Source: Clostridiales bacterium
Lineage (GTDB): Bacteria > Bacillota > Clostridia > Oscillospirales > Oscillospiraceae
Direction: 5' to 3'
Length of the DNA: 64,000 bases
NCBI GenBank assembly: GCA_022774865.1
Contig: JALFLH010000020.1
Coordinates: forward strand, 1 to 64,000
Shown: one piece after another, positions 1 through 64,000 of the stretch
How the letters are laid out: each line of letters opens with the position of its first letter
How positions within the stretch are numbered: the stretch's first letter is position 1
The notes under the pieces: generated by a model
Seen by the model: the letters and a program-made list of their open reading frames with translations, nothing else
Databases searched by the model: none
Told to the model about the DNA's origin: nothing
Translations under genes and position numbers: made by a program

Positions 1-42
1 CTACCGGCTGAAAGCTACCATCCAGAATAAAGCTTAGCAGGG

Positions 43-132
43 TGGCTCAAATATTCGTGAGCGGAGTGGCTCACTTTTTCGTGGTCGTTGGTGGCTCAAA
101 AATTCATGAGCGCCTGGCTCACTTTTTCGTTG
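43..132. repeat. Alternating short direct repeats resembling an IS21-family end
   Basis: Four units begin with TGGCTCA: 43-63 and 92-112 continue AAA.ATTC.TGAGCG, while 67-84 and 115-132 continue CTTTTTCGT. Multiple short repeats at the termini are typical of IS21-family (istA/istB) elements, and this wording resembles such ends in gut Firmicutes. No transposase lies in the window, so any element would extend leftwards or be a remnant. The repeats lie less than 100 bases before a gene that lacks its 5' half, which suggests the element caused the truncation. Confidence 0.5.
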
Positions 133-213
133 ATATTTACATCGTTAATGCAGCAATTCTTTTACCTCACAGTGTCAGCCCGTGCGGAAACTTTGTAAAT
201 GATAACTTTCTGA

Positions 214-2157
214 TTCCTTGCAGTGCAAGAGAGCATTCGTGTTGCTCTGGATACTGTTCCCGGTTCCTATAAGGGAGAGAACACATTAAAGGAGAGCGTG
301 ATTGCATGGCTTACTGATCCTGCCCACAATGCGTTTGTGAACAATCTGCTCCAGAAGCCGGAATGGGTGTCCGAATTTTCGCAGTCAACTGCTGATGAAA
401 TTATCAATTCTCTGAAGAAGCGGAATGATGTTGCTGACCTGATGGAGAGCATCTTCAAAATGGCGGCCAAGGAAGGCATCACTGCCCTCTCACTGACTGC
501 GGATTCCCTCTGCGCGTGGATTAAGGACGTTGTCGAGAAAAACTGCATAAAAATTGTTTTAATTTGGGATGAATTCAGCGGATTTTTCCGTCAAAATCGC
601 AATTCCCTGGATGAGTTCCAGAAAATCGTTGCACTCTGTCAGGAAACACATTTCTATTTTGTAATCGTAACGCACCCCATCACTTCCATTGCTGGTGCAT
701 CCATTTCTAAAGACGACCCGATGAGTGTCGTCATGCAACGATATAAGCAGGTGGAAATTACCCTTCCATCGAATATTGCCTTTGAGTTGATAGGCCATGC
801 TTTTTCTGTAATCCCAGCTGCAAAAGATCAGTGGGAGGTCATGACTGGCGATTTAAACTCCAAGGTTTCTGCGTCCAAAGAGGCTGTGAAAAAAGCATCG
901 GAGGTCAAAAGCGACAGCATTATGCAGCATATGCTCCCGATTCATCCGATGGCTGCGCTAGTTTTGAAAAATATTGCATCCGCTTTCCAGTCCAATCAGC
1001 GTAGTATGTTCGATTTTATCAAGACGCCCAAGGATTTGGATGTTCATGCATTCCAGTGGTTTATTCAGAACACCAGCCCGATTTCTGACCGTCCTCTGTT
1101 GACGGTGGATATGTTGTGGGATTTCTTTTATGAAAAAGGCAAGGATTACCTAACATCTGATATCAAATTGGTTCTAGACACATATCCTCAGCAGACTAAC
1201 CTGACCGAAAAAGAAAAAGTCATTTTGAAGACGATCCTGATTATGCAGGCAGTAGACCAGCGGCTGGGTGGGGCCATCCCTGTTTTGAAGCCCACTGACC
1301 AGAATCTGAGCTATGCGTTTGAAGGTGACTGGGATGTTTACGAGAATGAATGTAAGAGTATTGCAAAGGCTCTTGTAAAAAAAGGTGTACTGATTCAAAC
1401 GCCGATTGCGGACGGGAAACAGGTGTATGCTGCCGCAGTTTTGGCCGGTGACGGAGCAAAAATTGATAAACTGAAAGAGGAGGTTCGCAAAAACGGCACT
1501 ATTACAAAACTTGTCGAGGAGGGCACGCAACTTGCATCGGCACTTAGCCTTACGCCTTCGCTGAGACTTCGTTATGCGGTCAATACAGATACTGGTGCAT
1601 TGCCAGTTGTTACGATAGCTAATTTTACTAGGGCGATGGATCAGCTAAAAACAAAAGATGTTGGATGGCACTTCTATGCTGTTCTTGCTGTTGCAAAGAC
1701 AGATGAGGAAGCTCAGACTTTTCGAAACCTTATTAAGAAAACGATTGCAAGTGCTGATTATAAAAATATTCTTGTGATTGATGCGCTATCTTCTCCTTTA
1801 GGGTTGGAAGCCTTTGAGGAGTATGTAGGCTTTTCGGCTATGTCAATGTACTATAATGGCAACAACAATCAGCAGGCTAAAGACAATGCTCGCAAAGCCA
1901 AGGAAGTACTTGACCGTACCTGGAAAGACCGTATTCATGATGGTGCTTTCATCGTCTGGTCCTACGCGAATCAAGATGGCGAAAAAGCAACCGGGGCAAA
2001 TGCAGTTCACACAATCATGCAGACTGTTGTGCTGAATCGGTATAATCACATTCCTGATTTTACCAAGGGCCTGACAGAGAGCCAGTTAAAAATCACAACC
2101 GCAATAAAGCAGATTGTGAAATATGGCTTTGCCCTTTCGAATGATGTGAATCAGTGA
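214..2157 (+). pseudogene. brxC: 5'-truncated BREX ATPase BrxC/PglY
   Basis: The reading frame opens at 214 after a TGA and has no ribosome site; the first usable start is GTG at 223. The 644 residues match the C-terminal half of the roughly 1,200-residue BrxC/PglY ATPase of BREX phage-defence systems. A Walker B strand is visible at about residues 108-120 (KIVLIWDEFSGF), but there is no Walker A P-loop, so the N-terminal ATPase core is missing. It is followed directly by pglZ and brxL, the type 4 BREX order. The upstream break sits next to IS-end-like repeats. The protein is very probably inactive as an ATPase, although the downstream genes are intact. That this is BrxC rather than another large defence ATPase rests mainly on context. 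Confidence 0.75.
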
Positions 2158-2224
2158 ATTTTGCCCTAAGGAAGATAAGTTTCCTGATATTGATGATGTA
2201 ATCGACTATTTCCGTACTTTAGAT

Positions 2225-4288
2225 ATGGATTATCGCCAAAACAGGCATGTTTTGATTGGACTGGGTGAATTCTTAGCTCTTAGAGGCTCGGTTACCGCAG
2301 AAAAGGTGCTTCGTCGTCTGGAAAAAACAACGCTTGGAACAGCGCGGGTCATTCTTCTGTTGCGTTGCGTCACCCCACAGGTAAGTGGACTGTCTGCGGA
2401 AGACAATAGGATTATTGAGCAGCATCGTCTGCATGTGGAACAAAATGCGATTTCATCTGTAACCGTTATCCGCACAAGCTACGCTTCAAAGAACAATGTT
2501 GCTATAGGTGTAAAGGGCCTGTTGCATGATTTGGAAGACGGTCTGTCTGGGAATGTTTATGCAAAATCTGCATTAGATTTCACGAATTCTCTTATACCGG
2601 TAACATATATCGATACTGCATTTACTGCGGTTCAGCACACTGTCCCGGGAATAAAACTGACAGAAGGCATGGGAACCAATGCACAGTGGGAACGGCTGTT
2701 TCAGGAGCTGCTGAAGTACAAAGGCTCTTTGGATAATTTCTTTTCCCGCTATGATTGCCAGGATGACTTTGAGGAGAACATTTATGAAAAATGTGCGGGG
2801 CTAGAGTTCAAAAACTGGGTTTTCTATATTTCGTTGAAGCAGAATTATGAGCGCATCCATAATAGTTATTTGGCATATGTGGTTTCTAATACTGTTTGCT
2901 ACGAGGACTTAAAAAATAATTTATTAACAGAAATTATCCGAATTCCACGGGGAGACCATCGGTTTCGCGCTCTTTATTTGGAGCGTAAAAAGCTGGTTAA
3001 GGAATTTCCAGAGTCTGAAATTGCAATCTTTATTCATGAAAACATCATTGATCCTGCGGAAAGCATCTATCGTTTTACGGATAACACGAAGATGGAACGT
3101 GAAGCAATTATTACCTGGATTGCTCAGTATGGATATATTGATGATATCAAAGAAATCTATCCTGCTTTATCGCAATATCTGAGTGAGTATGTATTTGACT
3201 GTGGTATTTTATCAGACGAGCTGACGAAGTATTTTAAGCAATACAGACTCCTGAAGGTTACGAATCATATTTCGCCTGAATTTCTAGCGCAGGTTGAACA
3301 GAATGCCCAGAGACTCCCGTACACGCACTTAGAGACACGAGACAGCGCGATACTGAGAATTCCAGACAAAAAAGATGCTTTTCTGTTTTGGATTGATGCC
3401 CTAGGCGTGGAGTACCTCCCTTATATCGTTTTGCTTGCGAAAAGGAAAGGATTGTCCATACATACTGACATTACATACGTCGAATTACCGACAATTACAT
3501 CCATTAACAAGGGATTTTTTGAAAAATGGGTAAATTCGCGCAAGGTGAAAGAGTCTCGTCTGGATGAAATCAAACATAAAGCAGAGGGGGGCTATTTCTA
3601 CCACCCCGGTCAGGCCCCAATCCATCTGGCGTCAGAGCTTGAGGTGATTGAAAAAGCGATTGATAGGGCAGCAACCGAGTTGGCCATGCATACATGCAAA
3701 ACATTTGTGATTGCAAGCGATCACGGCGCATCTCGGCTGGCAGTGATTCATCAGCAGGAAGAAAAATACGAAACCGATACCAAAGGAGAACATTCTGGGA
3801 GATGCTGCAAAGCATTCCCAGACGCGGATTTGCCGCAAGCGGTACGCGAAAACGGGTATCTCGTTCTTGCAGACTATGGTCGCTTCAAAAATAGTAGGGC
3901 GGCAAATGTTGAAGTCCACGGCGGCGCTTCCTTAGAAGAAGTGGTGGTTCCGGTCATTGCCCTATCACTGAAGAAACAGAACGATTTGGTTATCAAACTA
4001 CTTAACGCTGAGTCGGTATATTGCGATCGTCATCTGGGCACCACGATTCAACTGTATATTTCGGATGTAGAGAACACAGGGAATGTCAGTGTTGTGATAG
4101 ATGAAAAGCGTTATTCAGCAATGAGCTCCGATACGACCCATTATGTAGTTCCTTTACATGATATTAAGCGTGCAAAAAAGAATGTATCTGCAAATATATA
4201 TGATGGTGATGATCTAATCGGAACGGTTCAATTTGATGTCAAGGGAAAAATGGCTACGGTAAATAACGATTTCGATGACCTGTTTTAA
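2225..4288 (+). CDS. pglZ: BREX phosphatase-like protein PglZ
   Basis: This 687-residue protein carries the PglZ domain of the alkaline-phosphatase superfamily, found in every BREX type. Likely metal-site motifs are an Asp in FWIDALG near residue 388 and the Asp-His pair in ASDHGASR near residue 499, followed by HGGASLEEVVVPV near the C terminus. It sits between the broken brxC and brxL. The start is uncertain. ATG 2225 has no ribosome site, and the frame stays open upstream to 2150 with sensible coding content (DIDDVIDYFRTLD), but without another ATG, GTG or TTG. An AAGGAAG at 2168-2174 may serve an earlier non-standard start, or translation may be coupled to brxC. Confidence 0.85.
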   Translation: MDYRQNRHVLIGLGEFLALRGSVTAEKVLRRLEKTTLGTARVILLLRCVTPQVSGLSAEDNRIIEQHRLHVEQNAISSVTVIRTSYASKNNVAIGVKGLLHDLEDGLSGNVYAKSALDFTNSLIPVTYIDTAFTAVQHTVPGIKLTEGMGTNAQWERLFQELLKYKGSLDNFFSRYDCQDDFEENIYEKCAGLEFKNWVFYISLKQNYERIHNSYLAYVVSNTVCYEDLKNNLLTEIIRIPRGDHRFRALYLERKKLVKEFPESEIAIFIHENIIDPAESIYRFTDNTKMEREAIITWIAQYGYIDDIKEIYPALSQYLSEYVFDCGILSDELTKYFKQYRLLKVTNHISPEFLAQVEQNAQRLPYTHLETRDSAILRIPDKKDAFLFWIDALGVEYLPYIVLLAKRKGLSIHTDITYVELPTITSINKGFFEKWVNSRKVKESRLDEIKHKAEGGYFYHPGQAPIHLASELEVIEKAIDRAATELAMHTCKTFVIASDHGASRLAVIHQQEEKYETDTKGEHSGRCCKAFPDADLPQAVRENGYLVLADYGRFKNSRAANVEVHGGASLEEVVVPVIALSLKKQNDLVIKLLNAESVYCDRHLGTTIQLYISDVENTGNVSVVIDEKRYSAMSSDTTHYVVPLHDIKRAKKNVSANIYDGDDLIGTVQFDVKGKMATVNNDFDDLF

Positions 4289-4300
4289 GGGGAGATTTTG

Positions 4301-5791
4301 ATGGATTGCACGGAACGACTTAGGGACTGCTTTGATGAAATGGTGGTCTACAAAGATCTGAAGAAAACGAACTTCTTTTCTGCGCTCAGTCTACCCTCTT
4401 TCATGAGAGACTGGCTTCTAAAAAAATTTGAGGACGAGGATGGCAACTTTGACAAAGATGACTTGGCGCGTTTTGTAAAGAAATACATCCCCCGCAAAGA
4501 TGATTGGACATCCATTAAGAACAAAGTGATTGTCGAGGGAGAGCGAGTTAAGTTTCTGGCAAAGATTTCTGTAGATATTGATGTCAGAACTGGACAGGTT
4601 TCCTTTGCGCTGCCTGATTTTGGCCTTGGTTATAAAGATACCATCATTGAGAGCGATGTATGGGCTGAATGTAAAGATGACTTGGTCAGAGGTAACGATG
4701 TTTGGGGCATGATTGAATTAGGTTATCGTTCACCGGAGGACTTTGATATTGAATTTGAATACGAGCCAAAGCGCTCCAGAGGAAAATCCTCCCGCGAGGG
4801 GAGAATACGATTGGTTTCATTTAAAAATTTCTGCCCCTATCAGATAGACCTTGACCAGTATAAGGATGCTCGTAGAGAGTTCTCCACTGATGAGTGGATA
4901 GATATTTTACTTGGCGCAGTAGATTACAATGCAAAAGGCTATGAGAGCGGAGAGCAGAAGCTCACAATGCTTACACGGCTGTTGCCTTTTGTAGAAAAAA
5001 GACTGAACCTAATTGAGTTAGCTCCCAAGGGTACCGGCAAATCGTACTTATTTGGCAATGTAAGTCGGCACGGTTGGTTGTCGAGCGGCGGCGTCATGAG
5101 TCGCGCGAAAATGTTCTATGACCAGACCAAACGCAAGGAAGGACTTATTGCCGGCAATGACTTTGTAACGCTTGATGAAGTTCAAACGATTTCCTTTACA
5201 GACACTGACGAGATGAGAGCAGCCTTAAAGGGATATTTGGAACAAGGAAACTTTACTGTTGGTGATTATAAAGGAGTCGCGGACGCAGGCGTCATTCTGT
5301 GTGGAAATATTAGGAAAGAAATAATGGATGCCGATGGATATAGCAACATGTTTACAGAGCTGCCGCCTGTATTCCACGAGTCTGCTTTGATCGAAAGATT
5401 CCATGGATTTATTAAAGGATGGAATATTCCAAGGATGCATGACGATTTGAAAGTAGATGGATGGGCACTGAACTCTGAATACTTCTGCTCAATTATGCAC
5501 GAATTGCGCGGTGATATGACCTATCGAAGCATCGTAGACGAACTGATTATTGTTCCAGAAGGTGCAGATACTAGAGACACAGAAGCTGTAAAGCGTATCT
5601 CTACAGCCTATCTTAAGCTGCTGTTTCCGCATGTTCAAAAAGCATCTGATATCACTCCACGCGAATTCAAACGTTATTGCCTTGATAGAGCGAGGAAGAT
5701 GAGAGATACAATTAAGTACCAGCTGGGATTATTAGATGTAGAGTATAGCGGAAAGGATTTACCTCCCTTTACCGTCAGAGGGGTTGATTAA
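4301..5791 (+). CDS. brxL: BREX Lon-like AAA+ protein BrxL
   Basis: A 496-residue protein of the BrxL family. It shows a P-loop (LAPKGTGKSYLFG, about residue 240) and a Walker B region (FVTLDEVQTISF, about residue 287). The length fits the shorter BrxL form rather than the ~680-residue type 1 proteins, and no clear Lon serine-lysine protease tail is seen. BrxL belongs to types 1 and 4; the absence of pglX nearby favours type 4. ATG 4301 is preferred over TTG 4298 because AGGGGAG lies at the right distance. It begins 12 bases after pglZ, so both are probably one transcript. Confidence 0.87.
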   Translation: MDCTERLRDCFDEMVVYKDLKKTNFFSALSLPSFMRDWLLKKFEDEDGNFDKDDLARFVKKYIPRKDDWTSIKNKVIVEGERVKFLAKISVDIDVRTGQVSFALPDFGLGYKDTIIESDVWAECKDDLVRGNDVWGMIELGYRSPEDFDIEFEYEPKRSRGKSSREGRIRLVSFKNFCPYQIDLDQYKDARREFSTDEWIDILLGAVDYNAKGYESGEQKLTMLTRLLPFVEKRLNLIELAPKGTGKSYLFGNVSRHGWLSSGGVMSRAKMFYDQTKRKEGLIAGNDFVTLDEVQTISFTDTDEMRAALKGYLEQGNFTVGDYKGVADAGVILCGNIRKEIMDADGYSNMFTELPPVFHESALIERFHGFIKGWNIPRMHDDLKVDGWALNSEYFCSIMHELRGDMTYRSIVDELIIVPEGADTRDTEAVKRISTAYLKLLFPHVQKASDITPREFKRYCLDRARKMRDTIKYQLGLLDVEYSGKDLPPFTVRGVD

Positions 5792-5796
5792 ATAAC

Positions 5797-6003
5797 ATGC
5801 GAACTCAAAATTCTAAATGCTATGTCTGTGGTAAAACACCATTAACAAAGGATGAAATCGGTTTGACCAAAAAGCTGATTGGCCGAAACATAAAGGAGTG
5901 GTACTGCATTGATTGCCTGGCAGACTATCTTGAAGTGACAACCGATGAATTGATAGCCAAGATCGAGGCATTCAAAGAAGAAGGATGTTCCTTATTTAAG
6001 TAA
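5797..6003 (+). CDS. Small four-cysteine zinc-ribbon-like protein
   Basis: A 68-residue protein with two CxxC pairs, Cys8/Cys11 (CYVCGK) and Cys37/Cys40 (CIDC), a pattern that usually binds zinc or another metal. The rest is helical and charged. It lies 5 bases after brxL and 13 bases before a cysteine desulfurase, so it should be co-transcribed with both. I do not recognise the family. Its place in the operon suggests an accessory role in the BREX or sulfur-transfer function, but nothing in the sequence proves this. Confidence 0.7.
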   Translation: MRTQNSKCYVCGKTPLTKDEIGLTKKLIGRNIKEWYCIDCLADYLEVTTDELIAKIEAFKEEGCSLFK

Positions 6004-6016
6004 GCGGAGGAAGCCA

Positions 6017-7135
6017 ATGATTTATGCTGATAATGCCGCGACAACCAAACTGGATATAGACGCGTTAGATGCTATGCTCCCTTGGCTACAAGAGAAGTAT
6101 GGAAACGCTTCACAGCCGTATTCGTTTGCCCGCGGACCGAAAAAGGCTCTGGGAGAAGCTAGAGCAACGATTGCTATGTGCATTGGCGCAAACCCGGAAG
6201 AAATCTTTTTTACATCTGGTGGAACAGAAAGCGATAACTGGGCCATCAAGGGTATGCTTCAGTATGCTGACCAGAGAGTTATAATTACAAGCCAGATTGA
6301 GCATCACGCAATACTTCACGCGTGTGAAGCTACAGAGCGTTTGGGATATCCTGTTATTTATCTGCCAGTAAATTCAAAGGGCATCGTTACGCCTGATACA
6401 CTGACGAAATCAATTACAAGAAATACAAAGCTAGTATCAGTGATGCTGGTTAATAACGAAATTGGTTCAATTCAGCCAATTACTGAGTTAGCCAATATTG
6501 CCCATGATCACAGTGCGTTGTTTCATACCGATGCCGTACAAGCGATTGGGCATATTCCCGTCAATGTCAAAGCCCTGGGCGTAGATATGCTATCGGCATC
6601 AGCCCATAAATTTAATGGGCCCAAAGGAATTGGCTTTTTGTATATCCGAAAAGGCACACCTATCCAACCCTTTGTTGACGGCGGATCACAGGAATTTGGG
6701 ATGCGAGCAGGCACCGAAAACGTGGCTTCCATAGTTGGGATGGCAACAGCGTTGAAAAAGAATTGCGATCATTTGGCAGAAACAGGACAAAAGCTCCGCA
6801 CTCTTGAGCAGACATTCATCGAAACACTCCAGAAAGCCAACGTGGATTTTATCCGCAATGGCTCTGATGATAGAGTTCCCGGAAATGTAAGCATTTCGAT
6901 TCGAGATGCCAGTGGAGAGATGCTGCTTCACCGTCTAGATCTGAAGGGTATTTCAATATCTACGGGCTCTGCATGCGATTCTGTGAGCACCAAGATATCG
7001 CATGTGATTCAGGCAATCGGTGTGCCCAAAGAATACGCCGAAGGAACGATACGGGTCAGCTTTGGCCGAGATAATCAGATAGAGGATGCTGTTCAGATTG
7101 CGTCCTGTATCATTGATATCCTTCAGCGGAGATAA
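6017..7135 (+). CDS. Cysteine desulfurase (IscS/DndA-like) at the end of the BREX operon
   Basis: A 372-residue PLP-dependent class V aminotransferase fold enzyme that takes sulfur from L-cysteine as a persulfide. Visible motifs are the His in IEHHAILH, the PLP lysine in SAHKFNGPKG (about residue 198) and the catalytic Cys loop STGSACDS (about residue 320). GCGGAGG precedes the ATG at good spacing. It closes the brxC-pglZ-brxL-small protein operon and is AT-richer than, and different from, the housekeeping copy at 13.6 kb. Type 4 BREX carries BrxP, a PAPS-reductase-like protein related to DndC of DNA phosphorothioation, and Dnd systems use a cysteine desulfurase (DndA). A sulfur-donor role for this BREX is a reasonable inference. 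Confidence 0.9.
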   Translation: MIYADNAATTKLDIDALDAMLPWLQEKYGNASQPYSFARGPKKALGEARATIAMCIGANPEEIFFTSGGTESDNWAIKGMLQYADQRVIITSQIEHHAILHACEATERLGYPVIYLPVNSKGIVTPDTLTKSITRNTKLVSVMLVNNEIGSIQPITELANIAHDHSALFHTDAVQAIGHIPVNVKALGVDMLSASAHKFNGPKGIGFLYIRKGTPIQPFVDGGSQEFGMRAGTENVASIVGMATALKKNCDHLAETGQKLRTLEQTFIETLQKANVDFIRNGSDDRVPGNVSISIRDASGEMLLHRLDLKGISISTGSACDSVSTKISHVIQAIGVPKEYAEGTIRVSFGRDNQIEDAVQIASCIIDILQRR

Positions 7136-7198
7136 GTGCGGTACATACTTTACGCTATATGATAACTACGGCGTAAGGAGATTGCAATAGCTTTTCAG

Positions 7199-7219
7199 AA
7201 ATCATATCTGATATGATTT
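7199..7219. repeat. Perfect 9-bp inverted repeat
   Basis: AAATCATAT and ATATGATTT are separated by CTG, immediately upstream of the terminator hairpin that ends the BREX operon. It could be an operator, part of the transcription end, or chance in AT-rich DNA. Confidence 0.5.
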
Positions 7220-7256
7220 ACCGCCCTCAGGAATTCTCCCGGAGGGCGGTTTCCTG
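7220..7256 (+). terminator. Terminator hairpin after the BREX/desulfurase operon
   Basis: The arms ACCGCCCTC (7220-7228) and GAGGGCGGT (7242-7250) form a strong hairpin, followed by TTCCTGTTAT. The tract is modest. The hairpin lies between two convergent genes and may serve both strands. Confidence 0.7.
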
Positions 7257-7850
7257 TTATAATGGTAGGAATCCCATATACTTCTCTGTCTCAGCAGCGA
7301 ACGCGGCGGTCTGGGAATAGTCTGCCCTGTAACCTGGCACCACCCAGGGAAGGATGTTGTTGGCGATGATATAGCCAGCATAGTGCGCAAGTTTGGGGCC
7401 AGAGCATTCCATGTGGGCGAAGTAATCTTCGATAGCTTCGTGGTGCGCCTTCAGCCCCTCCGGCATAGCTCGATAGAAAGCATCACACACTTCTGCAGCA
7501 GAATCATTCGCCGGAAAATGGCCGATTATGTGATCCTTGATATAATCAATGGTGTCCAGGTGAACGAAGTCGATCATCACAGGGTGATGGAAATTGTCAA
7601 TGTTGACGCGGTATCCCAGGTAACCAGCGTAAGCAACGCGAGAAATGATGTCTTTCTCATGCGCAGACAAGTATTCCTCGAGCGTCGGCTGCATATCGAC
7701 GGGAAGCTCCCGACGGAGGGCTTCTACCGCAGCAAGGTATTTTTTCTCTGATTCCACGAATTCTGGATCGTTCTTACGAAGAACATCAGCCAGAGCCTCA
7801 ATAACTCCGTGGCCTGCAATATGGTACATAATAGCGTCGAGCGTTTTCAT
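7257..7850 (-). CDS. Unrecognised 197-residue protein, His- and acid-rich
   Basis: A soluble, mostly helical protein that I cannot assign. It has many His, Glu and Tyr residues (for example AYAGYLGYRV and HAGYIIANN-like segments) and no signal peptide, membrane segment or clear catalytic motif. The start at 7850 (MKTLDAIMYH) is chosen because AAAGGA lies 8 bases upstream, whereas the ATG at 7859 overlaps that site. It is downstream of and co-directed with an XRE regulator in the same low-GC island, and the two upstream regions share an AGAACKAG sequence, so it may be regulated by that protein. A toxin-antitoxin or defence role is possible but unsupported. Confidence 0.65.
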   Translation of the reverse strand: MKTLDAIMYHIAGHGVIEALADVLRKNDPEFVESEKKYLAAVEALRRELPVDMQPTLEEYLSAHEKDIISRVAYAGYLGYRVNIDNFHHPVMIDFVHLDTIDYIKDHIIGHFPANDSAAEVCDAFYRAMPEGLKAHHEAIEDYFAHMECSGPKLAHYAGYIIANNILPWVVPGYRADYSQTAAFAAETEKYMGFLPL

Positions 7851-7935
7851 AATAATCATCCTTTTTTGTTATGATTTCAACCGTGGCCACAGTTGCCGGA
7901 GCTGGTTCTTTTTGAACTTGAACTAGTTCCGATAG

Positions 7936-7943
7936 AACGAGTA
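7936..7943. promoter_or_regulatory. Candidate XRE-regulator motif AGAACGAG
   Basis: CGATAGAACGAG occurs here, upstream of the unknown 197-residue gene and beside the palindrome GAACTAGTTC (7919-7928). AGAACGAG recurs just before the XRE gene near 8362-8369 on the same strand, and CGATAGAACTAG occurs on the opposite strand near 8436-8447. The shared word suggests an operator for the neighbouring XRE repressor. Confidence 0.35.
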
Positions 7944-8030
7944 TAGCGTATGTATGCAGTCGAAGTTTGTCATAACCGGGCGAGGGGAATAAAAAATGAA
8001 GAGAGCCACTTGGGCTCCCTTCCAATGCGG

Positions 8031-8345
8031 TTATTCGGTTAATGCACGGACGGCGTTAATGATGCGTGATCGCTCTTTTGCTGGCAACTTCATAATTTCG
8101 GAAGCGAGTTCGCTTGCAATGCCTTCAGAGGAATGTTCGACAACATCCTGTAGTAGTGTGTCTGCGGACACGCCCAGCGCATTTGCGATATTTACAAACG
8201 TCTCTAGCTTCGGAGGTTTTACGCCACGCTCGATCACGCTGATATGAGTGGAGCTAAGATCAACGATAGCCGCAAGATCATCCTGCGTGAGATGCTTCTT
8301 TTCTCTTGCTGCTTTTATCCTGCTCCCGATAGCACCCAAATCCAC
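8031..8345 (-). CDS. XRE-family helix-turn-helix regulator
   Basis: A 104-residue transcription factor. The helix-turn-helix occupies about residues 6-60 (IKAAREKKHLTQDDLA, then STHISVIERG), and the rest is helical. The chosen start is GTG 8345, because GGAAGGAGGT stands 6 bases upstream; the longer open frame to 8498 contains non-protein-like sequence. It is a typical small regulator of mobile islands and probably represses itself and the 197-residue gene downstream. Confidence 0.82.
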   Translation of the reverse strand: MDLGAIGSRIKAAREKKHLTQDDLAAIVDLSSTHISVIERGVKPPKLETFVNIANALGVSADTLLQDVVEHSSEGIASELASEIMKLPAKERSRIINAVRALTE

Positions 8346-8780
8346 GAGAATACCTCCTTCCAGAACGAGTTGTTGTTCTGAAATAATTATAACCAAGGCA
8401 GATGTGGTGATACAGAAGCTAGAATAACGGGTGCTAGTTCTATCGGGATGAAAATGTGAACTGTGCTTCATTCCATTTACTTTCGAGTTTTGATACAATT
8501 GTGGGGTATTAATAATAAACGGAGGGTTACCTATTTTTGCTGGATTTTTGCTGGACTCAAATTAGAGATTTCCGCCAGGTCTAAATTGCACGGCGATTTC
8601 TTCTATTTTCCGGCGGTTAGTGACTGTCCGGCGATTACTACTACTTTCTGGCGATTACAAATCTCAAGGAAGATTTGAGGATAGAAAAAGGGCATCTTCG
8701 GTGGCCTACAAAACCATCGAGGATACCCACATATTTGCGATAATACTTAAAAAGCCTATATTTCAATGGCCTATATGCAA
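8346..8780. other. Gene-free boundary stretch between the XRE gene and tRNA-fMet
   Basis: There is no convincing gene; the 71-residue open frame at 8463-8678 has no ribosome site or familiar content. It contains a tandem repeat of TTTTTGCTGG near 8533-8555, three related copies of CCGGCGATTACT-like sequence between about 8588 and 8658, the inverted repeat CAAATCT/AGATTTG near 8656-8676, and an imperfect hairpin near 8686-8730 whose minus-strand side runs into TTTTT. It may be the edge of an integrated element. Confidence 0.45.
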
Positions 8781-8786
8781 AAAGTA

Positions 8787-8818
8787 AGGACGGTAATTTG
8801 TATCAAAATTACCGTCCT
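8787..8818 (-). terminator. Terminator of tRNA-fMet
   Basis: The arms AGGACGGTAATTT (8787-8799) and AAATTACCGTCCT (8806-8818) are perfect. On the minus strand the hairpin follows the tRNA 3' end by a few bases and runs into TTACTTTTTG. Confidence 0.85.
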
Positions 8819-8822
8819 AATA

Positions 8823-8898
8823 TGGTTGCGGAGGCAGGACTCGAACCTTCGACCTCCGGGTTATGAGCCCGACGAGCTTCCAACTGCTCTACTCCGCG
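8823..8898 (-). tRNA. Initiator tRNA-fMet (CAT)
   Basis: A full 76-base cloverleaf with encoded CCA. The anticodon is CAT in loop CTCATAA. Two hallmarks mark it as the initiator rather than the elongator: the first acceptor position is C facing A72 (a mismatch), and the anticodon stem carries three consecutive G-C pairs (GGG/CCC). It marks the right-hand edge of the low-GC defence island, whose sequence begins at its 3' end. Confidence 0.95.
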
Positions 8899-8929
8899 AT
8901 ATTGAATTTGCTTTCTTAAGTGCTTAAGT

Positions 8930-8958
8930 ATTCTAGCATATGTCATCCGCTTTGTCAA
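8930..8958 (-). promoter_or_regulatory. Promoter of tRNA-fMet
   Basis: On the minus strand TTGACA (8958-8953) and TAGAAT (8935-8930) are spaced by 17 bases, ending about 30 bases before the tRNA. Confidence 0.85.
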
Positions 8959-9159
8959 GCATTATTTCATTTTTTCGGTCTTTTTTTAATTTGCTAAAAA
9001 GCTGGATTCATTTCAGTAACGGACGGCCACCGATTGACACGCGGCCCAAGACCAAGTACGGGGTCTCCATTTTATGCTACTCCCGTTGTTTCATTTCTTT
9101 CAGCTTTGCGGGTATGATTACACCGATGATCTTTTGTTCTGCTACCTTTGGTTATTGCG

Positions 9160-10065
9160 TTAAAACAAATCCAGCATACTGTCCAGATAGACTGCTTCCC
9201 GGACGTGAATCTGATATTCCGGCTTGGTCATGTAATAGAGCAGAAATTCCAGAATCATGGCGCTGCCAAGCCCGCGGCCTTCGATTTTGAAATTGGAAAA
9301 GCCCATGGGGAGGTAAATATCTCGAATATCCTGAACGCTGATAAAGCTCGGATTGGTCATGGCTTTGGTGAACCGATACCCTTCATTGCCGCCGGGAGCG
9401 GTGCAATGGTGATCTTCGCAGTTTTCTCCCAAATTCTTGCGGCTGACAGTTTCATAGCATTTCTTCCTGTCGGTGCAGCCGAACCAGCAGCATTCGTTAC
9501 ACAGGAATTCCACCTTGTCCTTCTGGGCATTTGTCAGGGTGTTCAGTTTGTCAAAGGCCTTGTTCAGCCGAAAATCCGGGACAGCATAGCGGAAATCCTC
9601 CCGGTTCACTTCGCCCAGGAATTGCCGAAAATCGGTCAGCACCTTTGTGGTGGAAGATACAAAATAGAGGTTGGGATAATGACTTTTCAAATATTCCAGC
9701 AGCAAATCGGAATGGACAATGACGCCATTCCCGCCCTGCTCGTTAAACAGGGCGCAGAGGCGATTGCATTGTTTATCCGAAAGGTGCTCCTCCCGGAGCA
9801 GGGAGTTGCTGAAAGTCAGTCGGGCGGAGATGCCGTATTCCCGCGTCAATGCCAGAACTTCTTGTAGGTTATTGTCTCCAAACCCCACACGACCCCCGCC
9901 CCAGATGCAGTCCGCCGGGGCGCCGTAGATGGAGCCGATGTCGCACCAACTGTAGAAATACTCCCTGTGTTCACGGAAAAGGGGCAGAAAGATGCGGTAA
10001 AGCTCATAAAACTCGAACAGGCCGGGAAGATGATAATGCGCGATGCCGTTTTGAATGTTTTCCAT
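9160..10065 (-). CDS. Cys-rich protein, possibly peptidase U32-like
   Basis: A 301-residue soluble protein. It has an alternating alpha/beta N-terminal part (IVHSDLLLEYLKSHYP and similar) and a Cys cluster CNECCWFGCTDRKKCYE near residue 190, then CEDHHCT. The order of strands and a Cys cluster near the C-terminal third resembles the U32 peptidase/UbiU-UbiV group, which bind a 4Fe-4S cluster, but I could not match a family motif exactly. It starts 11 bases after a small frameshifted ORF and shares its direction with a membrane ferredoxin-type gene, so an anaerobic redox role is plausible. Confidence 0.6.
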   Translation of the reverse strand: MENIQNGIAHYHLPGLFEFYELYRIFLPLFREHREYFYSWCDIGSIYGAPADCIWGGGRVGFGDNNLQEVLALTREYGISARLTFSNSLLREEHLSDKQCNRLCALFNEQGGNGVIVHSDLLLEYLKSHYPNLYFVSSTTKVLTDFRQFLGEVNREDFRYAVPDFRLNKAFDKLNTLTNAQKDKVEFLCNECCWFGCTDRKKCYETVSRKNLGENCEDHHCTAPGGNEGYRFTKAMTNPSFISVQDIRDIYLPMGFSNFKIEGRGLGSAMILEFLLYYMTKPEYQIHVREAVYLDSMLDLF

Positions 10066-10076
10066 AGTTTGATCGG

Positions 10077-10471
10077 TTATGTTCCATCGGTTGGTTCCAC
10101 GGCTTCCTCCGAATCAAGCGCAGTTATGCGGAGTACCGCACGAGACAGGCTTGTTTCGGTCAACAGCCAGTTTTCAATTGTACGTTCTTCGTCAGGCAGA
10201 AGTGGTTCCCGCGCAGACGCGCACAGGAGAACATAGTCTCCGCTTTCGGAGGATATGACTCCGCAGCTGCAGTCTGACAGTTTTGAAAAGATCTGCTCTG
10301 CTTTTTGGGAGATCTTTCTGTAATCGATCTGTTTGGCAAGAAGGGCTTCCTTGTTGTCAAACTGCGCCTGCTTCGCATCCAGTTGGGCTTGTATATCCTG
10401 AATCGTTTTTTCTGAAGCGCGATGGTACCGGATTGCTTAGAATCCAATGAACGGTTCTCCATATCCTTCAT
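10077..10471 (-). pseudogene. Coiled-coil ORF with a one-base frameshift
   Basis: From ATG 10471 the frame reads about 22 residues into an A6 run (10406-10411, T6 on the plus strand), then loses sense. Reading one extra A gives a continuous 131-residue protein ending in TAA at 10077, just before the next gene. It would contain a coiled coil (TIQDIQAQLDAKQAQFDNKE) and a globular end with SDCSCGVISS. This is either a sequencing or assembly slip, a real inactivating mutation, or slippage at the homopolymer. The family is not recognised. Confidence 0.65.
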
Positions 10472-10511
10472 GTTTTTACCCCGCAATCGAAGGATCAAAA
10501 GCTTCCGCATT

Positions 10512-10760
10512 TCAGCCAGCGGCTGATGCTGCGGGAACTTTTTCATCGTATACCCGGAACCATCCTCTGTCAAGCAGGCAGGTGAAAAATGTCATGATCT
10601 TGCCGGGATCGCTGCCCGGAGCGAATCCGTCCGTTGTATGCTGAACTGGATACTTTCCATGTTTCGCAGCACGGATAGACTGGATATTTTCCGTTTGCAC
10701 GGCAAAAAACGCCAGAGGCAGTTTGCCCCCGGCATTCAATGCTCCTGCCACGGTATGCAT
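10512..10760 (-). CDS. Unrecognised 82-residue ORF, possibly a remnant
   Basis: The open frame is protein-like (GKLPLAFFAVQTENIQ, then GKIMTFFTCLLDRGWF), but I recognise no family. No good ribosome site precedes ATG 10760. Plausible residues continue in other frames upstream to the end of the ferredoxin-type gene at 10836, so it could be the 3' end of a longer, decayed gene. It lies between two genes in the same direction. Confidence 0.4.
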   Translation of the reverse strand: MHTVAGALNAGGKLPLAFFAVQTENIQSIRAAKHGKYPVQHTTDGFAPGSDPGKIMTFFTCLLDRGWFRVYDEKVPAASAAG

Positions 10761-10835
10761 ATTTTCATGAAGATAGGGTCATCCGGCTGCTTGCCGATCC
10801 AAGGAGGATCTGATCGACAGGATGAAACGAGAAGT

Positions 10836-11774
10836 CTACAGAGCATCCGTTGGACAGTTTCTCACACATTCAAAACAGAGGATGCATTCCGTCCCATTCT
10901 TTCGCTTTCTTGAATTATCCGTCACGTCAACATTCATCGGGCATACGCGTTTGCACTTGCCGCAGGATATGCATTTGCTCTGATCACAAGTGATTCTGAG
11001 CAGGGAAAAATAACTCATCGGCCTCAGAAACACGGTAATCGGACATATGTATTTGCAGAAAGCCCGGTTATCCTCAAAAAGAAATGCCAACATGATACCG
11101 ACAGCGTAATACAGCAGATTTCCAATCAGAAATGCCCAGAACATGACCCGCTCCATGTCTCCGACATGGGCGAAAAAGAGCCCTGCCACGAACATCAGAG
11201 ATGCCGCAAAGGTGATATACCGGACCCATCCGATGTTTTTCCGCGGTTGTTTTGGAACCGGATAAGGAAGAAAATCAAGCACCATCGCAGTCCAGCAGGC
11301 ATAGCCGCACCATCCTCTGCCGAAGAGCAATGGCCCGAATATCTTGGCAACTGCGTAATGAATGGTTGCCGCCTCAAATACACCGGTAAACAGATAGTAC
11401 CAAAATCCCTCAATCTGCATATTTTCCTGACAAATCAACCCCAAATAGAGCAGCATATACAGTCCAACTAAAAGCTGCGCCACCCGACGGGCGTATGGAT
11501 ACTTCCTGATAAACAGGAAAATGCCCAATGAAACTGAGATGCCGATATAACTGAAATTGAACAGATAAAACAGGTTATCAAGCGTCAGCCAAAGAACAAC
11601 TGCCACTGTTTCAAAGAGGATGAGCATAAAAACCGGCAGCAGGTATTTTCGCGTCCGCTCACAGGCTGCAGGCCGCTGCCGCTTAGACGCTGCGTGATGT
11701 TTTCTGCATTCCACGCAATTACCGTGGCGTTCACACTTTTTCTTTTTGCAAGGGCAATTCTCATTGATCGTCAT
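10836..11774 (-). CDS. Membrane protein with two C-terminal 4Fe-4S clusters (NapH/YccM-like)
   Basis: A 312-residue protein. A Cys-rich cytoplasmic head (CPCKKKKCERHGNCVEC, residues 7-23) is followed by about five to six membrane segments and then two ferredoxin motifs, CISCGKCKRVCP and CILCFECVRNCP. Paired clusters after membrane helices are typical of NapH/CcoG/YccM electron-transfer proteins that pass electrons across or along the membrane. ATG 11774 is chosen because TGGAGG stands 6 bases upstream; the frame to 11861 lacks such a site. It heads a leftward cluster. Confidence 0.85.
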   Translation of the reverse strand: MTINENCPCKKKKCERHGNCVECRKHHAASKRQRPAACERTRKYLLPVFMLILFETVAVVLWLTLDNLFYLFNFSYIGISVSLGIFLFIRKYPYARRVAQLLVGLYMLLYLGLICQENMQIEGFWYYLFTGVFEAATIHYAVAKIFGPLLFGRGWCGYACWTAMVLDFLPYPVPKQPRKNIGWVRYITFAASLMFVAGLFFAHVGDMERVMFWAFLIGNLLYYAVGIMLAFLFEDNRAFCKYICPITVFLRPMSYFSLLRITCDQSKCISCGKCKRVCPMNVDVTDNSRKRKNGTECILCFECVRNCPTDAL

Positions 11775-11927
11775 GTTTGCCTCCACAAACCCCGGTTTCG
11801 GCGATACGCCGTTGACTTTGCGCCAAAACGACGCAGGAATACCGGAATGTTTCCTACCCATTATCCGAAAATACTATATCAAAAAACACAGAAAAAATCC
11901 AGAGGCAGTTCGCCTCTGGCATAAAAA

Positions 11928-12893
11928 TCATCCCGCCGCATCCAGCATATTTTCGATGAAAATGCCGTAGCCCATGGTGGGATCATTCACCAGCACGTGG
12001 GTAACGGCGCCAACTAGTTTTCCGTTTTGGATAATTGGACTACCGCTCATTCCCTGTACAATGCCGCCTGTTGTTCCAAGAAGGGTGGGGTCGGTTACTT
12101 TTAAAAGGAAATTCCGACCGTCGGAACGGGTTTTTGGATAAATTTTCAGAATTTCCACAGAATAGTCCCGTGGGACACTGCCGGTAATGGTGGAGCGGAT
12201 CAGGGCGCTTCCGGTGTGGATTTCGGAGAAGGTTGCCACCGGAATGGTTTCCCCTGTCCATACACCGGGCGCACGGCCGAAAACGCCCTGACTGGTGTTG
12301 GCGGAGATGGTGCCAAGCAAGTGGTCGGCTTCCAGCGCGCCCTTCAGTTGACCCGGACTTCCTGACTTTCCCTTTTGAACGGATATGATGGAGGCGGGAT
12401 AGATCTTTCCGCTGGTCATCTGCAGAAGGTCGCCTTTCCCGCTGCTGACGCCGTGCCCCAGGGTTCCGAAAGCGCCTGTATCCGGGTTGTACCAGGTGAC
12501 CGTGCCGATGCCGGTGATTCCCTGACGCAGGTACACGCCCAGCCGGGGGCCGTCCGTTGTAATGGCCGGGCTCAGGCGGATGCATTTTTCTTGTCCGCGC
12601 CGGGATACGGTTATTTCCACACTGCCGTCAGACTGGTTCAGCGCCCGGCGGACATCCTCCGCGTTGGTAACGGCGCTTCCGTCGATGGATAAGATGGCGT
12701 CGCCAATCTGAAGCCCGCCGTTGCGGCCGACCTGAAGCGTATCGTCAAAGGCGGCGACGGTGACGCTGCCTGTGAACAGCTCCAGCCCAACGACCTCTCC
12801 CACGGGCACCAGTACGTCTGCCGCAAAAACCGTGGCGGTGAACAAATAAATTGAAAAAACCGCCGCAAAAAAGCGATTTGCTATTTTTTTCAT
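11928..12893 (-). CDS. spoIVB: SpoIVB-type serine protease with PDZ domain
   Basis: A 321-residue secreted or membrane-tethered protease. An N-terminal signal segment is followed by a PDZ domain (GGLQIGDAILSIDG, about residues 60-75) and a chymotrypsin-like peptidase domain with His in GTLGHGVSS and Ser in QGMSGSPIIQ. This arrangement is that of SpoIVB, which triggers sigma-K activation in sporulating Firmicutes. ATG 12893 follows GGAGGG; the upstream extension to 13004 is not coding. It is shorter than Bacillus SpoIVB and is not beside spo0A here, so it may be a paralogue. Confidence 0.85.
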   Translation of the reverse strand: MKKIANRFFAAVFSIYLFTATVFAADVLVPVGEVVGLELFTGSVTVAAFDDTLQVGRNGGLQIGDAILSIDGSAVTNAEDVRRALNQSDGSVEITVSRRGQEKCIRLSPAITTDGPRLGVYLRQGITGIGTVTWYNPDTGAFGTLGHGVSSGKGDLLQMTSGKIYPASIISVQKGKSGSPGQLKGALEADHLLGTISANTSQGVFGRAPGVWTGETIPVATFSEIHTGSALIRSTITGSVPRDYSVEILKIYPKTRSDGRNFLLKVTDPTLLGTTGGIVQGMSGSPIIQNGKLVGAVTHVLVNDPTMGYGIFIENMLDAAG

Positions 12894-12998
12894 GTGACAG
12901 CCCTCCTTTTTCTCTGCTCTTTTAATATACCGCGGCGGCGGTTTTGTAACCGCTGAAAAAGTCGAAAAAAGAGGAAGCCGCTGGAAATCAAAATGATC

Positions 12999-13027
12999 TT
13001 GCAAGAAGGATGCTTCTCCTGTAAAAT
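12999..13027 (+). promoter_or_regulatory. Promoter of the methionine sulfoxide reductase gene
   Basis: TTGCAA and TAAAAT are separated by 17 bases, 24 bases before the GTG start. Confidence 0.7.
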
Positions 13028-13050
13028 AGGAATCAGAAGGAGGAGATACA

Positions 13051-13509
13051 GTGGATCGAACTGTTGATTATGAGCTGTTATGCGCCCAGCTTTCGGCACT
13101 GACCGATGGTGTACCTTACGAAATAGCAAATCTTTCCAATTCATCGGCGCTGCTGTGGCAGACGCTGCCGGATATCAACTGGGTGGGCTTCTATCAATTG
13201 GATAAAGATGTACTGGTTCTGGGGCCTTTTCAGGGAAAGCCTGCCTGTGTTGCCATCCCGGTGGGCAAAGGCGTCTGCGGCACGGCTGTGGCAGAGGAGC
13301 GGACACAGATGGTGCCGGACGTGCATCATTTCCCGGGACATATCGCCTGCGACAGCGCGTCACGGTCTGAAATTGTGATACCCCTGCACAAAGGCGGAAG
13401 AATTTGGGGTGTTCTGGATATTGACAGCCCGTTTCTGAACCGCTTTTCGGAAACGGACAGGGCAGGCCTGGAGAAATTTGCCGGAATTCTGGAAGGGCTG
13501 CTGGCATGA
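13051..13509 (+). CDS. msrC: Free methionine-(R)-sulfoxide reductase (GAF type)
   Basis: A 152-residue single GAF-domain protein that reduces free L-methionine-(R)-sulfoxide with thioredoxin. The three conserved Cys are visible in PACVAIP, GVCGTAV and HIACDSASRSEIV, and the INWVGFY strand is typical of the family. GTG 13051 follows AAGGAGGAG. It is monocistronic behind its own promoter and lies beside the Fe-S assembly operon, so an oxidative-stress theme is plausible. Confidence 0.9.
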   Translation: MDRTVDYELLCAQLSALTDGVPYEIANLSNSSALLWQTLPDINWVGFYQLDKDVLVLGPFQGKPACVAIPVGKGVCGTAVAEERTQMVPDVHHFPGHIACDSASRSEIVIPLHKGGRIWGVLDIDSPFLNRFSETDRAGLEKFAGILEGLLA

Positions 13510-13519
13510 TATCTGCCTA

Positions 13520-13570
13520 TTGACAAGGTAGGTAAGATGTGCTAAAATTGCCTAGAAAATTACTAGGTAA
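13520..13570 (+). promoter_or_regulatory. Fe-S operon promoter with palindromic Rrf2-type operator
   Basis: TTGACA (13520-13525), 17 bases, TAAAAT (13543-13548). Over the expected start site lies the inverted repeat TTGCCTAG (13548-13555) and CTAGGTAA (13563-13570), with 7 bases between and one mismatch. The third gene of the operon encodes an IscR-like regulator, the obvious candidate to bind here and repress the operon. Confidence 0.75.
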
Positions 13571-13593
13571 AACTCTGAGGAGGATCTTATCAA

Positions 13594-14781
13594 ATGCAAG
13601 TTTATGCCGATAACGCCGCGACAACCAAAATGAGTCAAACGGCGATCCGTGCCATGCTTCCTTATTTTGACAACATATATGGCAACCCCTCCAGCCTGCA
13701 CTCCGTGGGGCAGCGGGCCAAGGAGGCGTTGGATGCTGCCCGGGAGACGGTGGCGGGCTGCCTGGGCTGTGATCCCAGAGAAATCATTTTCACCTCCGGC
13801 GGCAGCGAGGCTGACAATCAGGCCATCATCTCCGCCGCCCGTTATGGTGAGAAGCATGGGAAGAAACACATTATCACCACGGCTTTTGAGCACCACGCCG
13901 TGCTCCATACCCTGAAAAAGCTGGAAAAAGAGGGCTTTGAGGTTACCTATCTGGATGTGCGCGAGGGTCATAATGTGAAAGCCCAGCAGGTGAAGGATGC
14001 CATCCGTCCGGATACCTGCCTGGTGACCACCATGTACGCCAACAACGAGATTGGCTCTGTCCTGCCTATTGCGGAAATCGGCGCGATCTGCAGGGAAGCC
14101 GGAGTTCCCTTCCACACCGACGCGGTGCAGGCGGCGGGACACCTGCACATCCATGTGAAGGAGCAGAACATCGATATGCTGAGTCTCTCCGGCCACAAGT
14201 TCCACGGCCCCAAGGGTGTGGGCGCGCTGTATGTCCGCCGGGGCTTTCCACTGGTGAATCTGATTGAGGGCGGCGCCCAGGAGCGGGGCAAGCGCGCGGG
14301 TACGGAGAATATTCCGGGCATCTGCGGCATGGCCGCCGCGCTGAAGGAATCCTGCGACCACATCGATGAGAATATGCCCCGGGTGGCTGCCATGCGTGAC
14401 CGGCTCATCGAGGGCCTGAGCCAGATTCCCCACTGCGCCCTGAACGGCGACCGGGTGAACCGGCTGCCCGGCAATGTGAGCTTCTGCTTTGAGGGCATCG
14501 AGGGCGAGAGCCTGCTGCTTCTGCTGGATCAGAAGGGGGTCTGCGCGTCCTCCGGCTCCGCCTGCACCTCCGGCAGCCTGGACCCAAGCCATGTGCTGCT
14601 GGCCATTGGCCGGGTGCATGACGTGGCGCATGGCTCCCTGCGCCTCTCTCTGAGCGAGTACAATACCGATGCGGAAATCGATCACATTTTGAAGGTGGTT
14701 CCGGAGGTCGTCCAGTATCTGCGGAACATGAGCCCGGTGTGGCGGGATCTCCAGACCGGGAAGCGGCAGTATATTTTGTAA
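13594..14781 (+). CDS. iscS: Housekeeping cysteine desulfurase (NifS/IscS)
   Basis: A 395-residue PLP enzyme that supplies persulfide sulfur for Fe-S cluster assembly. It shows EHHAVLH, the PLP lysine in SGHKFHGPKG (about residue 202) and the catalytic Cys in ASSGSACTSG (about residue 326). A GAGGAGG site precedes ATG 13594. It is followed by an IscU scaffold and an Rrf2 regulator. It is clearly distinct from the desulfurase in the BREX island, and its GC-rich codon use matches its neighbours. Confidence 0.95.
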   Translation: MQVYADNAATTKMSQTAIRAMLPYFDNIYGNPSSLHSVGQRAKEALDAARETVAGCLGCDPREIIFTSGGSEADNQAIISAARYGEKHGKKHIITTAFEHHAVLHTLKKLEKEGFEVTYLDVREGHNVKAQQVKDAIRPDTCLVTTMYANNEIGSVLPIAEIGAICREAGVPFHTDAVQAAGHLHIHVKEQNIDMLSLSGHKFHGPKGVGALYVRRGFPLVNLIEGGAQERGKRAGTENIPGICGMAAALKESCDHIDENMPRVAAMRDRLIEGLSQIPHCALNGDRVNRLPGNVSFCFEGIEGESLLLLLDQKGVCASSGSACTSGSLDPSHVLLAIGRVHDVAHGSLRLSLSEYNTDAEIDHILKVVPEVVQYLRNMSPVWRDLQTGKRQYIL

Positions 14782-14906
14782 AGAGTGAAGATTGGAGAGT
14801 ACAGAGTAAAGGCAGCTTATCCCAACGGAGTGGGAATGAAAGCACTGCGTGAATCTCTGCTCTCTACACAGAAGTTGAAATAATCTATTGAAGGAGCGTT
14901 TTCAAT

Positions 14907-15335
14907 ATGGCACTGTACAGTGAAAAAGTTATGGATCACTTTACCCATCCCCGGAATGTGGGCGTGATTGAGGATGCCGACGGTGTCGGCGAAGTTGGCA
15001 ACGCCAAATGCGGCGATATCATGAAGATTTATCTGAAGATCAAGGACGATGTCATTGATGATGTGAAATTTGAGACCTTCGGCTGCGGCAGCGCCATCGC
15101 GTCCTCCTCCATGGCCACCGAGATGATCAAGGGAAAGCCTGTGAAGGACGCCATGCAGTTGACCAACAAGGCTGTGGCAGAAGCGCTGGACGGTCTGCCC
15201 GCCCACAAGCTCCACTGCTCCGTCCTGGCGGAGGAAGCCATCAAGGCTGCGCTGAAGGATTACTACGACAAAAACGGGATTCCCTACGATGAGAAGGAAT
15301 TCCCGGACTGCGCCCACTGTGCGCACTGCGAATAA
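14907..15335 (+). CDS. iscU: Fe-S cluster scaffold IscU/NifU
   Basis: A 142-residue scaffold protein. The three cluster-binding Cys are in NAKCGDIMK (about residue 37), FGCGSAIASSS (about 63) and KLHCSVLAEE (about 106). A Cys-rich tail (CAHCAHCE) ends the protein, an oddity seen in some clostridial NifU-like proteins. It works with the desulfurase upstream. The 125-base gap before it holds no recognised gene. Confidence 0.95.
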   Translation: MALYSEKVMDHFTHPRNVGVIEDADGVGEVGNAKCGDIMKIYLKIKDDVIDDVKFETFGCGSAIASSSMATEMIKGKPVKDAMQLTNKAVAEALDGLPAHKLHCSVLAEEAIKAALKDYYDKNGIPYDEKEFPDCAHCAHCE

Positions 15336-15338
15336 GCG

Positions 15339-15755
15339 ATGATCGTATCGACCAAGGGACGCTATGCCCTGCGGGTAATGCTTTGTCTTGCCAAGCGGGA
15401 TGGCGGGGAATACATTCCGCTGAAGGAGATCGCGGAAGCGGAGGGGATTTCCCAGAAATATCTGGAATCCATCATGACCGCGCTTTCCAAGGCCGGCTTT
15501 GTGGACGCGGTGCATGGCAAGGGCGGCGGCTACCGCCTGAACCGCGCGCCCGCGGCGTACACTGTGGGGAGCATTCTCAAGCTGACGGAGGGCAATCTGG
15601 CACCGGTTTCCTGCACCGCACAGGGCGCGGCGGCCTGCTCCCGTTCCACCTGCTGCCAGACGCTGCCCATGTGGGAACGGCTGGATAAAATGATCAACGA
15701 TTTTTTTGAGGGAATCACCATTGCCGACCTGCTCAAAGACGGAGGCGCAACATAA
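15339..15755 (+). CDS. iscR: Rrf2/IscR-family Fe-S sensing regulator
   Basis: A 138-residue winged-helix regulator. The MIVSTKGRYALRVML start and HGKGGGYRL wing are typical of Rrf2 proteins, and the C-terminal half has a Cys cluster (VSCTAQG, CSRSTCC) that would ligate an Fe-S cluster. It begins 3 bases after iscU. Here the regulator is last in the operon, not first as in enterobacteria. The likely target is the palindrome at 13548-13570. Confidence 0.93.
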   Translation: MIVSTKGRYALRVMLCLAKRDGGEYIPLKEIAEAEGISQKYLESIMTALSKAGFVDAVHGKGGGYRLNRAPAAYTVGSILKLTEGNLAPVSCTAQGAAACSRSTCCQTLPMWERLDKMINDFFEGITIADLLKDGGAT

Positions 15756-15767
15756 AAGAAACATCCA

Positions 15768-15803
15768 CCGGTCATTTCTGATGATACCGGTGGATGTTTT
15801 TTA
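15768..15803 (+). terminator. Terminator of the Fe-S operon
   Basis: The arms AACATCCACCGGT and ACCGGTGGATGTT are followed by TTTT. It stands where the convergent DUF975 gene ends, so it may act on both strands. Confidence 0.9.
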
Positions 15804-16799
15804 CAGATTGAAAATATTGCCCAGAGCCACACTGTTCTCCTGGGGCTTGGGGCGAAGGACTTCATACGCGGTGGCGTAGGTGACCTGAACCCGGTTCAGG
15901 GCGAAGCAGTAGAGGGCGAGCTGCGCAGCCAAGGATACCCCGTAGAACACGAAAGAACTGACGGTATCAGACCAGGGGAGGAGAACGCCGAACATGGGAA
16001 GCAAAAGGTCGCCATAGCACAGCATACTGATCAGCACCTGGAGCAGATAGTACCACCAGAAGCAAAGATCCAGCCGGAACAGGGCAATCCGGTTACGGCG
16101 CATCATGGCGCGGCTCTCCCGCATGGCTGCCAACGCGCCCGGCTTGGGACTGTCGGCCAGACAGAAGGAAACCATCCGGTATTGGTAGGTGATGGGAACG
16201 GCAGCCACGCAGAATACAACCAGAAAAATGAAGAACATGGGAAGCATGGCGGAAGAAAGCGCGGACAGGGCGGCATCACTCAGCAGGGCTTCCGGATCCA
16301 GCGAGGCGGAGGCACCCATCAGCGGCTCCATGGCCGCGTAGAAGGCATCCGATACGGGCAGCAGCATGAACAGGAACGAGCTGAGGTACATGGCGGCAAA
16401 TGCCACCGCGAAATAGATCAGTCCCTGAAGCAGCGCGGCGCGGAGAACAGGCCCAAACAGGCGGAAGCCCTCCAGCAGGGTTCGGGGCTGGGTTTCCTGC
16501 CGGCGTGCCATCCGCAGGGCGCAGACGGCGTAGCCCATGTTCCAGCAGAGTATCAGAAGCATCTGAACCAGCGGCAGAATGGACTGGCCGGTGGACAGCA
16601 TGGAACGCAGTCCAAAGTTGTGCAGACCGCCGGTATTGGAGATCTGACTGCTGAGCGCAAAAGAAATCAGCGTGACCAGAAGTGCCAGCAGACTGGACGC
16701 GCCTGCATAGACAAGGACAACCCGCTTCGGGTTGCCGGGAGCCTCTGCCAGAGCCCGGTCGGCGGCCTGACGAATGGCAGAGCGGTTACGAATATCCAT
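15801..16799 (-). CDS. DUF975-family multi-span membrane protein
   Basis: A 332-residue protein with about six hydrophobic segments. The N-terminal MDIRNRSAIRQAADRAL and late QYRMVSFCLAD/MRESRAMMRRNR segments are characteristic of DUF975 (YciC-like) membrane proteins of Firmicutes. Its function is unknown. It is transcribed away from an XRE-TPR regulator whose start lies 136 bases off, so control by that regulator is possible. Confidence 0.8.
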   Translation of the reverse strand: MDIRNRSAIRQAADRALAEAPGNPKRVVLVYAGASSLLALLVTLISFALSSQISNTGGLHNFGLRSMLSTGQSILPLVQMLLILCWNMGYAVCALRMARRQETQPRTLLEGFRLFGPVLRAALLQGLIYFAVAFAAMYLSSFLFMLLPVSDAFYAAMEPLMGASASLDPEALLSDAALSALSSAMLPMFFIFLVVFCVAAVPITYQYRMVSFCLADSPKPGALAAMRESRAMMRRNRIALFRLDLCFWWYYLLQVLISMLCYGDLLLPMFGVLLPWSDTVSSFVFYGVSLAAQLALYCFALNRVQVTYATAYEVLRPKPQENSVALGNIFNL

Positions 16800-16935
16800 C
16801 GTGTGACTCCTTTATGTGTTTGTTATTGTTATAAACCAAATTGGGGGAAATAGCAAATGAAATTTTTGTAACGCTTCCCAAAGATAAGAAAATATGATAT
16901 AGTAGGAGTAAATTATACTTACCGGAGGCGGGAAA

Positions 16936-17745
16936 ATGGACTTGGGCAGACGGCTGAAACAGGCGAGACTGGACGCGGGACTGTCCCAGCGCCAGCTTTG
17001 CGGCACGGAGATCACCAGAAATATGCTTTCCCAGATTGAAAACGGCAATGCCCGCCCGTCCATGGACACGCTCCGGTATCTGGCTGCCCGTCTGAATCGG
17101 CCGGTCAGCTATTTTCTGGAGGAGAACGCGGTCGTATCTCCCAACCAAACCGTCATGGCGCAGGCGCGGGCAGCATGGAAGGCGGGGCATATCGGGGAAG
17201 CGCAGCAGGCGCTGAAAGAATACCGGCCGCCGGACCCTGTCTTTGATCTGGAAAAAGAACTGCTGGAAACGCTGACCACGCTTTGGGCGGCGCGGGATGC
17301 GATGGCCGGCGGGCGGCAGCGCTATGCCGCGGAGCTGTTGGAGAAGCTGGGTAAGCGTGAAAACGGTTACTGCGCCGCAGAACTGGAACGGGAGCGTCTG
17401 CTGCTGCTTGCAAAGGCACGACCCACGCTGCGGCGGGAGGTTTGCCGGGCGCTGCCCGGGCTGGACGATGAGCTTTGCCTGCGGGCAGCGGACGCGCTGG
17501 AACGGGGGGATACCGCCCGGAGCGCGGCGCTGCTGGACGCGGCGGAAGAACAGGAAAACCCGGAGTGGAATTTTCTCCGGGGAGAGGTCTATCTGGCCGG
17601 GCATCAATACGCACAGGCGGCTCAATGCTATCACCGGGCGGAAGAAGCATACCCGGATCGGACGGCTGCCCGCCTGGAGCAGTGTTACCGGGAACTGGAG
17701 GATTATAAACAGGCTTATTTCTACGCCTGCAAGCAGAAAAAATGA
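16936..17745 (+). CDS. XRE regulator with TPR domain
   Basis: A 269-residue protein. The helix-turn-helix is at residues 5-60 (LKQARLDAGLSQRQLC, then RNMLSQIENG), followed by tetratricopeptide-like helical repeats to the end (for example EVYLAGHQYAQAAQCYHRA). The layout resembles peptide-sensing Rgg/PlcR-type regulators, but no cognate peptide gene was seen. CCGGAGG precedes ATG 16936. It is divergent from DUF975. Confidence 0.88.
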   Translation: MDLGRRLKQARLDAGLSQRQLCGTEITRNMLSQIENGNARPSMDTLRYLAARLNRPVSYFLEENAVVSPNQTVMAQARAAWKAGHIGEAQQALKEYRPPDPVFDLEKELLETLTTLWAARDAMAGGRQRYAAELLEKLGKRENGYCAAELERERLLLLAKARPTLRREVCRALPGLDDELCLRAADALERGDTARSAALLDAAEEQENPEWNFLRGEVYLAGHQYAQAAQCYHRAEEAYPDRTAARLEQCYRELEDYKQAYFYACKQKK

Positions 17746-17775
17746 CGCACCGGGTTTCCCGGTGCGTTTTCAGCT
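17745..17775 (+). terminator. Bidirectional terminator
   Basis: ACGCACCGGG and CCCGGTGCGT are separated by TTT and followed by TTTTC. It lies between two convergent genes. Confidence 0.85.
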
Positions 17776-18264
17776 TTTGTGTTCCCCACATTCAAAATCG
17801 TTGTCAATATAGTTGGCGAGGAAGCGGGCTTTGAACTTCCGAACATTGCACAAGCCGTTGGTGGGGCCAGAGACATCCAGTTCCTCCGGCAGGACGAACC
17901 GAATCCGGCGTACCTTGATATCCCGGCAGCTTGGGCAATCGTGGGCGGGGATGACCACGGTTTTCAGACCGCGCTTGTGCTCCTGATGCCGTTCGTCCTC
18001 CTCTGTGAGAATGACGGCCAGCGCCACCCGCTTGTGGGGACAGACGTTTTTCAGGGTGACATCCAGCTCAAGAATGCGGCCGAGGGATTCCAGCCGGACA
18101 TCCCCGGCGTTGAATTCCATGGCATCCTGACAGCCTCTGAAGGTAATTTCTACCGGGTCAGGGCATTTTTCGGGGAATACTTCGGTCGTACATTTGGCTT
18201 CGGGCTTTTCTGTCTGTTCCGTGTCCGTACAGGGCGGACAGGTGGTATAGGCGGGCATTTCCAT
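17770..18264 (-). CDS. Conserved-looking Cys-rich hypothetical protein
   Basis: A 164-residue soluble protein with about ten Cys, including TTCPPC, KCPDP, HDCPSC and ECGEHKS, and a beta-rich middle (LGRILELDVTLKNV). There is no signal peptide. Start 18264 is chosen because AAAGGA lies 9 bases upstream, whereas the ATG at 18273 touches it. The family is not recognised. Cys-rich small proteins of sporeformers are sometimes coat components, but nothing here proves that. Confidence 0.65.
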   Translation of the reverse strand: MEMPAYTTCPPCTDTEQTEKPEAKCTTEVFPEKCPDPVEITFRGCQDAMEFNAGDVRLESLGRILELDVTLKNVCPHKRVALAVILTEEDERHQEHKRGLKTVVIPAHDCPSCRDIKVRRIRFVLPEELDVSGPTNGLCNVRKFKARFLANYIDNDFECGEHKS

Positions 18265-18368
18265 ATGCTTCATTCCTTTCCGAACCGTTTCTCGGCTCGT
18301 TACAGAATATGCCGGAAATCGACAGCCCGTGAAAGGCCCCCGTATTGGTACGGGCGAAAGAAAGCAGG

Positions 18369-19775
18369 TCAGCCGACGCCCTGAATCTCGGCCAGAGCGG
18401 CATCCCAGGCGGCGCGGCTTTCAGTCAGATAGGTCTGCACCGCATCCAGTCCCTCGGCTGTTACCGCTGTGGTGCGGTTGAAGGAGTTCTCGGCGTCGCC
18501 GGCCTGTGTGCTGTCAAGCCGGTAGCTTTCTGCCCAGTTTTCCACGGACTTGTCCAGCGGAATAACCTGATACTCCCGGCTGTCGCCGGAGCCGCGCACC
18601 AGAATCCAGGTGGGCATCAGGTCAACGCCGCTGAGCATCACGGTTCCGTCGCTGTATTTCACCATGGAGAAGCTGAACAAAACGCCGTCCTCACTCTGGC
18701 CGGTGGTCAGACTGATGTTGGTGGCGCGCTGGTTGGACAGAAAATTACCCATGGAATACAGGCAGATGGTTTTGTGGCTGGAATCGGCGGTGCTGGTCAG
18801 AAGCTCCATGGGCTGCACCACATGGGAATGGCTTCCCGCAATCACATCCACGCCCAGATCGCACATTTTCTGGGCAATGGCCTTCTGGCTGTCATTCACG
18901 GACGCGGTAAGCTGATCGCCCCAGTGGATGAACAGGACGATAATCTCCGCCCCGTCCGCGCGCATATTGGCAATATGCGCTTCCATTTCCGTGTAGAACA
19001 TATCCAGCTTTGTGTCATCGAAGGCGTTGATCAGACCGGCGGCGCTGGCGTCGGTGGCCAGTCCGTTGACAACAGGCTGATCCCGATTGTCGCCGATTTC
19101 CGCGAAGGTATAATTCACCATGCCCACGCGGATGCCGTTTACGTCCTTGACCAGGTATTTTTTCTCTTCCGCGGTGGCGGCAGTGCCCAGCGTATCCAGC
19201 TTCCGGGATTTGAGTACCTCCAGCGTCCGTTTCAGGCCACGGGTGCCGGTGTCGTAGCAGTGGTTGTTTCCGGTGAGCAGCAGGTCAAATCCGGCGGTTT
19301 TTGCGCTGTCCGCGATGGCATCGGGACAGTTGAACTGGGGCGCGCCTGAATACGTATTGCCGTTTTCGGTGCCCGCCAGCGTGGTTTCCAGGTTCACCAC
19401 GGCGTAATCCGCCTGAGAAATAGTGTTTTTCACATAGGCAAAGATGCTGTCATACTGGTAAGTATCCCCGGCTTTGCCGCTTTCGATGATGGGCATATGC
19501 ATCATCAGATCACCGGCGGCGGTGACAGTGGCTTCGCAGACCGGATAAATGTAGCCTGGCTGCGTGGCGTCGGGATCGGAGTTCCCGGATTGAGAGATCA
19601 CGGGGGACGCGCCGCCGGGAAGCGATACGATATATTCGCTGCCGGTCAGAAACAGCCCCATGCAGAAGCGGATGGCATAGCTGCCCAGAAGCAGAATCAG
19701 CACAATGGCAATCAGGGAAAGCACACCCCGCAGGAGGGGGTGAAGCTGCCGATGGGAGCGGTGTTTCTCGTTCAT
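18369..19775 (-). CDS. CapA-family metallophosphatase-like membrane protein
   Basis: A 468-residue protein with one N-terminal membrane anchor (residues about 15-38), then a CapA/PGA_cap calcineurin-like domain: AAGDLMMHMP, NLETTLAG, LLTGNNHCYDTG, IHWGDQL and AGSHSHVVQP. The family includes CapA of poly-gamma-glutamate capsule synthesis, but most members are of unknown function on the outer face of the membrane. Its ATG overlaps the alanine racemase stop (ATGA), so the two are coupled. Confidence 0.88.
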   Translation of the reverse strand: MNEKHRSHRQLHPLLRGVLSLIAIVLILLLGSYAIRFCMGLFLTGSEYIVSLPGGASPVISQSGNSDPDATQPGYIYPVCEATVTAAGDLMMHMPIIESGKAGDTYQYDSIFAYVKNTISQADYAVVNLETTLAGTENGNTYSGAPQFNCPDAIADSAKTAGFDLLLTGNNHCYDTGTRGLKRTLEVLKSRKLDTLGTAATAEEKKYLVKDVNGIRVGMVNYTFAEIGDNRDQPVVNGLATDASAAGLINAFDDTKLDMFYTEMEAHIANMRADGAEIIVLFIHWGDQLTASVNDSQKAIAQKMCDLGVDVIAGSHSHVVQPMELLTSTADSSHKTICLYSMGNFLSNQRATNISLTTGQSEDGVLFSFSMVKYSDGTVMLSGVDLMPTWILVRGSGDSREYQVIPLDKSVENWAESYRLDSTQAGDAENSFNRTTAVTAEGLDAVQTYLTESRAAWDAALAEIQGVG

Positions 19776-20953
19776 GTGGATTCTCCTTTATAGTCAGGAT
19801 GGGCGTCCAGAAGGTAGTGAACGGTGTGTTCCGGCGCGCCGGCGCGGGTGTAGACCCGGGGAACCCGACGACTGATGCCGCAGCAGAATTCATAGTTAAA
19901 GCTGCCCGCAGCGTCAGCAATGGCCTCCATGGTGATCTCCGCTGCACCGGAACGGCCGATCAGCACCACCTCGTCGCCCGGCGCGGCGTCGGGGATACCG
20001 GTTACATCCACCATCATCTGGTCCATGCAGATTCTGCCCAGAATGGGGGCGCGCCTGCCCCGAATCAGGACATGGAAGCGGTTCGACAGGCTGCGGCGGT
20101 AACCGTCGGCGTAGCCCACAGGGATGGTGGCCACTCTGGTTTCACGCTGGGTGACGAAGGTGCCGCCGTAGCTGATTTCCCTGCCTGCCGGGAGGGTTTT
20201 CACAAAGGAAATCCGGCTGAACCACTGGAGCGCGGGACGGACGGGAAGCAGAGTGGGATCTACCTCGCCGCTGGGGTAAAGACCGTAGGTGACAATGCCA
20301 GAGCGCACCATCTCATAGGGCGTGGAAAAATTCATCAAACCGGCGGAATTGTTCAGATGCCGGATGGGAATTTGCACGCCCCGGTCGGTAAGCAGCCGGG
20401 AGAACTGGGCGAACAGGGCAGCCTGCGCCTCCGCCCGGGTCAGATCCCGGCAGTCGGCGGTGGCGAAGTGGCTGAAAAGCCCCTCGGGATAAAGCCCGGG
20501 CAGCCGGGCAATCCGGGCGCAGAGGTCGGCGTCGTGCGCGGTGACCTGAAAGCCGATACGGCTCATGCCGGTGTCCACCGCGAAGTGGAACCGGGCGGTT
20601 TTCCCCTGCCGGACGGCCTCCCGGGACAGCGCCTGCGCATCCGCGAGGCTGAAGATGGCGGGGCGGATTTCCTGCGCAACCGCCGTGGGAAAGGCGGCAG
20701 GGGGTGTATAGCCCAGAACCAGAATGGGCGTGCCGATTCCGGCCTGCCGCAGTTCCAGCGCCTCCAGCACGGAGGAAACGCCGAAAAACGCGCATTGATC
20801 CCTCAGCAGCCGCGCAATTTCCACAGCGCCGTGGCCGTAGGCATCCGCTTTAATCACGGCCATCACATCCACGCCGGCCTTTTCGCGGACCGCGTGGATA
20901 TTGGCCAAAATGGCATCGAGATCAATTCGGACATAGGTACTGTCAGGGTACAA
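19772..20953 (-). CDS. alr: Alanine racemase
   Basis: A 393-residue PLP enzyme that makes D-alanine for peptidoglycan. It shows the PLP lysine in VMAVIKADAYGHGA, HLNNSAG and the catalytic Tyr region GYADGYRR. The start is proposed at TTG 20953, which has GGAGGG 7 bases upstream; the frame extends to 20980 without a better site. A four-codon ATG...TGA frame overlaps this start and may be incidental. It forms a two-gene operon with the CapA-like gene. Confidence 0.92.
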   Translation of the reverse strand: MYPDSTYVRIDLDAILANIHAVREKAGVDVMAVIKADAYGHGAVEIARLLRDQCAFFGVSSVLEALELRQAGIGTPILVLGYTPPAAFPTAVAQEIRPAIFSLADAQALSREAVRQGKTARFHFAVDTGMSRIGFQVTAHDADLCARIARLPGLYPEGLFSHFATADCRDLTRAEAQAALFAQFSRLLTDRGVQIPIRHLNNSAGLMNFSTPYEMVRSGIVTYGLYPSGEVDPTLLPVRPALQWFSRISFVKTLPAGREISYGGTFVTQRETRVATIPVGYADGYRRSLSNRFHVLIRGRRAPILGRICMDQMMVDVTGIPDAAPGDEVVLIGRSGAAEITMEAIADAAGSFNYEFCCGISRRVPRVYTRAGAPEHTVHYLLDAHPDYKGEST

Positions 20954-21140
20954 GCATGATCCCTCCGAATACAACGGCAATTTTTCTTATTTTATCATGA
21001 AACGTCGAAAAAGTAAACCGCGCGGCGGAAAGAATTGAAAGCTAAGCAGATCTTAAATGCGCGTTCATATTTTCGTTACATTTGGCTGGTAATATCCACC
21101 TGTCAACTCCTATACATATTAGAAATTGGAGGGTATTGTC

Positions 21141-21833
21141 ATGGTTGACTACCGAAAGCTGCGGCTTTCCAATCTGACATCCCCGGAATACCGCCATGTG
21201 CTGCTGCTTCTGTTCTGGATTGCCCATGGAATCCTGTTTGCGGCGGTGGAGCGGGTGATTCCGCGGGCGGTGTGGCACCCCGTCTGGTGCCCGCTGGATG
21301 ATCTGATCCCGTTTTGTGAGTGGTTTTTTATTCCCTATATGTTCTGGTTTGTGTTTCTGGTGGGAATGCACCTGTATCTGCTGCTCTTTGATGTTCCGGC
21401 GTTCAAACGGTTTATGTACTTCATCACGCTCACCTATGGCGTTACCATGGTGATCTATCTGATTTATCCAACCTGCCAGGAGCTTCGCCCTTCCTCTTTT
21501 CCACGGGACAATTTTATGACCCGGTTTGTAGCCATGTTCTACCAGTTTGACACCAATACCAATGTCTGCCCCTCCATTCACTGCCTTGGCGCCATGGCTG
21601 TGGCCTTTGCCGCGTGGGATACAGAACGTTTCCGCAAACCGCTCTGGAAAGCCGCGTTCTTCGCCATGGCATTGTTGATTTCCGTCTCCACGGTGTTTGT
21701 CAAGCAGCATTCTGCCGTGGATGTGCTGTCGGCATGGGCGCTGTGCGCAGTGAGCTATGTATTCGTTTACCGGCTGCTTCCCAAAGGGGAAAAGGGCGGA
21801 GTGCAGAAATGGCAAGAACAAACAATTATCTGA
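21141..21833 (+). CDS. PAP2-type membrane phosphatase
   Basis: A 230-residue protein with about six membrane helices. It has the PAP2 motifs CPSIHCLGAM and a later KQHSAVDVL, which carry the catalytic histidines of lipid phosphate phosphatases and inositol-phosphoryl transferases. The substrate is unknown. ATG 21141 follows TTGGAGGG. It overlaps the next gene by 25 bases. Confidence 0.85.
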   Translation: MVDYRKLRLSNLTSPEYRHVLLLLFWIAHGILFAAVERVIPRAVWHPVWCPLDDLIPFCEWFFIPYMFWFVFLVGMHLYLLLFDVPAFKRFMYFITLTYGVTMVIYLIYPTCQELRPSSFPRDNFMTRFVAMFYQFDTNTNVCPSIHCLGAMAVAFAAWDTERFRKPLWKAAFFAMALLISVSTVFVKQHSAVDVLSAWALCAVSYVFVYRLLPKGEKGGVQKWQEQTII

Positions 21834-22417
21834 TGCAGGCACAGCAGGCAAAGCGGCATTTTTTGACCTACGATCAGGACAAACTGATTGCCAAATTCAA
21901 CCTGACGGCAGATGAAGCCTTTCTGTATGTAAAACTGTTATGTAAACAATACCGGCTTGACCGGAAAACCGGCGACCTTTTTCGCCGGGAAGGGACACAC
22001 TGGCAGGACGGGAACAGCTTTGAAGAGGTGATGACGCTACTGGATCTGCTCTGCGACAGCCGGGATGACCGGCATCTGTCCGGCAGGTGGCGGAGTATGC
22101 AGTCCTTTGGGCTGGAATTTCACCAGAACCTGCTGGAAAACCGGCGGGATGGGCTGGCGGATTATTTTGACGCCCATCCTGAAAAGCTGCGTCAGGCCTG
22201 TCTGGCATTGAACGCGGAACCGATTCCCGGCGGCGACATGGGCTACGCGGTGGAGCTGTTTGACGGGTTGAAAATCGGTATTCTGTTCTGGGCGGGCGAC
22301 GAGGAATTTACACCCCGCTTCCGCTATCTCTGGGATGAAAACGCCGACCAGTATATCCGGTATGAAACCATGTTTTATGCGGTGGATCTGCTCCGGCAGC
22401 GGCTGGGCCGCGGATAA
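21809..22417 (+). CDS. DUF3786-family protein
   Basis: A 202-residue cytoplasmic protein of the DUF3786 type. The core is FEEVMTLLDLLCDSRDD, and the C-terminal half is GYAVELFDGLKIGILFW followed by YETMFYAVDLL. The function is unknown; the family is common in anaerobic Clostridia. ATG 21809 lies inside the PAP2 gene; ATG 21833 is an alternative that overlaps its stop. A terminator follows. Confidence 0.75.
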   Translation: MARTNNYLMQAQQAKRHFLTYDQDKLIAKFNLTADEAFLYVKLLCKQYRLDRKTGDLFRREGTHWQDGNSFEEVMTLLDLLCDSRDDRHLSGRWRSMQSFGLEFHQNLLENRRDGLADYFDAHPEKLRQACLALNAEPIPGGDMGYAVELFDGLKIGILFWAGDEEFTPRFRYLWDENADQYIRYETMFYAVDLLRQRLGRG

Positions 22418-22463
22418 CATGATTTGCGGCGGTGTCTTTATCAAAAAGACGGATTCCATTCAG

Positions 22464-22500
22464 GCAGGCGCTTTCCGGAAACGGAAAGCGCCTGCTGTTT
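22464..22500 (+). terminator. Terminator after DUF3786
   Basis: GCAGGCGCTTTCCG (22464-22477) and CGGAAAGCGCCTGC (22482-22495) with loop GAAA, followed by TGTTT. Confidence 0.8.
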
Positions 22501-22510
22501 GCCATGCTCC

Positions 22511-22550
22511 AAAATAAAAAATACCTAACCACAACTGTGGTTAGGTATTT
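22511..22550 (-). terminator. Terminator of the tRNA-Val/Gln transcript
   Basis: AAATACCTAACCAC pairs with GTGGTTAGGTATTT. On the minus strand it follows the tRNA-Gln CCA directly and runs into TTTTTTATTTT. Confidence 0.9.
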
Positions 22551-22624
22551 TGGCAGAGGATGAGGGATTCGAACCCCCGCAAACGGAGTCAGAGTCCGGT
22601 GTGCTACCGTTACACAAATCCTCT
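22551..22624 (-). tRNA. tRNA-Gln (CTG)
   Basis: A 74-base cloverleaf with encoded CCA. The acceptor pairs AGAGGAT with ATCCTCT, the discriminator is G, and the anticodon loop CTCTGAC gives CTG. Its first base directly follows the last base of tRNA-Val. Confidence 0.92.
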
Positions 22625-22701
22625 TGGTGGAGACTACGGGACTCGAACCTGTGACCTCATGCGTGTGAAGCATGCGCTCTAACCAGCTGAGCTAAGCCTC
22701 C
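22625..22701 (-). tRNA. tRNA-Val (CAC)
   Basis: A 77-base cloverleaf with encoded CCA. The acceptor GGAGGCT pairs with AGTCTCC, and the anticodon loop TTCACAC gives CAC. It is first in a two-tRNA transcript; no spacer separates it from tRNA-Gln. Confidence 0.93.
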
Positions 22702-22718
22702 ATACGGGAACGAAATAG

Positions 22719-22746
22719 ATTATATCACATATTCTCCCAATGTCAA
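22719..22746 (-). promoter_or_regulatory. Promoter of the tRNA pair
   Basis: Minus-strand TTGACA (22746-22741) and TATAAT (22724-22719) with a 16-base spacer. Confidence 0.85.
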
Positions 22747-22858
22747 GTCCCAAATTTCATCCTGCGTAGGGATTCCCACGAAGCTGGTTTTCCGGTGCAG
22801 AAGCATGGATGCTGTTCATTTCTTCGGTCAAAATTTGTGTGATTCTAACAAATGAACA

Positions 22859-22888
22859 TTGACAAAGTTGGTATAAATCGTGTAATCT
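22859..22888 (+). promoter_or_regulatory. Promoter of the dehydrogenase-epimerase operon
   Basis: TTGACA (22859-22864) and TAATCT (22883-22888) with an 18-base spacer, 66 bases before the first gene. Confidence 0.6.
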
Positions 22889-22954
22889 ATCCATAGAGTC
22901 CGGCGAAAAGCGGACAGATTCGGATGGACGATCAGAATGAAAGGATGAGATCAA

Positions 22955-23974
22955 ATGAAACAGGTAACGCTTGTAAGCGAGAAAACCTTTGAAGTCAGGG
23001 ATGTCCCCGTTCCTTCCTATGCCCCCAATCAGGCCATGATGAAGGTCAAGGCTGTTGGTATCTGCGGCAGTGATATCCACGCCTATTACGGCAAGCATCC
23101 CTTTATGTCCTTCCCCATTACGCTGGGGCATGAGGCAACCGGTGAAGTCATTGCCGTGGGCAGCGAAGTCACCAACCTGAAGGTGGGCGACCGCGTTCTG
23201 ATGCGGCCCCAGAAGGTCTGCGGCAAGTGCCGGATGTGCCGCGAGGGACGGTACAACATCTGCAAAACGCTGGAGGTGTTGGGCTGCCAGTGCACCGGCG
23301 CCAGCTCTGATTATTACCCCGTCAACGCGGATCAGCTCTATAAGCTGCCGGACAACATCGACTATGATGTGGGTACCGTCATTGAGCCGCTGTCTGTGGG
23401 CGTCCGGGCGGTGAACCGGCCCGGCAGCGTGAAGGGAAAGAATGTGCTTGTTATCGGTGCAGGCACCATTGGCAACGTGGTCATGCAGAGTGCCAAGGCG
23501 CTGGGCGCCAACAAGGTGGTCATCTCCGACGTATCCGACTATAAGCTGGCCATGGCCAGGGAATGCGGCGCGGATGTGGCCGTGAACGTCCGGAATGAAA
23601 ATCTGGAGGAGGTGCTGGATCGGGAGTTCGGCATCGACGGCCTGGACGTGGTCTATGAATGCAGCGCCAACAGCGCGGCGCTGAATCAGATGATGCGTTA
23701 CGGTCGCAAAGGCATGGCGTTCGTGATCGTGGCGGTATACGGCTATAAGCCCGAGATTGAGATGGGGCTGGTTCAGGATCGGGAATACGAAATCTACGGC
23801 ACTCTGATGTACCTGCACGAGGACTATGAGACGGCCATCCGCCTGGTGGCCGAGGGCAAAGTCAACCTGAAAGCCCTGATTTCCAAGGAGTTCCCCCTGG
23901 AGCAGGCGGCGCAGGCCTACCAGTACATCGAGGACAACCGGGACGCGGTTCAGAAGGTCATCCTCAACGTCTGA
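22955..23974 (+). CDS. Zinc-dependent sugar-alcohol/threonine dehydrogenase-like MDR enzyme
   Basis: A 339-residue medium-chain dehydrogenase. The catalytic zinc site includes GICGSDIH and GHEATGEV, the structural zinc Cys are in CGKCRMCREGRYNIC, and the NAD-binding motif is VIGAGTIGNV. The family oxidises polyols or L-threonine; the sugar context favours a polyol or rare-sugar substrate. It is followed 17 bases later by a D-allulose 3-epimerase gene. A second, related dehydrogenase lies at 27.8 kb. Confidence 0.88.
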   Translation: MKQVTLVSEKTFEVRDVPVPSYAPNQAMMKVKAVGICGSDIHAYYGKHPFMSFPITLGHEATGEVIAVGSEVTNLKVGDRVLMRPQKVCGKCRMCREGRYNICKTLEVLGCQCTGASSDYYPVNADQLYKLPDNIDYDVGTVIEPLSVGVRAVNRPGSVKGKNVLVIGAGTIGNVVMQSAKALGANKVVISDVSDYKLAMARECGADVAVNVRNENLEEVLDREFGIDGLDVVYECSANSAALNQMMRYGRKGMAFVIVAVYGYKPEIEMGLVQDREYEIYGTLMYLHEDYETAIRLVAEGKVNLKALISKEFPLEQAAQAYQYIEDNRDAVQKVILNV

Positions 23975-23991
23975 TGCGGAGGATACCCACC

Positions 23992-24861
23992 ATGAAATAC
24001 GGCATTTATTACGCGTATTGGGAAAAGGAATGGGGCGGCCAGTTCGTCCCCTATATCAAAAAGTGCAAACGCTTGGGTTTTGATATTCTGGAGGTCGCCT
24101 GCGGGGCGTTTTATCTGGAGAATGACAGCTTCTTCAAAGAGCTGCGCGCCGTGGCGGAAGATCAGGGCATGATCCTGACCGGCGGCTACGGCCCCCGGCC
24201 GGAGCATAATCTGGCCAGCCGGGATGAGGCTGCCGTGGAAAAAGCCTTTGCTTTCTATGCGGATATGTTCCGGAAGATGGAGCTTGCCGGAATTGACCGC
24301 ATCGGCGGCGCCTTGTATTCCTACTGGCCGGTGGATTTTCACGCCCCCATGGACAAGCCGGGCGACACCGCGCGCTCCATTGCCCGGATGCAGCGTCTGG
24401 CGGATATGGCCGCCGATTTCGGTATCACGCTCAATATGGAGTCGCTGAACCGGTTCGAGGGCTACATGATCAATGAGGCCTACGAGTGCATCGATTACGT
24501 CAAGGCGGTTGACCGGCCCAATGTAAAGGTCATGCTGGATACCTTCCATATGAACATTGAGGAGGACTCCATCACCGAAGCCATTCGGAAATCCGGCGCA
24601 CTGCTGGGTCATTTCCATGTCGGCGAGGCAAACCGGCGCTGCCCCGGCCCCGGAGGCCGTTTCGACTGGGCGGAAATCGGGAAGGTGTTAAAGGAGATCA
24701 ACTACGGCGGCTACGTGGTGATGGAACCGTTTGTAACCATGGGCGGTCAGGTGGGCAAGGATATTTCCATTTGGCGGGATCTGTCCCACGGCGCCACGGA
24801 GGAACAGTTGGACGCGGATGCCGCCGCTTCGGTCGCGTATCTGCGCCGGGTTATGGGGTAA
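23992..24861 (+). CDS. D-allulose (D-psicose) 3-epimerase
   Basis: A 289-residue TIM-barrel epimerase. MKHGIYYAYW-type starts, IGGALYSYWPVDF, NVKVMLDTFHMNIEED and YVVMEPFVTMGG closely follow characterised clostridial D-psicose 3-epimerases as I remember them. The metal and catalytic residues appear as Glu150, Asp183, His208/210 and Glu245, near the known 152/185/211/246 set. It would interconvert D-allulose and D-fructose (or D-tagatose and D-sorbose). GCGGAGG precedes ATG 23992. Its operon partner is the zinc dehydrogenase upstream; a PfkB kinase is encoded nearby. Confidence 0.88.
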   Translation: MKYGIYYAYWEKEWGGQFVPYIKKCKRLGFDILEVACGAFYLENDSFFKELRAVAEDQGMILTGGYGPRPEHNLASRDEAAVEKAFAFYADMFRKMELAGIDRIGGALYSYWPVDFHAPMDKPGDTARSIARMQRLADMAADFGITLNMESLNRFEGYMINEAYECIDYVKAVDRPNVKVMLDTFHMNIEEDSITEAIRKSGALLGHFHVGEANRRCPGPGGRFDWAEIGKVLKEINYGGYVVMEPFVTMGGQVGKDISIWRDLSHGATEEQLDADAAASVAYLRRVMG

Positions 24862-24989
24862 GAGTTACGCATCATAAGAAGCGATTCAATCATACAGTAT
24901 TTCCCGCCTGAATCGGGCGAAAATGCGTTCTCCATCTGTTCATCGCGATTCGTCTGTGAAAATCCAAGCCTGCTTTCAATCGCATAGTA

Positions 24990-25070
24990 TCAGGGCTGCC
25001 GCTTTTGCGGCAGCCCTGAATTCATCAAAGCAATAGAATTGCCCGGCGGGTGTGACAGTCCCGCCGGGCG
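24990..25070. terminator. Two strong hairpins between convergent genes
   Basis: CAGGGCTGCCGC/GCGGCAGCCCTG with loop TTTT (24991-25018), and GCCCGGCGGG/CCCGCCGGGC (within 25038-25070). Neither has a clear T-run, but both lie between convergent transcripts and probably end them. Confidence 0.6.
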
Positions 25071-25108
25071 TGGCTTTCGGGGAGAAAAGCCTGAAAGGGG
25101 TATCGGAA

Positions 25109-26404
25109 TCAAATGGCTGCGCCCCAGGCACGCAAGGTGTCCTGCAGTGCGGGAACATCCACGTCATGAACGCTGATGTCCTCACTGGCGCACATGGCGG
25201 CAGCCAGCCCGGCAGCCTGACCCAGACACATAATGGGAGCCTGTACGCGGATGGAGGCGGAGGCGATCTGGTCGGCGGACAGGCAGCGGCTGGGAACAAT
25301 CAGATTGTCATAGCCCGGGACGATCAGACTGCGGTAGGGAATATAGGCGGCGTCCTCCAGAAACGTGCAGCGCTGCTGACTGTCGGCGGCACTGTGAATG
25401 TCAATGGGATGGGCGCTGCGGGCAACGGAATCCTCAAAATGAACCCGGTTCAGATATTCCTCACCGGTCAGAACATGGACGCCCTGAATATGGCGGGTTT
25501 CCCGGGTACCCGCCACAGTGGCAGTGTAGGCCAGATAGCAGTTGCGGAATTCGGGAACGTGTTTTTTCAGCAGGGCGGTGAGCTTGTGTACATCTTCCCG
25601 CAGGCGGCATTCGGCCGCGCTGGCATCAACCGGATCGACCATATTGGCCGTGGTTCGGCTGGCGTTGACCAGTGTGAAGCCGTCGTGCAGGATGTGGCAG
25701 AACCAGGGCCCGCCGAACTGGGGAACATCTTCGGTCTTTGAAAGCTCCCGCAGCAGGTTCTGGATGGGAACATGGTGCATATTGACACCCTGCTTGTTGT
25801 GATGATCCACGATCAGCTTGTCAGTTTCCACGCCGCCCAGGCAAAAAATCAGGGAAGCGGGCTGCAGCGGCAGGGTGGTTTTCTGCATGGGAACGTTCAT
25901 CATGGCGCACAGCGCGCCGTCGCCGGTGGCGTCGATTACGTATCGGGTTTCCAGCGCCTGAGGGCCGCTCCGGGTGTCAACGATCACGTGGGTCAGGTGG
26001 CCGTTTTCCTGAACGCAGCCGGTGAGAGTGGAATGGTAATGCAACTCCACACCGGCCTCCAGCAGCATCCGCTGGGCGACCAGCTTATAGATTTCGGGAT
26101 CGTGGGCAACATTGCCCAGAGGCTGTTCCACCTGTGCGCCGCCCAGCGCTACCATGCGCTGGACAAATTCCCAGGGGATGCCACCGCAGACCAGCTTTCC
26201 GTTATAGGTGAATACGCTGATGGGCAGGACGAGACCGGCTGTGGCCATGCCACCGGGGAAACCAAGCTGTTCGACCATGGCGGTTTTGGCGCCGCTGCGG
26301 GCCGCCGCCACGGCCGCAATCCAACCCGCGGGGCCGCCGCCGCACACTACAATGTCGTAGCTTCCTTTTACGGGGATGCTGCGTGTTTGGGTAATCTGTT
26401 CCAT
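25109..26404 (-). CDS. FAD-dependent oxidoreductase (FAD_oxidored family)
   Basis: A 431-residue flavoprotein. The N-terminal dinucleotide fold is IVVCGGGPAGWIAAVAAARSG, followed by FPGGMATAGLV, and a C-terminal FAD-contact segment is IMCLGQAAGLAAA. The FAD_oxidored family (PF12831) often sits with sugar-catabolic genes, but its substrates are seldom known. GGAGCAG precedes the start. It reads in the same direction as the PfkB kinase upstream and has its own promoter. Confidence 0.85.
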   Translation of the reverse strand: MEQITQTRSIPVKGSYDIVVCGGGPAGWIAAVAAARSGAKTAMVEQLGFPGGMATAGLVLPISVFTYNGKLVCGGIPWEFVQRMVALGGAQVEQPLGNVAHDPEIYKLVAQRMLLEAGVELHYHSTLTGCVQENGHLTHVIVDTRSGPQALETRYVIDATGDGALCAMMNVPMQKTTLPLQPASLIFCLGGVETDKLIVDHHNKQGVNMHHVPIQNLLRELSKTEDVPQFGGPWFCHILHDGFTLVNASRTTANMVDPVDASAAECRLREDVHKLTALLKKHVPEFRNCYLAYTATVAGTRETRHIQGVHVLTGEEYLNRVHFEDSVARSAHPIDIHSAADSQQRCTFLEDAAYIPYRSLIVPGYDNLIVPSRCLSADQIASASIRVQAPIMCLGQAAGLAAAMCASEDISVHDVDVPALQDTLRAWGAAI

Positions 26405-26447
26405 GACTGCTGCTCCTTTTCATCGGTTATGGAAAAGCTCTGAAATA

Positions 26448-26476
26448 ACTATAGCATTGAAGCAATCCCATTGCAA
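26448..26476 (-). promoter_or_regulatory. Promoter of the FAD oxidoreductase
   Basis: Minus-strand TTGCAA (26476-26471) and TATAGT (26453-26448), 17-base spacer. Confidence 0.7.
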
Positions 26477-26574
26477 GCAGCGGGGAGCAGGTTTGAATAA
26501 ATGCGACAGAATCTGAAAAAAGGACATATTGCATACACAAGAAAAGAAATATCCAAAGATAATTGTGCAACAAA

Positions 26575-27534
26575 TCAAATTGCGCGGAGATGCGCGACAA
26601 CTTCCTGATAATCGGGGACGCTGGAGATACCGCCGGGGCGGGTGGTGGAAAGACCGGCGGAGGTGCAGGCAAAGGTGACGATTTCCAGCAGCTCGCTCTC
26701 GTCCAGCGCCTCCGGTGCATTGCCGAGCTGCAGCAGCTTCCAGACGGCGCTTCCGCCGAAAATATCGCCCGCGCCCGTGGTATCCATCACGTGAATGCCG
26801 GACAGGCTGGGTACGTGGCCGGAGGCGTTTCCGTTTTTGAAATAGCAGCCCTCAGCCCCGCAGGTGACAAATACCAGCTTGACGCCGAAGTTACGCAGAA
26901 TGAAGTCGGCCCCCGCTTCCACGTCCAGTCCCCACAAAAATTCCACTTCTTCATCGCTGATTTTGACCACGTCGGCTTTGGTCAGGCCCCAGATCATTTG
27001 CCGCTTGGCCTCTTCCAAATCGCGCCACAGGGGCTTTCGCAGGTTGGGATCGAAGGTAATCAGCTTGCCGCCTGCTTTCGCGTATTCCACGGCACGGCAG
27101 GTGGCGGAGCGGGCGGGCTCGTCGGTCAGGGACAGGGTTCCAAAATGAAAGACCCGTGTCTGATCAATCAGGGACAGATCCAGTTCTTCAGTGGTCAGGC
27201 AGGTATCCGCGCCGGGCTTGCGGGAGAAGGAAAATTCCCGGTTTCCGGTTTTGTCCAAAGTGACAAATGCCAGCGTGGTGAACACGTCATCGGCAGCCAT
27301 CAGTCCCCCGGTGTCAATCCCGGCTTTGCGCAGGGTTCCGGTCAGCAGACGGCCGAAAGTGTCGGCGCCCACTTTTCCCATCAGGGCGGTTTTCGCGCCG
27401 AATTTGGTCAGCGCGGCCAGAAAATTGGCGGGCGCGCCGCCGGGGTGAGCAGCCATGGTGGGATAACCGTCACTGTCCGCTCCAACGCAGGTAAAGTCAA
27501 TCAGCAGTTCGCCCAGTGCGACAACATCATACAT
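26575..27534 (-). CDS. PfkB-family sugar kinase, fructokinase-like
   Basis: A 319-residue ribokinase-superfamily kinase. It has the N-terminal GELLIDF, the sugar-binding PGGAPANFLAAL and the catalytic Asp in DTTGAGDIFGG. The closest subgroup by eye is fructokinase. With the allulose epimerase it would complete allulose to fructose to fructose 6-phosphate. It has a promoter divergent from the second dehydrogenase. Confidence 0.88.
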   Translation of the reverse strand: MYDVVALGELLIDFTCVGADSDGYPTMAAHPGGAPANFLAALTKFGAKTALMGKVGADTFGRLLTGTLRKAGIDTGGLMAADDVFTTLAFVTLDKTGNREFSFSRKPGADTCLTTEELDLSLIDQTRVFHFGTLSLTDEPARSATCRAVEYAKAGGKLITFDPNLRKPLWRDLEEAKRQMIWGLTKADVVKISDEEVEFLWGLDVEAGADFILRNFGVKLVFVTCGAEGCYFKNGNASGHVPSLSGIHVMDTTGAGDIFGGSAVWKLLQLGNAPEALDESELLEIVTFACTSAGLSTTRPGGISSVPDYQEVVAHLRAI

Positions 27535-27574
27535 AAACGCAACCTCATTTCAAGGGAAAATTCTTCTGTAATCC

Positions 27575-27603
27575 AGTTTACTAAATCCTTTTTGAAAAAG
27601 CAA
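27575..27603 (-). promoter_or_regulatory. Promoter of the PfkB kinase
   Basis: Minus-strand TTGCTT (27603-27598) and TAAACT (27580-27575), 17-base spacer. Confidence 0.65.
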
Positions 27604-27670
27604 GATGGAAGTTTTCACGGTTTCTTTTTGGTAAGATTAGATAAAAATGACAAATTTGACAGATTTCTGA

Positions 27671-27719
27671 TTGACGCAGCCTATAAAATAGCCTATACTA
27701 CTTACATAAAATGTTTTAT
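27671..27719 (+). promoter_or_regulatory. Promoter and candidate operator of the second dehydrogenase operon
   Basis: TTGACG (27671-27676), 17 bases, TATACT (27694-27699). Just after the expected start site is the inverted repeat ATAAAA-TG-TTTTAT (27706-27719), a plausible operator for the ROK regulator encoded downstream. Confidence 0.7.
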
Positions 27720-27754
27720 AAATTGTTTTCAATCATACGAGGAGGAAATAGCCC

Positions 27755-28804
27755 ATGGAAAAAGAAATGGTTCAAGAGGTTATGACAGAGCCGGGCAAGG
27801 TGACGTTCCGGCGGATTCCGGTTCCGGAGGCCGGGGCGGGGCAGGTGCTGGTTCGGATTCGGATGATCGGCATCTGCGGCAGCGATATCCATGTGTATCA
27901 TGGAACCCATCCCTTTACATCCTACCCGGTCACGCAGGGGCATGAGGTATCCGGCGAAATTGCCGCGCTGGGCGCCGGAGTTGAGGGCTTCACGCTGGGA
28001 CAGAAAGTTACCATCGAGCCGCAGGTGTACTGCGGGCACTGCTATCCCTGCACCCACGGCAAGTATAATCTGTGCGAAGAGCTGAAGGTCATGGGCTTCC
28101 AGACCACCGGCACCGCGTCCACCTATTTCGCGGTGGACGCATCGAAGGTTACACCGCTGCCGCAGGACATGAGCTTTGAAGAGGGCGCCATGATCGAGCC
28201 GCTGGCTGTGGCGGTTCACGCCGTCCGCCGGGCGGGGGACGTGGCCGGAAAGAAGATCGTGGTGATCGGCGCAGGCCCCATCGGAAATCTGGTGGCGCAG
28301 GTGGCGAAGGGCATGGGCGCGGCGGGAGTCATGGTCACCGATGTGTCGGACTACCGGCTGGAGCTGGCGAAAAAATGCGGTGTGGATTTCGCCGTGAACA
28401 CCCGGAATCAGGAATTCGGCGCGGCCATGGTGGAGCACTTCGGCCCGGACAAAGCCGATATCATCTATGACTGCGCGGGCAACAACGTGACCATGAATCA
28501 GGCAATCCGCTGCGCCCGGAAGGGAAGCACCATCATTCTGGTGGCGGTGTTCGGCGCGATGGCATCCGTGGATCTGGCGGTGCTCAACGACCACGAGCTG
28601 GATCTGAATACCACCATGATGTACCGGCATGAGGATTATGTCAGGGCGATTGAAATGGTCAACGAAGGAAAAATCCAGCTTCGCCCCCTGATGAGCAGGG
28701 TGTTCCCCTTTGGACAGTATCAGCAGGCATACGCGTTTATTGACGCGAACCGGGAGACCTCGATGAAGATTCTGATCGACGTTCAGAATCAGGAGGGGAT
28801 TTGA
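27755..28804 (+). CDS. Second zinc-dependent MDR dehydrogenase
   Basis: A 349-residue paralogue of the enzyme at 22.9 kb, with GICGSDIHVYHG, GHEVSGEI, structural-zinc Cys in CGHCYPCTHGKYNLC and NAD site VIGAGPIGNLV. It is polyol or sugar dehydrogenase-like; the substrate is unproven. GAGGAGG precedes ATG 27755. It opens an operon with an unknown protein, and the ROK regulator and SGNH hydrolase follow. Confidence 0.88.
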   Translation: MEKEMVQEVMTEPGKVTFRRIPVPEAGAGQVLVRIRMIGICGSDIHVYHGTHPFTSYPVTQGHEVSGEIAALGAGVEGFTLGQKVTIEPQVYCGHCYPCTHGKYNLCEELKVMGFQTTGTASTYFAVDASKVTPLPQDMSFEEGAMIEPLAVAVHAVRRAGDVAGKKIVVIGAGPIGNLVAQVAKGMGAAGVMVTDVSDYRLELAKKCGVDFAVNTRNQEFGAAMVEHFGPDKADIIYDCAGNNVTMNQAIRCARKGSTIILVAVFGAMASVDLAVLNDHELDLNTTMMYRHEDYVRAIEMVNEGKIQLRPLMSRVFPFGQYQQAYAFIDANRETSMKILIDVQNQEGI

Positions 28805-28818
28805 AAGGAGAATAGCCC

Positions 28819-29289
28819 ATGATCGGGATCAAAGCGGTTGCCTCCGGAAAGGAATATCGGCTGGATACGCTGGCACCGGGACATTTGCAGTATATGGATC
28901 GATTGTATGAGTTCTCCTATGTGCCGGAGCAGCTTCGCGGCTGCACCCATATCCGCACCTGCGGCGATGACAAGATGATCGGCGAGGAGGACTGGTGCTT
29001 TACGGTGGAGACGGACAGGGCGTATGATGTCTATGTGCTGTACCCGGACAAACAGCCGGTTCTGCCCCGCTGGCTGGAGACATACCGGCGGGTGCGTATG
29101 AATGTGACGCGGGTGGACTCCATGGCATTCAACCTGAAGGGCTATTTCTCCTGCTATCACAGACGCTTCGAACCGGGGGAAATCCGGTTTTACGGGAATT
29201 CTCCCAGCGCCATGCTGGCCAAGGAATGGTACGTGGCAAGCCGGGGAAATACATATTGTATGTATTCGGTGGCCATGAAAGAGGTATGA
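28819..29289 (+). CDS. Unrecognised 156-residue protein in the rare-sugar locus
   Basis: A soluble, beta-rich, aromatic-rich protein (EDWCFTVETDRAYDVYVLY, YRRVRMNVTRVD, KEWYVASRGNTYCMYS). There is no signal peptide or known motif. It starts 14 bases after the dehydrogenase, with AAAGGAG upstream, so it is translated from the same message. The compact beta make-up could suit carbohydrate binding, but that is only a guess. Confidence 0.65.
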   Translation: MIGIKAVASGKEYRLDTLAPGHLQYMDRLYEFSYVPEQLRGCTHIRTCGDDKMIGEEDWCFTVETDRAYDVYVLYPDKQPVLPRWLETYRRVRMNVTRVDSMAFNLKGYFSCYHRRFEPGEIRFYGNSPSAMLAKEWYVASRGNTYCMYSVAMKEV

Positions 29290-29314
29290 AACGCCCGTTC
29301 CTGCCGGTAACCCC

Positions 29315-29343
29315 TTGCCAGAACGGAAGCGGATGTGTATAAT
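29315..29343 (+). promoter_or_regulatory. Promoter of the ROK regulator
   Basis: TTGCCA and TATAAT with a 17-base spacer, about 80 bases before the gene. Confidence 0.75.
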
Positions 29344-29425
29344 ATAAGAAATGAATGTGAAATCAGCCTTGAACAGGCAAAGAATTCCGAAAAACGGGAC
29401 AAACCGCAAGGATAAGGGGAATGCT

Positions 29426-30562
29426 ATGAAACCGGCAAACGGGGCGCTGAAGCAGAAAAACCTGGTCAGACTGGCCATGTATATTCTGGATCACGAAGGG
29501 GTGTCCAGACAGGAGCTGGCCGACGGGCTGAAGCTGAGTATGCCCACCGTGTTTCAGAATGTCAGCGATCTGGTTTCCCGGGGACTGGTCTGTGAGAGTG
29601 GAGAATTTGGATCAACCGGCGGCAGAAAAGCCAAAATGCTGACCATCCGGCAGGGCGCGCGCTGCTCCGTGGGCGTGGAAATCACGGCGCATCATGTGCG
29701 TCTGATTCTGATGGATTTGTGCCGCAAACCGCTGGACATCGCGCAGAACTGCCTGAACTACGAGAATACCGCTGCCTACTATCTGGAACTGGGCAGGATT
29801 GTGCAGGATTTCGCACGGAAAAACGGTGTGGGAACGAACACTTCCTGCCGGCTGGTGGGGGTTGGAATCGCGCTGCCCGGCATCCTTGATCCGGAGCGGA
29901 TGGATCTGGTCAAATCCCACGCGCTGAACGTGGCCCACATCAACCTGCGGCAATTTTCAATGAATATTCCCTACCCCGTGCTTTTTGGCAACGATGCCAA
30001 TCTGGCAGCTTATGCGGAAGTGGAGGATAAACAGAGAAATACGGTGTACCTCTCCCTGAACGATACGGTGGGCGGCGCGGTTTACCAACACGGTGATATT
30101 TATCTGGGCGAACATTTCAAAAGCGGCGAGTTTGGCCACATGATCCTGGTGCCAGGCGGAAAAAAATGCTACTGCGGCAAGCGGGGCTGCCTGGACGCCT
30201 ATTGTTCCGCCCGGGTACTGCGGCGGGGGGACAGCCAGAGCCTGACACAGTTTTTCGAGAGACTGGAAAACGGCGATCCCGACTGCGCCCGCCGCTGGGA
30301 CACCTATCTGGATCATCTGGCCGTGATGGTCTGCAATCTCCGGATGGCCTTTGACTGCGACATCATCCTGGGCGGCTATGTGGGCGGCTACATGGGCGGG
30401 CATATGCGAACATTTGACGAGAAAATTCGGAAATACAACAATTTCGAGGAGGATACCAGCTATATCCATCTTGGAAAATTCAGACGGGAATGCGCTGCGA
30501 TCGGCGCGGCACGGATGGCTGCGGATCGCTATATTGAAAATCTGGAGGAACAGAACAACTGA
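29426..30562 (+). CDS. ROK-family transcriptional regulator
   Basis: A 378-residue protein. An N-terminal winged helix (GVSRQELADGLKLSMPTV, about residues 25-45) precedes a ROK sugar-kinase-like domain with EFGHMILVPGG and the zinc motif CYCGKRGCLDAYCS. Such NagC/XylR-like proteins sense sugars and repress catabolic genes. ATG 29426 follows AAGGGGAA; the upstream frame to 29351 lies in the promoter. Its stop overlaps the start of the SGNH hydrolase. Confidence 0.9.
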   Translation: MKPANGALKQKNLVRLAMYILDHEGVSRQELADGLKLSMPTVFQNVSDLVSRGLVCESGEFGSTGGRKAKMLTIRQGARCSVGVEITAHHVRLILMDLCRKPLDIAQNCLNYENTAAYYLELGRIVQDFARKNGVGTNTSCRLVGVGIALPGILDPERMDLVKSHALNVAHINLRQFSMNIPYPVLFGNDANLAAYAEVEDKQRNTVYLSLNDTVGGAVYQHGDIYLGEHFKSGEFGHMILVPGGKKCYCGKRGCLDAYCSARVLRRGDSQSLTQFFERLENGDPDCARRWDTYLDHLAVMVCNLRMAFDCDIILGGYVGGYMGGHMRTFDEKIRKYNNFEEDTSYIHLGKFRRECAAIGAARMAADRYIENLEEQNN

Positions 30563-31209
30563 TGAAAAGAATTCTATGTTACGGAGATTCAAACACCTGG
30601 GGCTATACACCCCCGACAGGCGAACGGTATCCGGGAAATGTCCGCTGGACGGGTGTCCTGGCAAAAGAGCTGGGCGCGGAATATGAAATCCTTGAGGACG
30701 GCATCAACGGGCGGACAACCGTTTGGGACAGCCCCTATTATCCCTGCCGCAATGGTATGGAAGGATTGGGATATTCCCTGTTCAGCGCCCGGCCTCTGGA
30801 TCTGATCGTTTTGATGCTGGGAACCAACGACCTGAATTATACCGATGCCTGGGGATATTACCGCGGCCTTTCGGCGATTGTCCGGCGGATTCTGAATGCC
30901 CCGGCCTTTTATCAGGACAGTTCCGCGGTTTTTGTGGAAAAACCCCGGATTCTGCTGGTTTCGCCCATTACGCTTCATCCGCAGATTGCCCAGATCCGTC
31001 CTGATCTGGCCTGCTGCGGCCGGTACGAGGATTCCTGCCATTTTGCTGAATTCACGGCCCGTGTGGCCGAGGAATTTCACGTTCTCTGGGTGGATGCGGC
31101 GCCCTGCGCCTGCGCTTCCGCTGCCGACGGCCTGCACCTGACGGAATCGGGTCACCGTGCAATAGGCGAAATGCTTGCGCGGTATATCAGCGCCATGGAA
31201 TGGAACTGA
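30562..31209 (+). CDS. SGNH/GDSL hydrolase (arylesterase-like)
   Basis: A 215-residue cytoplasmic esterase. It has the catalytic Ser in ILCYGDSNTWG, Gly in GING, Asn in MLGTNDLNY and the Asp-His pair in DGLHLTESGH. It resembles arylesterases and acetyl-sugar esterases such as the M. smegmatis type. The start overlaps the ROK stop (TGATGA). Within a sugar locus, deacetylation of a substrate is plausible. Confidence 0.88.
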   Translation: MKRILCYGDSNTWGYTPPTGERYPGNVRWTGVLAKELGAEYEILEDGINGRTTVWDSPYYPCRNGMEGLGYSLFSARPLDLIVLMLGTNDLNYTDAWGYYRGLSAIVRRILNAPAFYQDSSAVFVEKPRILLVSPITLHPQIAQIRPDLACCGRYEDSCHFAEFTARVAEEFHVLWVDAAPCACASAADGLHLTESGHRAIGEMLARYISAMEWN

Positions 31210-31239
31210 TGGATTGCGATTAAAAAGGAGGGAGCGCGT

Positions 31240-32178
31240 ATCAAGCCGAAATTGCCCAGATTCAGCATCGGGCTGAGAACCCTCAAGACGGTTGCGGCGG
31301 TGCTTGCCGCCATGGTCATTGTGGACGCTTACGGCGCAACCGCCTCCAAGCTGATCTTCGCCATGCTGGGCGCCATGGCGGCGGTACAGCCCACCTTCAA
31401 GGCATCGCTGGAGGCGTGCATTGCCCAGATTGTGGGCGTGGTCTTCGGCGCGTTGGCGGGGGTTGTGCTGCTGGCGCTGCCCGGATCTCCGCTGATCGCC
31501 ACAGGCATCGGCATCGTTCTGGTGATCACGCTGTACAATTTGCTGCATATCCCCTATTCTCCGTCCCTGCCCAGCTTTATCGTGGTGTTGATCTGCACAA
31601 CCCCGGATATTCAGCCCATATCCTATTCACTGGGGCGGATCTGGGATACCGCCATCGGTCTGGGCGTGGGAATGGTGATTAACACGCTGATTTTCCCCTA
31701 TGACAACAGCCGCCAGATCTGCGCCACCGTGGAAAGTCTGGATGGAGAACTTCTGCGCTTTCTGGAGGATATGTTTGACGGGGACGACCATCTGCCGGAT
31801 GTGGATGAGATGACCCGCATGATAGACAAAATGGCGGGACAACTCAAGCTGTTTTCCGATCAGCGGCTGCTGCTCCATCTGCGCCGCCAGCAGCATGATC
31901 TGGAAATTTTCCGCCTGTGCGAGGGAAAAGCCCGGGAACTGGTGGCGCAGATGGAGGTGTTGTGCCGGATGCGGCAGGTCGGACGGCTGAGCGACGAAAA
32001 TCGCCGCCGTCTGCGGGAGTGCGGCGCCACCATCCGGGATGAGCGGCCGCTGGAGCTGCTGACGGAATTGGATGTGGTAACCAATTATCATGTGGGTCAG
32101 ATTATGACCCTTCGGCAGGAACTGCTGGAGGCGCTGGGAAGCGTCCCGGCGGAAGAGCGTCCGCCCGATGAGGGATAG
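31240..32178 (+). CDS. ArAE/FUSC-type membrane protein with apparent ATC start
   Basis: A protein of about 310 residues with four to five membrane helices, then a charged helical cytoplasmic tail. The TLKTVAAVLAAMVIVDAYG start and SLGRIWDTAIGLGVGMVIN are typical of aromatic acid exporter (ArAE_1, YgaE/DUF939) proteins. The start is unusual. GGAGGG at 31227-31232 lies 7 bases before ATC 31240 and 19 bases before TTG 31252, the first conventional start in frame. ATC is therefore proposed; it is a rare but known initiator. Confidence 0.8.
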   Translation: MKPKLPRFSIGLRTLKTVAAVLAAMVIVDAYGATASKLIFAMLGAMAAVQPTFKASLEACIAQIVGVVFGALAGVVLLALPGSPLIATGIGIVLVITLYNLLHIPYSPSLPSFIVVLICTTPDIQPISYSLGRIWDTAIGLGVGMVINTLIFPYDNSRQICATVESLDGELLRFLEDMFDGDDHLPDVDEMTRMIDKMAGQLKLFSDQRLLLHLRRQQHDLEIFRLCEGKARELVAQMEVLCRMRQVGRLSDENRRRLRECGATIRDERPLELLTELDVVTNYHVGQIMTLRQELLEALGSVPAEERPPDEG

Positions 32179-32252
32179 GCCGGATTCCAATCTATCCGGG
32201 GGCGTTTTTCAGCCTGTCCGCTCGAAATGGGTTAAAATTTACAATTTTTATC

Positions 32253-32281
32253 TTGACTGCGCTGGATAACCCTGATAAAAT
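32253..32281 (+). promoter_or_regulatory. Promoter of the metal exporter transcript
   Basis: TTGACT (32253-32258) and TAAAAT (32276-32281), 17-base spacer. The leader after it contains the NiCo riboswitch. Confidence 0.85.
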
Positions 32282-32309
32282 AATCTCACTTTCTGCGCTG
32301 CGGTGCAAT

Positions 32310-32379
32310 ATTGAGCAGGCCGGGCAAGCCCGGAGCCGGGTCACAGAAGTGGCAGTGGATTTATCACCCACGGGACAGT
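32310..32379 (+). ncRNA. NiCo (Ni2+/Co2+) riboswitch aptamer
   Basis: The leader carries the NiCo consensus in order: TGAGCAGG, hairpin CCGGG-CAAG-CCCGG, GCCGGG, hairpin TCAC-AGAA-GTGG, then P4 GTGG (32355-32358) with CCAC (32368-32371), then GGGACAGT closing with ATTG (32310-32313). These elements match the crystallised NiCo (czcD) RNA as I remember it. NiCo aptamers bind Ni2+ or Co2+ and switch on heavy-metal exporters, and a CDF exporter follows. P4 and the closing helix use bases that otherwise form the terminator. Confidence 0.88.
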
Positions 32380-32413
32380 ACCGATCGATACTGGCTCCGT
32401 GGGTGTTTTCTGT
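32365..32413 (+). terminator. Riboswitch-controlled intrinsic terminator
   Basis: CACCCACGG pairs with CCGTGGGTG, with an inner CAGTA/TACTG pairing, followed by TTTTCTG. It shares CCAC and CAGT with the aptamer, so metal binding should prevent its formation. Confidence 0.87.
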
Positions 32414-32444
32414 CAGATGGAATCTGAAATTGGGAGGAATTGAC

Positions 32445-33608
32445 ATGACCGAACTTCTTCTTCGTCTGTTTGTGAAAAATTATCAGGATACCGGGAATCC
32501 CGCCGTCCATTCGGCGGTTGGCATTCTGGCAGGCGTCACGGGAATCGTCTGCAACTGCCTGCTGTTTCTGGGCAAGCTGATTGTGGGCCTGCTGGTGGGC
32601 GCGGTGTCCATTGTGGCCGACGCGGTCAACAATCTGTCGGATGCGGCGTCCTCCGTGGTGACGCTGTTGGGATTCCGGCTGGCGCGCCGTCCGGCCGACG
32701 CGGATCACCCCTACGGCCATGCCCGGTATGAATATCTGTCGGGTCTGGTGGTGGCGGCGTTGATTCTGCTGATCGGCGGTTCACTGGTGCAGTCCTCCGT
32801 GGAGAAAATCATTTCGCCCCAGCCGCTGACCTTTTCGGCGGTGACCTTTGGGGTACTGCTGGCCTCCATTGCCGTGAAGCTGTGGATGTCCTTTTTCTTC
32901 AAAGGACTGGGCAGGCGCATTGATTCCACCACGCTGTCGGCGACGGCTGTGGACAGCCGGAACGATGTGATTGCAACGACGGGTGTGCTGCTGGGCTGCC
33001 TGGTGGGATACTTTTTCCACATCAATGTGGACGGCTATGTGGGTCTGGCTGTGGCGCTGTTCATCCTCTGGTCAGGTGTGAGCATCGCAAAGGACACCAT
33101 TTCACCCCTGCTGGGTCAGCAGGCGGATGGAGAACTGGTGGATAAAATATCCAAACTGGTGCTGTCCCATGACAAAATTCTGGGCATTCATGATCTGCTG
33201 GTGCACGACTACGGCCCCGGCCAGTGCTTTGCCTCCGTTCATGCCGAACTGAGCGCCGAGGAGAATCCGCTTGCCTGTCACGACATCATTGACGATATTG
33301 AGTGCGACGCGCTGGCGGAGCTGAATGTCCATCTGGTAATTCACTATGACCCGGTGCTGGTAAATGACGGGGAGTGGAACAAAATGCACCGGGAGGTGAA
33401 TGAAATTGTCCGGCAGATCGATCCACGGCTTTCCATTCACGACTTCCGGATGGTGCGCGGCTCCAAGCAGACCAAACTGGTGTTTGACCTGGCGGTGCCC
33501 TATTCCATGGAGAACCAGCGCAGTGAAATCAAGCAGAAGGTGGATGAAGCGCTGGCGGCAAAGGGCGAGCAGTACACCACCGTGATTCGGTTTGACGGGA
33601 AAGCGTAA
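32445..33608 (+). CDS. Cation diffusion facilitator (CDF) metal exporter
   Basis: A 387-residue membrane transporter. About six helices carry the CDF metal site (VADAVNNLSDAASS and HPYGHARYEYL), followed by a cytoplasmic domain and a further C-terminal extension. It exports divalent cations by proton exchange; the riboswitch upstream points to Ni2+/Co2+. ATG 32445 follows GGGAGG. The longer open frame from 32253 is the untranslated leader. Confidence 0.93.
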   Translation: MTELLLRLFVKNYQDTGNPAVHSAVGILAGVTGIVCNCLLFLGKLIVGLLVGAVSIVADAVNNLSDAASSVVTLLGFRLARRPADADHPYGHARYEYLSGLVVAALILLIGGSLVQSSVEKIISPQPLTFSAVTFGVLLASIAVKLWMSFFFKGLGRRIDSTTLSATAVDSRNDVIATTGVLLGCLVGYFFHINVDGYVGLAVALFILWSGVSIAKDTISPLLGQQADGELVDKISKLVLSHDKILGIHDLLVHDYGPGQCFASVHAELSAEENPLACHDIIDDIECDALAELNVHLVIHYDPVLVNDGEWNKMHREVNEIVRQIDPRLSIHDFRMVRGSKQTKLVFDLAVPYSMENQRSEIKQKVDEALAAKGEQYTTVIRFDGKA

Positions 33609-33670
33609 ACGGGAAAGCTGAAAGTCAGAAATCAGAGAGAACATCCTTTTTTGGGAGGGGAAAAACGGCC

Positions 33671-34720
33671 ATGAAAACCTCGAAAGACCAGCCACGCCTT
33701 TTTTTCCGGATTCTGGGCGGGCTGCTTGCAGCCTGTCTGCTGCTTGCGGCCTGCGGCACTGGCGGTCATTCCGGGGAGCTGTATTCCGTAACCTATCTGA
33801 CGCTGTTTGACACCGTGACCACCATCACCGGCTGCGCGGAAAGCAGGGAGGCTTTTGACGCGCAGGCGCAGGCAATTTACGACGAGCTGCTGGACTATCA
33901 CCGGCTTTTTGATATCTATCAGAGCTACAACGGCCTCAATAACCTCAAAACCATCAACGATCAGGCGGGGGTATCTCCGGTTGAGGTGGACAGCCGGATC
34001 ATCCGCCTGCTGAAGGACTGCCGCGCCTACTATGACCTGACCGGGGGAAAGGTCAATGTGGCCATGGGCAGCGTGCTGGCACTGTGGCATCAGGCTCGCA
34101 GCGCCGGACTGGACGATCCTGCCAACGCCGCGCTGCCCGATCAGGCCGCGCTGGAGGCGGCAGCGCGGCACATATCCATTGACTGCATGATCATCAATGA
34201 GGCCGAATCCACCGTATATCTCTCCGATCCCGATGTACGGCTGGACGTGGGCGCCGTTGCCAAGGGATGGGCTGCCCAGCGGGTGGCGGAAACCGCACCG
34301 GAGGGACTGCTGCTCAGCGTGGGCGGCAATGTGGTTGCCACCGGGCCGAAAGACAGCAGCGGGACGCCGTGGGTGGTGGGAATCCGAAATCCGGACAGGG
34401 ATGACTACCTGCACACGCTGAATCTCACGGACGGCGCGGCAGTCACCAGCGGCGATTATCAGCGCTGCTATACGGTGGACGGGAAACGCTACCATCACAT
34501 CATTGACCCTGACACCCTTTTCCCTGCTGCCGGCTGGCGCTCCGTGACCATTCTGTGCGCAGATTCGGCGCTGGCCGACGCGCTCTCCACCGCCCTGTTT
34601 CTCATGCCCCGGGCGCAGGGACAGACCTTGCTGGACGCCTGCGGGGCGGAGGCCATGTGGGTGGACACCGCCGGAACGGAGTATTTCAGCCCCGGCTTCG
34701 AGGCATTCCTGCGAAGCTGA
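33671..34720 (+). CDS. apbE: FAD:protein FMN transferase (ApbE), lipoprotein
   Basis: A 349-residue exported flavinyltransferase. The signal peptide ends in a lipobox LLAACG (Cys about residue 27). The ApbE domain shows TLFDTVTTITG, VDVGAVAKGWAA and the metal-site-type DAAVTSGDYQR/HHIIDP region. It attaches FMN to Thr of exported redox proteins such as NqrC/RnfG. No such target gene lies beside it. Confidence 0.93.
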   Translation: MKTSKDQPRLFFRILGGLLAACLLLAACGTGGHSGELYSVTYLTLFDTVTTITGCAESREAFDAQAQAIYDELLDYHRLFDIYQSYNGLNNLKTINDQAGVSPVEVDSRIIRLLKDCRAYYDLTGGKVNVAMGSVLALWHQARSAGLDDPANAALPDQAALEAAARHISIDCMIINEAESTVYLSDPDVRLDVGAVAKGWAAQRVAETAPEGLLLSVGGNVVATGPKDSSGTPWVVGIRNPDRDDYLHTLNLTDGAAVTSGDYQRCYTVDGKRYHHIIDPDTLFPAAGWRSVTILCADSALADALSTALFLMPRAQGQTLLDACGAEAMWVDTAGTEYFSPGFEAFLRS

Positions 34721-34756
34721 AAAAAGGTGTATTCCGGTGCTTTTCACGGATTTTGA

Positions 34757-34785
34757 TTGCATCCTCTTTGGGAACGTGGTATACT
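34757..34785 (+). promoter_or_regulatory. Promoter of the symporter-peptidase operon
   Basis: TTGCAT and TATACT, 17-base spacer. Confidence 0.75.
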
Positions 34786-34817
34786 TTTGATATTTCAATA
34801 CCAAAGGAGTGGAAATC

Positions 34818-36203
34818 ATGAGCAGCAACACCCGCGCGGAAACACCACCCATCGGCTTTGCGGAGAAACTTGGCTTTTGTACCTTCTCCACAGCCAGCAA
34901 CGTGGTCTTTAACTTCAAGGATCTGTTTTACCTGTTTTTCCTGACCAATGTAATGGGCATCAAGATTGCCCACGCAGGTATTATCACCGCCATCGGCATT
35001 GTCTGGGACGCGGTGAACGATCCGCTGGTTGGCTTCTGGGCTGTTAACCACCGGTTCAAAAACGGAGAAATGTGCCGCCCGCTGGCACTCTGGTGCGCCG
35101 TTCCCTGGGCGATCACCACGGTGCTGATGTTTACCTGCTTCGACGTGGCCTACGGCTTGAAGCTGGGCATTGCTGTCGCGGTCTATTTTTTGTTTGAACT
35201 GTTCAATACCTTCGCGGCCATTCCCTACAACTCCATGGGTTCTCTGGCTACCAACCGGGATTCCGACCGCCGCGCCATCAATGTGGCCCGGAATCTGGGC
35301 GGCTGCATCGGTTCTGCCATTGGGGCTCTGGCGCTGTACCCGCTGCTGGGTCTCTTTGGGGGATTGGATGAAGCGGGCAACGTGCTGCAGGACAACGCAG
35401 GCCGCAGAGCCTTCTTCTTCGCCGCCATGGTCATGGGCGCCGTGTGCATCATCGGCTCTCTGGCACACTATTTTACGACCAGGGAACGCATTCACGAGCA
35501 AAAAGAGGCGGAAAGCAAAATCCGCTTCCTGGATGCCGTGAAGATGCTTCTGCACTGCCGCTCCTGGGTCATGAACGCCCTGTACGTGATTTGCTACGGA
35601 ATGCTGAATCTGCTCATCATGAGCACGATTAATTATTATGCTACCTATGTGCTCGGCTCCGCCGCCGCTGCCACGCCCATTCTGGCGGTGTTTCTGGTGA
35701 TGTCCGTCATCGCCACCCTGCTGGCAATCCCCATCGATAAAAAAATCGGCCGCAAACACACCATGATTCTATCCGCCGCGGTGTATCTGGCTGGGAAAAT
35801 CTGGTTTATTCTGGACCCCTACTCCATGGGCGCGATTTACGTCAACAGTGTTACCGTGGCGTTTTCCATGGCGCTGGCCTTTGTGTGCTTCAATACCAAC
35901 CGGAATAACATCGCCGATCTGGTGGAGTACCAGTCCGGCCGCCGGATTGACAGTCTGGTTTCCACCTGCGATAATCTGGCCGCCAAGCTGAGCAAGGCGG
36001 GCACCAACCTGCTGATGACCGGCGCGCTGGCTGCCGCCGGCTTTAACGCCGATCTTCCCGCCCAGCCCCAGACCGCCGTCAATACCATCTGCGCTCTGCT
36101 GGGCTGGGTTCCCATGCTGGTGGCTGCCGTTATGCTGGTTGTCGTCTGCTTCCATCCCATTGAGAAAGAGATGACCGCCATGGAGCGGGGGAAGGAGGCA
36201 TAA
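34818..36203 (+). CDS. GPH/MFS-type sodium-solute symporter
   Basis: A 461-residue protein with about 12 membrane segments. FAEKLGFCTFSTASNVVFN and VWDAVNDPLVGFW are typical of glycoside-pentoside-hexuronide (MelB-like) symporters, whose Asp residues couple Na+ or H+. The substrate is unknown. ATG 34818 follows AAAGGAG. The stop codon abuts the next start, so uptake and the M20 peptidase are co-produced; the cargo may be an amino-acid or peptide conjugate. Confidence 0.88.
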   Translation: MSSNTRAETPPIGFAEKLGFCTFSTASNVVFNFKDLFYLFFLTNVMGIKIAHAGIITAIGIVWDAVNDPLVGFWAVNHRFKNGEMCRPLALWCAVPWAITTVLMFTCFDVAYGLKLGIAVAVYFLFELFNTFAAIPYNSMGSLATNRDSDRRAINVARNLGGCIGSAIGALALYPLLGLFGGLDEAGNVLQDNAGRRAFFFAAMVMGAVCIIGSLAHYFTTRERIHEQKEAESKIRFLDAVKMLLHCRSWVMNALYVICYGMLNLLIMSTINYYATYVLGSAAAATPILAVFLVMSVIATLLAIPIDKKIGRKHTMILSAAVYLAGKIWFILDPYSMGAIYVNSVTVAFSMALAFVCFNTNRNNIADLVEYQSGRRIDSLVSTCDNLAAKLSKAGTNLLMTGALAAAGFNADLPAQPQTAVNTICALLGWVPMLVAAVMLVVVCFHPIEKEMTAMERGKEA

Positions 36204-37643
36204 ATGCTGTACATTCTTTTTGGCATTCTGGGCGTTTTGGCTGCGCTGCTGCTGATCGCCGTCATTCGTACCTTCGCCATCAAAGCGCCCGCCCCCGCTT
36301 CCTGTGCCACGGAAATCACTCCGGAAGAGCTTTCCCTCTGCGCCGAAAAGCTGGGCGCCATGGTGCGCGTTCCGACCGTCTCCAGACGCGAGGACGAGGA
36401 CCTGTCCGATTTTGCCCGCTATCAGGAAGAATTGAAGCGGCTTTTTCCCCTGGTTCACCAAAGCCTGAACAAAACTGTTCTGAACGGAACGCTTCTGTAC
36501 CATTGGGGAGGGAAAGACCCAACGAAAAAGCCCATTTTGCTGATGGGACATCAGGATGTGGTTCCTGCCTCCGACGAGGGCTGGTCTGTGCCCGCCTACA
36601 GCGGCCGGGTGGTGGACGGCAATCTCTATGGCCGTGGCGCACTGGACTGCAAGAGCACCATGTTCGTGGAGCTGGAAGCGGTGGAAGAGCTGCTGGCCGA
36701 GGGCTTCACGCCTCCCTGCGACATGTATCTGGAATACTCCATCAACGAGGAAACCGGCGGCGACGGCGCCGCGTCCGCCGTACGGTATCTGAAGGAAAAG
36801 GGAATTCAGCTTGCACTGGTTATCGACGAAGGCGGCGCGGTGATCGACAAAGCGGTAGAGGGAATGGATCGTCCCTACGCCGTTATCGGCATTATGGAAA
36901 AGGGCTATATGGATGTGAAAATTACCGCCCGGGGCAAGGGTGGTCACAGCTCCACCCCGCCCCGGAACACGCCGGCCGCCCGGCTGTTTGCGTTTGCCAA
37001 TGAGATTGAGCGCAGGCGTCCTTTCAAAAAGGCCCTTCTGCCCGAGGTAAAGGAAATGTTCGCCAGAATGGCGCCCTCCTTCTCCTTCCCACTGCGTCTG
37101 GTGCTGGGCAACCTCTGGCTGTTCCAGCCGCTGGTGATGGTTCTGATGCCCAAGGTGTCCCCCTTCGGCGAGGCGGTCATGGCCACCACCTGCTGCTTTA
37201 CCATGATGCGTGGTTCCGACGCCGCCAATGTAATTCCAAAAGAGCCGTATCTGGTGGCGAATCTGCGCACCAGCGTCCAGCAGGACTGCGAGGCATCTCT
37301 GGCCGTCCTGAGAAAATACGCGGACAAGTACGATCTGGAACTGGAGGTGTTGATGCAGCGGGACGCTTCTCCGGTGTCCAATATCCACTCCAAAGAGTAC
37401 GCCTACCTGACGGAATGCATTGCCAAACAGTTTCCGGACGCGGGGATTGCCCCCTTTGTCATCATGGGTGGCACCGACTGCCGCCACTTCCACGCGCTCA
37501 CCGAGAACGCACTGCGCTTTTGCCCCACCCGGATGACCTCCGCCCAGTCCGCCAGTTGCCATGCGGTGGATGAAAATGTCACGGTTTCCACGCTGGCAGA
37601 AGGTGTGCGGTTCTTCAAGATGTTCCTGAAGGGGTACGAATGA
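36204..37643 (+). CDS. M20 metallopeptidase, PM20D1/carboxypeptidase S-like
   Basis: A 479-residue protein with an N-terminal membrane anchor (residues 2-22). The M20 zinc site is visible in LLMGHQDVVP, GRGALDCKS and the catalytic Glu pair in SINEETGGDG. The length and anchor resemble PM20D1/Cps1 carboxypeptidases, which cleave N-acyl amino acids or dipeptides. It begins at the base after the symporter stop. Confidence 0.9.
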   Translation: MLYILFGILGVLAALLLIAVIRTFAIKAPAPASCATEITPEELSLCAEKLGAMVRVPTVSRREDEDLSDFARYQEELKRLFPLVHQSLNKTVLNGTLLYHWGGKDPTKKPILLMGHQDVVPASDEGWSVPAYSGRVVDGNLYGRGALDCKSTMFVELEAVEELLAEGFTPPCDMYLEYSINEETGGDGAASAVRYLKEKGIQLALVIDEGGAVIDKAVEGMDRPYAVIGIMEKGYMDVKITARGKGGHSSTPPRNTPAARLFAFANEIERRRPFKKALLPEVKEMFARMAPSFSFPLRLVLGNLWLFQPLVMVLMPKVSPFGEAVMATTCCFTMMRGSDAANVIPKEPYLVANLRTSVQQDCEASLAVLRKYADKYDLELEVLMQRDASPVSNIHSKEYAYLTECIAKQFPDAGIAPFVIMGGTDCRHFHALTENALRFCPTRMTSAQSASCHAVDENVTVSTLAEGVRFFKMFLKGYE

Positions 37644-37855
37644 TCAAGAACAGGGGCGCTTTTCCAAATGGGGGAAGCGCCTCAGCCAGCCATAAGATTC
37701 CGTTTTTGAAAAAACGGCTCGTCGCTTTGCTGCTCATACCCTTGCAAAGCGAATCAGCAGCATAACGACTACCGTATGGATTGCGAACGAATCAGAACCT
37801 CCCAAGAAGTAAGTTCCCTTCAGTAAGACAAATACGCAATTGCAGAGAAAAGTAC
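37644..37855. other. Intergenic stretch
   Basis: An imperfect hairpin (GGCGCTTTTCC/GGGGAAGCGCC near 37655-37682) could end the preceding operon, though no T-run follows. No gene or clear promoter was seen in the rest. Confidence 0.4.
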
Positions 37856-38401
37856 ATGAAATACTGTCAACAGATTGTTTTGAAAAACGGAAAAACCGCA
37901 GTGCTGAGAAATGGTGTGGCATCTGACGGAAGCGCGGTGTTTGAAAATTTCAACCGGACGCATGCAGAAACAGATTTCCTGCTTTCCTATCCAGATGAAA
38001 ACAGCTTTGATTCCGAAAAAGAAGGCCAGTTTCTGGAGCAAAAAACAGCCAGCACGCATGAAATTGAACTGATCGCTTTTGTGGATGGAAAGGTTGCCGG
38101 AACCGCCGGAATTGAAGCGGTCGGAACAAAGGATAAGGTCAGGCATCGCGCGGAGTTTGGTATCAGCGTGCTGAAGGAATACTGGGGTCTGGGAATCGGC
38201 AGGGCGTTGCTGGAAGCCTGCATAAAATGCGCGAAAGAGGCAGGATATGCCCAACTGGAATTGACTGTGGTTGCGGAGAATGCAAGAGCCATTGCATTAT
38301 ACCAAAAAGCGGGGTTTGTAGAATACGGACGAAATCCCCGTGGATTCCATTCCCGGATAAGCGGATTCCAGGAAGTCGTTTATATGCTTTTGAAGCTGTA
38401 G
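37856..38401 (+). CDS. GNAT-family N-acetyltransferase
   Basis: A 181-residue acetyltransferase. The acetyl-CoA loop lies in LKEYWGLGIGRALLEACI (about residues 108-125), and the C-terminal strand is VVAENARAIALYQKAGFVEYG. The acceptor is unknown. ATG 37856 follows AGAGAAAAG at fair spacing; the frame to 37781 has no better start. Confidence 0.87.
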   Translation: MKYCQQIVLKNGKTAVLRNGVASDGSAVFENFNRTHAETDFLLSYPDENSFDSEKEGQFLEQKTASTHEIELIAFVDGKVAGTAGIEAVGTKDKVRHRAEFGISVLKEYWGLGIGRALLEACIKCAKEAGYAQLELTVVAENARAIALYQKAGFVEYGRNPRGFHSRISGFQEVVYMLLKL

Positions 38402-38479
38402 GCTGATAACTTCCGATTTTGAAACCGACATATCGGGATTTACCGTGAAAGAAAGCGGCAAAGAAAATACTCATACTCT

Positions 38480-38521
38480 GGACGTCCCCCGCTTCCCTCT
38501 TGCAATGGAAGCGGGGGACGT
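38480..38521. repeat. Perfect 15-bp inverted repeat hairpin
   Basis: ACGTCCCCCGCTTCC and GGAAGCGGGGGACGT are separated by about 10 bases. No T-run follows on either strand, so it is either an atypical terminator or a stabilising or mobile-element structure. It lies between the GNAT gene and the next promoter. Confidence 0.7.
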
Positions 38522-38569
38522 GGTATAGTAGGAGTAAAAGAAGATAGATTTCCTGAACCTTTAAGAGCC

Positions 38570-38598
38570 TTGACCCGTCTGGTGCAGAATGGTAAAAT
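38570..38598 (+). promoter_or_regulatory. Promoter of the receiver-LRR gene
   Basis: TTGACC and TAAAAT, 17-base spacer, 33 bases before the start. Confidence 0.75.
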
Positions 38599-38631
38599 AA
38601 AATAGGGATTTTTAAGAGAGGAGGAGAAAAG

Positions 38632-39207
38632 ATGGTACGTATTGCTTTGGTGGAGGATGACCCGATATACAGAAATCAGCTCAAGGAGTATCTTGCCCGG
38701 TATGAAAAGGAATCGGCGGAAAAAATCCGCATAACAACCTTTACCGACGGGGATGAGATTGCCATCGGCTATCGGGCGGAGTACGACATTATTCTCATGG
38801 ACATTGAGATGAATTACATGGACGGAATGACCGCCGCAGAGGAAATCCGCCGGCTGGATCCGGAGGTGGTCATCATCTTTATCACCAACAGTCCCCAATA
38901 TGCCATCAAGGGTTATCAGAACCTGCCGGTGACGGCCATCGCTCCCGGCGCCTTTGCCGGGGCGGAAAAGCTGGAGGAAATCACCCTCCAGACGGGAATC
39001 CGCGCCATCGGTGACGGCGCGTTCCGGGGGTGTGGCAGCTTAATGAGAATCATTCTGGAATCTGTGGTGCCCTCGGAATGCCGGGTGGGGCAGAAGCTGC
39101 TGGAGGGAACCGAGGCCAATGTGTATGTCCCCGCTGAAACCCTGTCTGCCTACCGGACGGATTACTTCTGGTCAATCTTCGGCAGCCGGGTTCGGCCGGC
39201 TGTATAG
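38632..39207 (+). CDS. Truncated response-regulator receiver fused to BspA-type leucine-rich repeats
   Basis: A 191-residue chimera. Residues 1-100 are a LytTR-type receiver start: acidic pair VEDDP, phospho-acceptor Asp in IILMDIEM and a switch Thr in FITNSPQYAIKGY. The frame then leaves the receiver before the conserved Lys strand (normally DYVLKP) and any DNA-binding domain. It continues as BspA/LRR_5 repeats (ITLQTGIRAIGDGAFRGC) with the usual cap (VYVPAETLSAYRTDYFW). BspA repeats are normally in surface proteins, yet no signal peptide exists here. The ribosome site (GAGGAGG) and promoter look intact. It may be a deletion-born fusion or a new regulator. Confidence 0.82.
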   Translation: MVRIALVEDDPIYRNQLKEYLARYEKESAEKIRITTFTDGDEIAIGYRAEYDIILMDIEMNYMDGMTAAEEIRRLDPEVVIIFITNSPQYAIKGYQNLPVTAIAPGAFAGAEKLEEITLQTGIRAIGDGAFRGCGSLMRIILESVVPSECRVGQKLLEGTEANVYVPAETLSAYRTDYFWSIFGSRVRPAV

Positions 39208-39219
39208 GAAAATGATAAA

Positions 39220-39259
39220 GCCGCATCCGGGGTTTCCCCCGGATGCGGCAGCGCTTTTT
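39220..39259 (+). terminator. Terminator after the receiver-LRR gene
   Basis: GCCGCATCCGGGG (39220-39232) and CCCCGGATGCGGC (39237-39249), loop TTTC, then a TTTTT tract at 39255. Confidence 0.88.
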
Positions 39260-39294
39260 GAAAGCCGAAACAGGAAAAAACCCTGGCTTCTTTT

Positions 39295-39687
39295 TCAGCG
39301 TAGTCTCTCCTTCAGTTGGAGTATTTTTGCTTCGATCTGCCAGATGGTCTCCATAAAAACCGTATCCGGCTGCCCGGTTGGGTCCTGCAAACCCCAGTCC
39401 TCCCGTAATTGGCAAGGCAGAAACGGGCACTTCACATTGCAGCCCATGGTAATCACCACATCCACCGGCGGCAGGTCGGACAGCAGCTTGCTGTGCTGTC
39501 CTTCGGCCTCCATGTCGATGTGATACAGCGCTTTCATCAGCCGTACCGCGTCGGGATTGATGCGGTCCTTCCGCTCCGTTCCGGCGGAATAGCTTTCAAA
39601 CACATCTGCCGCCAAATGCCGTCCCAACGCCTCCGCGATCTGACTGCGGCAGGAGTTGTGAACGCAGATAAAGGCTACCTTCTGCAT
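39295..39687 (-). CDS. arsC: Arsenate reductase, thioredoxin-coupled ArsC
   Basis: A 130-residue low-molecular-weight phosphatase-fold enzyme that reduces arsenate to arsenite. It has the P-loop CVHNSCRS (about residues 8-15) and resolving Cys in MGCNVKCPFLPC. ATG 39687 starts 2 bases after the preceding stop. It is last in a permease-thioredoxin-arsC operon. Confidence 0.92.
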   Translation of the reverse strand: MQKVAFICVHNSCRSQIAEALGRHLAADVFESYSAGTERKDRINPDAVRLMKALYHIDMEAEGQHSKLLSDLPPVDVVITMGCNVKCPFLPCQLREDWGLQDPTGQPDTVFMETIWQIEAKILQLKERLR

Positions 39688-39688
39688 A

Positions 39689-40060
39689 TCAGCATCCCAG
39701 CTTGCGCAGAAGCTTTTCCACATCGGAAGCCTTCAAGACCTTACCCATGGAGACAACTTGTTCGTTGACGACGATGGCGGGCATGGACATCACGCCGTAG
39801 CCCATGACCTTTTCCATATCAGTGATATACTCCACCTCGATGTTCAGCCCCATGGCCTTGACAGCGGCTTTCACGTTCTCGTACTGCTCATGGCAGGATT
39901 TGCAGCCCGCACCCAGGACTTTAACGCAGCAGATACCATCCACGGGGGCGCCGCAGCAGGTTTTTGGGGATTCTTCCGCTTTCGCAGCGGAGCCGCAGCA
40001 ACAGGCGGGAGCCTTTTTTTCTTCATCCTTCTTTTTCCCAAAATTGAACAGTGCCATCAT
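39689..40060 (-). CDS. Cys-rich head fused to a redox-active thioredoxin-like domain
   Basis: A 123-residue protein. An N-terminal Cys-rich segment (APACCCGSA, KTCCGAPVDGICC) precedes a thioredoxin_3 domain whose active site is GCKSCHEQY. Such small disulfide proteins accompany ArsP/YraQ permeases. The extra Cys may bind arsenite or metal; that is inference. It is coupled to arsC. Confidence 0.85.
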   Translation of the reverse strand: MMALFNFGKKKDEEKKAPACCCGSAAKAEESPKTCCGAPVDGICCVKVLGAGCKSCHEQYENVKAAVKAMGLNIEVEYITDMEKVMGYGVMSMPAIVVNEQVVSMGKVLKASDVEKLLRKLGC

Positions 40061-40070
40061 AATACCTCCA

Positions 40071-41084
40071 TTAAATTAGAATAGGTTGAATTGCGTTGAA
40101 GAAATAGCCAACGACAATAATACCGACGGTACAGATTGCGATAAAGATCCCCAGCAGCTTCGCCTTTACAGCCTTGCGGAGCATAATCAGAGAGGGAAGG
40201 GATAAGGTGGTAACGGCCATCATAAAGGACAGGACGACGCCCAACTGCGCTCCCTTTGCCAGCAGCGCCTCCGCAATGGGAATGGTGCCGAAGATATCAG
40301 CGTACATGGGGATGCCGGCGATGGTGGAGATGATGACGCCAAAGGGATTACCGGAGCCGAGAATCTTGATAATCCATTCTTCCGGAATCCAGTTATGGAT
40401 GACCGCGCCGATGCCCACGCCGATCAACACATAGGGCGCGACCTTTTTAGCGGTGGATACCACTTGCTCCCAGGCATATTTCATACGATCCTTGAAGTGC
40501 AGTTCTTTCTGGGGAATATCCATGGCTTTGCCGTTTCGGATGAATTCCTCCACCTGATTTTCCAGGTGCAGCTTCTCAATCAGTGTTCCCCCCGACACGG
40601 CAATCGCCAGCCCCAGCACCACATAGACGGTTGCGACCTTCCAGCCGAAGATGCTCATCAGCAGTACCAGACTGCCCAAATCCACCATGGGAGAGGAAAT
40701 CAGGAACGAGAAAGTCACGCCCAGCGGAAGTCCTGCGCTGGTAAAGCCGATGAACAGCGGGATGGAGGAACAGGAGCAGAAGGGTGTAACTGTGCCGAGA
40801 AGTGCCGCTACGCAGTTGGCACCGATACCGCGGAAGCGACCCAGAATCTTTTTTGACCGTTCCGGTGGGAAATAGCTCTGGATGTAAGAGATCATCAGGA
40901 TCAGCACACCCAGCAACACCATAATTTTGATACAGTCGTAGAAGAAAAACTGGATGCTGCCGCCGATTCTGCCGGAGGCGTCCAAGCCGGTGGCTTCCAC
41001 CATGTTGCCAATCAGCCGGTTCAGCCATTTCATGCCGAGGACTTCATTTTGAAAGAAATCCCAGACGGTTTTCAATACTTCCAT
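40071..41084 (-). CDS. ArsP/YraQ-type permease
   Basis: A 337-residue membrane protein with about eight to ten helices. TPFCSCSSIPLFIGFTSAG is the Cys-containing signature of the YraQ/ArsP permease family, which exports trivalent organoarsenicals or similar. A second half repeat (GNPFGVIISTIAGIPMYAD) is seen. AAGGAG precedes the start. A weak promoter (TTGACA near 41116) may drive it separately from arsR. Confidence 0.88.
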   Translation of the reverse strand: MEVLKTVWDFFQNEVLGMKWLNRLIGNMVEATGLDASGRIGGSIQFFFYDCIKIMVLLGVLILMISYIQSYFPPERSKKILGRFRGIGANCVAALLGTVTPFCSCSSIPLFIGFTSAGLPLGVTFSFLISSPMVDLGSLVLLMSIFGWKVATVYVVLGLAIAVSGGTLIEKLHLENQVEEFIRNGKAMDIPQKELHFKDRMKYAWEQVVSTAKKVAPYVLIGVGIGAVIHNWIPEEWIIKILGSGNPFGVIISTIAGIPMYADIFGTIPIAEALLAKGAQLGVVLSFMMAVTTLSLPSLIMLRKAVKAKLLGIFIAICTVGIIVVGYFFNAIQPILI

Positions 41085-41165
41085 TGAATACTCCTTTTCA
41101 ATATCGTTAAATTCGAATCTGTCAATATATAGAGGATGCTGTAAGCCGTGCTTGGGGGAATTCCT

Positions 41166-41474
41166 TTATTCTCCGCAGCACGGCTCGTTTTCGCGGGTGG
41201 GGTTGGCGGTGGTCAACTCGGTCAGATACTCTTTGGCAATCCGGACACCCTCGGCAGAAATGGAATAGTGCATCCACTTGCCTTCCTTGCGTCCCGTCAC
41301 GATGCCCGAATCGCAGAGGATCTTCATGTGGTGGGACAGGGTGGGCTGGCTGATGCTCATTTCCTCCAGCAGTTTGCAGGCGCACTTTTCGCCGCCGCGC
41401 AGCAGCTTCAGGATGCGAATGCGGTTTTCATCGCAGAACGCCTTGAAGATTAAAGCTGTCTTTCGCTCATCCAT
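41166..41474 (-). CDS. arsR: ArsR-family metalloregulator
   Basis: A 102-residue winged-helix repressor. The metal-sensing Cys pair is in GEKCACKLLEEM, in the place of the ELCVCDL arsenic site, and a further CC occurs in the tail EPCCGE. The recognition helix is ISQPTLSHHMKIL. ATG 41474 follows GGGAGG; the frame to 41600 includes the promoter. It would release the arsenic operon when arsenite binds. Confidence 0.92.
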   Translation of the reverse strand: MDERKTALIFKAFCDENRIRILKLLRGGEKCACKLLEEMSISQPTLSHHMKILCDSGIVTGRKEGKWMHYSISAEGVRIAKEYLTELTTANPTRENEPCCGE

Positions 41475-41502
41475 GGCGCGCCTCCCATCGTAGTTTGTCC
41501 AT

Positions 41503-41531
41503 ATTATATGTGACAGATTGATCTTTGTCAA
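41503..41531 (-). promoter_or_regulatory. Promoter of arsR
   Basis: Minus-strand TTGACA (41531-41526) and TATAAT (41508-41503), 17-base spacer. AATCTGTCA.ATATA within it recurs, in the opposite orientation, in front of the permease near 41114-41129, a candidate ArsR site. Confidence 0.8.
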
Positions 41532-41681
41532 TGGGTTAAGCGCTCCAGATTTTATCGCAAAATTCAAAAGGGGTGAGGTAAGGGAGACTCGAAATGACAT
41601 TACAATTGGTTTGGTTCAATAAAATCTGCTATCCAAATTTGGACAGATGATACAAAATTGCATCGAGAGGAGAAAAAACGA

Positions 41682-41722
41682 TTGACAGATGCTACATATT
41701 CTGATATCATGTTGTCATAACA
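41682..41722 (+). promoter_or_regulatory. gntR promoter with overlapping operator
   Basis: TTGACA (41682-41687), 17 bases, TATCAT (41705-41710). The operator TATCATG-TTGT-CATAACA (41705-41722) covers the -10 box; its arms read TRTYATG/CATRAYA. The same sequence recurs at 42523-42540. Confidence 0.8.
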
Positions 41723-41735
41723 AGGAAGCAAAAGG

Positions 41736-42458
41736 ATGTTGGATGGTATGAAGGCTGCGCCGAGATACTCTCAGATTATCAGCTATTATCAGTCCCTGAT
41801 CGAATCCGGCAAGCTGACGGAAGGCGAAAAAATACCAACAGAGGAAGCAATTGGGGAGCTGTTTGGTGTAAGCCGCATTACCGTCCGTCAGGCGCTGGAT
41901 GGCCTTGCCCAAGGTGGATATATCTACAAAGTCCAGGGGAAAGGCAGCTTCGTTTCGGCGAAAAAAGCGGGAATGCAGCTAAACCACCTGATTGGATTCA
42001 GCGATGAGATGCGCGGCATCGGTATGACACCTTCGACCGTGCTGATTGACCAATGCCTGACGGCACCCAATGAAGCGGTAGCTGCGGCACTTGGGCTGGA
42101 TGCATCCCAAAAAGTCTACCTGATTTCCAGAGTCCGGTGTGCTGATGAGATTCCCATGGCGGTTGAGAAGGTCTGTCTCCCTTTCAGCCGGTTTGCCGGA
42201 ATTGAAACCCAGGATTTGAGTCAATCCTTGTACGCTCTCCTGAAACAGCGTTATGGCTGTGAACCTTACAAAGCTGTGCAGAGCATTCAGGCGGGGCTTG
42301 CCAATTCTTCTGATGCGAAACTTCTGCAAATCAAAGTAGGGGGGCCGGTTTTGCGGATTACCCGAACGGCCTTTGACAGCAATGATGTTCCCTTTGAATA
42401 CACGGAGTCCGTGTACCGGGGTGATAAATACGTGTTCAATGTCACGCTGAAAAAATAA
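41736..42458 (+). CDS. GntR/HutC-family regulator of the sugar operon
   Basis: A 240-residue regulator. The winged helix (about residues 10-72, PTEEAIGELFGVSRITVRQA) is followed by a UTRA ligand domain (about 95-235), which usually senses a phosphorylated sugar or similar small molecule. AAGGAAG precedes ATG 41736 by 7 bases. It lies upstream of the transporter operon and has one operator on its own promoter and one after its stop, suggesting auto-repression and control of the operon. Confidence 0.92.
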   Translation: MLDGMKAAPRYSQIISYYQSLIESGKLTEGEKIPTEEAIGELFGVSRITVRQALDGLAQGGYIYKVQGKGSFVSAKKAGMQLNHLIGFSDEMRGIGMTPSTVLIDQCLTAPNEAVAAALGLDASQKVYLISRVRCADEIPMAVEKVCLPFSRFAGIETQDLSQSLYALLKQRYGCEPYKAVQSIQAGLANSSDAKLLQIKVGGPVLRITRTAFDSNDVPFEYTESVYRGDKYVFNVTLKK

Positions 42459-42522
42459 ATAGATTTGATCGCTGTCTGGCTTGCCAAGGCAAGCCGGACG
42501 AGCGAAAAAATATGTAATAAAA

Positions 42523-42540
42523 TATCATGACAACATAACA
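42523..42540 (+). promoter_or_regulatory. Second GntR operator, upstream of the ABC operon
   Basis: TATCATG-ACAA-CATAACA differs from the site at 41705-41722 only in the central four bases. It lies 42 bases before the first transporter gene. A palindrome GGCTTGCC/GGCAAGCC stands near 42478-42495. Confidence 0.75.
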
Positions 42541-42581
42541 ACCTGACGGGTTGTACGGTGCTACTGGAGGATTGAGCAGAG

Positions 42582-43505
42582 ATGGTGAAAGAAAAGACGA
42601 AACCCACACCGCAAAAACGCTTTTTAACGCTGAAACGGCGGGAAGCCTGCCTGGGCTGGCTGTTTGTATCTCCGGCACTGATTGGCTTCAGCATTTTTAC
42701 CTTTGGCTCAATTCTGTATTCACTCTATCTTTCCTTCACAGACTACAATCTGCTGAGCGCTCCGAAATGGATTGGCCTGGAAAACTATATCCGCGCCTTT
42801 ACAAATGACCAGTATTTCTACCGGTATTTCGGTAACACCTTCTATTTTGTCCTATTGCTGGTGCCGTTGGTGCTGGTGATCTCCCTGGGGCTGGCGCTTC
42901 TGATCAACAGGAAGGTGGGCCGGATCAATAAGGCATACCGGGTGGCCCTGTTCCTGCCCAGCATCACCTCCACCGTTGCGGTCAGCATGGTTTGGCTGTG
43001 GATTTTCAACCCGGATATGGGACTGCTGAACAACTTCCTTACCGCCTTGGGGTGGAACAATCCGCCCATGTGGCTGGCAGATCCTGCATGGAGCAAACCG
43101 GCGCTGGTCATTATGCGGGTGTGGCAAATGAGCGGTTATTACATGATAATGTTCCTGGCGGGGCTTCAGACCATCCCGGAAAACCTGTATGAGGCTGCGG
43201 AAGTGGATGGAGCAAACTCGGTGCAGCGCTTTTTCAAGATCACCTTGCCGATGCTGTCCAATACCTCTTTTATGGTGGCGATCCTGCTGGTGATCGAAGC
43301 ATTCAATATGTTCGAATCCATTTTTATCATGACGGAAGGCGGGCCTTTGGGTTCGACCAGTACCATCATGTATTACATCTATGAACAGGCGTTCCGTAAC
43401 TATGATATGGGTTATGCGTCTGCGCTTGCCTGGATCTTCTTCGCGTTGATTCTGGTTGTAACACTCGTCCAGTACCGCTTCCGCAATGAACAGGGGGGTG
43501 AATGA
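42582..43505 (+). CDS. Sugar ABC transporter permease (MalF type)
   Basis: A 307-residue inner-membrane permease with six helices. The EAA loop, which docks the ATPase, reads YEAAEVDGANSVQRFFKITLP. The GWLFVSPALIGFSIFTFG first helix is typical of CUT1 sugar importers. GGAGG precedes the start at some distance. No ATPase gene is present, so a shared MsmK-like ATPase is probably used, as is common in Firmicutes. Confidence 0.92.
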   Translation: MVKEKTKPTPQKRFLTLKRREACLGWLFVSPALIGFSIFTFGSILYSLYLSFTDYNLLSAPKWIGLENYIRAFTNDQYFYRYFGNTFYFVLLLVPLVLVISLGLALLINRKVGRINKAYRVALFLPSITSTVAVSMVWLWIFNPDMGLLNNFLTALGWNNPPMWLADPAWSKPALVIMRVWQMSGYYMIMFLAGLQTIPENLYEAAEVDGANSVQRFFKITLPMLSNTSFMVAILLVIEAFNMFESIFIMTEGGPLGSTSTIMYYIYEQAFRNYDMGYASALAWIFFALILVVTLVQYRFRNEQGGE

Positions 43506-43506
43506 T

Positions 43507-44367
43507 ATGAAACAGAGAACCCTGGGGATGAGCACAAGAAAGAAATGGGGAACTATCGTATACCATACGTTCATGATTCTGCTGTCCCTGATTATGATTT
43601 ACCCCTTTGTCTGGTCGGTACTGTCCTCCTTTAAAACATCCGAGCAGCTCTATGGCAGTTCATCCCTGAATATGTGGCCCCAGCCGGCAACACTGGATAA
43701 TTACAAGCGGCTCTTTGAGGTGCTGCCCTTTGACAAGTTCATATGCAACTCCATTTTCCTGTCCATCGCGATTCCGCTGTCCATGATTGCGGTCGCGTCA
43801 CTGGCGGCATATGCCCTGACCCGGCTGGAATTCAAAGGGCGAAATCTGCTGTTTCTGGCGTTCATCGCGACCATGATGGTGCCCAGCCATGTGACCTTAA
43901 TTCCCAACTACAAAATTGTGGTGGATGCCGGTTTGGCCAATACCTATCTGGCGCTGTTTCTCAAATGTATGTTTACCAGCGCCAATGCCTTCAATATCTT
44001 CTTTTTCCGGCAGTATTTTCTAAGCATCCCCAAAGACCTGGAACACGCGGCGATTATGGACGGCTGCTCCCGTCTGGGCGTATTTTTCAAGATCGTGCTG
44101 CCCAACGCAAAGCCTGCCATTGCCACCACGGCAATTCTTTCCTTCCGCAGCGTGTGGAACGAATTCCTGTGGCCAATGATTGTCATTAATGACTATGACA
44201 AGCTGACCTTGACGGTAGGACTCAAGTATTTGAAGGAATGGGAGCCAAACTGGGCGGTGCTTCTGGCAGGCTCCACAATCAGCATTATTCCCATCGTCAT
44301 CATCTTCCTGGTTTTCCAGAAGCACTTCATGTCCTCGGCCATGAACTCCGGCTTCGGCGGCAAGTAA
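43507..44367 (+). CDS. Sugar ABC transporter permease (MalG type)
   Basis: A 286-residue permease with six helices. The EAA loop is HAAIMDGCSRLGVFFKIVLP. ATG 43507 follows GGGGGGTGA, one base after the previous stop. It pairs with the MalF-type subunit. Confidence 0.92.
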   Translation: MKQRTLGMSTRKKWGTIVYHTFMILLSLIMIYPFVWSVLSSFKTSEQLYGSSSLNMWPQPATLDNYKRLFEVLPFDKFICNSIFLSIAIPLSMIAVASLAAYALTRLEFKGRNLLFLAFIATMMVPSHVTLIPNYKIVVDAGLANTYLALFLKCMFTSANAFNIFFFRQYFLSIPKDLEHAAIMDGCSRLGVFFKIVLPNAKPAIATTAILSFRSVWNEFLWPMIVINDYDKLTLTVGLKYLKEWEPNWAVLLAGSTISIIPIVIIFLVFQKHFMSSAMNSGFGGK

Positions 44368-44435
44368 TTGCCCCGCAACAACAGAATGAACGGCATATGC
44401 CGTACATATTAAAAAATCAAATGGAGGAACAAAAA

Positions 44436-45767
44436 ATGAAAAAGCTCATGCGTACAGTTCTGGCTCTTTTCCTGGCGATGACATTTGTCCTGTCCATGGC
44501 AGCCTGCGGCGCTGGGGATAAACCAGCGGAACAGACTGCCGCCCCTACCGACGCAGCTACCGGCGATCAGACTGCTGCCGAACAAACCACACCGCCCGCA
44601 GTGGAACCTGTGACCCTGAAAGTGTACACCTGGTGGGATATCACGAAGTTTGAGCATCTGCAGAAGATGAAAGAGGACTTTGAGACAGCCAACCCCGATA
44701 TTAAGCTGGAGTTTGTCACCATTCCCAGCAAATATGCCGACACCATGATTACCAAGCTGGCTGCCGGAGAGATTCCGGACGTGATGATGCTGGCAATGGA
44801 TCAGGTTCCCCGCTATGCGCTGAACGGAATGCTCCTGCCTCTGGACGATCTGGCCAGCCAGGAATACAAGGATTTCCTTTACCCGGTTGTCACCGAGGCG
44901 CTGACGGTCAACGGCGTAATGTATGCCGCCGCCCGGGATATTACGCCCAAGGTTATGTACCTGAATACCAAGATGTTTGCCGATGCCGGCATTGAAATTC
45001 CCTCTGACGATTGGACAATGGAGGAGTTCGTGGAGATCGCCCAGCAACTGACCAAGGGCTCCGGTGCGGATGCCCAGTGGGGCTATTACTGGAAAAACTA
45101 CACCGATCAGACCTTCGCGATGATTGCTGCTTTCGGCGGCAAGCTGTACAGCGAGGATGGCAAATCCAGCGTTCTGTCCACGGATCCCAACACCAAGGAA
45201 GCCATCCAGTTTATGTATGACCTGTGCAACACCTACAAAGTCTGCCCCTCCGCTGCTCAGGCGGCTCAGTTTGGTGATAACGAGTTCTCCTCGTTCATGG
45301 CCAATAAGGTAGCCATGCAGGTTGGCGCCCTGTCTACCGCTTCCACCTTCGATGCCAACGGAACAGAGTATACCGCGTTGCCCATGCCCGCGGTCAACGG
45401 TGTCAGCCAGACCTCTTCCTTCGTCAACACTTGGGTCATTCCCAAGACTGCAAAGAATCCGGAGCTGTCCTGGCGGGTTGTGGAATTCCTGTCCGGCAAG
45501 GAAGGCCAGCAGATTGCGTTGGATATGAACTTTGGCCTGCCTGCCTCCACGCTGGTAGACACGGCCAATTTTGAGGCGAAGACGCCCTATAACAAATATT
45601 TTGTCCAGGCTCTGGAAACCGCGGTTCCCTATCCTACCAATCTGAATGGCTCCGCTTTCCAGACCATGTTCCAGAAGGAGTGCGAATCCCTGTGGGCAGG
45701 CGTGATTACCCCGGAGGAATTTGAAGCCCGTGTGGATGAGCAGGCTGTGGATATCCTGGGAAAATAA
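44436..45767 (+). CDS. Sugar-binding lipoprotein of the ABC transporter
   Basis: A 443-residue extracellular solute-binding protein (SBP_bac_1). A signal peptide ends in a lipobox MAACGAG, a Thr/Ala-rich linker follows, then the binding domain (YTWWDITKFEHLQKMKEDFE). GGAGG precedes ATG 44436. The ligand is probably an oligosaccharide or glycoside that the downstream hydrolase cuts. Confidence 0.93.
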   Translation: MKKLMRTVLALFLAMTFVLSMAACGAGDKPAEQTAAPTDAATGDQTAAEQTTPPAVEPVTLKVYTWWDITKFEHLQKMKEDFETANPDIKLEFVTIPSKYADTMITKLAAGEIPDVMMLAMDQVPRYALNGMLLPLDDLASQEYKDFLYPVVTEALTVNGVMYAAARDITPKVMYLNTKMFADAGIEIPSDDWTMEEFVEIAQQLTKGSGADAQWGYYWKNYTDQTFAMIAAFGGKLYSEDGKSSVLSTDPNTKEAIQFMYDLCNTYKVCPSAAQAAQFGDNEFSSFMANKVAMQVGALSTASTFDANGTEYTALPMPAVNGVSQTSSFVNTWVIPKTAKNPELSWRVVEFLSGKEGQQIALDMNFGLPASTLVDTANFEAKTPYNKYFVQALETAVPYPTNLNGSAFQTMFQKECESLWAGVITPEEFEARVDEQAVDILGK

Positions 45768-45796
45768 CCTGCCATTGGCGAAAAAACAAAGGAGAA

Positions 45797-45820
45797 GGGC
45801 GGCCCCGCGCCGCCCTTTTT
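45797..45820 (+). terminator. Attenuating terminator after the binding protein
   Basis: GGGCGGC and GCCGCCC around CCCGC, then TTTTT. It is internal to the operon and would lower expression of the enzymes relative to the binding protein. Confidence 0.8.
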
Positions 45821-45836
45821 CGGAAAGGGTCGTTGT

Positions 45837-46589
45837 ATGACGGAAAGACGATTGCCAGATGACAAATATTTGAGTAAAATATGTGCGATGCTGGAGCAGA
45901 TTGAGGCAGAGGAACAGCAGCCCATGGACGCTGCGGCGGCTGCCGCGTACAACTCGATCCGCAATGGCGGACTGCTGCACGTTTTTTCAACCGGTCATTC
46001 CCATATGATCGTGGAAGAGATGTTCTACCGCAGCGGGGGATTGGTGCCGGTCAATCCGATTCTGTCCGATGAACTGATGCTCCATACCGGCGCTATCACC
46101 AGCACCCACATGGAGCGGCAGCCTGGAAAGGCGGAGGAGGTTCTCAGTAAAGCAGCCCTTCGTCCGGGAGATACCATCATTATCTCCTCGAATTCCGGAA
46201 TCAATGTGGTTCCGGTGGAAGCGGCGCTGTATGCGAAGAAAAAAGGCCTGACTGTTGTCTGCGTAACTTCCCGACAGATATCCGAACAGCTTACGCCCCG
46301 AAGTCAGACGGGAAAACATCTTTGTGAAGTGGCGGATATTGTCATTGACAACCACGCGCCGTTTGGGGATGGTGTGTTTACGATTCCGGGAACCCAACAG
46401 GTGACAGGCGGGGCCTCTACTTTTGGCAGCCTGTTTATTGCCCAGCGGATTGTTTTAAAAATTGAGAATCTGTATCTGCGCAGCGGGGAGATGCCGCCCA
46501 TTCTGCGCAGCGCCAATATACCCGGCGGCGATGAGTTTAATGAGAAAGCGGTAGCCCAGTACCGGGATCGGATTCCCGCGCTTTCCTGA
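45837..46589 (+). CDS. SIS-domain sugar isomerase-like protein 1
   Basis: A 250-residue SIS (sugar isomerase) fold protein of the UPF0309-like group. It has FSTGHSHMIVEEMFYRSGG, a phosphosugar-binding Ser/Thr stretch in IIISSNSGINVVPVEAAL, and a GDGVF region. The group resembles N-acetylmuramate 6-phosphate etherase and GlmS-type isomerases, acting on phosphorylated amino sugars. A paralogue lies two genes on. The start is ATG 45837 behind GGAAAGGG. Confidence 0.87.
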   Translation: MTERRLPDDKYLSKICAMLEQIEAEEQQPMDAAAAAAYNSIRNGGLLHVFSTGHSHMIVEEMFYRSGGLVPVNPILSDELMLHTGAITSTHMERQPGKAEEVLSKAALRPGDTIIISSNSGINVVPVEAALYAKKKGLTVVCVTSRQISEQLTPRSQTGKHLCEVADIVIDNHAPFGDGVFTIPGTQQVTGGASTFGSLFIAQRIVLKIENLYLRSGEMPPILRSANIPGGDEFNEKAVAQYRDRIPALS

Positions 46590-46607
46590 AGTACGAGGTG
46601 GATCAAG

Positions 46608-47564
46608 GTGTATTTGGTATGTGACGGCGGAGGCACCAAAACCGAATATCTGCTTTTCAACCGTTCCGGAAGCGTATGGGGAAGGGGAAGAAGCAAAGGA
46701 ACCAATGCGGTTTTTTTGGATCCTTCCGCCGCCGCCGGCGCGGTTCGGGCGGGGATTCAGACCTGCCTGGATCAGGCGGGAATCTCCGCGCAAATGCTGG
46801 AGGGTGTGTATCTGTTCATTCCGGGCTTCCGAAATGCCATGGAGCAGCTGCGGAAATGGTTCCCCCAAACGAAATTCTGCCTGTTCAGCGATGAATATAA
46901 CGCCTTTTATGGCGCTTTGGGCGCGCCGGAGGGGATTGCGGTGCTCTCCGGAACCGGCTCCTTTGCAGTGGGCAGAGATGCCGGGGGGCATTGGATCAAG
47001 GCCGGAGGCTGGGGGCCGTTGTTTGACGACAAGGGCAGCGGTTACCATATGGGGCTTCTGTGCTTGGAAAACATGACCCGGCGGTATGACCAGGGGATTT
47101 CCGATACGGTATTGCAGCGATCAGCGCAAAAGCGGCTTGGAATTCCGGATATCCCGTCCCTGCGTCGGGCGGCTTACCAGCCGGATTTTACCCGGGAGCG
47201 GATCGCCGGACTGAGCTTTGCCGTGGCGGAGGCCGCCGCAGCCGAGGATGCCGATGCATTGGAGATTTTAGATACGGCTGCCCGGTGTTTGGCAGACCTT
47301 GCCGGGGTTGTCGCGGAGCGCATGAACGCGGATGGCATGACTGTGTCGCTGACAGGCGGTGTCAGCCACATGGGCAGCATCCTGACAGACCGGTTTGCGG
47401 CGGCGCTTCGGCAGCGATTGCCCCGTTGTGCCTATCAAAAGCCGAAATATGAGCCGGTGATTGGCGCCGCGCTGTATGTAATGTATGAGATCCTGGGTTG
47501 TGATGTGCTGCCTGGGGGCTTTGTGGAAAACCTGGAAAAAGGAATGGGAGATCAACCATGCTGA
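46608..47564 (+). CDS. BadF/NagK-like sugar kinase
   Basis: A 318-residue ASKHA-fold kinase of the BadF/BadG/BcrA/BcrD ATPase family, which includes N-acetylglucosamine kinase. The phosphate loops are CDGGGTKTEY and VLSGTGSFAVG, with GGWGPLFDDKGSGYHMG in the middle. GTG 46608 follows GAGGTGG. In this operon it probably phosphorylates an amino sugar released from the imported glycan. Its end overlaps the second SIS gene by 7 bases. Confidence 0.88.
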   Translation: MYLVCDGGGTKTEYLLFNRSGSVWGRGRSKGTNAVFLDPSAAAGAVRAGIQTCLDQAGISAQMLEGVYLFIPGFRNAMEQLRKWFPQTKFCLFSDEYNAFYGALGAPEGIAVLSGTGSFAVGRDAGGHWIKAGGWGPLFDDKGSGYHMGLLCLENMTRRYDQGISDTVLQRSAQKRLGIPDIPSLRRAAYQPDFTRERIAGLSFAVAEAAAAEDADALEILDTAARCLADLAGVVAERMNADGMTVSLTGGVSHMGSILTDRFAAALRQRLPRCAYQKPKYEPVIGAALYVMYEILGCDVLPGGFVENLEKGMGDQPC

Positions 47565-48298
47565 TGGACGAATATTTTTCCGCCATGAAGGCGGTACTGA
47601 CGAAAGCGGAACAGACCCAGCGGGAAACCATTCTCGCTGCGGCAGAGGAGATTGCGAACCGGCTGAAAAAAGGCGGCGCGTGGCACATCATGGACACGGG
47701 TCATATGCTGATGTTTGAAGGTGTTGGCAGAACCGGCGGCATGATGGCGGTCAAGCCCATTAAGATCACCTGCGAAATCCAGAATCCGGTGCGTTACCGT
47801 CCCTCCCCCGCCCGGGGTAATGTGGGCTATGACAGTATTCCGGGCTTTGCGGATTATGTCTTAGGGAGGGCCAATGTACTGCCGGAGGATATCATCATGA
47901 TCGGCTCCGTGTCCGGCTACAATTACTTTCCGGTGGATCTGGCTCTGAAAGCAAACGCGATGGGCTGTGCTACCATTGCCCTGACCTCGGTGGAGTATTC
48001 CAGCCACCTGACAAGCAAACACCCAAGCGGCAAACGGCTGTTCGAGGCCTGCACCTATTGTATTGATAACTGCACCAATTACGGCGACACTCTGGTGGAT
48101 GTTCCGGAGCTGGGTCAGCGAATCTGCCCGGCCAGCGGCGTCAGCGCCAGCTATCTGATGTGGGCCTTGCAAAGCACCGTGGTGGAAAAGCTGCTGGCCA
48201 AGGGCCTGAAGCCCAGTGTGTATATCTCCAACCATATGCCGGATGCCGCCCGGATCAACGGGGAAGCGCTGGATCACTATAACAAGTTCGGTTATTGA
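47558..48298 (+). CDS. SIS-domain sugar isomerase-like protein 2
   Basis: A 246-residue paralogue of the protein at 45.8 kb. It has MDTGHMLMFEGVGRTGG, the sugar-phosphate loop IIMIGSVSGYNYFPVDLAL and a Cys-rich CTYCIDNCTNYGD region. Two SIS proteins around one kinase suggest consecutive steps, or a heteromeric enzyme, on a phosphorylated amino sugar. GGGAG lies upstream inside the kinase gene. Confidence 0.85.
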   Translation: MLMDEYFSAMKAVLTKAEQTQRETILAAAEEIANRLKKGGAWHIMDTGHMLMFEGVGRTGGMMAVKPIKITCEIQNPVRYRPSPARGNVGYDSIPGFADYVLGRANVLPEDIIMIGSVSGYNYFPVDLALKANAMGCATIALTSVEYSSHLTSKHPSGKRLFEACTYCIDNCTNYGDTLVDVPELGQRICPASGVSASYLMWALQSTVVEKLLAKGLKPSVYISNHMPDAARINGEALDHYNKFGY

Positions 48299-48309
48299 CA
48301 GGTGCGGCC

Positions 48310-50322
48310 ATGGAACTGAAAACGCAGAAGCTATTTCTTCGGTTCGATCCGAAGATCGGAAATTTTACGCAGCTTGGCAACCTTGTCACCGGGGAAGACT
48401 ATATCCGGGAAACGCCGCGGGACCCGCTGGTGGAGCTATACGGTCTGGTGGATGGAAAGCGGCGGAAGCTGCCGGGGCATCTGGCAGAAGCGGCTGTTGA
48501 TGGGAATTGTCTGACGCTGAACTATGACAGCTTTGGCGGGTATCCGGTTTCTATGCGGGTTTGCTGCCGGTGCGCGGATGACCGGGTGACCATCTCAGCA
48601 GATATCCGTAATAACAGCCAGATTGATGTGGTGGAGATCCTGATGCCCCATATCGGCGGTATCTACCTGGGAGGCCGGGAGGATGACTACATCATCTACC
48701 CCCACCATGCGGGGGAGAAGACGAAGAATCCGGTTTTGGGATATGGCGTCAATAAAAAGGACTTCTGGCGGGCCAGCAGTGTGGCCTATGAGGACATCTA
48801 CCGCCGGGAGATCAATTACTGCGGTCTGGCATCCATGAGCTGGATGTACTACTATAACCGGCAAAGCGGCCTGTATATTGGCAGCCATGATCCCCGTTTC
48901 CCCGTGACAGGTGTTATCGCGGAAACCAGCGGAAGTCTGGAACATCCCTGGATGGCATTCGGCTTCCGAAAGCACTACCGAATCCGTCCGGGGCAGACCT
49001 ATGAGACAGGGGAATATGTGATCTGCATTTCCGACCGGGACTGGCATTACGGAGCAAAGATTTACCGGAACTATATTGCCCCTTATCTGGACTTTGACCA
49101 TAATCCGGCTTATCTCGATGACGAGTATGTGTTAAACCAGTGCTACAATTTTAAGCGGACGGGGCACGTGGAACATTCTTTCCGGGATATCCCCCAGATG
49201 TACGAGGCGGGAGCGGCCTGGGGCGCCCGGCATATGTTTATCGCAAGCTGGAACCGGACAGGCTTTGACTCCTTCTATCCCGAGTATTATCCGGATATGG
49301 AGCTGGGCAGCGCCATGGAATTCCGGCGGGGATTGGAATATGTGCGCCAGCATGGCGGTATGTCCACGCTGTATATCAACGCCCGGATTTTTGACCTGAA
49401 ATCGGATTTCCACAAGCTGGTGGGAGAAAAAATGGCCATACGGACGGAAACCGGGGAAATGCGGTATGAAACCTATGGGCCGGAACATTTTACCGTCAAC
49501 TGCCCATCGGATCAGCTGTGGCGGGAGTATCTGCTGGACACGGCGGAGTTCTGCGTGAAAGCCTACGGCTGTGATGGCATTTATCTGGATCAATTGGCCT
49601 CTGCGGAACCTTTTGCCTGCTACTGTGAGGAGCACAGCCATGAAAACATAGGCGAGTTCAACAACGGTTATCTCTATGTCCTGAAAAACCTGCTTCAAAG
49701 GCTTCGGGCTTACAATCCCCAAGCCTATATCATGACGGAAAATTGCGGTGACATCTATGGCAGCTACACCTGGGGCAATCTGACCTGGAACGGTGCGGAG
49801 TATGATGAATACTATAATGTGTTCAAATTCACCTTCCCCGAATTTACCCAAGTGAACATGGTCAACCCCAGAAGCTGGGCGGAGGAGAGCCAGCGGCCGG
49901 TGTGGTTCCGTAAGGATCTTCACCGGGCCATCTGTCTGGGAAGCATTCTGTGGATGGGGATTACCTCCCGGCTTCGTCCGGAGGACGGAATGTACCACAC
50001 TTACGGGAAAATGGCCGCGGCTTTCCGGGGCAGCCTCCAGCCCATACTCAAGGGCGCCAGGTTCCAGGATGACCTGTGGCTGGAAGGGGTACCGGACCAG
50101 TGCTTCGCTTCCTGCTGGGAGCTTGCGGATGGAGGAAGGCTGCTGATCCTTGCCAATGACGGGGAAGAGACCGTGTCTTTCCGTGCGCTTGGGTTATCCG
50201 GCTGGAAGGCAGGAAAGGTGGAATCCATGGATACGGCCATTGATGAATCCCAAATCATAGGCGAAAATCCTGTGGAGATTGCAGTACCCCAGGGACAGCT
50301 CAGCTATATTGTGTTTCGGTAA
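48310..50322 (+). CDS. Putative glycoside hydrolase (DUF6259-like)
   Basis: A 670-residue cytoplasmic protein with no signal peptide. An N-terminal beta domain is followed by a TIM-barrel-like domain with likely catalytic acids in GCDGIYLDQLAS and YIMTENCGD, and a C-terminal beta sandwich. It recalls GH101- and GH36-related DUF6259 proteins. It probably hydrolyses a sugar imported by the ABC system. ATG 48310 follows the SIS2 stop by 11 bases with only a weak ribosome site. Confidence 0.75.
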   Translation: MELKTQKLFLRFDPKIGNFTQLGNLVTGEDYIRETPRDPLVELYGLVDGKRRKLPGHLAEAAVDGNCLTLNYDSFGGYPVSMRVCCRCADDRVTISADIRNNSQIDVVEILMPHIGGIYLGGREDDYIIYPHHAGEKTKNPVLGYGVNKKDFWRASSVAYEDIYRREINYCGLASMSWMYYYNRQSGLYIGSHDPRFPVTGVIAETSGSLEHPWMAFGFRKHYRIRPGQTYETGEYVICISDRDWHYGAKIYRNYIAPYLDFDHNPAYLDDEYVLNQCYNFKRTGHVEHSFRDIPQMYEAGAAWGARHMFIASWNRTGFDSFYPEYYPDMELGSAMEFRRGLEYVRQHGGMSTLYINARIFDLKSDFHKLVGEKMAIRTETGEMRYETYGPEHFTVNCPSDQLWREYLLDTAEFCVKAYGCDGIYLDQLASAEPFACYCEEHSHENIGEFNNGYLYVLKNLLQRLRAYNPQAYIMTENCGDIYGSYTWGNLTWNGAEYDEYYNVFKFTFPEFTQVNMVNPRSWAEESQRPVWFRKDLHRAICLGSILWMGITSRLRPEDGMYHTYGKMAAAFRGSLQPILKGARFQDDLWLEGVPDQCFASCWELADGGRLLILANDGEETVSFRALGLSGWKAGKVESMDTAIDESQIIGENPVEIAVPQGQLSYIVFR

Positions 50323-50326
50323 ATTG

Positions 50327-50359
50327 TGCCGCTCCGATTGTTTCCTTCAATCGGAGCGG
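50327..50359 (+). repeat. Hairpin between the hydrolase and MBL genes
   Basis: CCGCTCCGATTG and CAATCGGAGCGG with loop TTTCCTT. No T-run follows, so it is more likely a transcript-stabilising or processing structure than a terminator. Confidence 0.7.
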
Positions 50360-50380
50360 TATGCTATTGGGGGGTTAAAA

Positions 50381-51169
50381 ATGAGGATCACGGTGTTCGG
50401 TAATAACGCCACGTGCCCGGAAGCGGATGGCGCCTGCGCCAGCTATTTGGTGGAGGCGGCCGGGAAGAAGCTTCTGCTTGATATGGGAAGCGGCTCCATT
50501 GCAAAAATTCGGCAGGAACTGGATCTCGCCCGGCTGGATCTGATCGTTATCAGTCATCTGCACTTTGACCATTTTGGCGATCTGTTCTGCGCCAAATATC
50601 ATCTGGAGACCAGAAAAGCATACGGTGAGAAATTTCCGCCGATTCCGCTACTGATTCCAAAGCTTCCGCAGTGGGCAAAGGCGGAATTAAGTGGCAATGA
50701 TGTGTTTGAGATACATCCAATTTCCGACGGGGATGCATTTGAACTGGAGAATGTGCATCTGGAATTTGTGGAGATGGTACATCTGATAGAATCCTACGGT
50801 ATCCGTATCACCGCAGAGGGAAAGACCCTGGCCTATAGCGGTGATACGGGGATTTGTGAGGGACTGCGTACTGTCGCGGCAGGCGCAGACGCATTCCTCT
50901 GTGAAGCTACCTTCTGCGGCGAAAACAGGGCGGAAGAAAAGCACCATCTCAGCGCCGGTACGGCAGCGAAGATTGCCGCGGATGCTGGTATTCAACAGCT
51001 TTTCTTAACCCACTATCATAGCGACCAGTCGGAAAACGTGCTGGAAGAGGCGCAGTGCTTCTTTGCGGATGCAAAACTGACACACATCGGGCAAACCTTT
51101 CTCATCAATTCTGATAATTCCCAACAACACGCCGGTTTGCATGAAAATCAGCAGGGTATTATGTTATGA
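50381..51169 (+). CDS. MBL-fold metallo-hydrolase
   Basis: A 262-residue metallo-beta-lactamase-fold enzyme. The zinc motif is SHLHFDHFGD (about residue 60), with later AYSGDTG and a LTHYHSDQ histidine. It resembles the RNase Z/phosphodiesterase-like group; the substrate is unknown. ATG 50381 follows GGGGGG. It is last in the sugar operon. Confidence 0.87.
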   Translation: MRITVFGNNATCPEADGACASYLVEAAGKKLLLDMGSGSIAKIRQELDLARLDLIVISHLHFDHFGDLFCAKYHLETRKAYGEKFPPIPLLIPKLPQWAKAELSGNDVFEIHPISDGDAFELENVHLEFVEMVHLIESYGIRITAEGKTLAYSGDTGICEGLRTVAAGADAFLCEATFCGENRAEEKHHLSAGTAAKIAADAGIQQLFLTHYHSDQSENVLEEAQCFFADAKLTHIGQTFLINSDNSQQHAGLHENQQGIML

Positions 51170-51431
51170 GAATCCCTGATGAAATGGTCACAACTGCTCC
51201 ATCATCGTTTCCATTTTCCAATACGGGAGGAAGAATCTGGGCTGTGACGATCAGACCGAATCGCCCCGCACATTCGGCGTCCTAGTGGCGCGGGCGTGAC
51301 AAATTGCTTCCGCTTTCCTCTTGACTGATATGCTCCCTCTATGAGAGACAGTGAAATAAAACACTGTCAACATGGAGGGAGCATTTGTATGTCCGGGAAG
51401 CAAAAAATGTAGAAGAAAAGGTAAATCTAAT
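51170..51431. other. Gene-free stretch with nested inverted repeats
   Basis: A two-tier hairpin covers 51330-51384. The outer arms ATGCTCCCTCTATG and CATGGAGGGAGCAT match at 13 of 14 pairs, and the inner arms GACAGTG and CACTGTC (51347-51353, 51362-51368) match perfectly. It could be the end of a decayed mobile element or a strong operator. Nothing else was recognised. Confidence 0.6.
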
Positions 51432-51653
51432 GACTGCCTGTTCACGTTCCGCGTTCCCTATGAAAACGGAAAACTGGAAGCTGTGGCCTATGACCCATCC
51501 GGAAACGAGATCAGACGAAACGCGCTGGAAACTGCCGGAGAAGAGACATTGCTTCGGGCTATTCCGGAAGAAAGCACCGTCAGAGCCGGGCACCTGTGCT
51601 TTATCCGTCTGCGCGCATCCGGCAATTCCGGATGCGCGCCGTTTGCAGACTGA
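51432..51653 (+). pseudogene. C-terminal remnant of a glycoside hydrolase family 2 protein
   Basis: The frame reads FRVPYENGKLEAVAYDPSG, then ETAGEETLLRA and ESTVRAGHLCFIRL. This matches the DUF4982-type end of GH2 beta-galactosidases, which normally sits several hundred residues into the enzyme. No catalytic domain precedes it, so it is a leftover fragment. It lies after the nested hairpin, which may mark the deletion or insertion that removed the rest. Confidence 0.65.
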
Positions 51654-51670
51654 AAGTTGGGAGAATTTGA

Positions 51671-52675
51671 TCAGTGGATCAGCAGTTCCGCGATCTGGAT
51701 GGCGTTGGTGGCGGCGCCTTTCCGAACCTGATCGCCGCAGCACCAGAGACTGATGCCGCAGTCGTCCGTCAGGTCGGGACGGATACGTCCCACGAACACG
51801 ATATCCTGATCGGAGGTATCCAGCGGCATGGGATAGACCTTGTTGGACAGATCGTCCACCAGACGGCAGCCGGGCGCTCTGGAAATGGCCTCCCGCGCCT
51901 CGGCAACGCTGACAGGCTTCCCGAAATGGCAACTGACCGAGATGGAGTGGCTGCGCACCACGGGCACCCGGACGCAGGTGCAGGTGACCTTCAGGTCGGG
52001 CAGATGCATGATCTTGCGGCCCTCGTTCTGCATTTTCATTTCTTCACTGGTATAGCCCTCATACTGCTCGCTTCCGATCTGAGGGATCAGGTTGAAGGCA
52101 ATCTGATAGGGGAACACCTTCGGCTCGTAGGTTTTGCCATGACCCAGCGCTCGGACTTCCTCCATCAGCTCCACGGGGCCGCCTGCGCCCGCGCCGGACA
52201 CGGCCTGATAGGTGGATGCAGTCATGTTCTGGATAGGGGCAATGGCATTCAGTGCGTTGACGGCAGTGACGGTGATAATGGTGGAGCAGTTGGGGTTGGA
52301 GATGATGCCGCTGTGCCAGGCCACATCCTCGGGATTGACCTCGGGCACCACCAGAGGCACCTTGGGATCCAGACGGAACGCGGAGGAGTTATCCACAAAT
52401 ACCGCGCCGGCTTTCACAATTGCCGGGGCGAACTGCTTGGCGATATCGTTTTCCGCCGCGCCCAGCACGATGTCCACACCCTCAAAAGCCTGATCGCAGG
52501 CCTCCTGAATGGTTACTTCTTCACCCTTGAAGGTGACGGTTTTGCCCGCGCTCCGGGCACTGGCCAGTGGCACCAGCTTTCCCACGGGGAAATCCCGCTC
52601 AGCCAGAACTTTGATCATTTCCTGCCCCACGGCGCCGGTGGCGCCCAGAACGGCAACGGTGTAGGTTTTCATCAT
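51671..52675 (-). CDS. asd: Aspartate-semialdehyde dehydrogenase
   Basis: A 334-residue NADP enzyme of the lysine/threonine pathway. It has the N-terminal VAVLGATGAVGQEM, the catalytic Cys in SNPNCSTI and the active-site His region RVPVVRSHS. It lies downstream of aspartate kinase with 54 bases between them, in a hom-lysC-asd operon. Confidence 0.95.
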   Translation of the reverse strand: MMKTYTVAVLGATGAVGQEMIKVLAERDFPVGKLVPLASARSAGKTVTFKGEEVTIQEACDQAFEGVDIVLGAAENDIAKQFAPAIVKAGAVFVDNSSAFRLDPKVPLVVPEVNPEDVAWHSGIISNPNCSTIITVTAVNALNAIAPIQNMTASTYQAVSGAGAGGPVELMEEVRALGHGKTYEPKVFPYQIAFNLIPQIGSEQYEGYTSEEMKMQNEGRKIMHLPDLKVTCTCVRVPVVRSHSISVSCHFGKPVSVAEAREAISRAPGCRLVDDLSNKVYPMPLDTSDQDIVFVGRIRPDLTDDCGISLWCCGDQVRKGAATNAIQIAELLIH

Positions 52676-52729
52676 AAAATACCTCCGAAAAAGAGTTGAG
52701 AGTGGAAAGGGAAGAGAAGATCTTCCCTC

Positions 52730-54046
52730 TTATTTTACAAAGCTGTCGTAGAGTACCCGGATGGCGGTTTTGAAATCCTTGTTATCCACGCCGAAGATGA
52801 TGTTCAATTCGTCGGGCCCCTGGTTGATCATACGGATGTTGACGCCCGCTTCACCCAGAGCGGCGAAAATCTTACCGGAAATACCGGGTCGGAAGGCCAT
52901 CTTCCGGCCGACGGCGGCAACCACGGCGATCTGGTCATGAAGCGCCATGCTGTCCGGCTCCACTTCCTGCTGAATCTCGCCCATAATGGTATACAGGTGG
53001 GGCGCAAGCGCCTCCGTGGGCGTGACGACGGACACGTTGTCGATGCCGTTTGGCACGTAGTCCACGCTGATGCTGTGCCGTTCCAGCACGGTGAGCACCT
53101 TGCGCAGAACGCCGACCTGATTGCTCATGCCCCGCTTGCTCAAAGAGATGATGGTGAAGTCCTTTTTGCCGGTGATGCCGGTGATAAACCGATCCGGATT
53201 GTGATCCGCGGAGAACCGCTCCTGAATCAGGGTGCCGGGCGCTTCGGGATCGTTGGTGTTGCGGATGTTCAGGGGGATGTTCTTTTCCCGCACCGGGAAA
53301 ATAGCGTCCTCATGGAGCACCTGCGCGCCGGAGTAGCTCAACTCCCGCAGCTCGTCATAGGTGACTTCCGGAATGGTCTGGGGATTCTCGACAATGCGGG
53401 GATCAGCCATGAGCAGGCCGGAGACATCCGTCCAGTTTTCGTAGACATCCGCATCCAGTGCCGCCGCAGCCAGCGCGCCGGTGATGTCGCTTCCACCCCG
53501 GGAGAAGGTCTTAATCCGTCCGTCGGGCATCAGACCGTAGAAACCGGGAATCACCGCGCCCCGATCCGGCCAGACCAGCTTTTTCAGGGTTTCGTAGGTG
53601 GTTTCCAGATCCACGGAGCCGTCAAAGTTGAATTTGACCCACTCGGCCGCGTCGATGAACTGGAAGCCGAGGAAAGCCGCCATCAGCTTGGCGGAGAAGT
53701 ATTCGCCCCGGCTGACCAGCTCATCCTGCGTAACCGTCTTGGCATCGATGCGCGCCTTCAAAGCGGCCAGCTCAGTTTCCAGATCCAGATGGATGCCCAA
53801 CTCGTCCCGGATGGCGAGATAGCGGGAGGCGATCATGTCAAAAATCCCGGAGCAGTCCACGCCGTACTGGGTGTGGGCATAGCAGAGGTAGAGCAGATCG
53901 GTGATTTTGTGATCCTGGGGAAAGCGCTTTCCCGCGGCGGAGACGATCACCACCCGGCGATCGGGATTTGCCAGCAGGATATCCTGAATCTTGCGGTACT
54001 GGCCGGCGTCGGCCATGGAGGAACCGCCGAATTTTGTAACAATCAT
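52730..54046 (-). CDS. lysC: Aspartate kinase
   Basis: A 438-residue kinase. The catalytic start is IVTKFGGSSMADA, with FSRGGSDITGA in the middle, and two ACT domains occupy about residues 290-435. ACT domains usually give feedback inhibition by lysine or threonine. ATG 54046 follows GAAAGAGG; the frame to 54070 is a poorer choice. Confidence 0.95.
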   Translation of the reverse strand: MIVTKFGGSSMADAGQYRKIQDILLANPDRRVVIVSAAGKRFPQDHKITDLLYLCYAHTQYGVDCSGIFDMIASRYLAIRDELGIHLDLETELAALKARIDAKTVTQDELVSRGEYFSAKLMAAFLGFQFIDAAEWVKFNFDGSVDLETTYETLKKLVWPDRGAVIPGFYGLMPDGRIKTFSRGGSDITGALAAAALDADVYENWTDVSGLLMADPRIVENPQTIPEVTYDELRELSYSGAQVLHEDAIFPVREKNIPLNIRNTNDPEAPGTLIQERFSADHNPDRFITGITGKKDFTIISLSKRGMSNQVGVLRKVLTVLERHSISVDYVPNGIDNVSVVTPTEALAPHLYTIMGEIQQEVEPDSMALHDQIAVVAAVGRKMAFRPGISGKIFAALGEAGVNIRMINQGPDELNIIFGVDNKDFKTAIRVLYDSFVK

Positions 54047-54103
54047 TTTTATCCTCTTTCCTGCGGCCAAGGCCGCTGCAGCAGGCCGCTTGCCTGCGAA
54101 TGT

Positions 54104-55231
54104 TTAAAGATAGGAAGGGACGGCGGCGATGAAGCTGCCGGGATGGGCGCGCAGCCACGCGTGCATATCTTCCACGCTGACGGGCTTCGTCACAATGGCG
54201 CTGCCCCAGCTCTCCGCGCCGTTGGCTACCAGCCAGGCATCCTTTTCGCCCCGGACATAGTAGACCATTTTTTCGGAGTTGTCGATGGAAACCTTCGGGC
54301 CGCCGGGACCGTAAAACCCGTGTCCGGTCAGAAAATCCGCGCAGTCCTGCACCACATTATATGCGGTGGGATAGCGCCCCGCGCCCTGTCCAAAGAAGCT
54401 CTGCCGCCCGGATACGTTGCCTTCCAGCGTAATCAGGTTATAATTGGCGGGGACGGCGGCCTCCGGCTGACCCTGGGGGTACAGGGTGGGCTGCACATAG
54501 GCGCTGAACCGTCCGTCCTGACTGGTCGCCGTGGAGACCAGCTTGCACACCAGATCACGTTTCTTGAATTCCTCCACGTCGGCGGCGCTGATAGAGCGGA
54601 TGCCGGCGGCGGGAATGGCGTTTCGGTCCAGACTGACGCCGAACGCAATGTTCGCAGACACTATCAGCTTGTGCCAGGTATCAATGCCGTCCACATCAGT
54701 GGAAGGGTCGGCTTCCGCGTAGCCCAGCTCCTGCGCCTGACGGAGCGCCTCGGCATAGTCCAGATTCAGCCGGGACATGGAGTCGAGAATATAGTTGCAG
54801 GTTCCGTTCATAATACCGCCGACCCGGCTGACCGTCTCAATCCGGCGTACCCGCTCCAGCTCGCTGAGCCAGCCGATGCCGCCGCCCACGGAGGCGGTGC
54901 AGCGGAAATGAACGCCCATTTTTTCGGTGAGGGGAATCAGCTCGTCATAGAAGGTGGCCACCATGGCTTTGTTGGCGGTGACCACGTTTTTGCCCGCTTC
55001 GATGGCGGACTTGACATAGTCCCAGGCCGGATGCAGTCCACCGATGGCTTCCACTACCGTGTCGATGGAATCATCCCGGAGAATATCCTCAAAATTGTGG
55101 GTCACTTCCGCGTCGGGCAGATGCAGCTCCCGGCGGCAGAGAACCCGGACAACCTGCATATCCGCCCGGGGTTTGGTCAGATCATAGACACCTTTTCCCA
55201 CGGTGCCGAATCCCAACAGTCCGATTTTCAT
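54104..55231 (-). CDS. hom: Homoserine dehydrogenase
   Basis: A 375-residue NAD(P) enzyme. It has the N-terminal IGLLGFGTVGKGVY, the substrate segment GGIMNGTCNYIL and the ADPSTDVDGIDTWHKL motif with the catalytic Lys. It is shorter than forms that carry a C-terminal ACT domain, so feedback control may be weak or absent. It is first gene of the leftward operon. Confidence 0.93.
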   Translation of the reverse strand: MKIGLLGFGTVGKGVYDLTKPRADMQVVRVLCRRELHLPDAEVTHNFEDILRDDSIDTVVEAIGGLHPAWDYVKSAIEAGKNVVTANKAMVATFYDELIPLTEKMGVHFRCTASVGGGIGWLSELERVRRIETVSRVGGIMNGTCNYILDSMSRLNLDYAEALRQAQELGYAEADPSTDVDGIDTWHKLIVSANIAFGVSLDRNAIPAAGIRSISAADVEEFKKRDLVCKLVSTATSQDGRFSAYVQPTLYPQGQPEAAVPANYNLITLEGNVSGRQSFFGQGAGRYPTAYNVVQDCADFLTGHGFYGPGGPKVSIDNSEKMVYYVRGEKDAWLVANGAESWGSAIVTKPVSVEDMHAWLRAHPGSFIAAVPSYL

Positions 55232-55296
55232 CCCTTGCTCCTCCGTTTTGGCTTGTTCATATCAATTAAAAACAGATGTGCTTATGTCAAAAACAC

Positions 55297-55344
55297 TTGC
55301 TTTTTTACCGGAAACAGTATATCATATACCTACCTAAAATGCAA
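55297..55344. promoter_or_regulatory. Overlapping divergent promoters of hom and thrC
   Basis: Plus strand: TTGCTT (55297-55302), 17 bases, TATCAT (55320-55325). Minus strand: TTGCAT (55344-55339), 17 bases, TATACT (55321-55316). The two -10 boxes share bases 55320-55321, so both promoters cannot be occupied at once. Confidence 0.7.
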
Positions 55345-55432
55345 GATAACCAAAAAAACCAAGTATTTCCGGGATTTCGGTCAAAATTTGTGCACAAAGC
55401 GAAAAAAGGCCGTGCCCAGGGGAGGAGAAATT

Positions 55433-56881
55433 ATGCGATACCATTCTACCCGAAACGACGCGGACTTTGTCAACAGCGCCGGCGCGGTGCTGGAGGGGCT
55501 GGCACCGGACGGCGGGTTGTATATGCCCGAGGAAGTTCCGGCCTTTGACTGGAAAAAATGCCTGAAGGGGGATACCCTTTCCATGGCAACGGCCATTCTC
55601 AGCGCTCTGCTGCCGGATATTCCCAATCTGCCCGAGCTGGTGCGCCGGGCTTATACGGGAAAATTTGAAACGGACGATCTGACTCCCACGGTTCCCGTGG
55701 GCAATTTTACGGTGCTGGAGCTGTTCCGGGGGCCTACCTCTGCGTTTAAGGATGTGGCGCTGTCCATGCTGCCCCAACTGCTCACCGCCGCCCGGGATGT
55801 ATGCGGACAGGAAAAGGAAATCCTGATTCTCACCGCTACCTCCGGCGACACGGGCAAGGCTGCTCTGGAGGGCTTCCGTGATGTGCCCGGCATCCGCATC
55901 TGCGTGTTCTATCCCGATGGCGGCGTGTCCAAGGTGCAGCGCGCCCAGATGGTGACCCAGGAGGGCGGCAATGTGACTGTATGCGCCGTCCGGGGCAATT
56001 TTGACGATGCCCAGACCGGCGTGAAGAACATCTTCGCCGCCTGCCGGGGCCGGGAGCTGAAATACAGCCTTTCGTCTGCCAACTCCATCAACATCGGCCG
56101 TCTGGCTCCGCAGGTGACCTACTATTTCAAGGCATACCGGGATCTGCTGGACGCGGGGAAGATCCGACTGGGGGACGAGGTGAACTTCTCCGTTCCCACG
56201 GGCAATTTCGGCGACATTCTGGCGGGCTACCTGGCCAAGCTGCTGGGCCTGCCGGTGGGGATGCTGCTCTGCGCCTCCAACGCGAACAAAGTTCTGACCG
56301 ATTTTATCCATACCGGCACCTATGACCGCCGCAGACCCCTGCACAAGACCGATTCTCCCTCAATGGATATTCTGGTGTCGTCCAATCTGGAGCGGCTTTT
56401 GTATCTGCTCAGCGGCTGCGACACGGCGCTGGTGGCGGAACTGATGAGCCGCCTCAATAGCCAGGGCGTTTATTCGGTTCCAAACGAATTGAAGGAGGCT
56501 ATTGACGCCCTGTTTTGGGCGGATTATGCCGGAGACGAAGCCACCTATGAAACCATCCGGCAGGTTTGGGATCAACACCATTATCTCTGTGACCCCCACA
56601 CGGCGGTTGCCTGGAAGGTAGCGGAACGTTATGTAAACCAAACCGGTGACACCCGTCCCATGGTGGTGTTGTCCACCGCCTCGCCCTACAAGTTCCCGGC
56701 GGCGGTGCTCTCCGCCATCGGCGGCGAGCTGGACGGCGACGAATTCGACCAGATGGAGCGGCTGGAAGCGGTCAGCGGTGTGCCTGTGCCCCGGAATCTG
56801 GCTACGCTCCGGGGCAAGCCGGAGCGCCATACCGGTGTGATCGGCAAGGACGAGATGCTGCCTTTCGTGCTGGGGCTGTAA
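55433..56881 (+). CDS. thrC: Threonine synthase
   Basis: A 482-residue PLP enzyme converting O-phosphohomoserine to threonine. It has the N-terminal YHSTRNDADFVNSAGAVLEG, the PLP lysine in GPTSAFKDVALSML and the phosphate loop TATSGDTGKAA. ATG 55433 follows GGGGAGGAG. A much longer open frame on this strand (from 52937) is an artefact of the antisense of lysC and hom. Confidence 0.96.
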   Translation: MRYHSTRNDADFVNSAGAVLEGLAPDGGLYMPEEVPAFDWKKCLKGDTLSMATAILSALLPDIPNLPELVRRAYTGKFETDDLTPTVPVGNFTVLELFRGPTSAFKDVALSMLPQLLTAARDVCGQEKEILILTATSGDTGKAALEGFRDVPGIRICVFYPDGGVSKVQRAQMVTQEGGNVTVCAVRGNFDDAQTGVKNIFAACRGRELKYSLSSANSINIGRLAPQVTYYFKAYRDLLDAGKIRLGDEVNFSVPTGNFGDILAGYLAKLLGLPVGMLLCASNANKVLTDFIHTGTYDRRRPLHKTDSPSMDILVSSNLERLLYLLSGCDTALVAELMSRLNSQGVYSVPNELKEAIDALFWADYAGDEATYETIRQVWDQHHYLCDPHTAVAWKVAERYVNQTGDTRPMVVLSTASPYKFPAAVLSAIGGELDGDEFDQMERLEAVSGVPVPRNLATLRGKPERHTGVIGKDEMLPFVLGL

Positions 56882-56917
56882 AGCCAACCTATATTACAAG
56901 ATTTGGAGAGATATCCC

Positions 56918-57808
56918 ATGAAACGAGTTACGATCCGTGTACCCGCGACCACAGCTAACCTTGGGCCGGGCTTTGACGCGTTTGGCTGCGCCCTGAGCCT
57001 GTATACCGATGTCACCTTTGAAGAAACGGACGGCGGTCTGGAAATCACCGGCTGCGACGAGGCCTACACCGGCCCGGACAACATGGCCTACACCTCCTAT
57101 TGCGCGGTGCTGGCTTCCCTGAACGAGGAGGTTCGGGGCGTGAAAATCCACATCGACGCCCACATCCCGATCTGCCGGGGTCTGGGTTCCTCCGCCGCCC
57201 TGCTGGTGGCGGGCGCCATGGGCGCCAATGTCCTGCGGGGTAACCGCCTTTCCACCCAGGGCCTGCTGAACATCACCAATGCCATGGAGGGGCACCCGGA
57301 CAATCTGGCGCCTGCTTTCTACGGCGGTCTCACCGCCTCCATGGTGGATAACGGCCTGCCGGTCACGGTCAGCTTCCCGCTGCATCCGGGCTGGGAGTTT
57401 CTGGCGCTGGTGCCGGATTTCAATCTGCCCACCACCAAGGCGCGGGCAGTCCTTCCGGATCAGGTGCCCCGGGGCGACGCGGTATACAACATCTCCCACG
57501 GCGCACTGGTGCTGAAAGCCCTGGAGCTGGGCGATGAGAAGCTGCTGCGCACCGCCATGCAGGACCGGCTGCACCAGAATTACCGGAAAAAGCTGATCCA
57601 GGACTACGAGCAGATCGAGCATCTGGTGCGCACGACCGGCGCGGCTTTCTGCCTGTCTGGTGCCGGCCCCACTTTGCTGTGTATCACCCAGGACGAAAAG
57701 CTGGAGCAGAAGCTGGCCAGAAAACTGGACGCTGTCACTGAGGCAAACTGGCAGATGCTCCCGCTGCACGTGGAGTTCCAGGGTGCCCGGGTGATCAGCG
57801 CGGAATAA
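56918..57808 (+). CDS. thrB: Homoserine kinase
   Basis: A 296-residue GHMP kinase. It has the N-terminal VRVPATTANLGPGFD-like segment, the ATP loop PICRGLGSSAALLVAG and the C-terminal CLSGAGPTLLC. ATG 56918 follows GGAGAG. With hom, lysC, asd and thrC the whole route from aspartate to threonine is encoded here. Confidence 0.96.
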   Translation: MKRVTIRVPATTANLGPGFDAFGCALSLYTDVTFEETDGGLEITGCDEAYTGPDNMAYTSYCAVLASLNEEVRGVKIHIDAHIPICRGLGSSAALLVAGAMGANVLRGNRLSTQGLLNITNAMEGHPDNLAPAFYGGLTASMVDNGLPVTVSFPLHPGWEFLALVPDFNLPTTKARAVLPDQVPRGDAVYNISHGALVLKALELGDEKLLRTAMQDRLHQNYRKKLIQDYEQIEHLVRTTGAAFCLSGAGPTLLCITQDEKLEQKLARKLDAVTEANWQMLPLHVEFQGARVISAE

Positions 57809-57820
57809 TCGGGCGGCGCG

Positions 57821-58972
57821 ATGACTGAAAAACTCTATTACCGGGACTGCCATCTGGCACAGTTCCGGGCTTCCGTGACCGGCTGCACCCCAACGGAAAA
57901 GGGATATCTGGTAACGCTGGACGCCACTGCCTTTTATCCCGAGGGCGGCGGGCAGGCCTGTGATTTGGGCACGCTGGGCGGCGTTCGGGTGCTGGACGTA
58001 CAGGAACGGGACGGGGAAATCCTGCATCTGTGTGACGGCGCGCTGCAGGTGGGCGATCAGGTGGACGGCGCGATCGATGATGCCCGCCGGTTTGACCTGA
58101 TGCAGCAGCACACCGGAGAGCACATCGTCTCCGGCATCATCCACCGCCGCTTCGGCTACCACAATACGGGCTTTCATATGGGCGCGGATGTGACGACCAT
58201 TGATTTTGACGGAATAATCCCGGTGGAGGCGCTGGCGGAAATTGAGGCGGAGGCCAACGGCGCGCTGTGGAAGAATCTTCCCGTGCGGTGCTGGTATCCG
58301 TCCCCGGAGGAATTGCCCACCGTCTCCTACCGCACCAAACGGGCGCTGCCCTGGCCGGTGCGGATTGTGGAGATTCCGGGCTATGACTGCTGCGCCTGCT
58401 GTGGCGTTCATACGGCGGCCACCGGCGAGGTGGGGCTTATCAAGCTGTTTTCCGCCGTGGGCTTCCGGGGCGGCACCCGAATGGAGCTGGCCTGTGGCCG
58501 CCGGGCGCTGGATATGCTGAATCTGGCCTTTGCGCAGAACACACAGGTGTCTCAGGCTTTTTCCGCCAAATGGACGGAAACCGGCGCGGCGGCTGCGAAG
58601 ATGAACGAGGCGCTGGCAGCGGAAAAATACCGGGCAATTGGCCTGCAGCGCCGTTTGATCGCCGGTATTGCGCAGCGCTATGACAACTGCGGGAACGTGG
58701 TGCATTTCGAACCGGGTCTGGATGCCGGGCTGCTCCGGGAGCTGGCTGACGCCATTGCCCAGCGCTGCGGGGGGATCGCGGCGGTATTTTCCGGAGATGA
58801 CCGGACGGGCTACGGTTTTTGCATTTTGGCACGGACAGGCGATCTGCGCCCACTGGGAAAGGCCATGACCCAGAGCCTTTCCGGCCGGGGCGGCGGCAGA
58901 GCCGATGCGCAGCAGGGACGCGTAAACACTTCCCGCACGCAGATTGAGACCTTTTTCGCGAACTGGAACTGA
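57821..58972 (+). CDS. Alanyl-tRNA editing protein AlaX (DHHA1-containing)
   Basis: A 383-residue trans-editing protein that hydrolyses mischarged tRNA-Ala. The zinc site is in QQHTGEHIVS and the CCACCGVHTA segment, and a C-terminal DHHA1-like part ends in GRGGGRADAQQG. It is 12 bases after thrB and probably co-transcribed. Serine-alanine proofreading beside threonine synthesis is a reasonable but unproven pairing. Confidence 0.9.
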   Translation: MTEKLYYRDCHLAQFRASVTGCTPTEKGYLVTLDATAFYPEGGGQACDLGTLGGVRVLDVQERDGEILHLCDGALQVGDQVDGAIDDARRFDLMQQHTGEHIVSGIIHRRFGYHNTGFHMGADVTTIDFDGIIPVEALAEIEAEANGALWKNLPVRCWYPSPEELPTVSYRTKRALPWPVRIVEIPGYDCCACCGVHTAATGEVGLIKLFSAVGFRGGTRMELACGRRALDMLNLAFAQNTQVSQAFSAKWTETGAAAAKMNEALAAEKYRAIGLQRRLIAGIAQRYDNCGNVVHFEPGLDAGLLRELADAIAQRCGGIAAVFSGDDRTGYGFCILARTGDLRPLGKAMTQSLSGRGGGRADAQQGRVNTSRTQIETFFANWN

Positions 58973-58983
58973 CGGAGGGACAC

Positions 58984-60222
58984 ATGAACCGGGTAGAACA
59001 GGTATTTTTGAATAGTCTGGAGGCGGCGCTGCGGGGGGCTTCTCTGGAGCCGCAGCCGGAGCTGACGGAGGCGGAATGGGCACAGCTGATGACCATGGCA
59101 CAGAGCCACCATGTGCTGCCTATGGTGTTTGAAGCGGTATTTCGGCTGCCCGGTATTGAAAACGCGCCGTTTTTCCAGACGGTTAAACAGCAGGTGCGCC
59201 GCCAGGTCATGCTGCAGGTGCTGAAAACCAACGAGTTTTTGACGCTGAACCGCGATCTGCGCGCCGCCGGCGTGCGGCCGCTGGTGGTGAAAGGAATCAT
59301 CTGCCGGAACCTGTATCCGAACCCCGATCTGCGGCAATCCGGTGATGAGGATCTGCTGATTCCGCCGGAACAGTTTCCTGCCTGTCACGCCGCGCTGGCT
59401 GCGTGTGGAATGGAGCCGGCGGACCCCGGCGTGAATTTTGAACAGGCCTACGAAATTCCATATGGCAAACCCGGTTCCCCCCTCTATCTGGAGCTGCACC
59501 GGTATCTGTTCCCGCCGGATTCGGAGGCGTACGGAAATCTCAACCGTTTTTTTGAAAATACTCAGGTGTGTGAGGAAGTCATTCAGGGGGAACCAATTCT
59601 CACCCTCGCCCCCACGGAGCACCTGTTTTACCTGATCTGTCACGCGTTCAAGCATTTCCTGCACAGCGGCTTCGGCATCCGGCAGGTCTGCGACATTATC
59701 ATGTTCGCCCGGCACGACGGAAACCGGATCGACTGGGAACGGATTCTCGAAAACTGCCGCCAGATTCGGGCGGAGCGGTTTACCGCCGCGCTGCTTCGCA
59801 TCGGGCAGCTCTATTTGGGTTTTAACCCGGAAGCGGCCTGCCTTCCGGCCTGCTGGCTGGATATACAGGTGGATGAAAAACCAATGCTGGAGGACTTGCT
59901 GAATTCCGGTGTCTTTGGGGACGCGGAGCTGAGCCGCAAGCACAGCAGCACCATCACGCTGACGGCGGTTGCCGATCAGAACCGGGGACGGGGAAAACGC
60001 AGCGGAATTCTGAAGAGTCTGTTTCCCTCCGCCGGCGCGCTGGAGAAGCGGTATCCCTATCTGAAAAAATACCCGTATCTTCTGCCTGTGGCATGGGGCG
60101 CGCGGATTGTGCATTACGGCAGCGAGATTCGAAGCAGCCGGAACAACACCGCTGCCGGCGCGGTAAAGATCGGAACCCGGCGGGTGGAGCTGCTGAAGCA
60201 GTATGGAATTCTTGACCGGTAA
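58984..60222 (+). CDS. NTP_transf_5-type nucleotidyltransferase-like protein
   Basis: A 412-residue protein. RPLVVKGIICRNLYP followed by SGDEDLLIPPEQF is the Asp-rich core of the uncharacterised nucleotidyltransferase family PF14907. The C-terminal half is helical. Its acceptor is unknown; family members often sit in surface polysaccharide loci. It starts 11 bases after the AlaX gene behind GGAGGGAC. Confidence 0.82.
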   Translation: MNRVEQVFLNSLEAALRGASLEPQPELTEAEWAQLMTMAQSHHVLPMVFEAVFRLPGIENAPFFQTVKQQVRRQVMLQVLKTNEFLTLNRDLRAAGVRPLVVKGIICRNLYPNPDLRQSGDEDLLIPPEQFPACHAALAACGMEPADPGVNFEQAYEIPYGKPGSPLYLELHRYLFPPDSEAYGNLNRFFENTQVCEEVIQGEPILTLAPTEHLFYLICHAFKHFLHSGFGIRQVCDIIMFARHDGNRIDWERILENCRQIRAERFTAALLRIGQLYLGFNPEAACLPACWLDIQVDEKPMLEDLLNSGVFGDAELSRKHSSTITLTAVADQNRGRGKRSGILKSLFPSAGALEKRYPYLKKYPYLLPVAWGARIVHYGSEIRSSRNNTAAGAVKIGTRRVELLKQYGILDR

Positions 60223-60247
60223 GCCGGGATAATTTCCGCTTTTTTCG

Positions 60248-60276
60248 TTGCCGATGTCGAATAATTGTGCTATAAT
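60248..60276 (+). promoter_or_regulatory. Promoter of the small Cys-ribbon gene
   Basis: TTGCCG and TATAAT, 17-base spacer, 74 bases before the gene. Confidence 0.8.
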
Positions 60277-60349
60277 GGAATCAGCAGAAACGGAGCTGGC
60301 CGGATTGGTATACCGGCGGTGTTCCGATGAATAAAATGGAGGAATCGAT

Positions 60350-60679
60350 ATGAAAATCCGAATCAACAAAGACGTTGTGGAATTCACCCCCGAGCACGCC
60401 GCCGAGGCTGCCGAGCTGGAGGCGCTGTGGATCAAGATGGGCAACTGCGTGGGCGGAACCAAGGCGCTGTCTCCCATCGGCGTCTATGTCCCCGCCGAGA
60501 ACAAAACCGCCAGCTTCCACATTGACGGCCTGAGCGCCGAGGAGGCAAAGGAAATTCCCGTCATCCGCGCTCCCTATGATACCGACGTATATTGCGTGAT
60601 CTGCAACAAGACCCAGCACGTCAAAGCCGGCGAGCCGATTCCCTTCTGCTGCGGCCGCCTGATGGAGATTCTGGACTGA
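60350..60679 (+). CDS. Small Cys-ribbon protein of unknown function
   Basis: A 109-residue protein. The N-terminal two-thirds is mixed alpha/beta (LEALWIKMGNCVGG), and a C-terminal pair of Cys motifs, VYCVICNKTQ and PFCCGRLM, could bind zinc or iron. I do not recognise the family. It has its own strong promoter, a GGAGG site and a terminator, so it is expressed alone and probably abundantly. Confidence 0.75.
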   Translation: MKIRINKDVVEFTPEHAAEAAELEALWIKMGNCVGGTKALSPIGVYVPAENKTASFHIDGLSAEEAKEIPVIRAPYDTDVYCVICNKTQHVKAGEPIPFCCGRLMEILD

Positions 60680-60699
60680 TTGCCCGGAACTTATGCAAG

Positions 60700-60748
60700 A
60701 ACAAAGAGCCAGTGATTTCTGAGAATTCAGAATTTCACTGGCTCTTTC
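60700..60748. terminator. Bidirectional terminator
   Basis: AAAGAGCCAGTGA pairs with TCACTGGCTCTTT, then CTTTG; the mirror on the minus strand runs into TTTG. It lies between convergent genes. Confidence 0.85.
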
Positions 60749-60754
60749 TTTGTG

Positions 60755-61762
60755 CTATGGTTGATAAAATTCGCTGAGGCTGCGGCGGATTTTGCCGCTG
60801 TAGCCCGTCACGCCGCGGGCTTCCAGCATGGAGCGCACCACCGCTTCCTCCGTGGCCTCAGCCGCCGCCCGGAAGGCGCAGTCGATCTGAGATTCGGGAA
60901 TACAGCGCAGATTCCATATGCCGTCGTCCTCCGGAATCCGGTTGGCCGTGGAAAAGCCAACCATCACCTCGCCACTTCCGTGGCCGGTGAAGCTGCCCAG
61001 CCTGGCAAGTCCAACGGCGCACCGGCGGATAATCCGGCCGAGCTGGCGGGAGGTGACGGGCAGATCCGTTCCCACAATCATGATGCAGCTTCCCAGATCC
61101 GGCGCATCCGCGTGAATGCGTTCCTCGATGGCAGCGCCCACGTTCCGTCCGCCAATGGTCAGATCGTGCAGACAGCCGTGGTTGGTCAGCACCAGCACGC
61201 CCAGCGTAAACCGTTCCCCGCCGATTTCCACAATCCGGGAGGAAGAACCAATGCCGCCCTTGAGATCATGGCAGGTCATGCCCTTGCCCGCGCCCACATC
61301 ACCCAGCGCGAAATCCGCCGACGCGTTTTCGATGGCCGCGAAAACCTCCTCCTGCCCAACCGCCCGGTGGCGGATGTCGTTGAGGGAGGCGTCGTTGCAT
61401 TCGCAGACCACCGGATTGACCGAGGAAATGGCATAGCCGCCTGCCTCGGCCTGCCGGCACATATATTCCACCATGGCATCATGCACCAGTCCCACGTTCA
61501 GAGTGTTGGTCAGGGCAATGGGGGTTTCCAGCGTGCCCAGCTCTTCCATCTGCATCAGCCCCGTCGTTTTGCCGAAGCCGTTGAGCACATGGCAGGCGGC
61601 AACCATTTTCTGCCGGAAAATATCGTCACCGCAGGGCAGAATCACGGTGACGCCGGTCTTGTGCCGTGCGTCGTCCACGGTGCAGTGCCCCACCCGCACG
61701 CCCGGTACGTCCGTGATGGCATTGCGCGTCCCATGCTCCATTTGTCCGATGTTCAGATTCAT
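60755..61762 (-). CDS. P1-family aminopeptidase (DmpA/L-aminopeptidase D-esterase)
   Basis: A 335-residue Ntn-like peptidase. It has DVPGVRVGHCTVDD near the start, HVLNGFGKTTGLMQ, and a maturation-site region KGGIGSSSRIV, where Ser would be the catalytic nucleophile after self-cleavage. It removes N-terminal amino acids or hydrolyses D-amino-acid esters. GGAGGAAC precedes the start. It follows the penicillin-binding gene on the same strand, after a terminator. Confidence 0.9.
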   Translation of the reverse strand: MNLNIGQMEHGTRNAITDVPGVRVGHCTVDDARHKTGVTVILPCGDDIFRQKMVAACHVLNGFGKTTGLMQMEELGTLETPIALTNTLNVGLVHDAMVEYMCRQAEAGGYAISSVNPVVCECNDASLNDIRHRAVGQEEVFAAIENASADFALGDVGAGKGMTCHDLKGGIGSSSRIVEIGGERFTLGVLVLTNHGCLHDLTIGGRNVGAAIEERIHADAPDLGSCIMIVGTDLPVTSRQLGRIIRRCAVGLARLGSFTGHGSGEVMVGFSTANRIPEDDGIWNLRCIPESQIDCAFRAAAEATEEAVVRSMLEARGVTGYSGKIRRSLSEFYQP

Positions 61763-61798
61763 GATCGTTCCTCCTGTCGATCCTGTATGATATGTAAA

Positions 61799-61832
61799 AC
61801 GGAAAAGCAGGCGCCGCGGTCACGGCGCCTGC
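61799..61832 (-). terminator. Terminator of the penicillin-binding gene
   Basis: GCAGGCGCCG and CGGCGCCTGC form the stem (61807-61832). On the minus strand it is followed by TTTTCCGTTTT. Confidence 0.85.
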
Positions 61833-61845
61833 AGAAAGAAGCGGC

Positions 61846-63972
61846 TCAGTTGAGCTTGTTCTCATAAGTGATTACTTCACCCACATCATCCGTGCTGAAA
61901 TAGTATTCCAGAATGGCTTTTGCGACCTGACCCAGCGTGGAACCGTGGGCGGCCTTCTCGCCGTGGACGGCAATGGCAATGACCGGATCATCGGCGGGGG
62001 CAAAGCAGACAAAGTAGCCGTCATCGGAACCCAGACGGCCGGTCTGGGCGGTACCGGTCTTGGCGCAGACTTTGACGGGCAGTCCCGACATGGTTTTCCG
62101 GGCAGTACCCTGGCTTCCGGAGATAACCGCCTCCATACCCTCTTTATAGGCACGGATGATGGAGTCGGACAGATCCATGGTGCTGACGATTTCCGGCTGG
62201 TTTTCCTTCACCAGCTTGGTGTAGTCGGCGGAAACGACCCGGTTCAGGAAGGTTGCCTTCATGCGGGTGCCGTTGTTTGCCAGTGTGGCGGCATAGACGC
62301 ACTCCTGCATGGGGGTGAACATATTCGTGGCCTGGCCGATGCTGGCCTGAATCAGGTCGCCGCGGTAAAATTTTTTTTCCTGACCGGTGTGGGTGGCCGC
62401 CTTGGACTCCTCGTTGGCCCGGTAACCGGCTTTCTCGTACAACTCCACGCCGGTCGGCTCGCCCAGACCCAGCGCCTTGGCCGTGTCGTCCAGATAGCTC
62501 AGCGCGGTTTTCAGCCCGTACTGCTTGGTCATCCGGTAGGCCAGCTCGTAGAAGAAATAGTTGCAGGAAACCTCCAGCGCCTCAGTGCTGGTGATGTTTC
62601 CGTGGGTAGAGGCACCATGGCTGTTGCTGTAGCGCAGGCACTTGGGCGTAAAACCCTCATAGCCCTCCTTGATAAAGATGCCTTCATCGTAGATTTCTTC
62701 GCCGTACTGATAGACACCGGCCCGCATACCGGCAATCAGTGTGCACATTTTATAGGTGGAGCCGGGGTAGTAGGTGCCCATCAGCGCGCGGTTGAACAGA
62801 GGGTCGAAATCCTGCTCCAGAATTTCCTCGTACTTTTCGTTGTAGGTCATGGGATCGTAAGTGGGGTAGGAGGCGCAGGCCAGCACGTCGCCGGTCTTGA
62901 CCTCCATGGCGACCACGGAGGCGCCTTCCACGTCCTCACCCTTGGAATCGGAGGTGTTGCTGTCGGGATCCTTCAGAAAGGCGATGCAGTCGGACAGCGC
63001 ATCCTCCGCCACCATCTGAAGGTTGATGTCGATGGTGGTTTCCACGTTGCAGCCCGCTTTCGGCTCCTGACCCTCGTAATACTCCTGGGAGATGATGGTG
63101 CCGTTCTTATCGACCACGTCCTTGCGCAGACCGTCCACGCCGTGGAGGTATTGCTCAAAGGCGGACTCAAAGCCGGACTGGCCGACCTGAGCGTCCATGT
63201 AGTATTTTTCGCCGGTGCCGTTCTCGTATGCCTCTTTTACCGCCGCCCACTGGCTGTCGGTCATAGCGCCCATGGTGCCCAGAATGTGGGCGGCGTAGTG
63301 GGTGTAGTATTCCCGGACGGTGGAGGACTCGACCATCAGGCCGGGGATATTCAGCTCGAGCAGTGCGGACAGATCCGCGTCGGACACGTCCTCAATGAAG
63401 GTGAAGGTGGGCAGATTCGCCACGCCCCGCAGGTCGAATTCATACCGCAGCCCAATGACGGCGCGAGCTTCCGCGTCTGTCCATTCGCCGGGAATTTTAT
63501 AGCGCCCCCGCAGCCGCTCCATCAACAGCGGGGCGGTGATATCCGAGTCGATCCCCGCGTCCAGCAGGTAATCCTGAAAATAGCCCTGCCAGGCGGTGGT
63601 ATAGTCGTCCAGCGTGTATTCATAGGGACGATCCTTTGTCATCGGGAAATGGTCGATATACTCGATGCCCAGTTCCCAGCACTTGTGAATCAGCTTATAC
63701 AGGTGGGTGTTGGTGCCGGTGGCGGACTTGATGACATCGTGGTTGATGACCAGATCATAGCTGGCCCGGTTGCCCACCAGCACATTGCCGTTGCGGTCCA
63801 GAATGTCGCCCCGAGCCGCCTTGACACGGGTCTGGGAGACAAATTTGACGGTGTTGTCCTTGCCGGAGGCCTCAATTACCTGCAGCTTGAACAGCCGGAC
63901 GCTGAAAAAGGACAGAATCAGCACAAAAAACAAAATGATGGCAATCGCGCGGTTGCGGCTTATTCTTTCCAT
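61846..63972 (-). CDS. mrdA: Penicillin-binding protein 2 (elongasome transpeptidase)
   Basis: A 708-residue class B penicillin-binding protein. One membrane helix at residues 8-28 is followed by the dimerisation domain and the transpeptidase domain with SxxK in PGSTYKMC, SxN in VSCNYFF and KTG in CAKTGTAQTG. It cross-links peptidoglycan for side-wall growth. Its partner genes (rodA, mreBCD) would be expected upstream, outside the window. Confidence 0.92.
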   Translation of the reverse strand: MERISRNRAIAIILFFVLILSFFSVRLFKLQVIEASGKDNTVKFVSQTRVKAARGDILDRNGNVLVGNRASYDLVINHDVIKSATGTNTHLYKLIHKCWELGIEYIDHFPMTKDRPYEYTLDDYTTAWQGYFQDYLLDAGIDSDITAPLLMERLRGRYKIPGEWTDAEARAVIGLRYEFDLRGVANLPTFTFIEDVSDADLSALLELNIPGLMVESSTVREYYTHYAAHILGTMGAMTDSQWAAVKEAYENGTGEKYYMDAQVGQSGFESAFEQYLHGVDGLRKDVVDKNGTIISQEYYEGQEPKAGCNVETTIDINLQMVAEDALSDCIAFLKDPDSNTSDSKGEDVEGASVVAMEVKTGDVLACASYPTYDPMTYNEKYEEILEQDFDPLFNRALMGTYYPGSTYKMCTLIAGMRAGVYQYGEEIYDEGIFIKEGYEGFTPKCLRYSNSHGASTHGNITSTEALEVSCNYFFYELAYRMTKQYGLKTALSYLDDTAKALGLGEPTGVELYEKAGYRANEESKAATHTGQEKKFYRGDLIQASIGQATNMFTPMQECVYAATLANNGTRMKATFLNRVVSADYTKLVKENQPEIVSTMDLSDSIIRAYKEGMEAVISGSQGTARKTMSGLPVKVCAKTGTAQTGRLGSDDGYFVCFAPADDPVIAIAVHGEKAAHGSTLGQVAKAILEYYFSTDDVGEVITYENKLN

Positions 63973-64000
63973 GAATCTCCTCCTATTTTACCGATGGCGC

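Follow-up and report, generated by a model that had tools for sequence, protein, structure and literature searches.

The window analysed here, a stretch of 64,000 nucleotides, opens at base 1 of a 131.5-kb contig that is one of 35 in a 96% complete assembly. What is left of a type 4 BREX operon occupies its first 7.2 kb: brxC, pglZ, brxL, an open reading frame (ORF) of 68 aa and a cysteine desulfurase gene, all on the + strand. The features of interest are as follows.

42..131 (strand not given): four near-copies of GTGGCTCANNNTTTCGTG, at the contig start and directly 5' of the surviving part of brxC
223..2157, + strand: brxC remnant of 644 aa, from a profile match and alignment to relatives
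2225..4288, + strand: type 4 pglZ with its start missing, from NF033445 and relatives; the similarity reaches back to 2150
4298..5791, + strand: brxL, full length against the models used in profile searches
5797..6003, + strand: small five-cysteine protein of 68 aa, zinc-ribbon/HTH-like, distant to DUF2197 and below its cut-off, from alignment and a structure model
6017..7135, + strand: BREX-4 cysteine desulfurase of 372 aa, with PLP Lys198, catalytic Cys320 and signature His305, and without the IscU-docking C-terminal helix
7221..7249, + strand: 8-bp inverted repeat enclosing a loop of 13 bases, 3' of the desulfurase, read by eye and exceeding the loop limit of the terminator scan
13594..14781, + strand: housekeeping NifS/IscS-type desulfurase, from a profile match and the tree
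14907-15335: IscU/NifU-like ORF after the housekeeping desulfurase, named by eye only
15339-15755: Rrf2-like ORF after the IscU/NifU-like ORF, named by eye only

The ORF coordinates agree with the spacing given in an earlier note on this DNA, that is, 5 bases from brxL to the small ORF and 13 bases from there to the desulfurase. The AT-rich character ascribed there to the desulfurase was also borne out, with 42-46% G+C in the first 7 kb and 52-62% in 44 of the 52 one-kb bins beyond 12 kb, and the second NifS/IscS-type gene that it placed near 13.6 kb is present. A scan of positions 4200-7400 listed no promoter-like sites on the + strand, and its sole + strand terminator-like match (4883-4898) falls within brxL; the inverted repeat 3' of the desulfurase is possibly the end of the operon. 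Farther downstream, a tRNA-Met gene (8823-8898, - strand) lies about 1.7 kb 3' of the desulfurase as a possible island boundary, and an HTH regulator of the XRE type (8031-8498, - strand) is situated between the two. At the contig start, GTGGCTCANNNTTTCGTG gave four matches with at most three mismatches against 0.85 expected, the pattern having been taken from the same stretch, and positions 1-222, which bear the copies, are present once in the assembly. These near-copies may mark an insertion sequence end.

The type 4 identity of the operon can be read from its PglZ, which scores 439.9 bits against the cut-off of 140 for the type 4 PglZ model NF033445 despite its truncated start, and from its BrxL, at 407.2 bits against 329.3 for TIGR02688. 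The full-length BrxC that belongs to type 4 BREX is absent: only profile positions 137-766 of 1376 were matched, and in comparison with relatives about the first 133-145 residues and at least the last 600 are gone. Similarity to PglZ sets in at about residue 44-47 of the 755-759 residues of three relatives, in a different frame from brxC, and the lesion between the two genes has the appearance that a deletion of about 2 kb would leave. Since a full-length pglZ homologue of 755 aa with 99% identity (P0241) exists elsewhere, the lesion is confined to certain strains or to the present assembly. No match to PAPS reductase (BrxP; PF01507) was obtained in the 35 contigs of the assembly, in a search that detected 14 of 14 positive controls; in relatives brxP lies just upstream of brxC, and because the window contig begins inside brxC, BrxP could sit in unassembled DNA. 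With BrxC truncated, and with neither BrxP nor an intact BrxC assembled, the pathway cannot work here as assembled. The locus is a type 4 BREX remnant and not a working system, and DNA modification has probably been lost here. The "self-contained" sulfur supply envisaged earlier is not supported for this genome, given the truncation of BrxC and PglZ and the failure to find BrxP. Of 60 genomes, comprising the window's own and those of relatives, just two have a brxL match, which makes horizontal acquisition of the operon most likely; the other carrier, a congener, encodes the small protein together with a desulfurase that is 67% identical across the 220 available residues. A further broken BREX-4 locus was seen in P0155, a 636-aa protein in which the N-terminal part of type 4 PglZ runs on into a BREX-4 desulfurase, which is probably a deletion fusion or an assembly fault.

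Recurrence of the arrangement was surveyed in two sets of loci. The set anchored on the small protein comprised 79 loci from a one-genome-per-species collection, a design that cannot show how often BREX-4 occurs without the small protein, and 51 of these also carry BREX-4 genes and/or a desulfurase. A desulfurase lies directly 3' of the small protein in 36 of the 51, with brxL before it where the contig reaches, and the order brxL, small protein, desulfurase that the earlier note proposed to look for is therefore a recurring one. An intact-looking example is L057 of Lachnotalea glycerini DSM 28816, which has BrxP, BrxC, PglZ, BrxL, the small protein and the desulfurase, the stretch analysed starting within brxP. 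The remaining 15 comprise two that end at a contig edge (L054, L113), one with a broken relic (L068) and 12 with no trace of a desulfurase in the stretch fetched. At one of these 12, L048, the small protein stands ahead of brxP and the stretch ends inside pglZ, and a desulfurase possibly lies farther on. BREX-4 loci of this kind indicate that the desulfurase is dispensable.

The set anchored on PglZ was drawn from a sample of 398 genomes of the phylum and consisted of the 14 loci, besides the window, whose PglZ scored above the type 4 cut-off. In this small set, which includes two contigs below 5.1 kb (L125, L127) and one desulfurase (L121) that is the same as L076 of the first set, the small protein was found in eight loci and the desulfurase in two, both of which also have the small protein; L117 has its small-protein gene between brxP and brxC. 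The desulfurase frequency is below the published 56% of taxa. Within BREX-4 as sampled here, the small protein is thus the more widespread companion and the desulfurase the more restricted one. Many of the loci come from metagenome bins, whose phylum labels are possibly wrong in places. A BREX-4 locus with both the small protein and the desulfurase was also observed in L164 (MT835511.1), which is deposited as a bacteriophage sequence of human faecal origin.

The desulfurase of the window is a class-V aminotransferase (PF00266, 263.8 bits) in which the PLP lysine Lys198 is present, and the column of its Cys320 holds cysteine in all 42 BREX-linked sequences counted, rows L156-L158 being left out. 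Tree building placed the BREX-linked desulfurases in one clade (42 sequences, support 100/97), the sister group of which consists of NifS/IscS-type enzymes of the window's phylum; row L159_hk of that tree is a mislabelled copy of the window desulfurase and was dropped from later analyses. A larger tree was built by adding 20 enzymes chosen by DndA-model score, the 18 nearest other enzymes of the phylum and three DndA or DndA-like sequences. Here 39 BREX-linked sequences, the near-duplicates L070, L121 and L044 having been left out, formed one clade with support 99/98, and none of the 53 others fell inside it. By record title the BREX-linked enzymes stem from Bacillota, Spirochaetota, Planctomycetota, Chloroflexota, Synergistota, Atribacterota, Armatimonadota and others, mostly as metagenome bins.

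Kinship with DndA, which had been raised for this enzyme, is rejected by the tree: a joint clade of BREX-4 and DndA sequences received p-AU 1.63e-8 with four DndA or DndA-like rows, two of them (L292, L294) named by similarity only. The window desulfurase also stays below the DndA equivalog TIGR03235 (343.6 bits against 480), as it does below the NifS/IscS equivalogs TIGR03402 (440.3 against 530.75) and TIGR02006 (319.9 against 643.2), and no true DndA above the model cut-off was found in the 398 genomes of the phylum. PADLOC matches to DndA and SspA were set aside as evidence because the housekeeping enzyme outscores the BREX enzyme on both (485.6 and 485.0 against 436.7 and 432.2 bits). Like DndA, the BREX-4 desulfurase would serve DNA phosphorothioation, and it has a short C-terminal tail as DndA does, but it is a separate lineage. 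With the housekeeping NifS/IscS enzymes (13594-14781 in the window, to which it is 44% identical, and IscS of E. coli) it shares the fold family, the PLP lysine and the catalytic cysteine, whereas the BREX-4 enzymes differ from them in being devoid of the IscU-docking helix and in carrying His305 (0 of 46 others) and Ala194 (3 of 46 others).

The loss of the docking helix can be followed in the residues after the catalytic cysteine. Their median number is 52 in 39 BREX-4 enzymes and 67 (range 44-77) in 46 others from the phylum, and the four DndA or DndA-like sequences have 49-59, median 50.5; since some comparison enzymes are equally short, with a minimum of 44 residues, the tail alone is not diagnostic. 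The end of the window enzyme aligns with E. coli IscS position 380. According to the available part of PMC2854127, the IscS residues contacted by IscU include 379-391 and the 309-316 helix, and removal of residues 376-404 abolishes the binding of IscU by IscS. His305, which is present in 39 of 39 BREX-4 enzymes and in none of the four DndA sequences, aligns with IscS 315 within that contact helix. One BREX-linked desulfurase, L161:1634-3151, has instead 162 residues after the catalytic cysteine, a C-terminal extension of roughly 100 residues, and lies on a viral contig that holds only the brxL end.

It might be argued that the desulfurase adjoins the BREX genes by chance or works in Fe-S assembly in the ordinary way, as it is a class-V aminotransferase like IscS/NifS and 12 BREX-4 loci have no trace of it. 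The clade described above, with rows gathered through the small protein or PglZ so that members elsewhere could be missed, speaks against this, as does the lack of an IscU-docking tail. Moreover, in a search of the 398 phylum genomes at E 1e-105 the sole match outside the window above 51% identity is a BREX-4 locus, although that line misses the second branch of the clade (about 45-50% identical). We regard this alternative as very improbable. The combination of an own clade and a missing docking helix makes the desulfurase most likely BREX-4's own sulfur donor, and as judged from these sequence features it is probably a dedicated one, freed from Fe-S assembly. The earlier proposal that the desulfurase supplies sulfur for type 4 BREX phosphorothioation is in this sense well supported. 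The accompanying argument, that a housekeeping IscS renders the copy unnecessary for Fe-S assembly, fits the window, but such redundancy does not separate genomes with and without the BREX desulfurase: a further desulfurase with 48% or more identity to the housekeeping enzyme of the window, a line set after viewing the list, occurs in 17 of 24 genomes with the BREX enzyme (24 of the 36 desulfurase-bearing loci being covered) and in 7 of 11 without it. Nor do these counts support a reading in which genomes carry the BREX desulfurase only if they lack housekeeping enzymes.

The small protein, previously described as a four-cysteine protein, has five conserved cysteines (8, 11, 37, 40 and 64), all invariant in 36 aligned sequences (35 homologues and the window's own), arranged as two CxxC pairs and a fifth cysteine in a GC-x-x-F tail. 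With DUF2197 (PF09963) it has the two CxxC pairs in common over aligned residues 5-41, at a score of 19.9 bits that lies below the curated gathering cut-off of 22.2. Its structure model (pLDDT 80.9, pTM 0.60) has three helices, and the structural matches, all weak, are mostly to HTH domains (sigma region 4, AsnC, MntR, DeoR). By sequence there was no convincing relative in the PDB (best E 0.09), no homologue among the PLSDB plasmids and no PHROGs match better than E 0.016.

The distribution of the cysteines bears on what the protein does. All five are kept in 36 of 36 copies with a desulfurase and in 14 of 14 BREX-4 copies without an intact one, and the 28 copies outside recognised BREX loci keep the first four in every case and the fifth in 27. 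Of these 28 copies, 25 adjoin a GH27 alpha-galactosidase gene (24 directly behind it, one ahead; L083, L087, L089-L107, L109, L110, L112, L114), and the one such neighbour that was scanned is a Melibiase_2 protein of Pfam. The other three are L085 and L111, at contig ends and so perhaps belonging elsewhere, and L086, in a phage.

A sulfur relay has been considered for this protein, in which the zinc site would hold the fold while Cys64 takes the persulfide from the desulfurase and gives it to BrxP. Its place immediately before the desulfurase, in 36 of 36 loci by the very construction of the small-protein set and in both PglZ-anchored loci with a desulfurase, would suit a relay, as would the invariance of Cys64 in 50 of 50 BREX-context copies. 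Against it, the five cysteines persist in the 14 BREX-4 loci where no intact desulfurase was seen, of which one ends at a contig edge, and the fifth is conserved beside alpha-galactosidase genes to the same degree. We consider the relay unlikely, and the fifth cysteine was not retained as a persulfide acceptor. The earlier suggestion of a desulfurase-linked carrier fares no better, as 13 BREX-4 loci with room downstream keep the small protein without an intact desulfurase and the copies beside alpha-galactosidase genes conserve the fifth cysteine equally. The HTH-like shape of the model may instead suit a transcription regulator of the operon. This has a reasonable though less than even chance of being correct, and it is in line with the weak matches, with the likeness to HTH-type transcriptional regulators stated in the available text of PMC12839542, and with the occurrence of relatives in unrelated transcription units adjoining alpha-galactosidase genes. 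The structural result accords with that published remark and argues against a function bound up with sulfur transfer. The small protein gives the impression of a partner of BREX-4 in general and not of a sulfur carrier.

Homologues of the small protein were also observed between a terminase and a portal-like gene, in L086:1418-1621 from a Desulfobulbus metagenome bin and in L163:5123-5320 from a viral contig. These phage copies share 78-80% identity with their BREX-4 counterpart in L074, a locus from the same bin as L086, and the L086 copy has Tyr at the fifth cysteine position. The terminases of L086 and L163 have 95.6% identical residues and the small proteins only 75%. A related terminase was present in 186 viral loci, and in the best 80 of these the small protein occurs solely in the locus of L163 itself; the gap between terminase and portal is at most 120 bases in 30 of the 40 loci where both genes could be placed; on account of this short gap and the rarity of the gene, the phage copy looks like an insert. 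Its dN/dS is 0.33, and lower values were obtained for the terminase, at 0.13, for the portal, at 0.08, and for three BREX pairs, at 0.02-0.11, a fourth giving no value. The phage protein is under purifying selection that is looser than that of its neighbours, and signs of an arms race are weak. A decoy function against BREX-4 is conceivable.

The core association is already published, and the window locus mainly confirms it. The available part of PMC12839542 (Nucleic Acids Res. 2026) describes type 4 BREX with a cysteine desulfurase and a small zinc-finger protein, the latter of which we infer to be the five-cysteine protein of the window, and the novelty implied in the earlier note for this link is thereby forgone. 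That text has the BREX-4 desulfurase closely resembling DndA, for which our tree, with its four DndA rows, gives no support. In comparison with the type 4 BREX presented there, the window copy is broken in BrxC and PglZ and has no BrxP that could be found, and the small protein is commoner than the desulfurase in our small PglZ-anchored sample (8 against 2 of 14). In the portions available, PMC12839542, PMC11931770 and PMC12707154 treat brxPCZL or type 4 BREX as phosphorothioate-making, citing Yuan et al., and the word BREX is absent from that of PMC10853773. Neither a phage-borne copy of the small protein nor the missing IscU-docking helix was met in a report within the open-licence PMC literature reached by more general searches.

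Overall, we hold with fair confidence that positions 5797-7135 form the 3' end of a BREX operon of type 4, the phosphorothioation type, which was probably acquired horizontally, with a dedicated desulfurase and a separate small protein, in a system that is broken here. In intact relatives the desulfurase would build a persulfide on its catalytic cysteine and presumably pass the sulfur to the PAPS-reductase-like BrxP, which together with BrxC and other Brx proteins would place it on DNA; having lost the IscU-docking helix, the enzyme should not feed Fe-S assembly. The small five-cysteine protein would be a separate BREX-4-linked, zinc-ribbon/HTH-like component, probably a regulator or structural adaptor of the complex and not a dedicated sulfur carrier. 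A more speculative extension, to which we give a low probability, is that the desulfurase lineage arose from NifS/IscS stock independently of DndA by shedding the IscU-docking helix, and that the small protein is a BREX-4 control component captured between terminase and portal, as a possible decoy, by a phage lineage of which one member was binned with a BREX-4-carrying Desulfobulbus. A desulfurase lineage without the Fe-S docking helix would offer a testable rule for separating dedicated phosphorothioation desulfurases from housekeeping ones, and a phage-borne BREX-4 partner protein would open a way to study how phages may encounter a BREX type that has received little attention.
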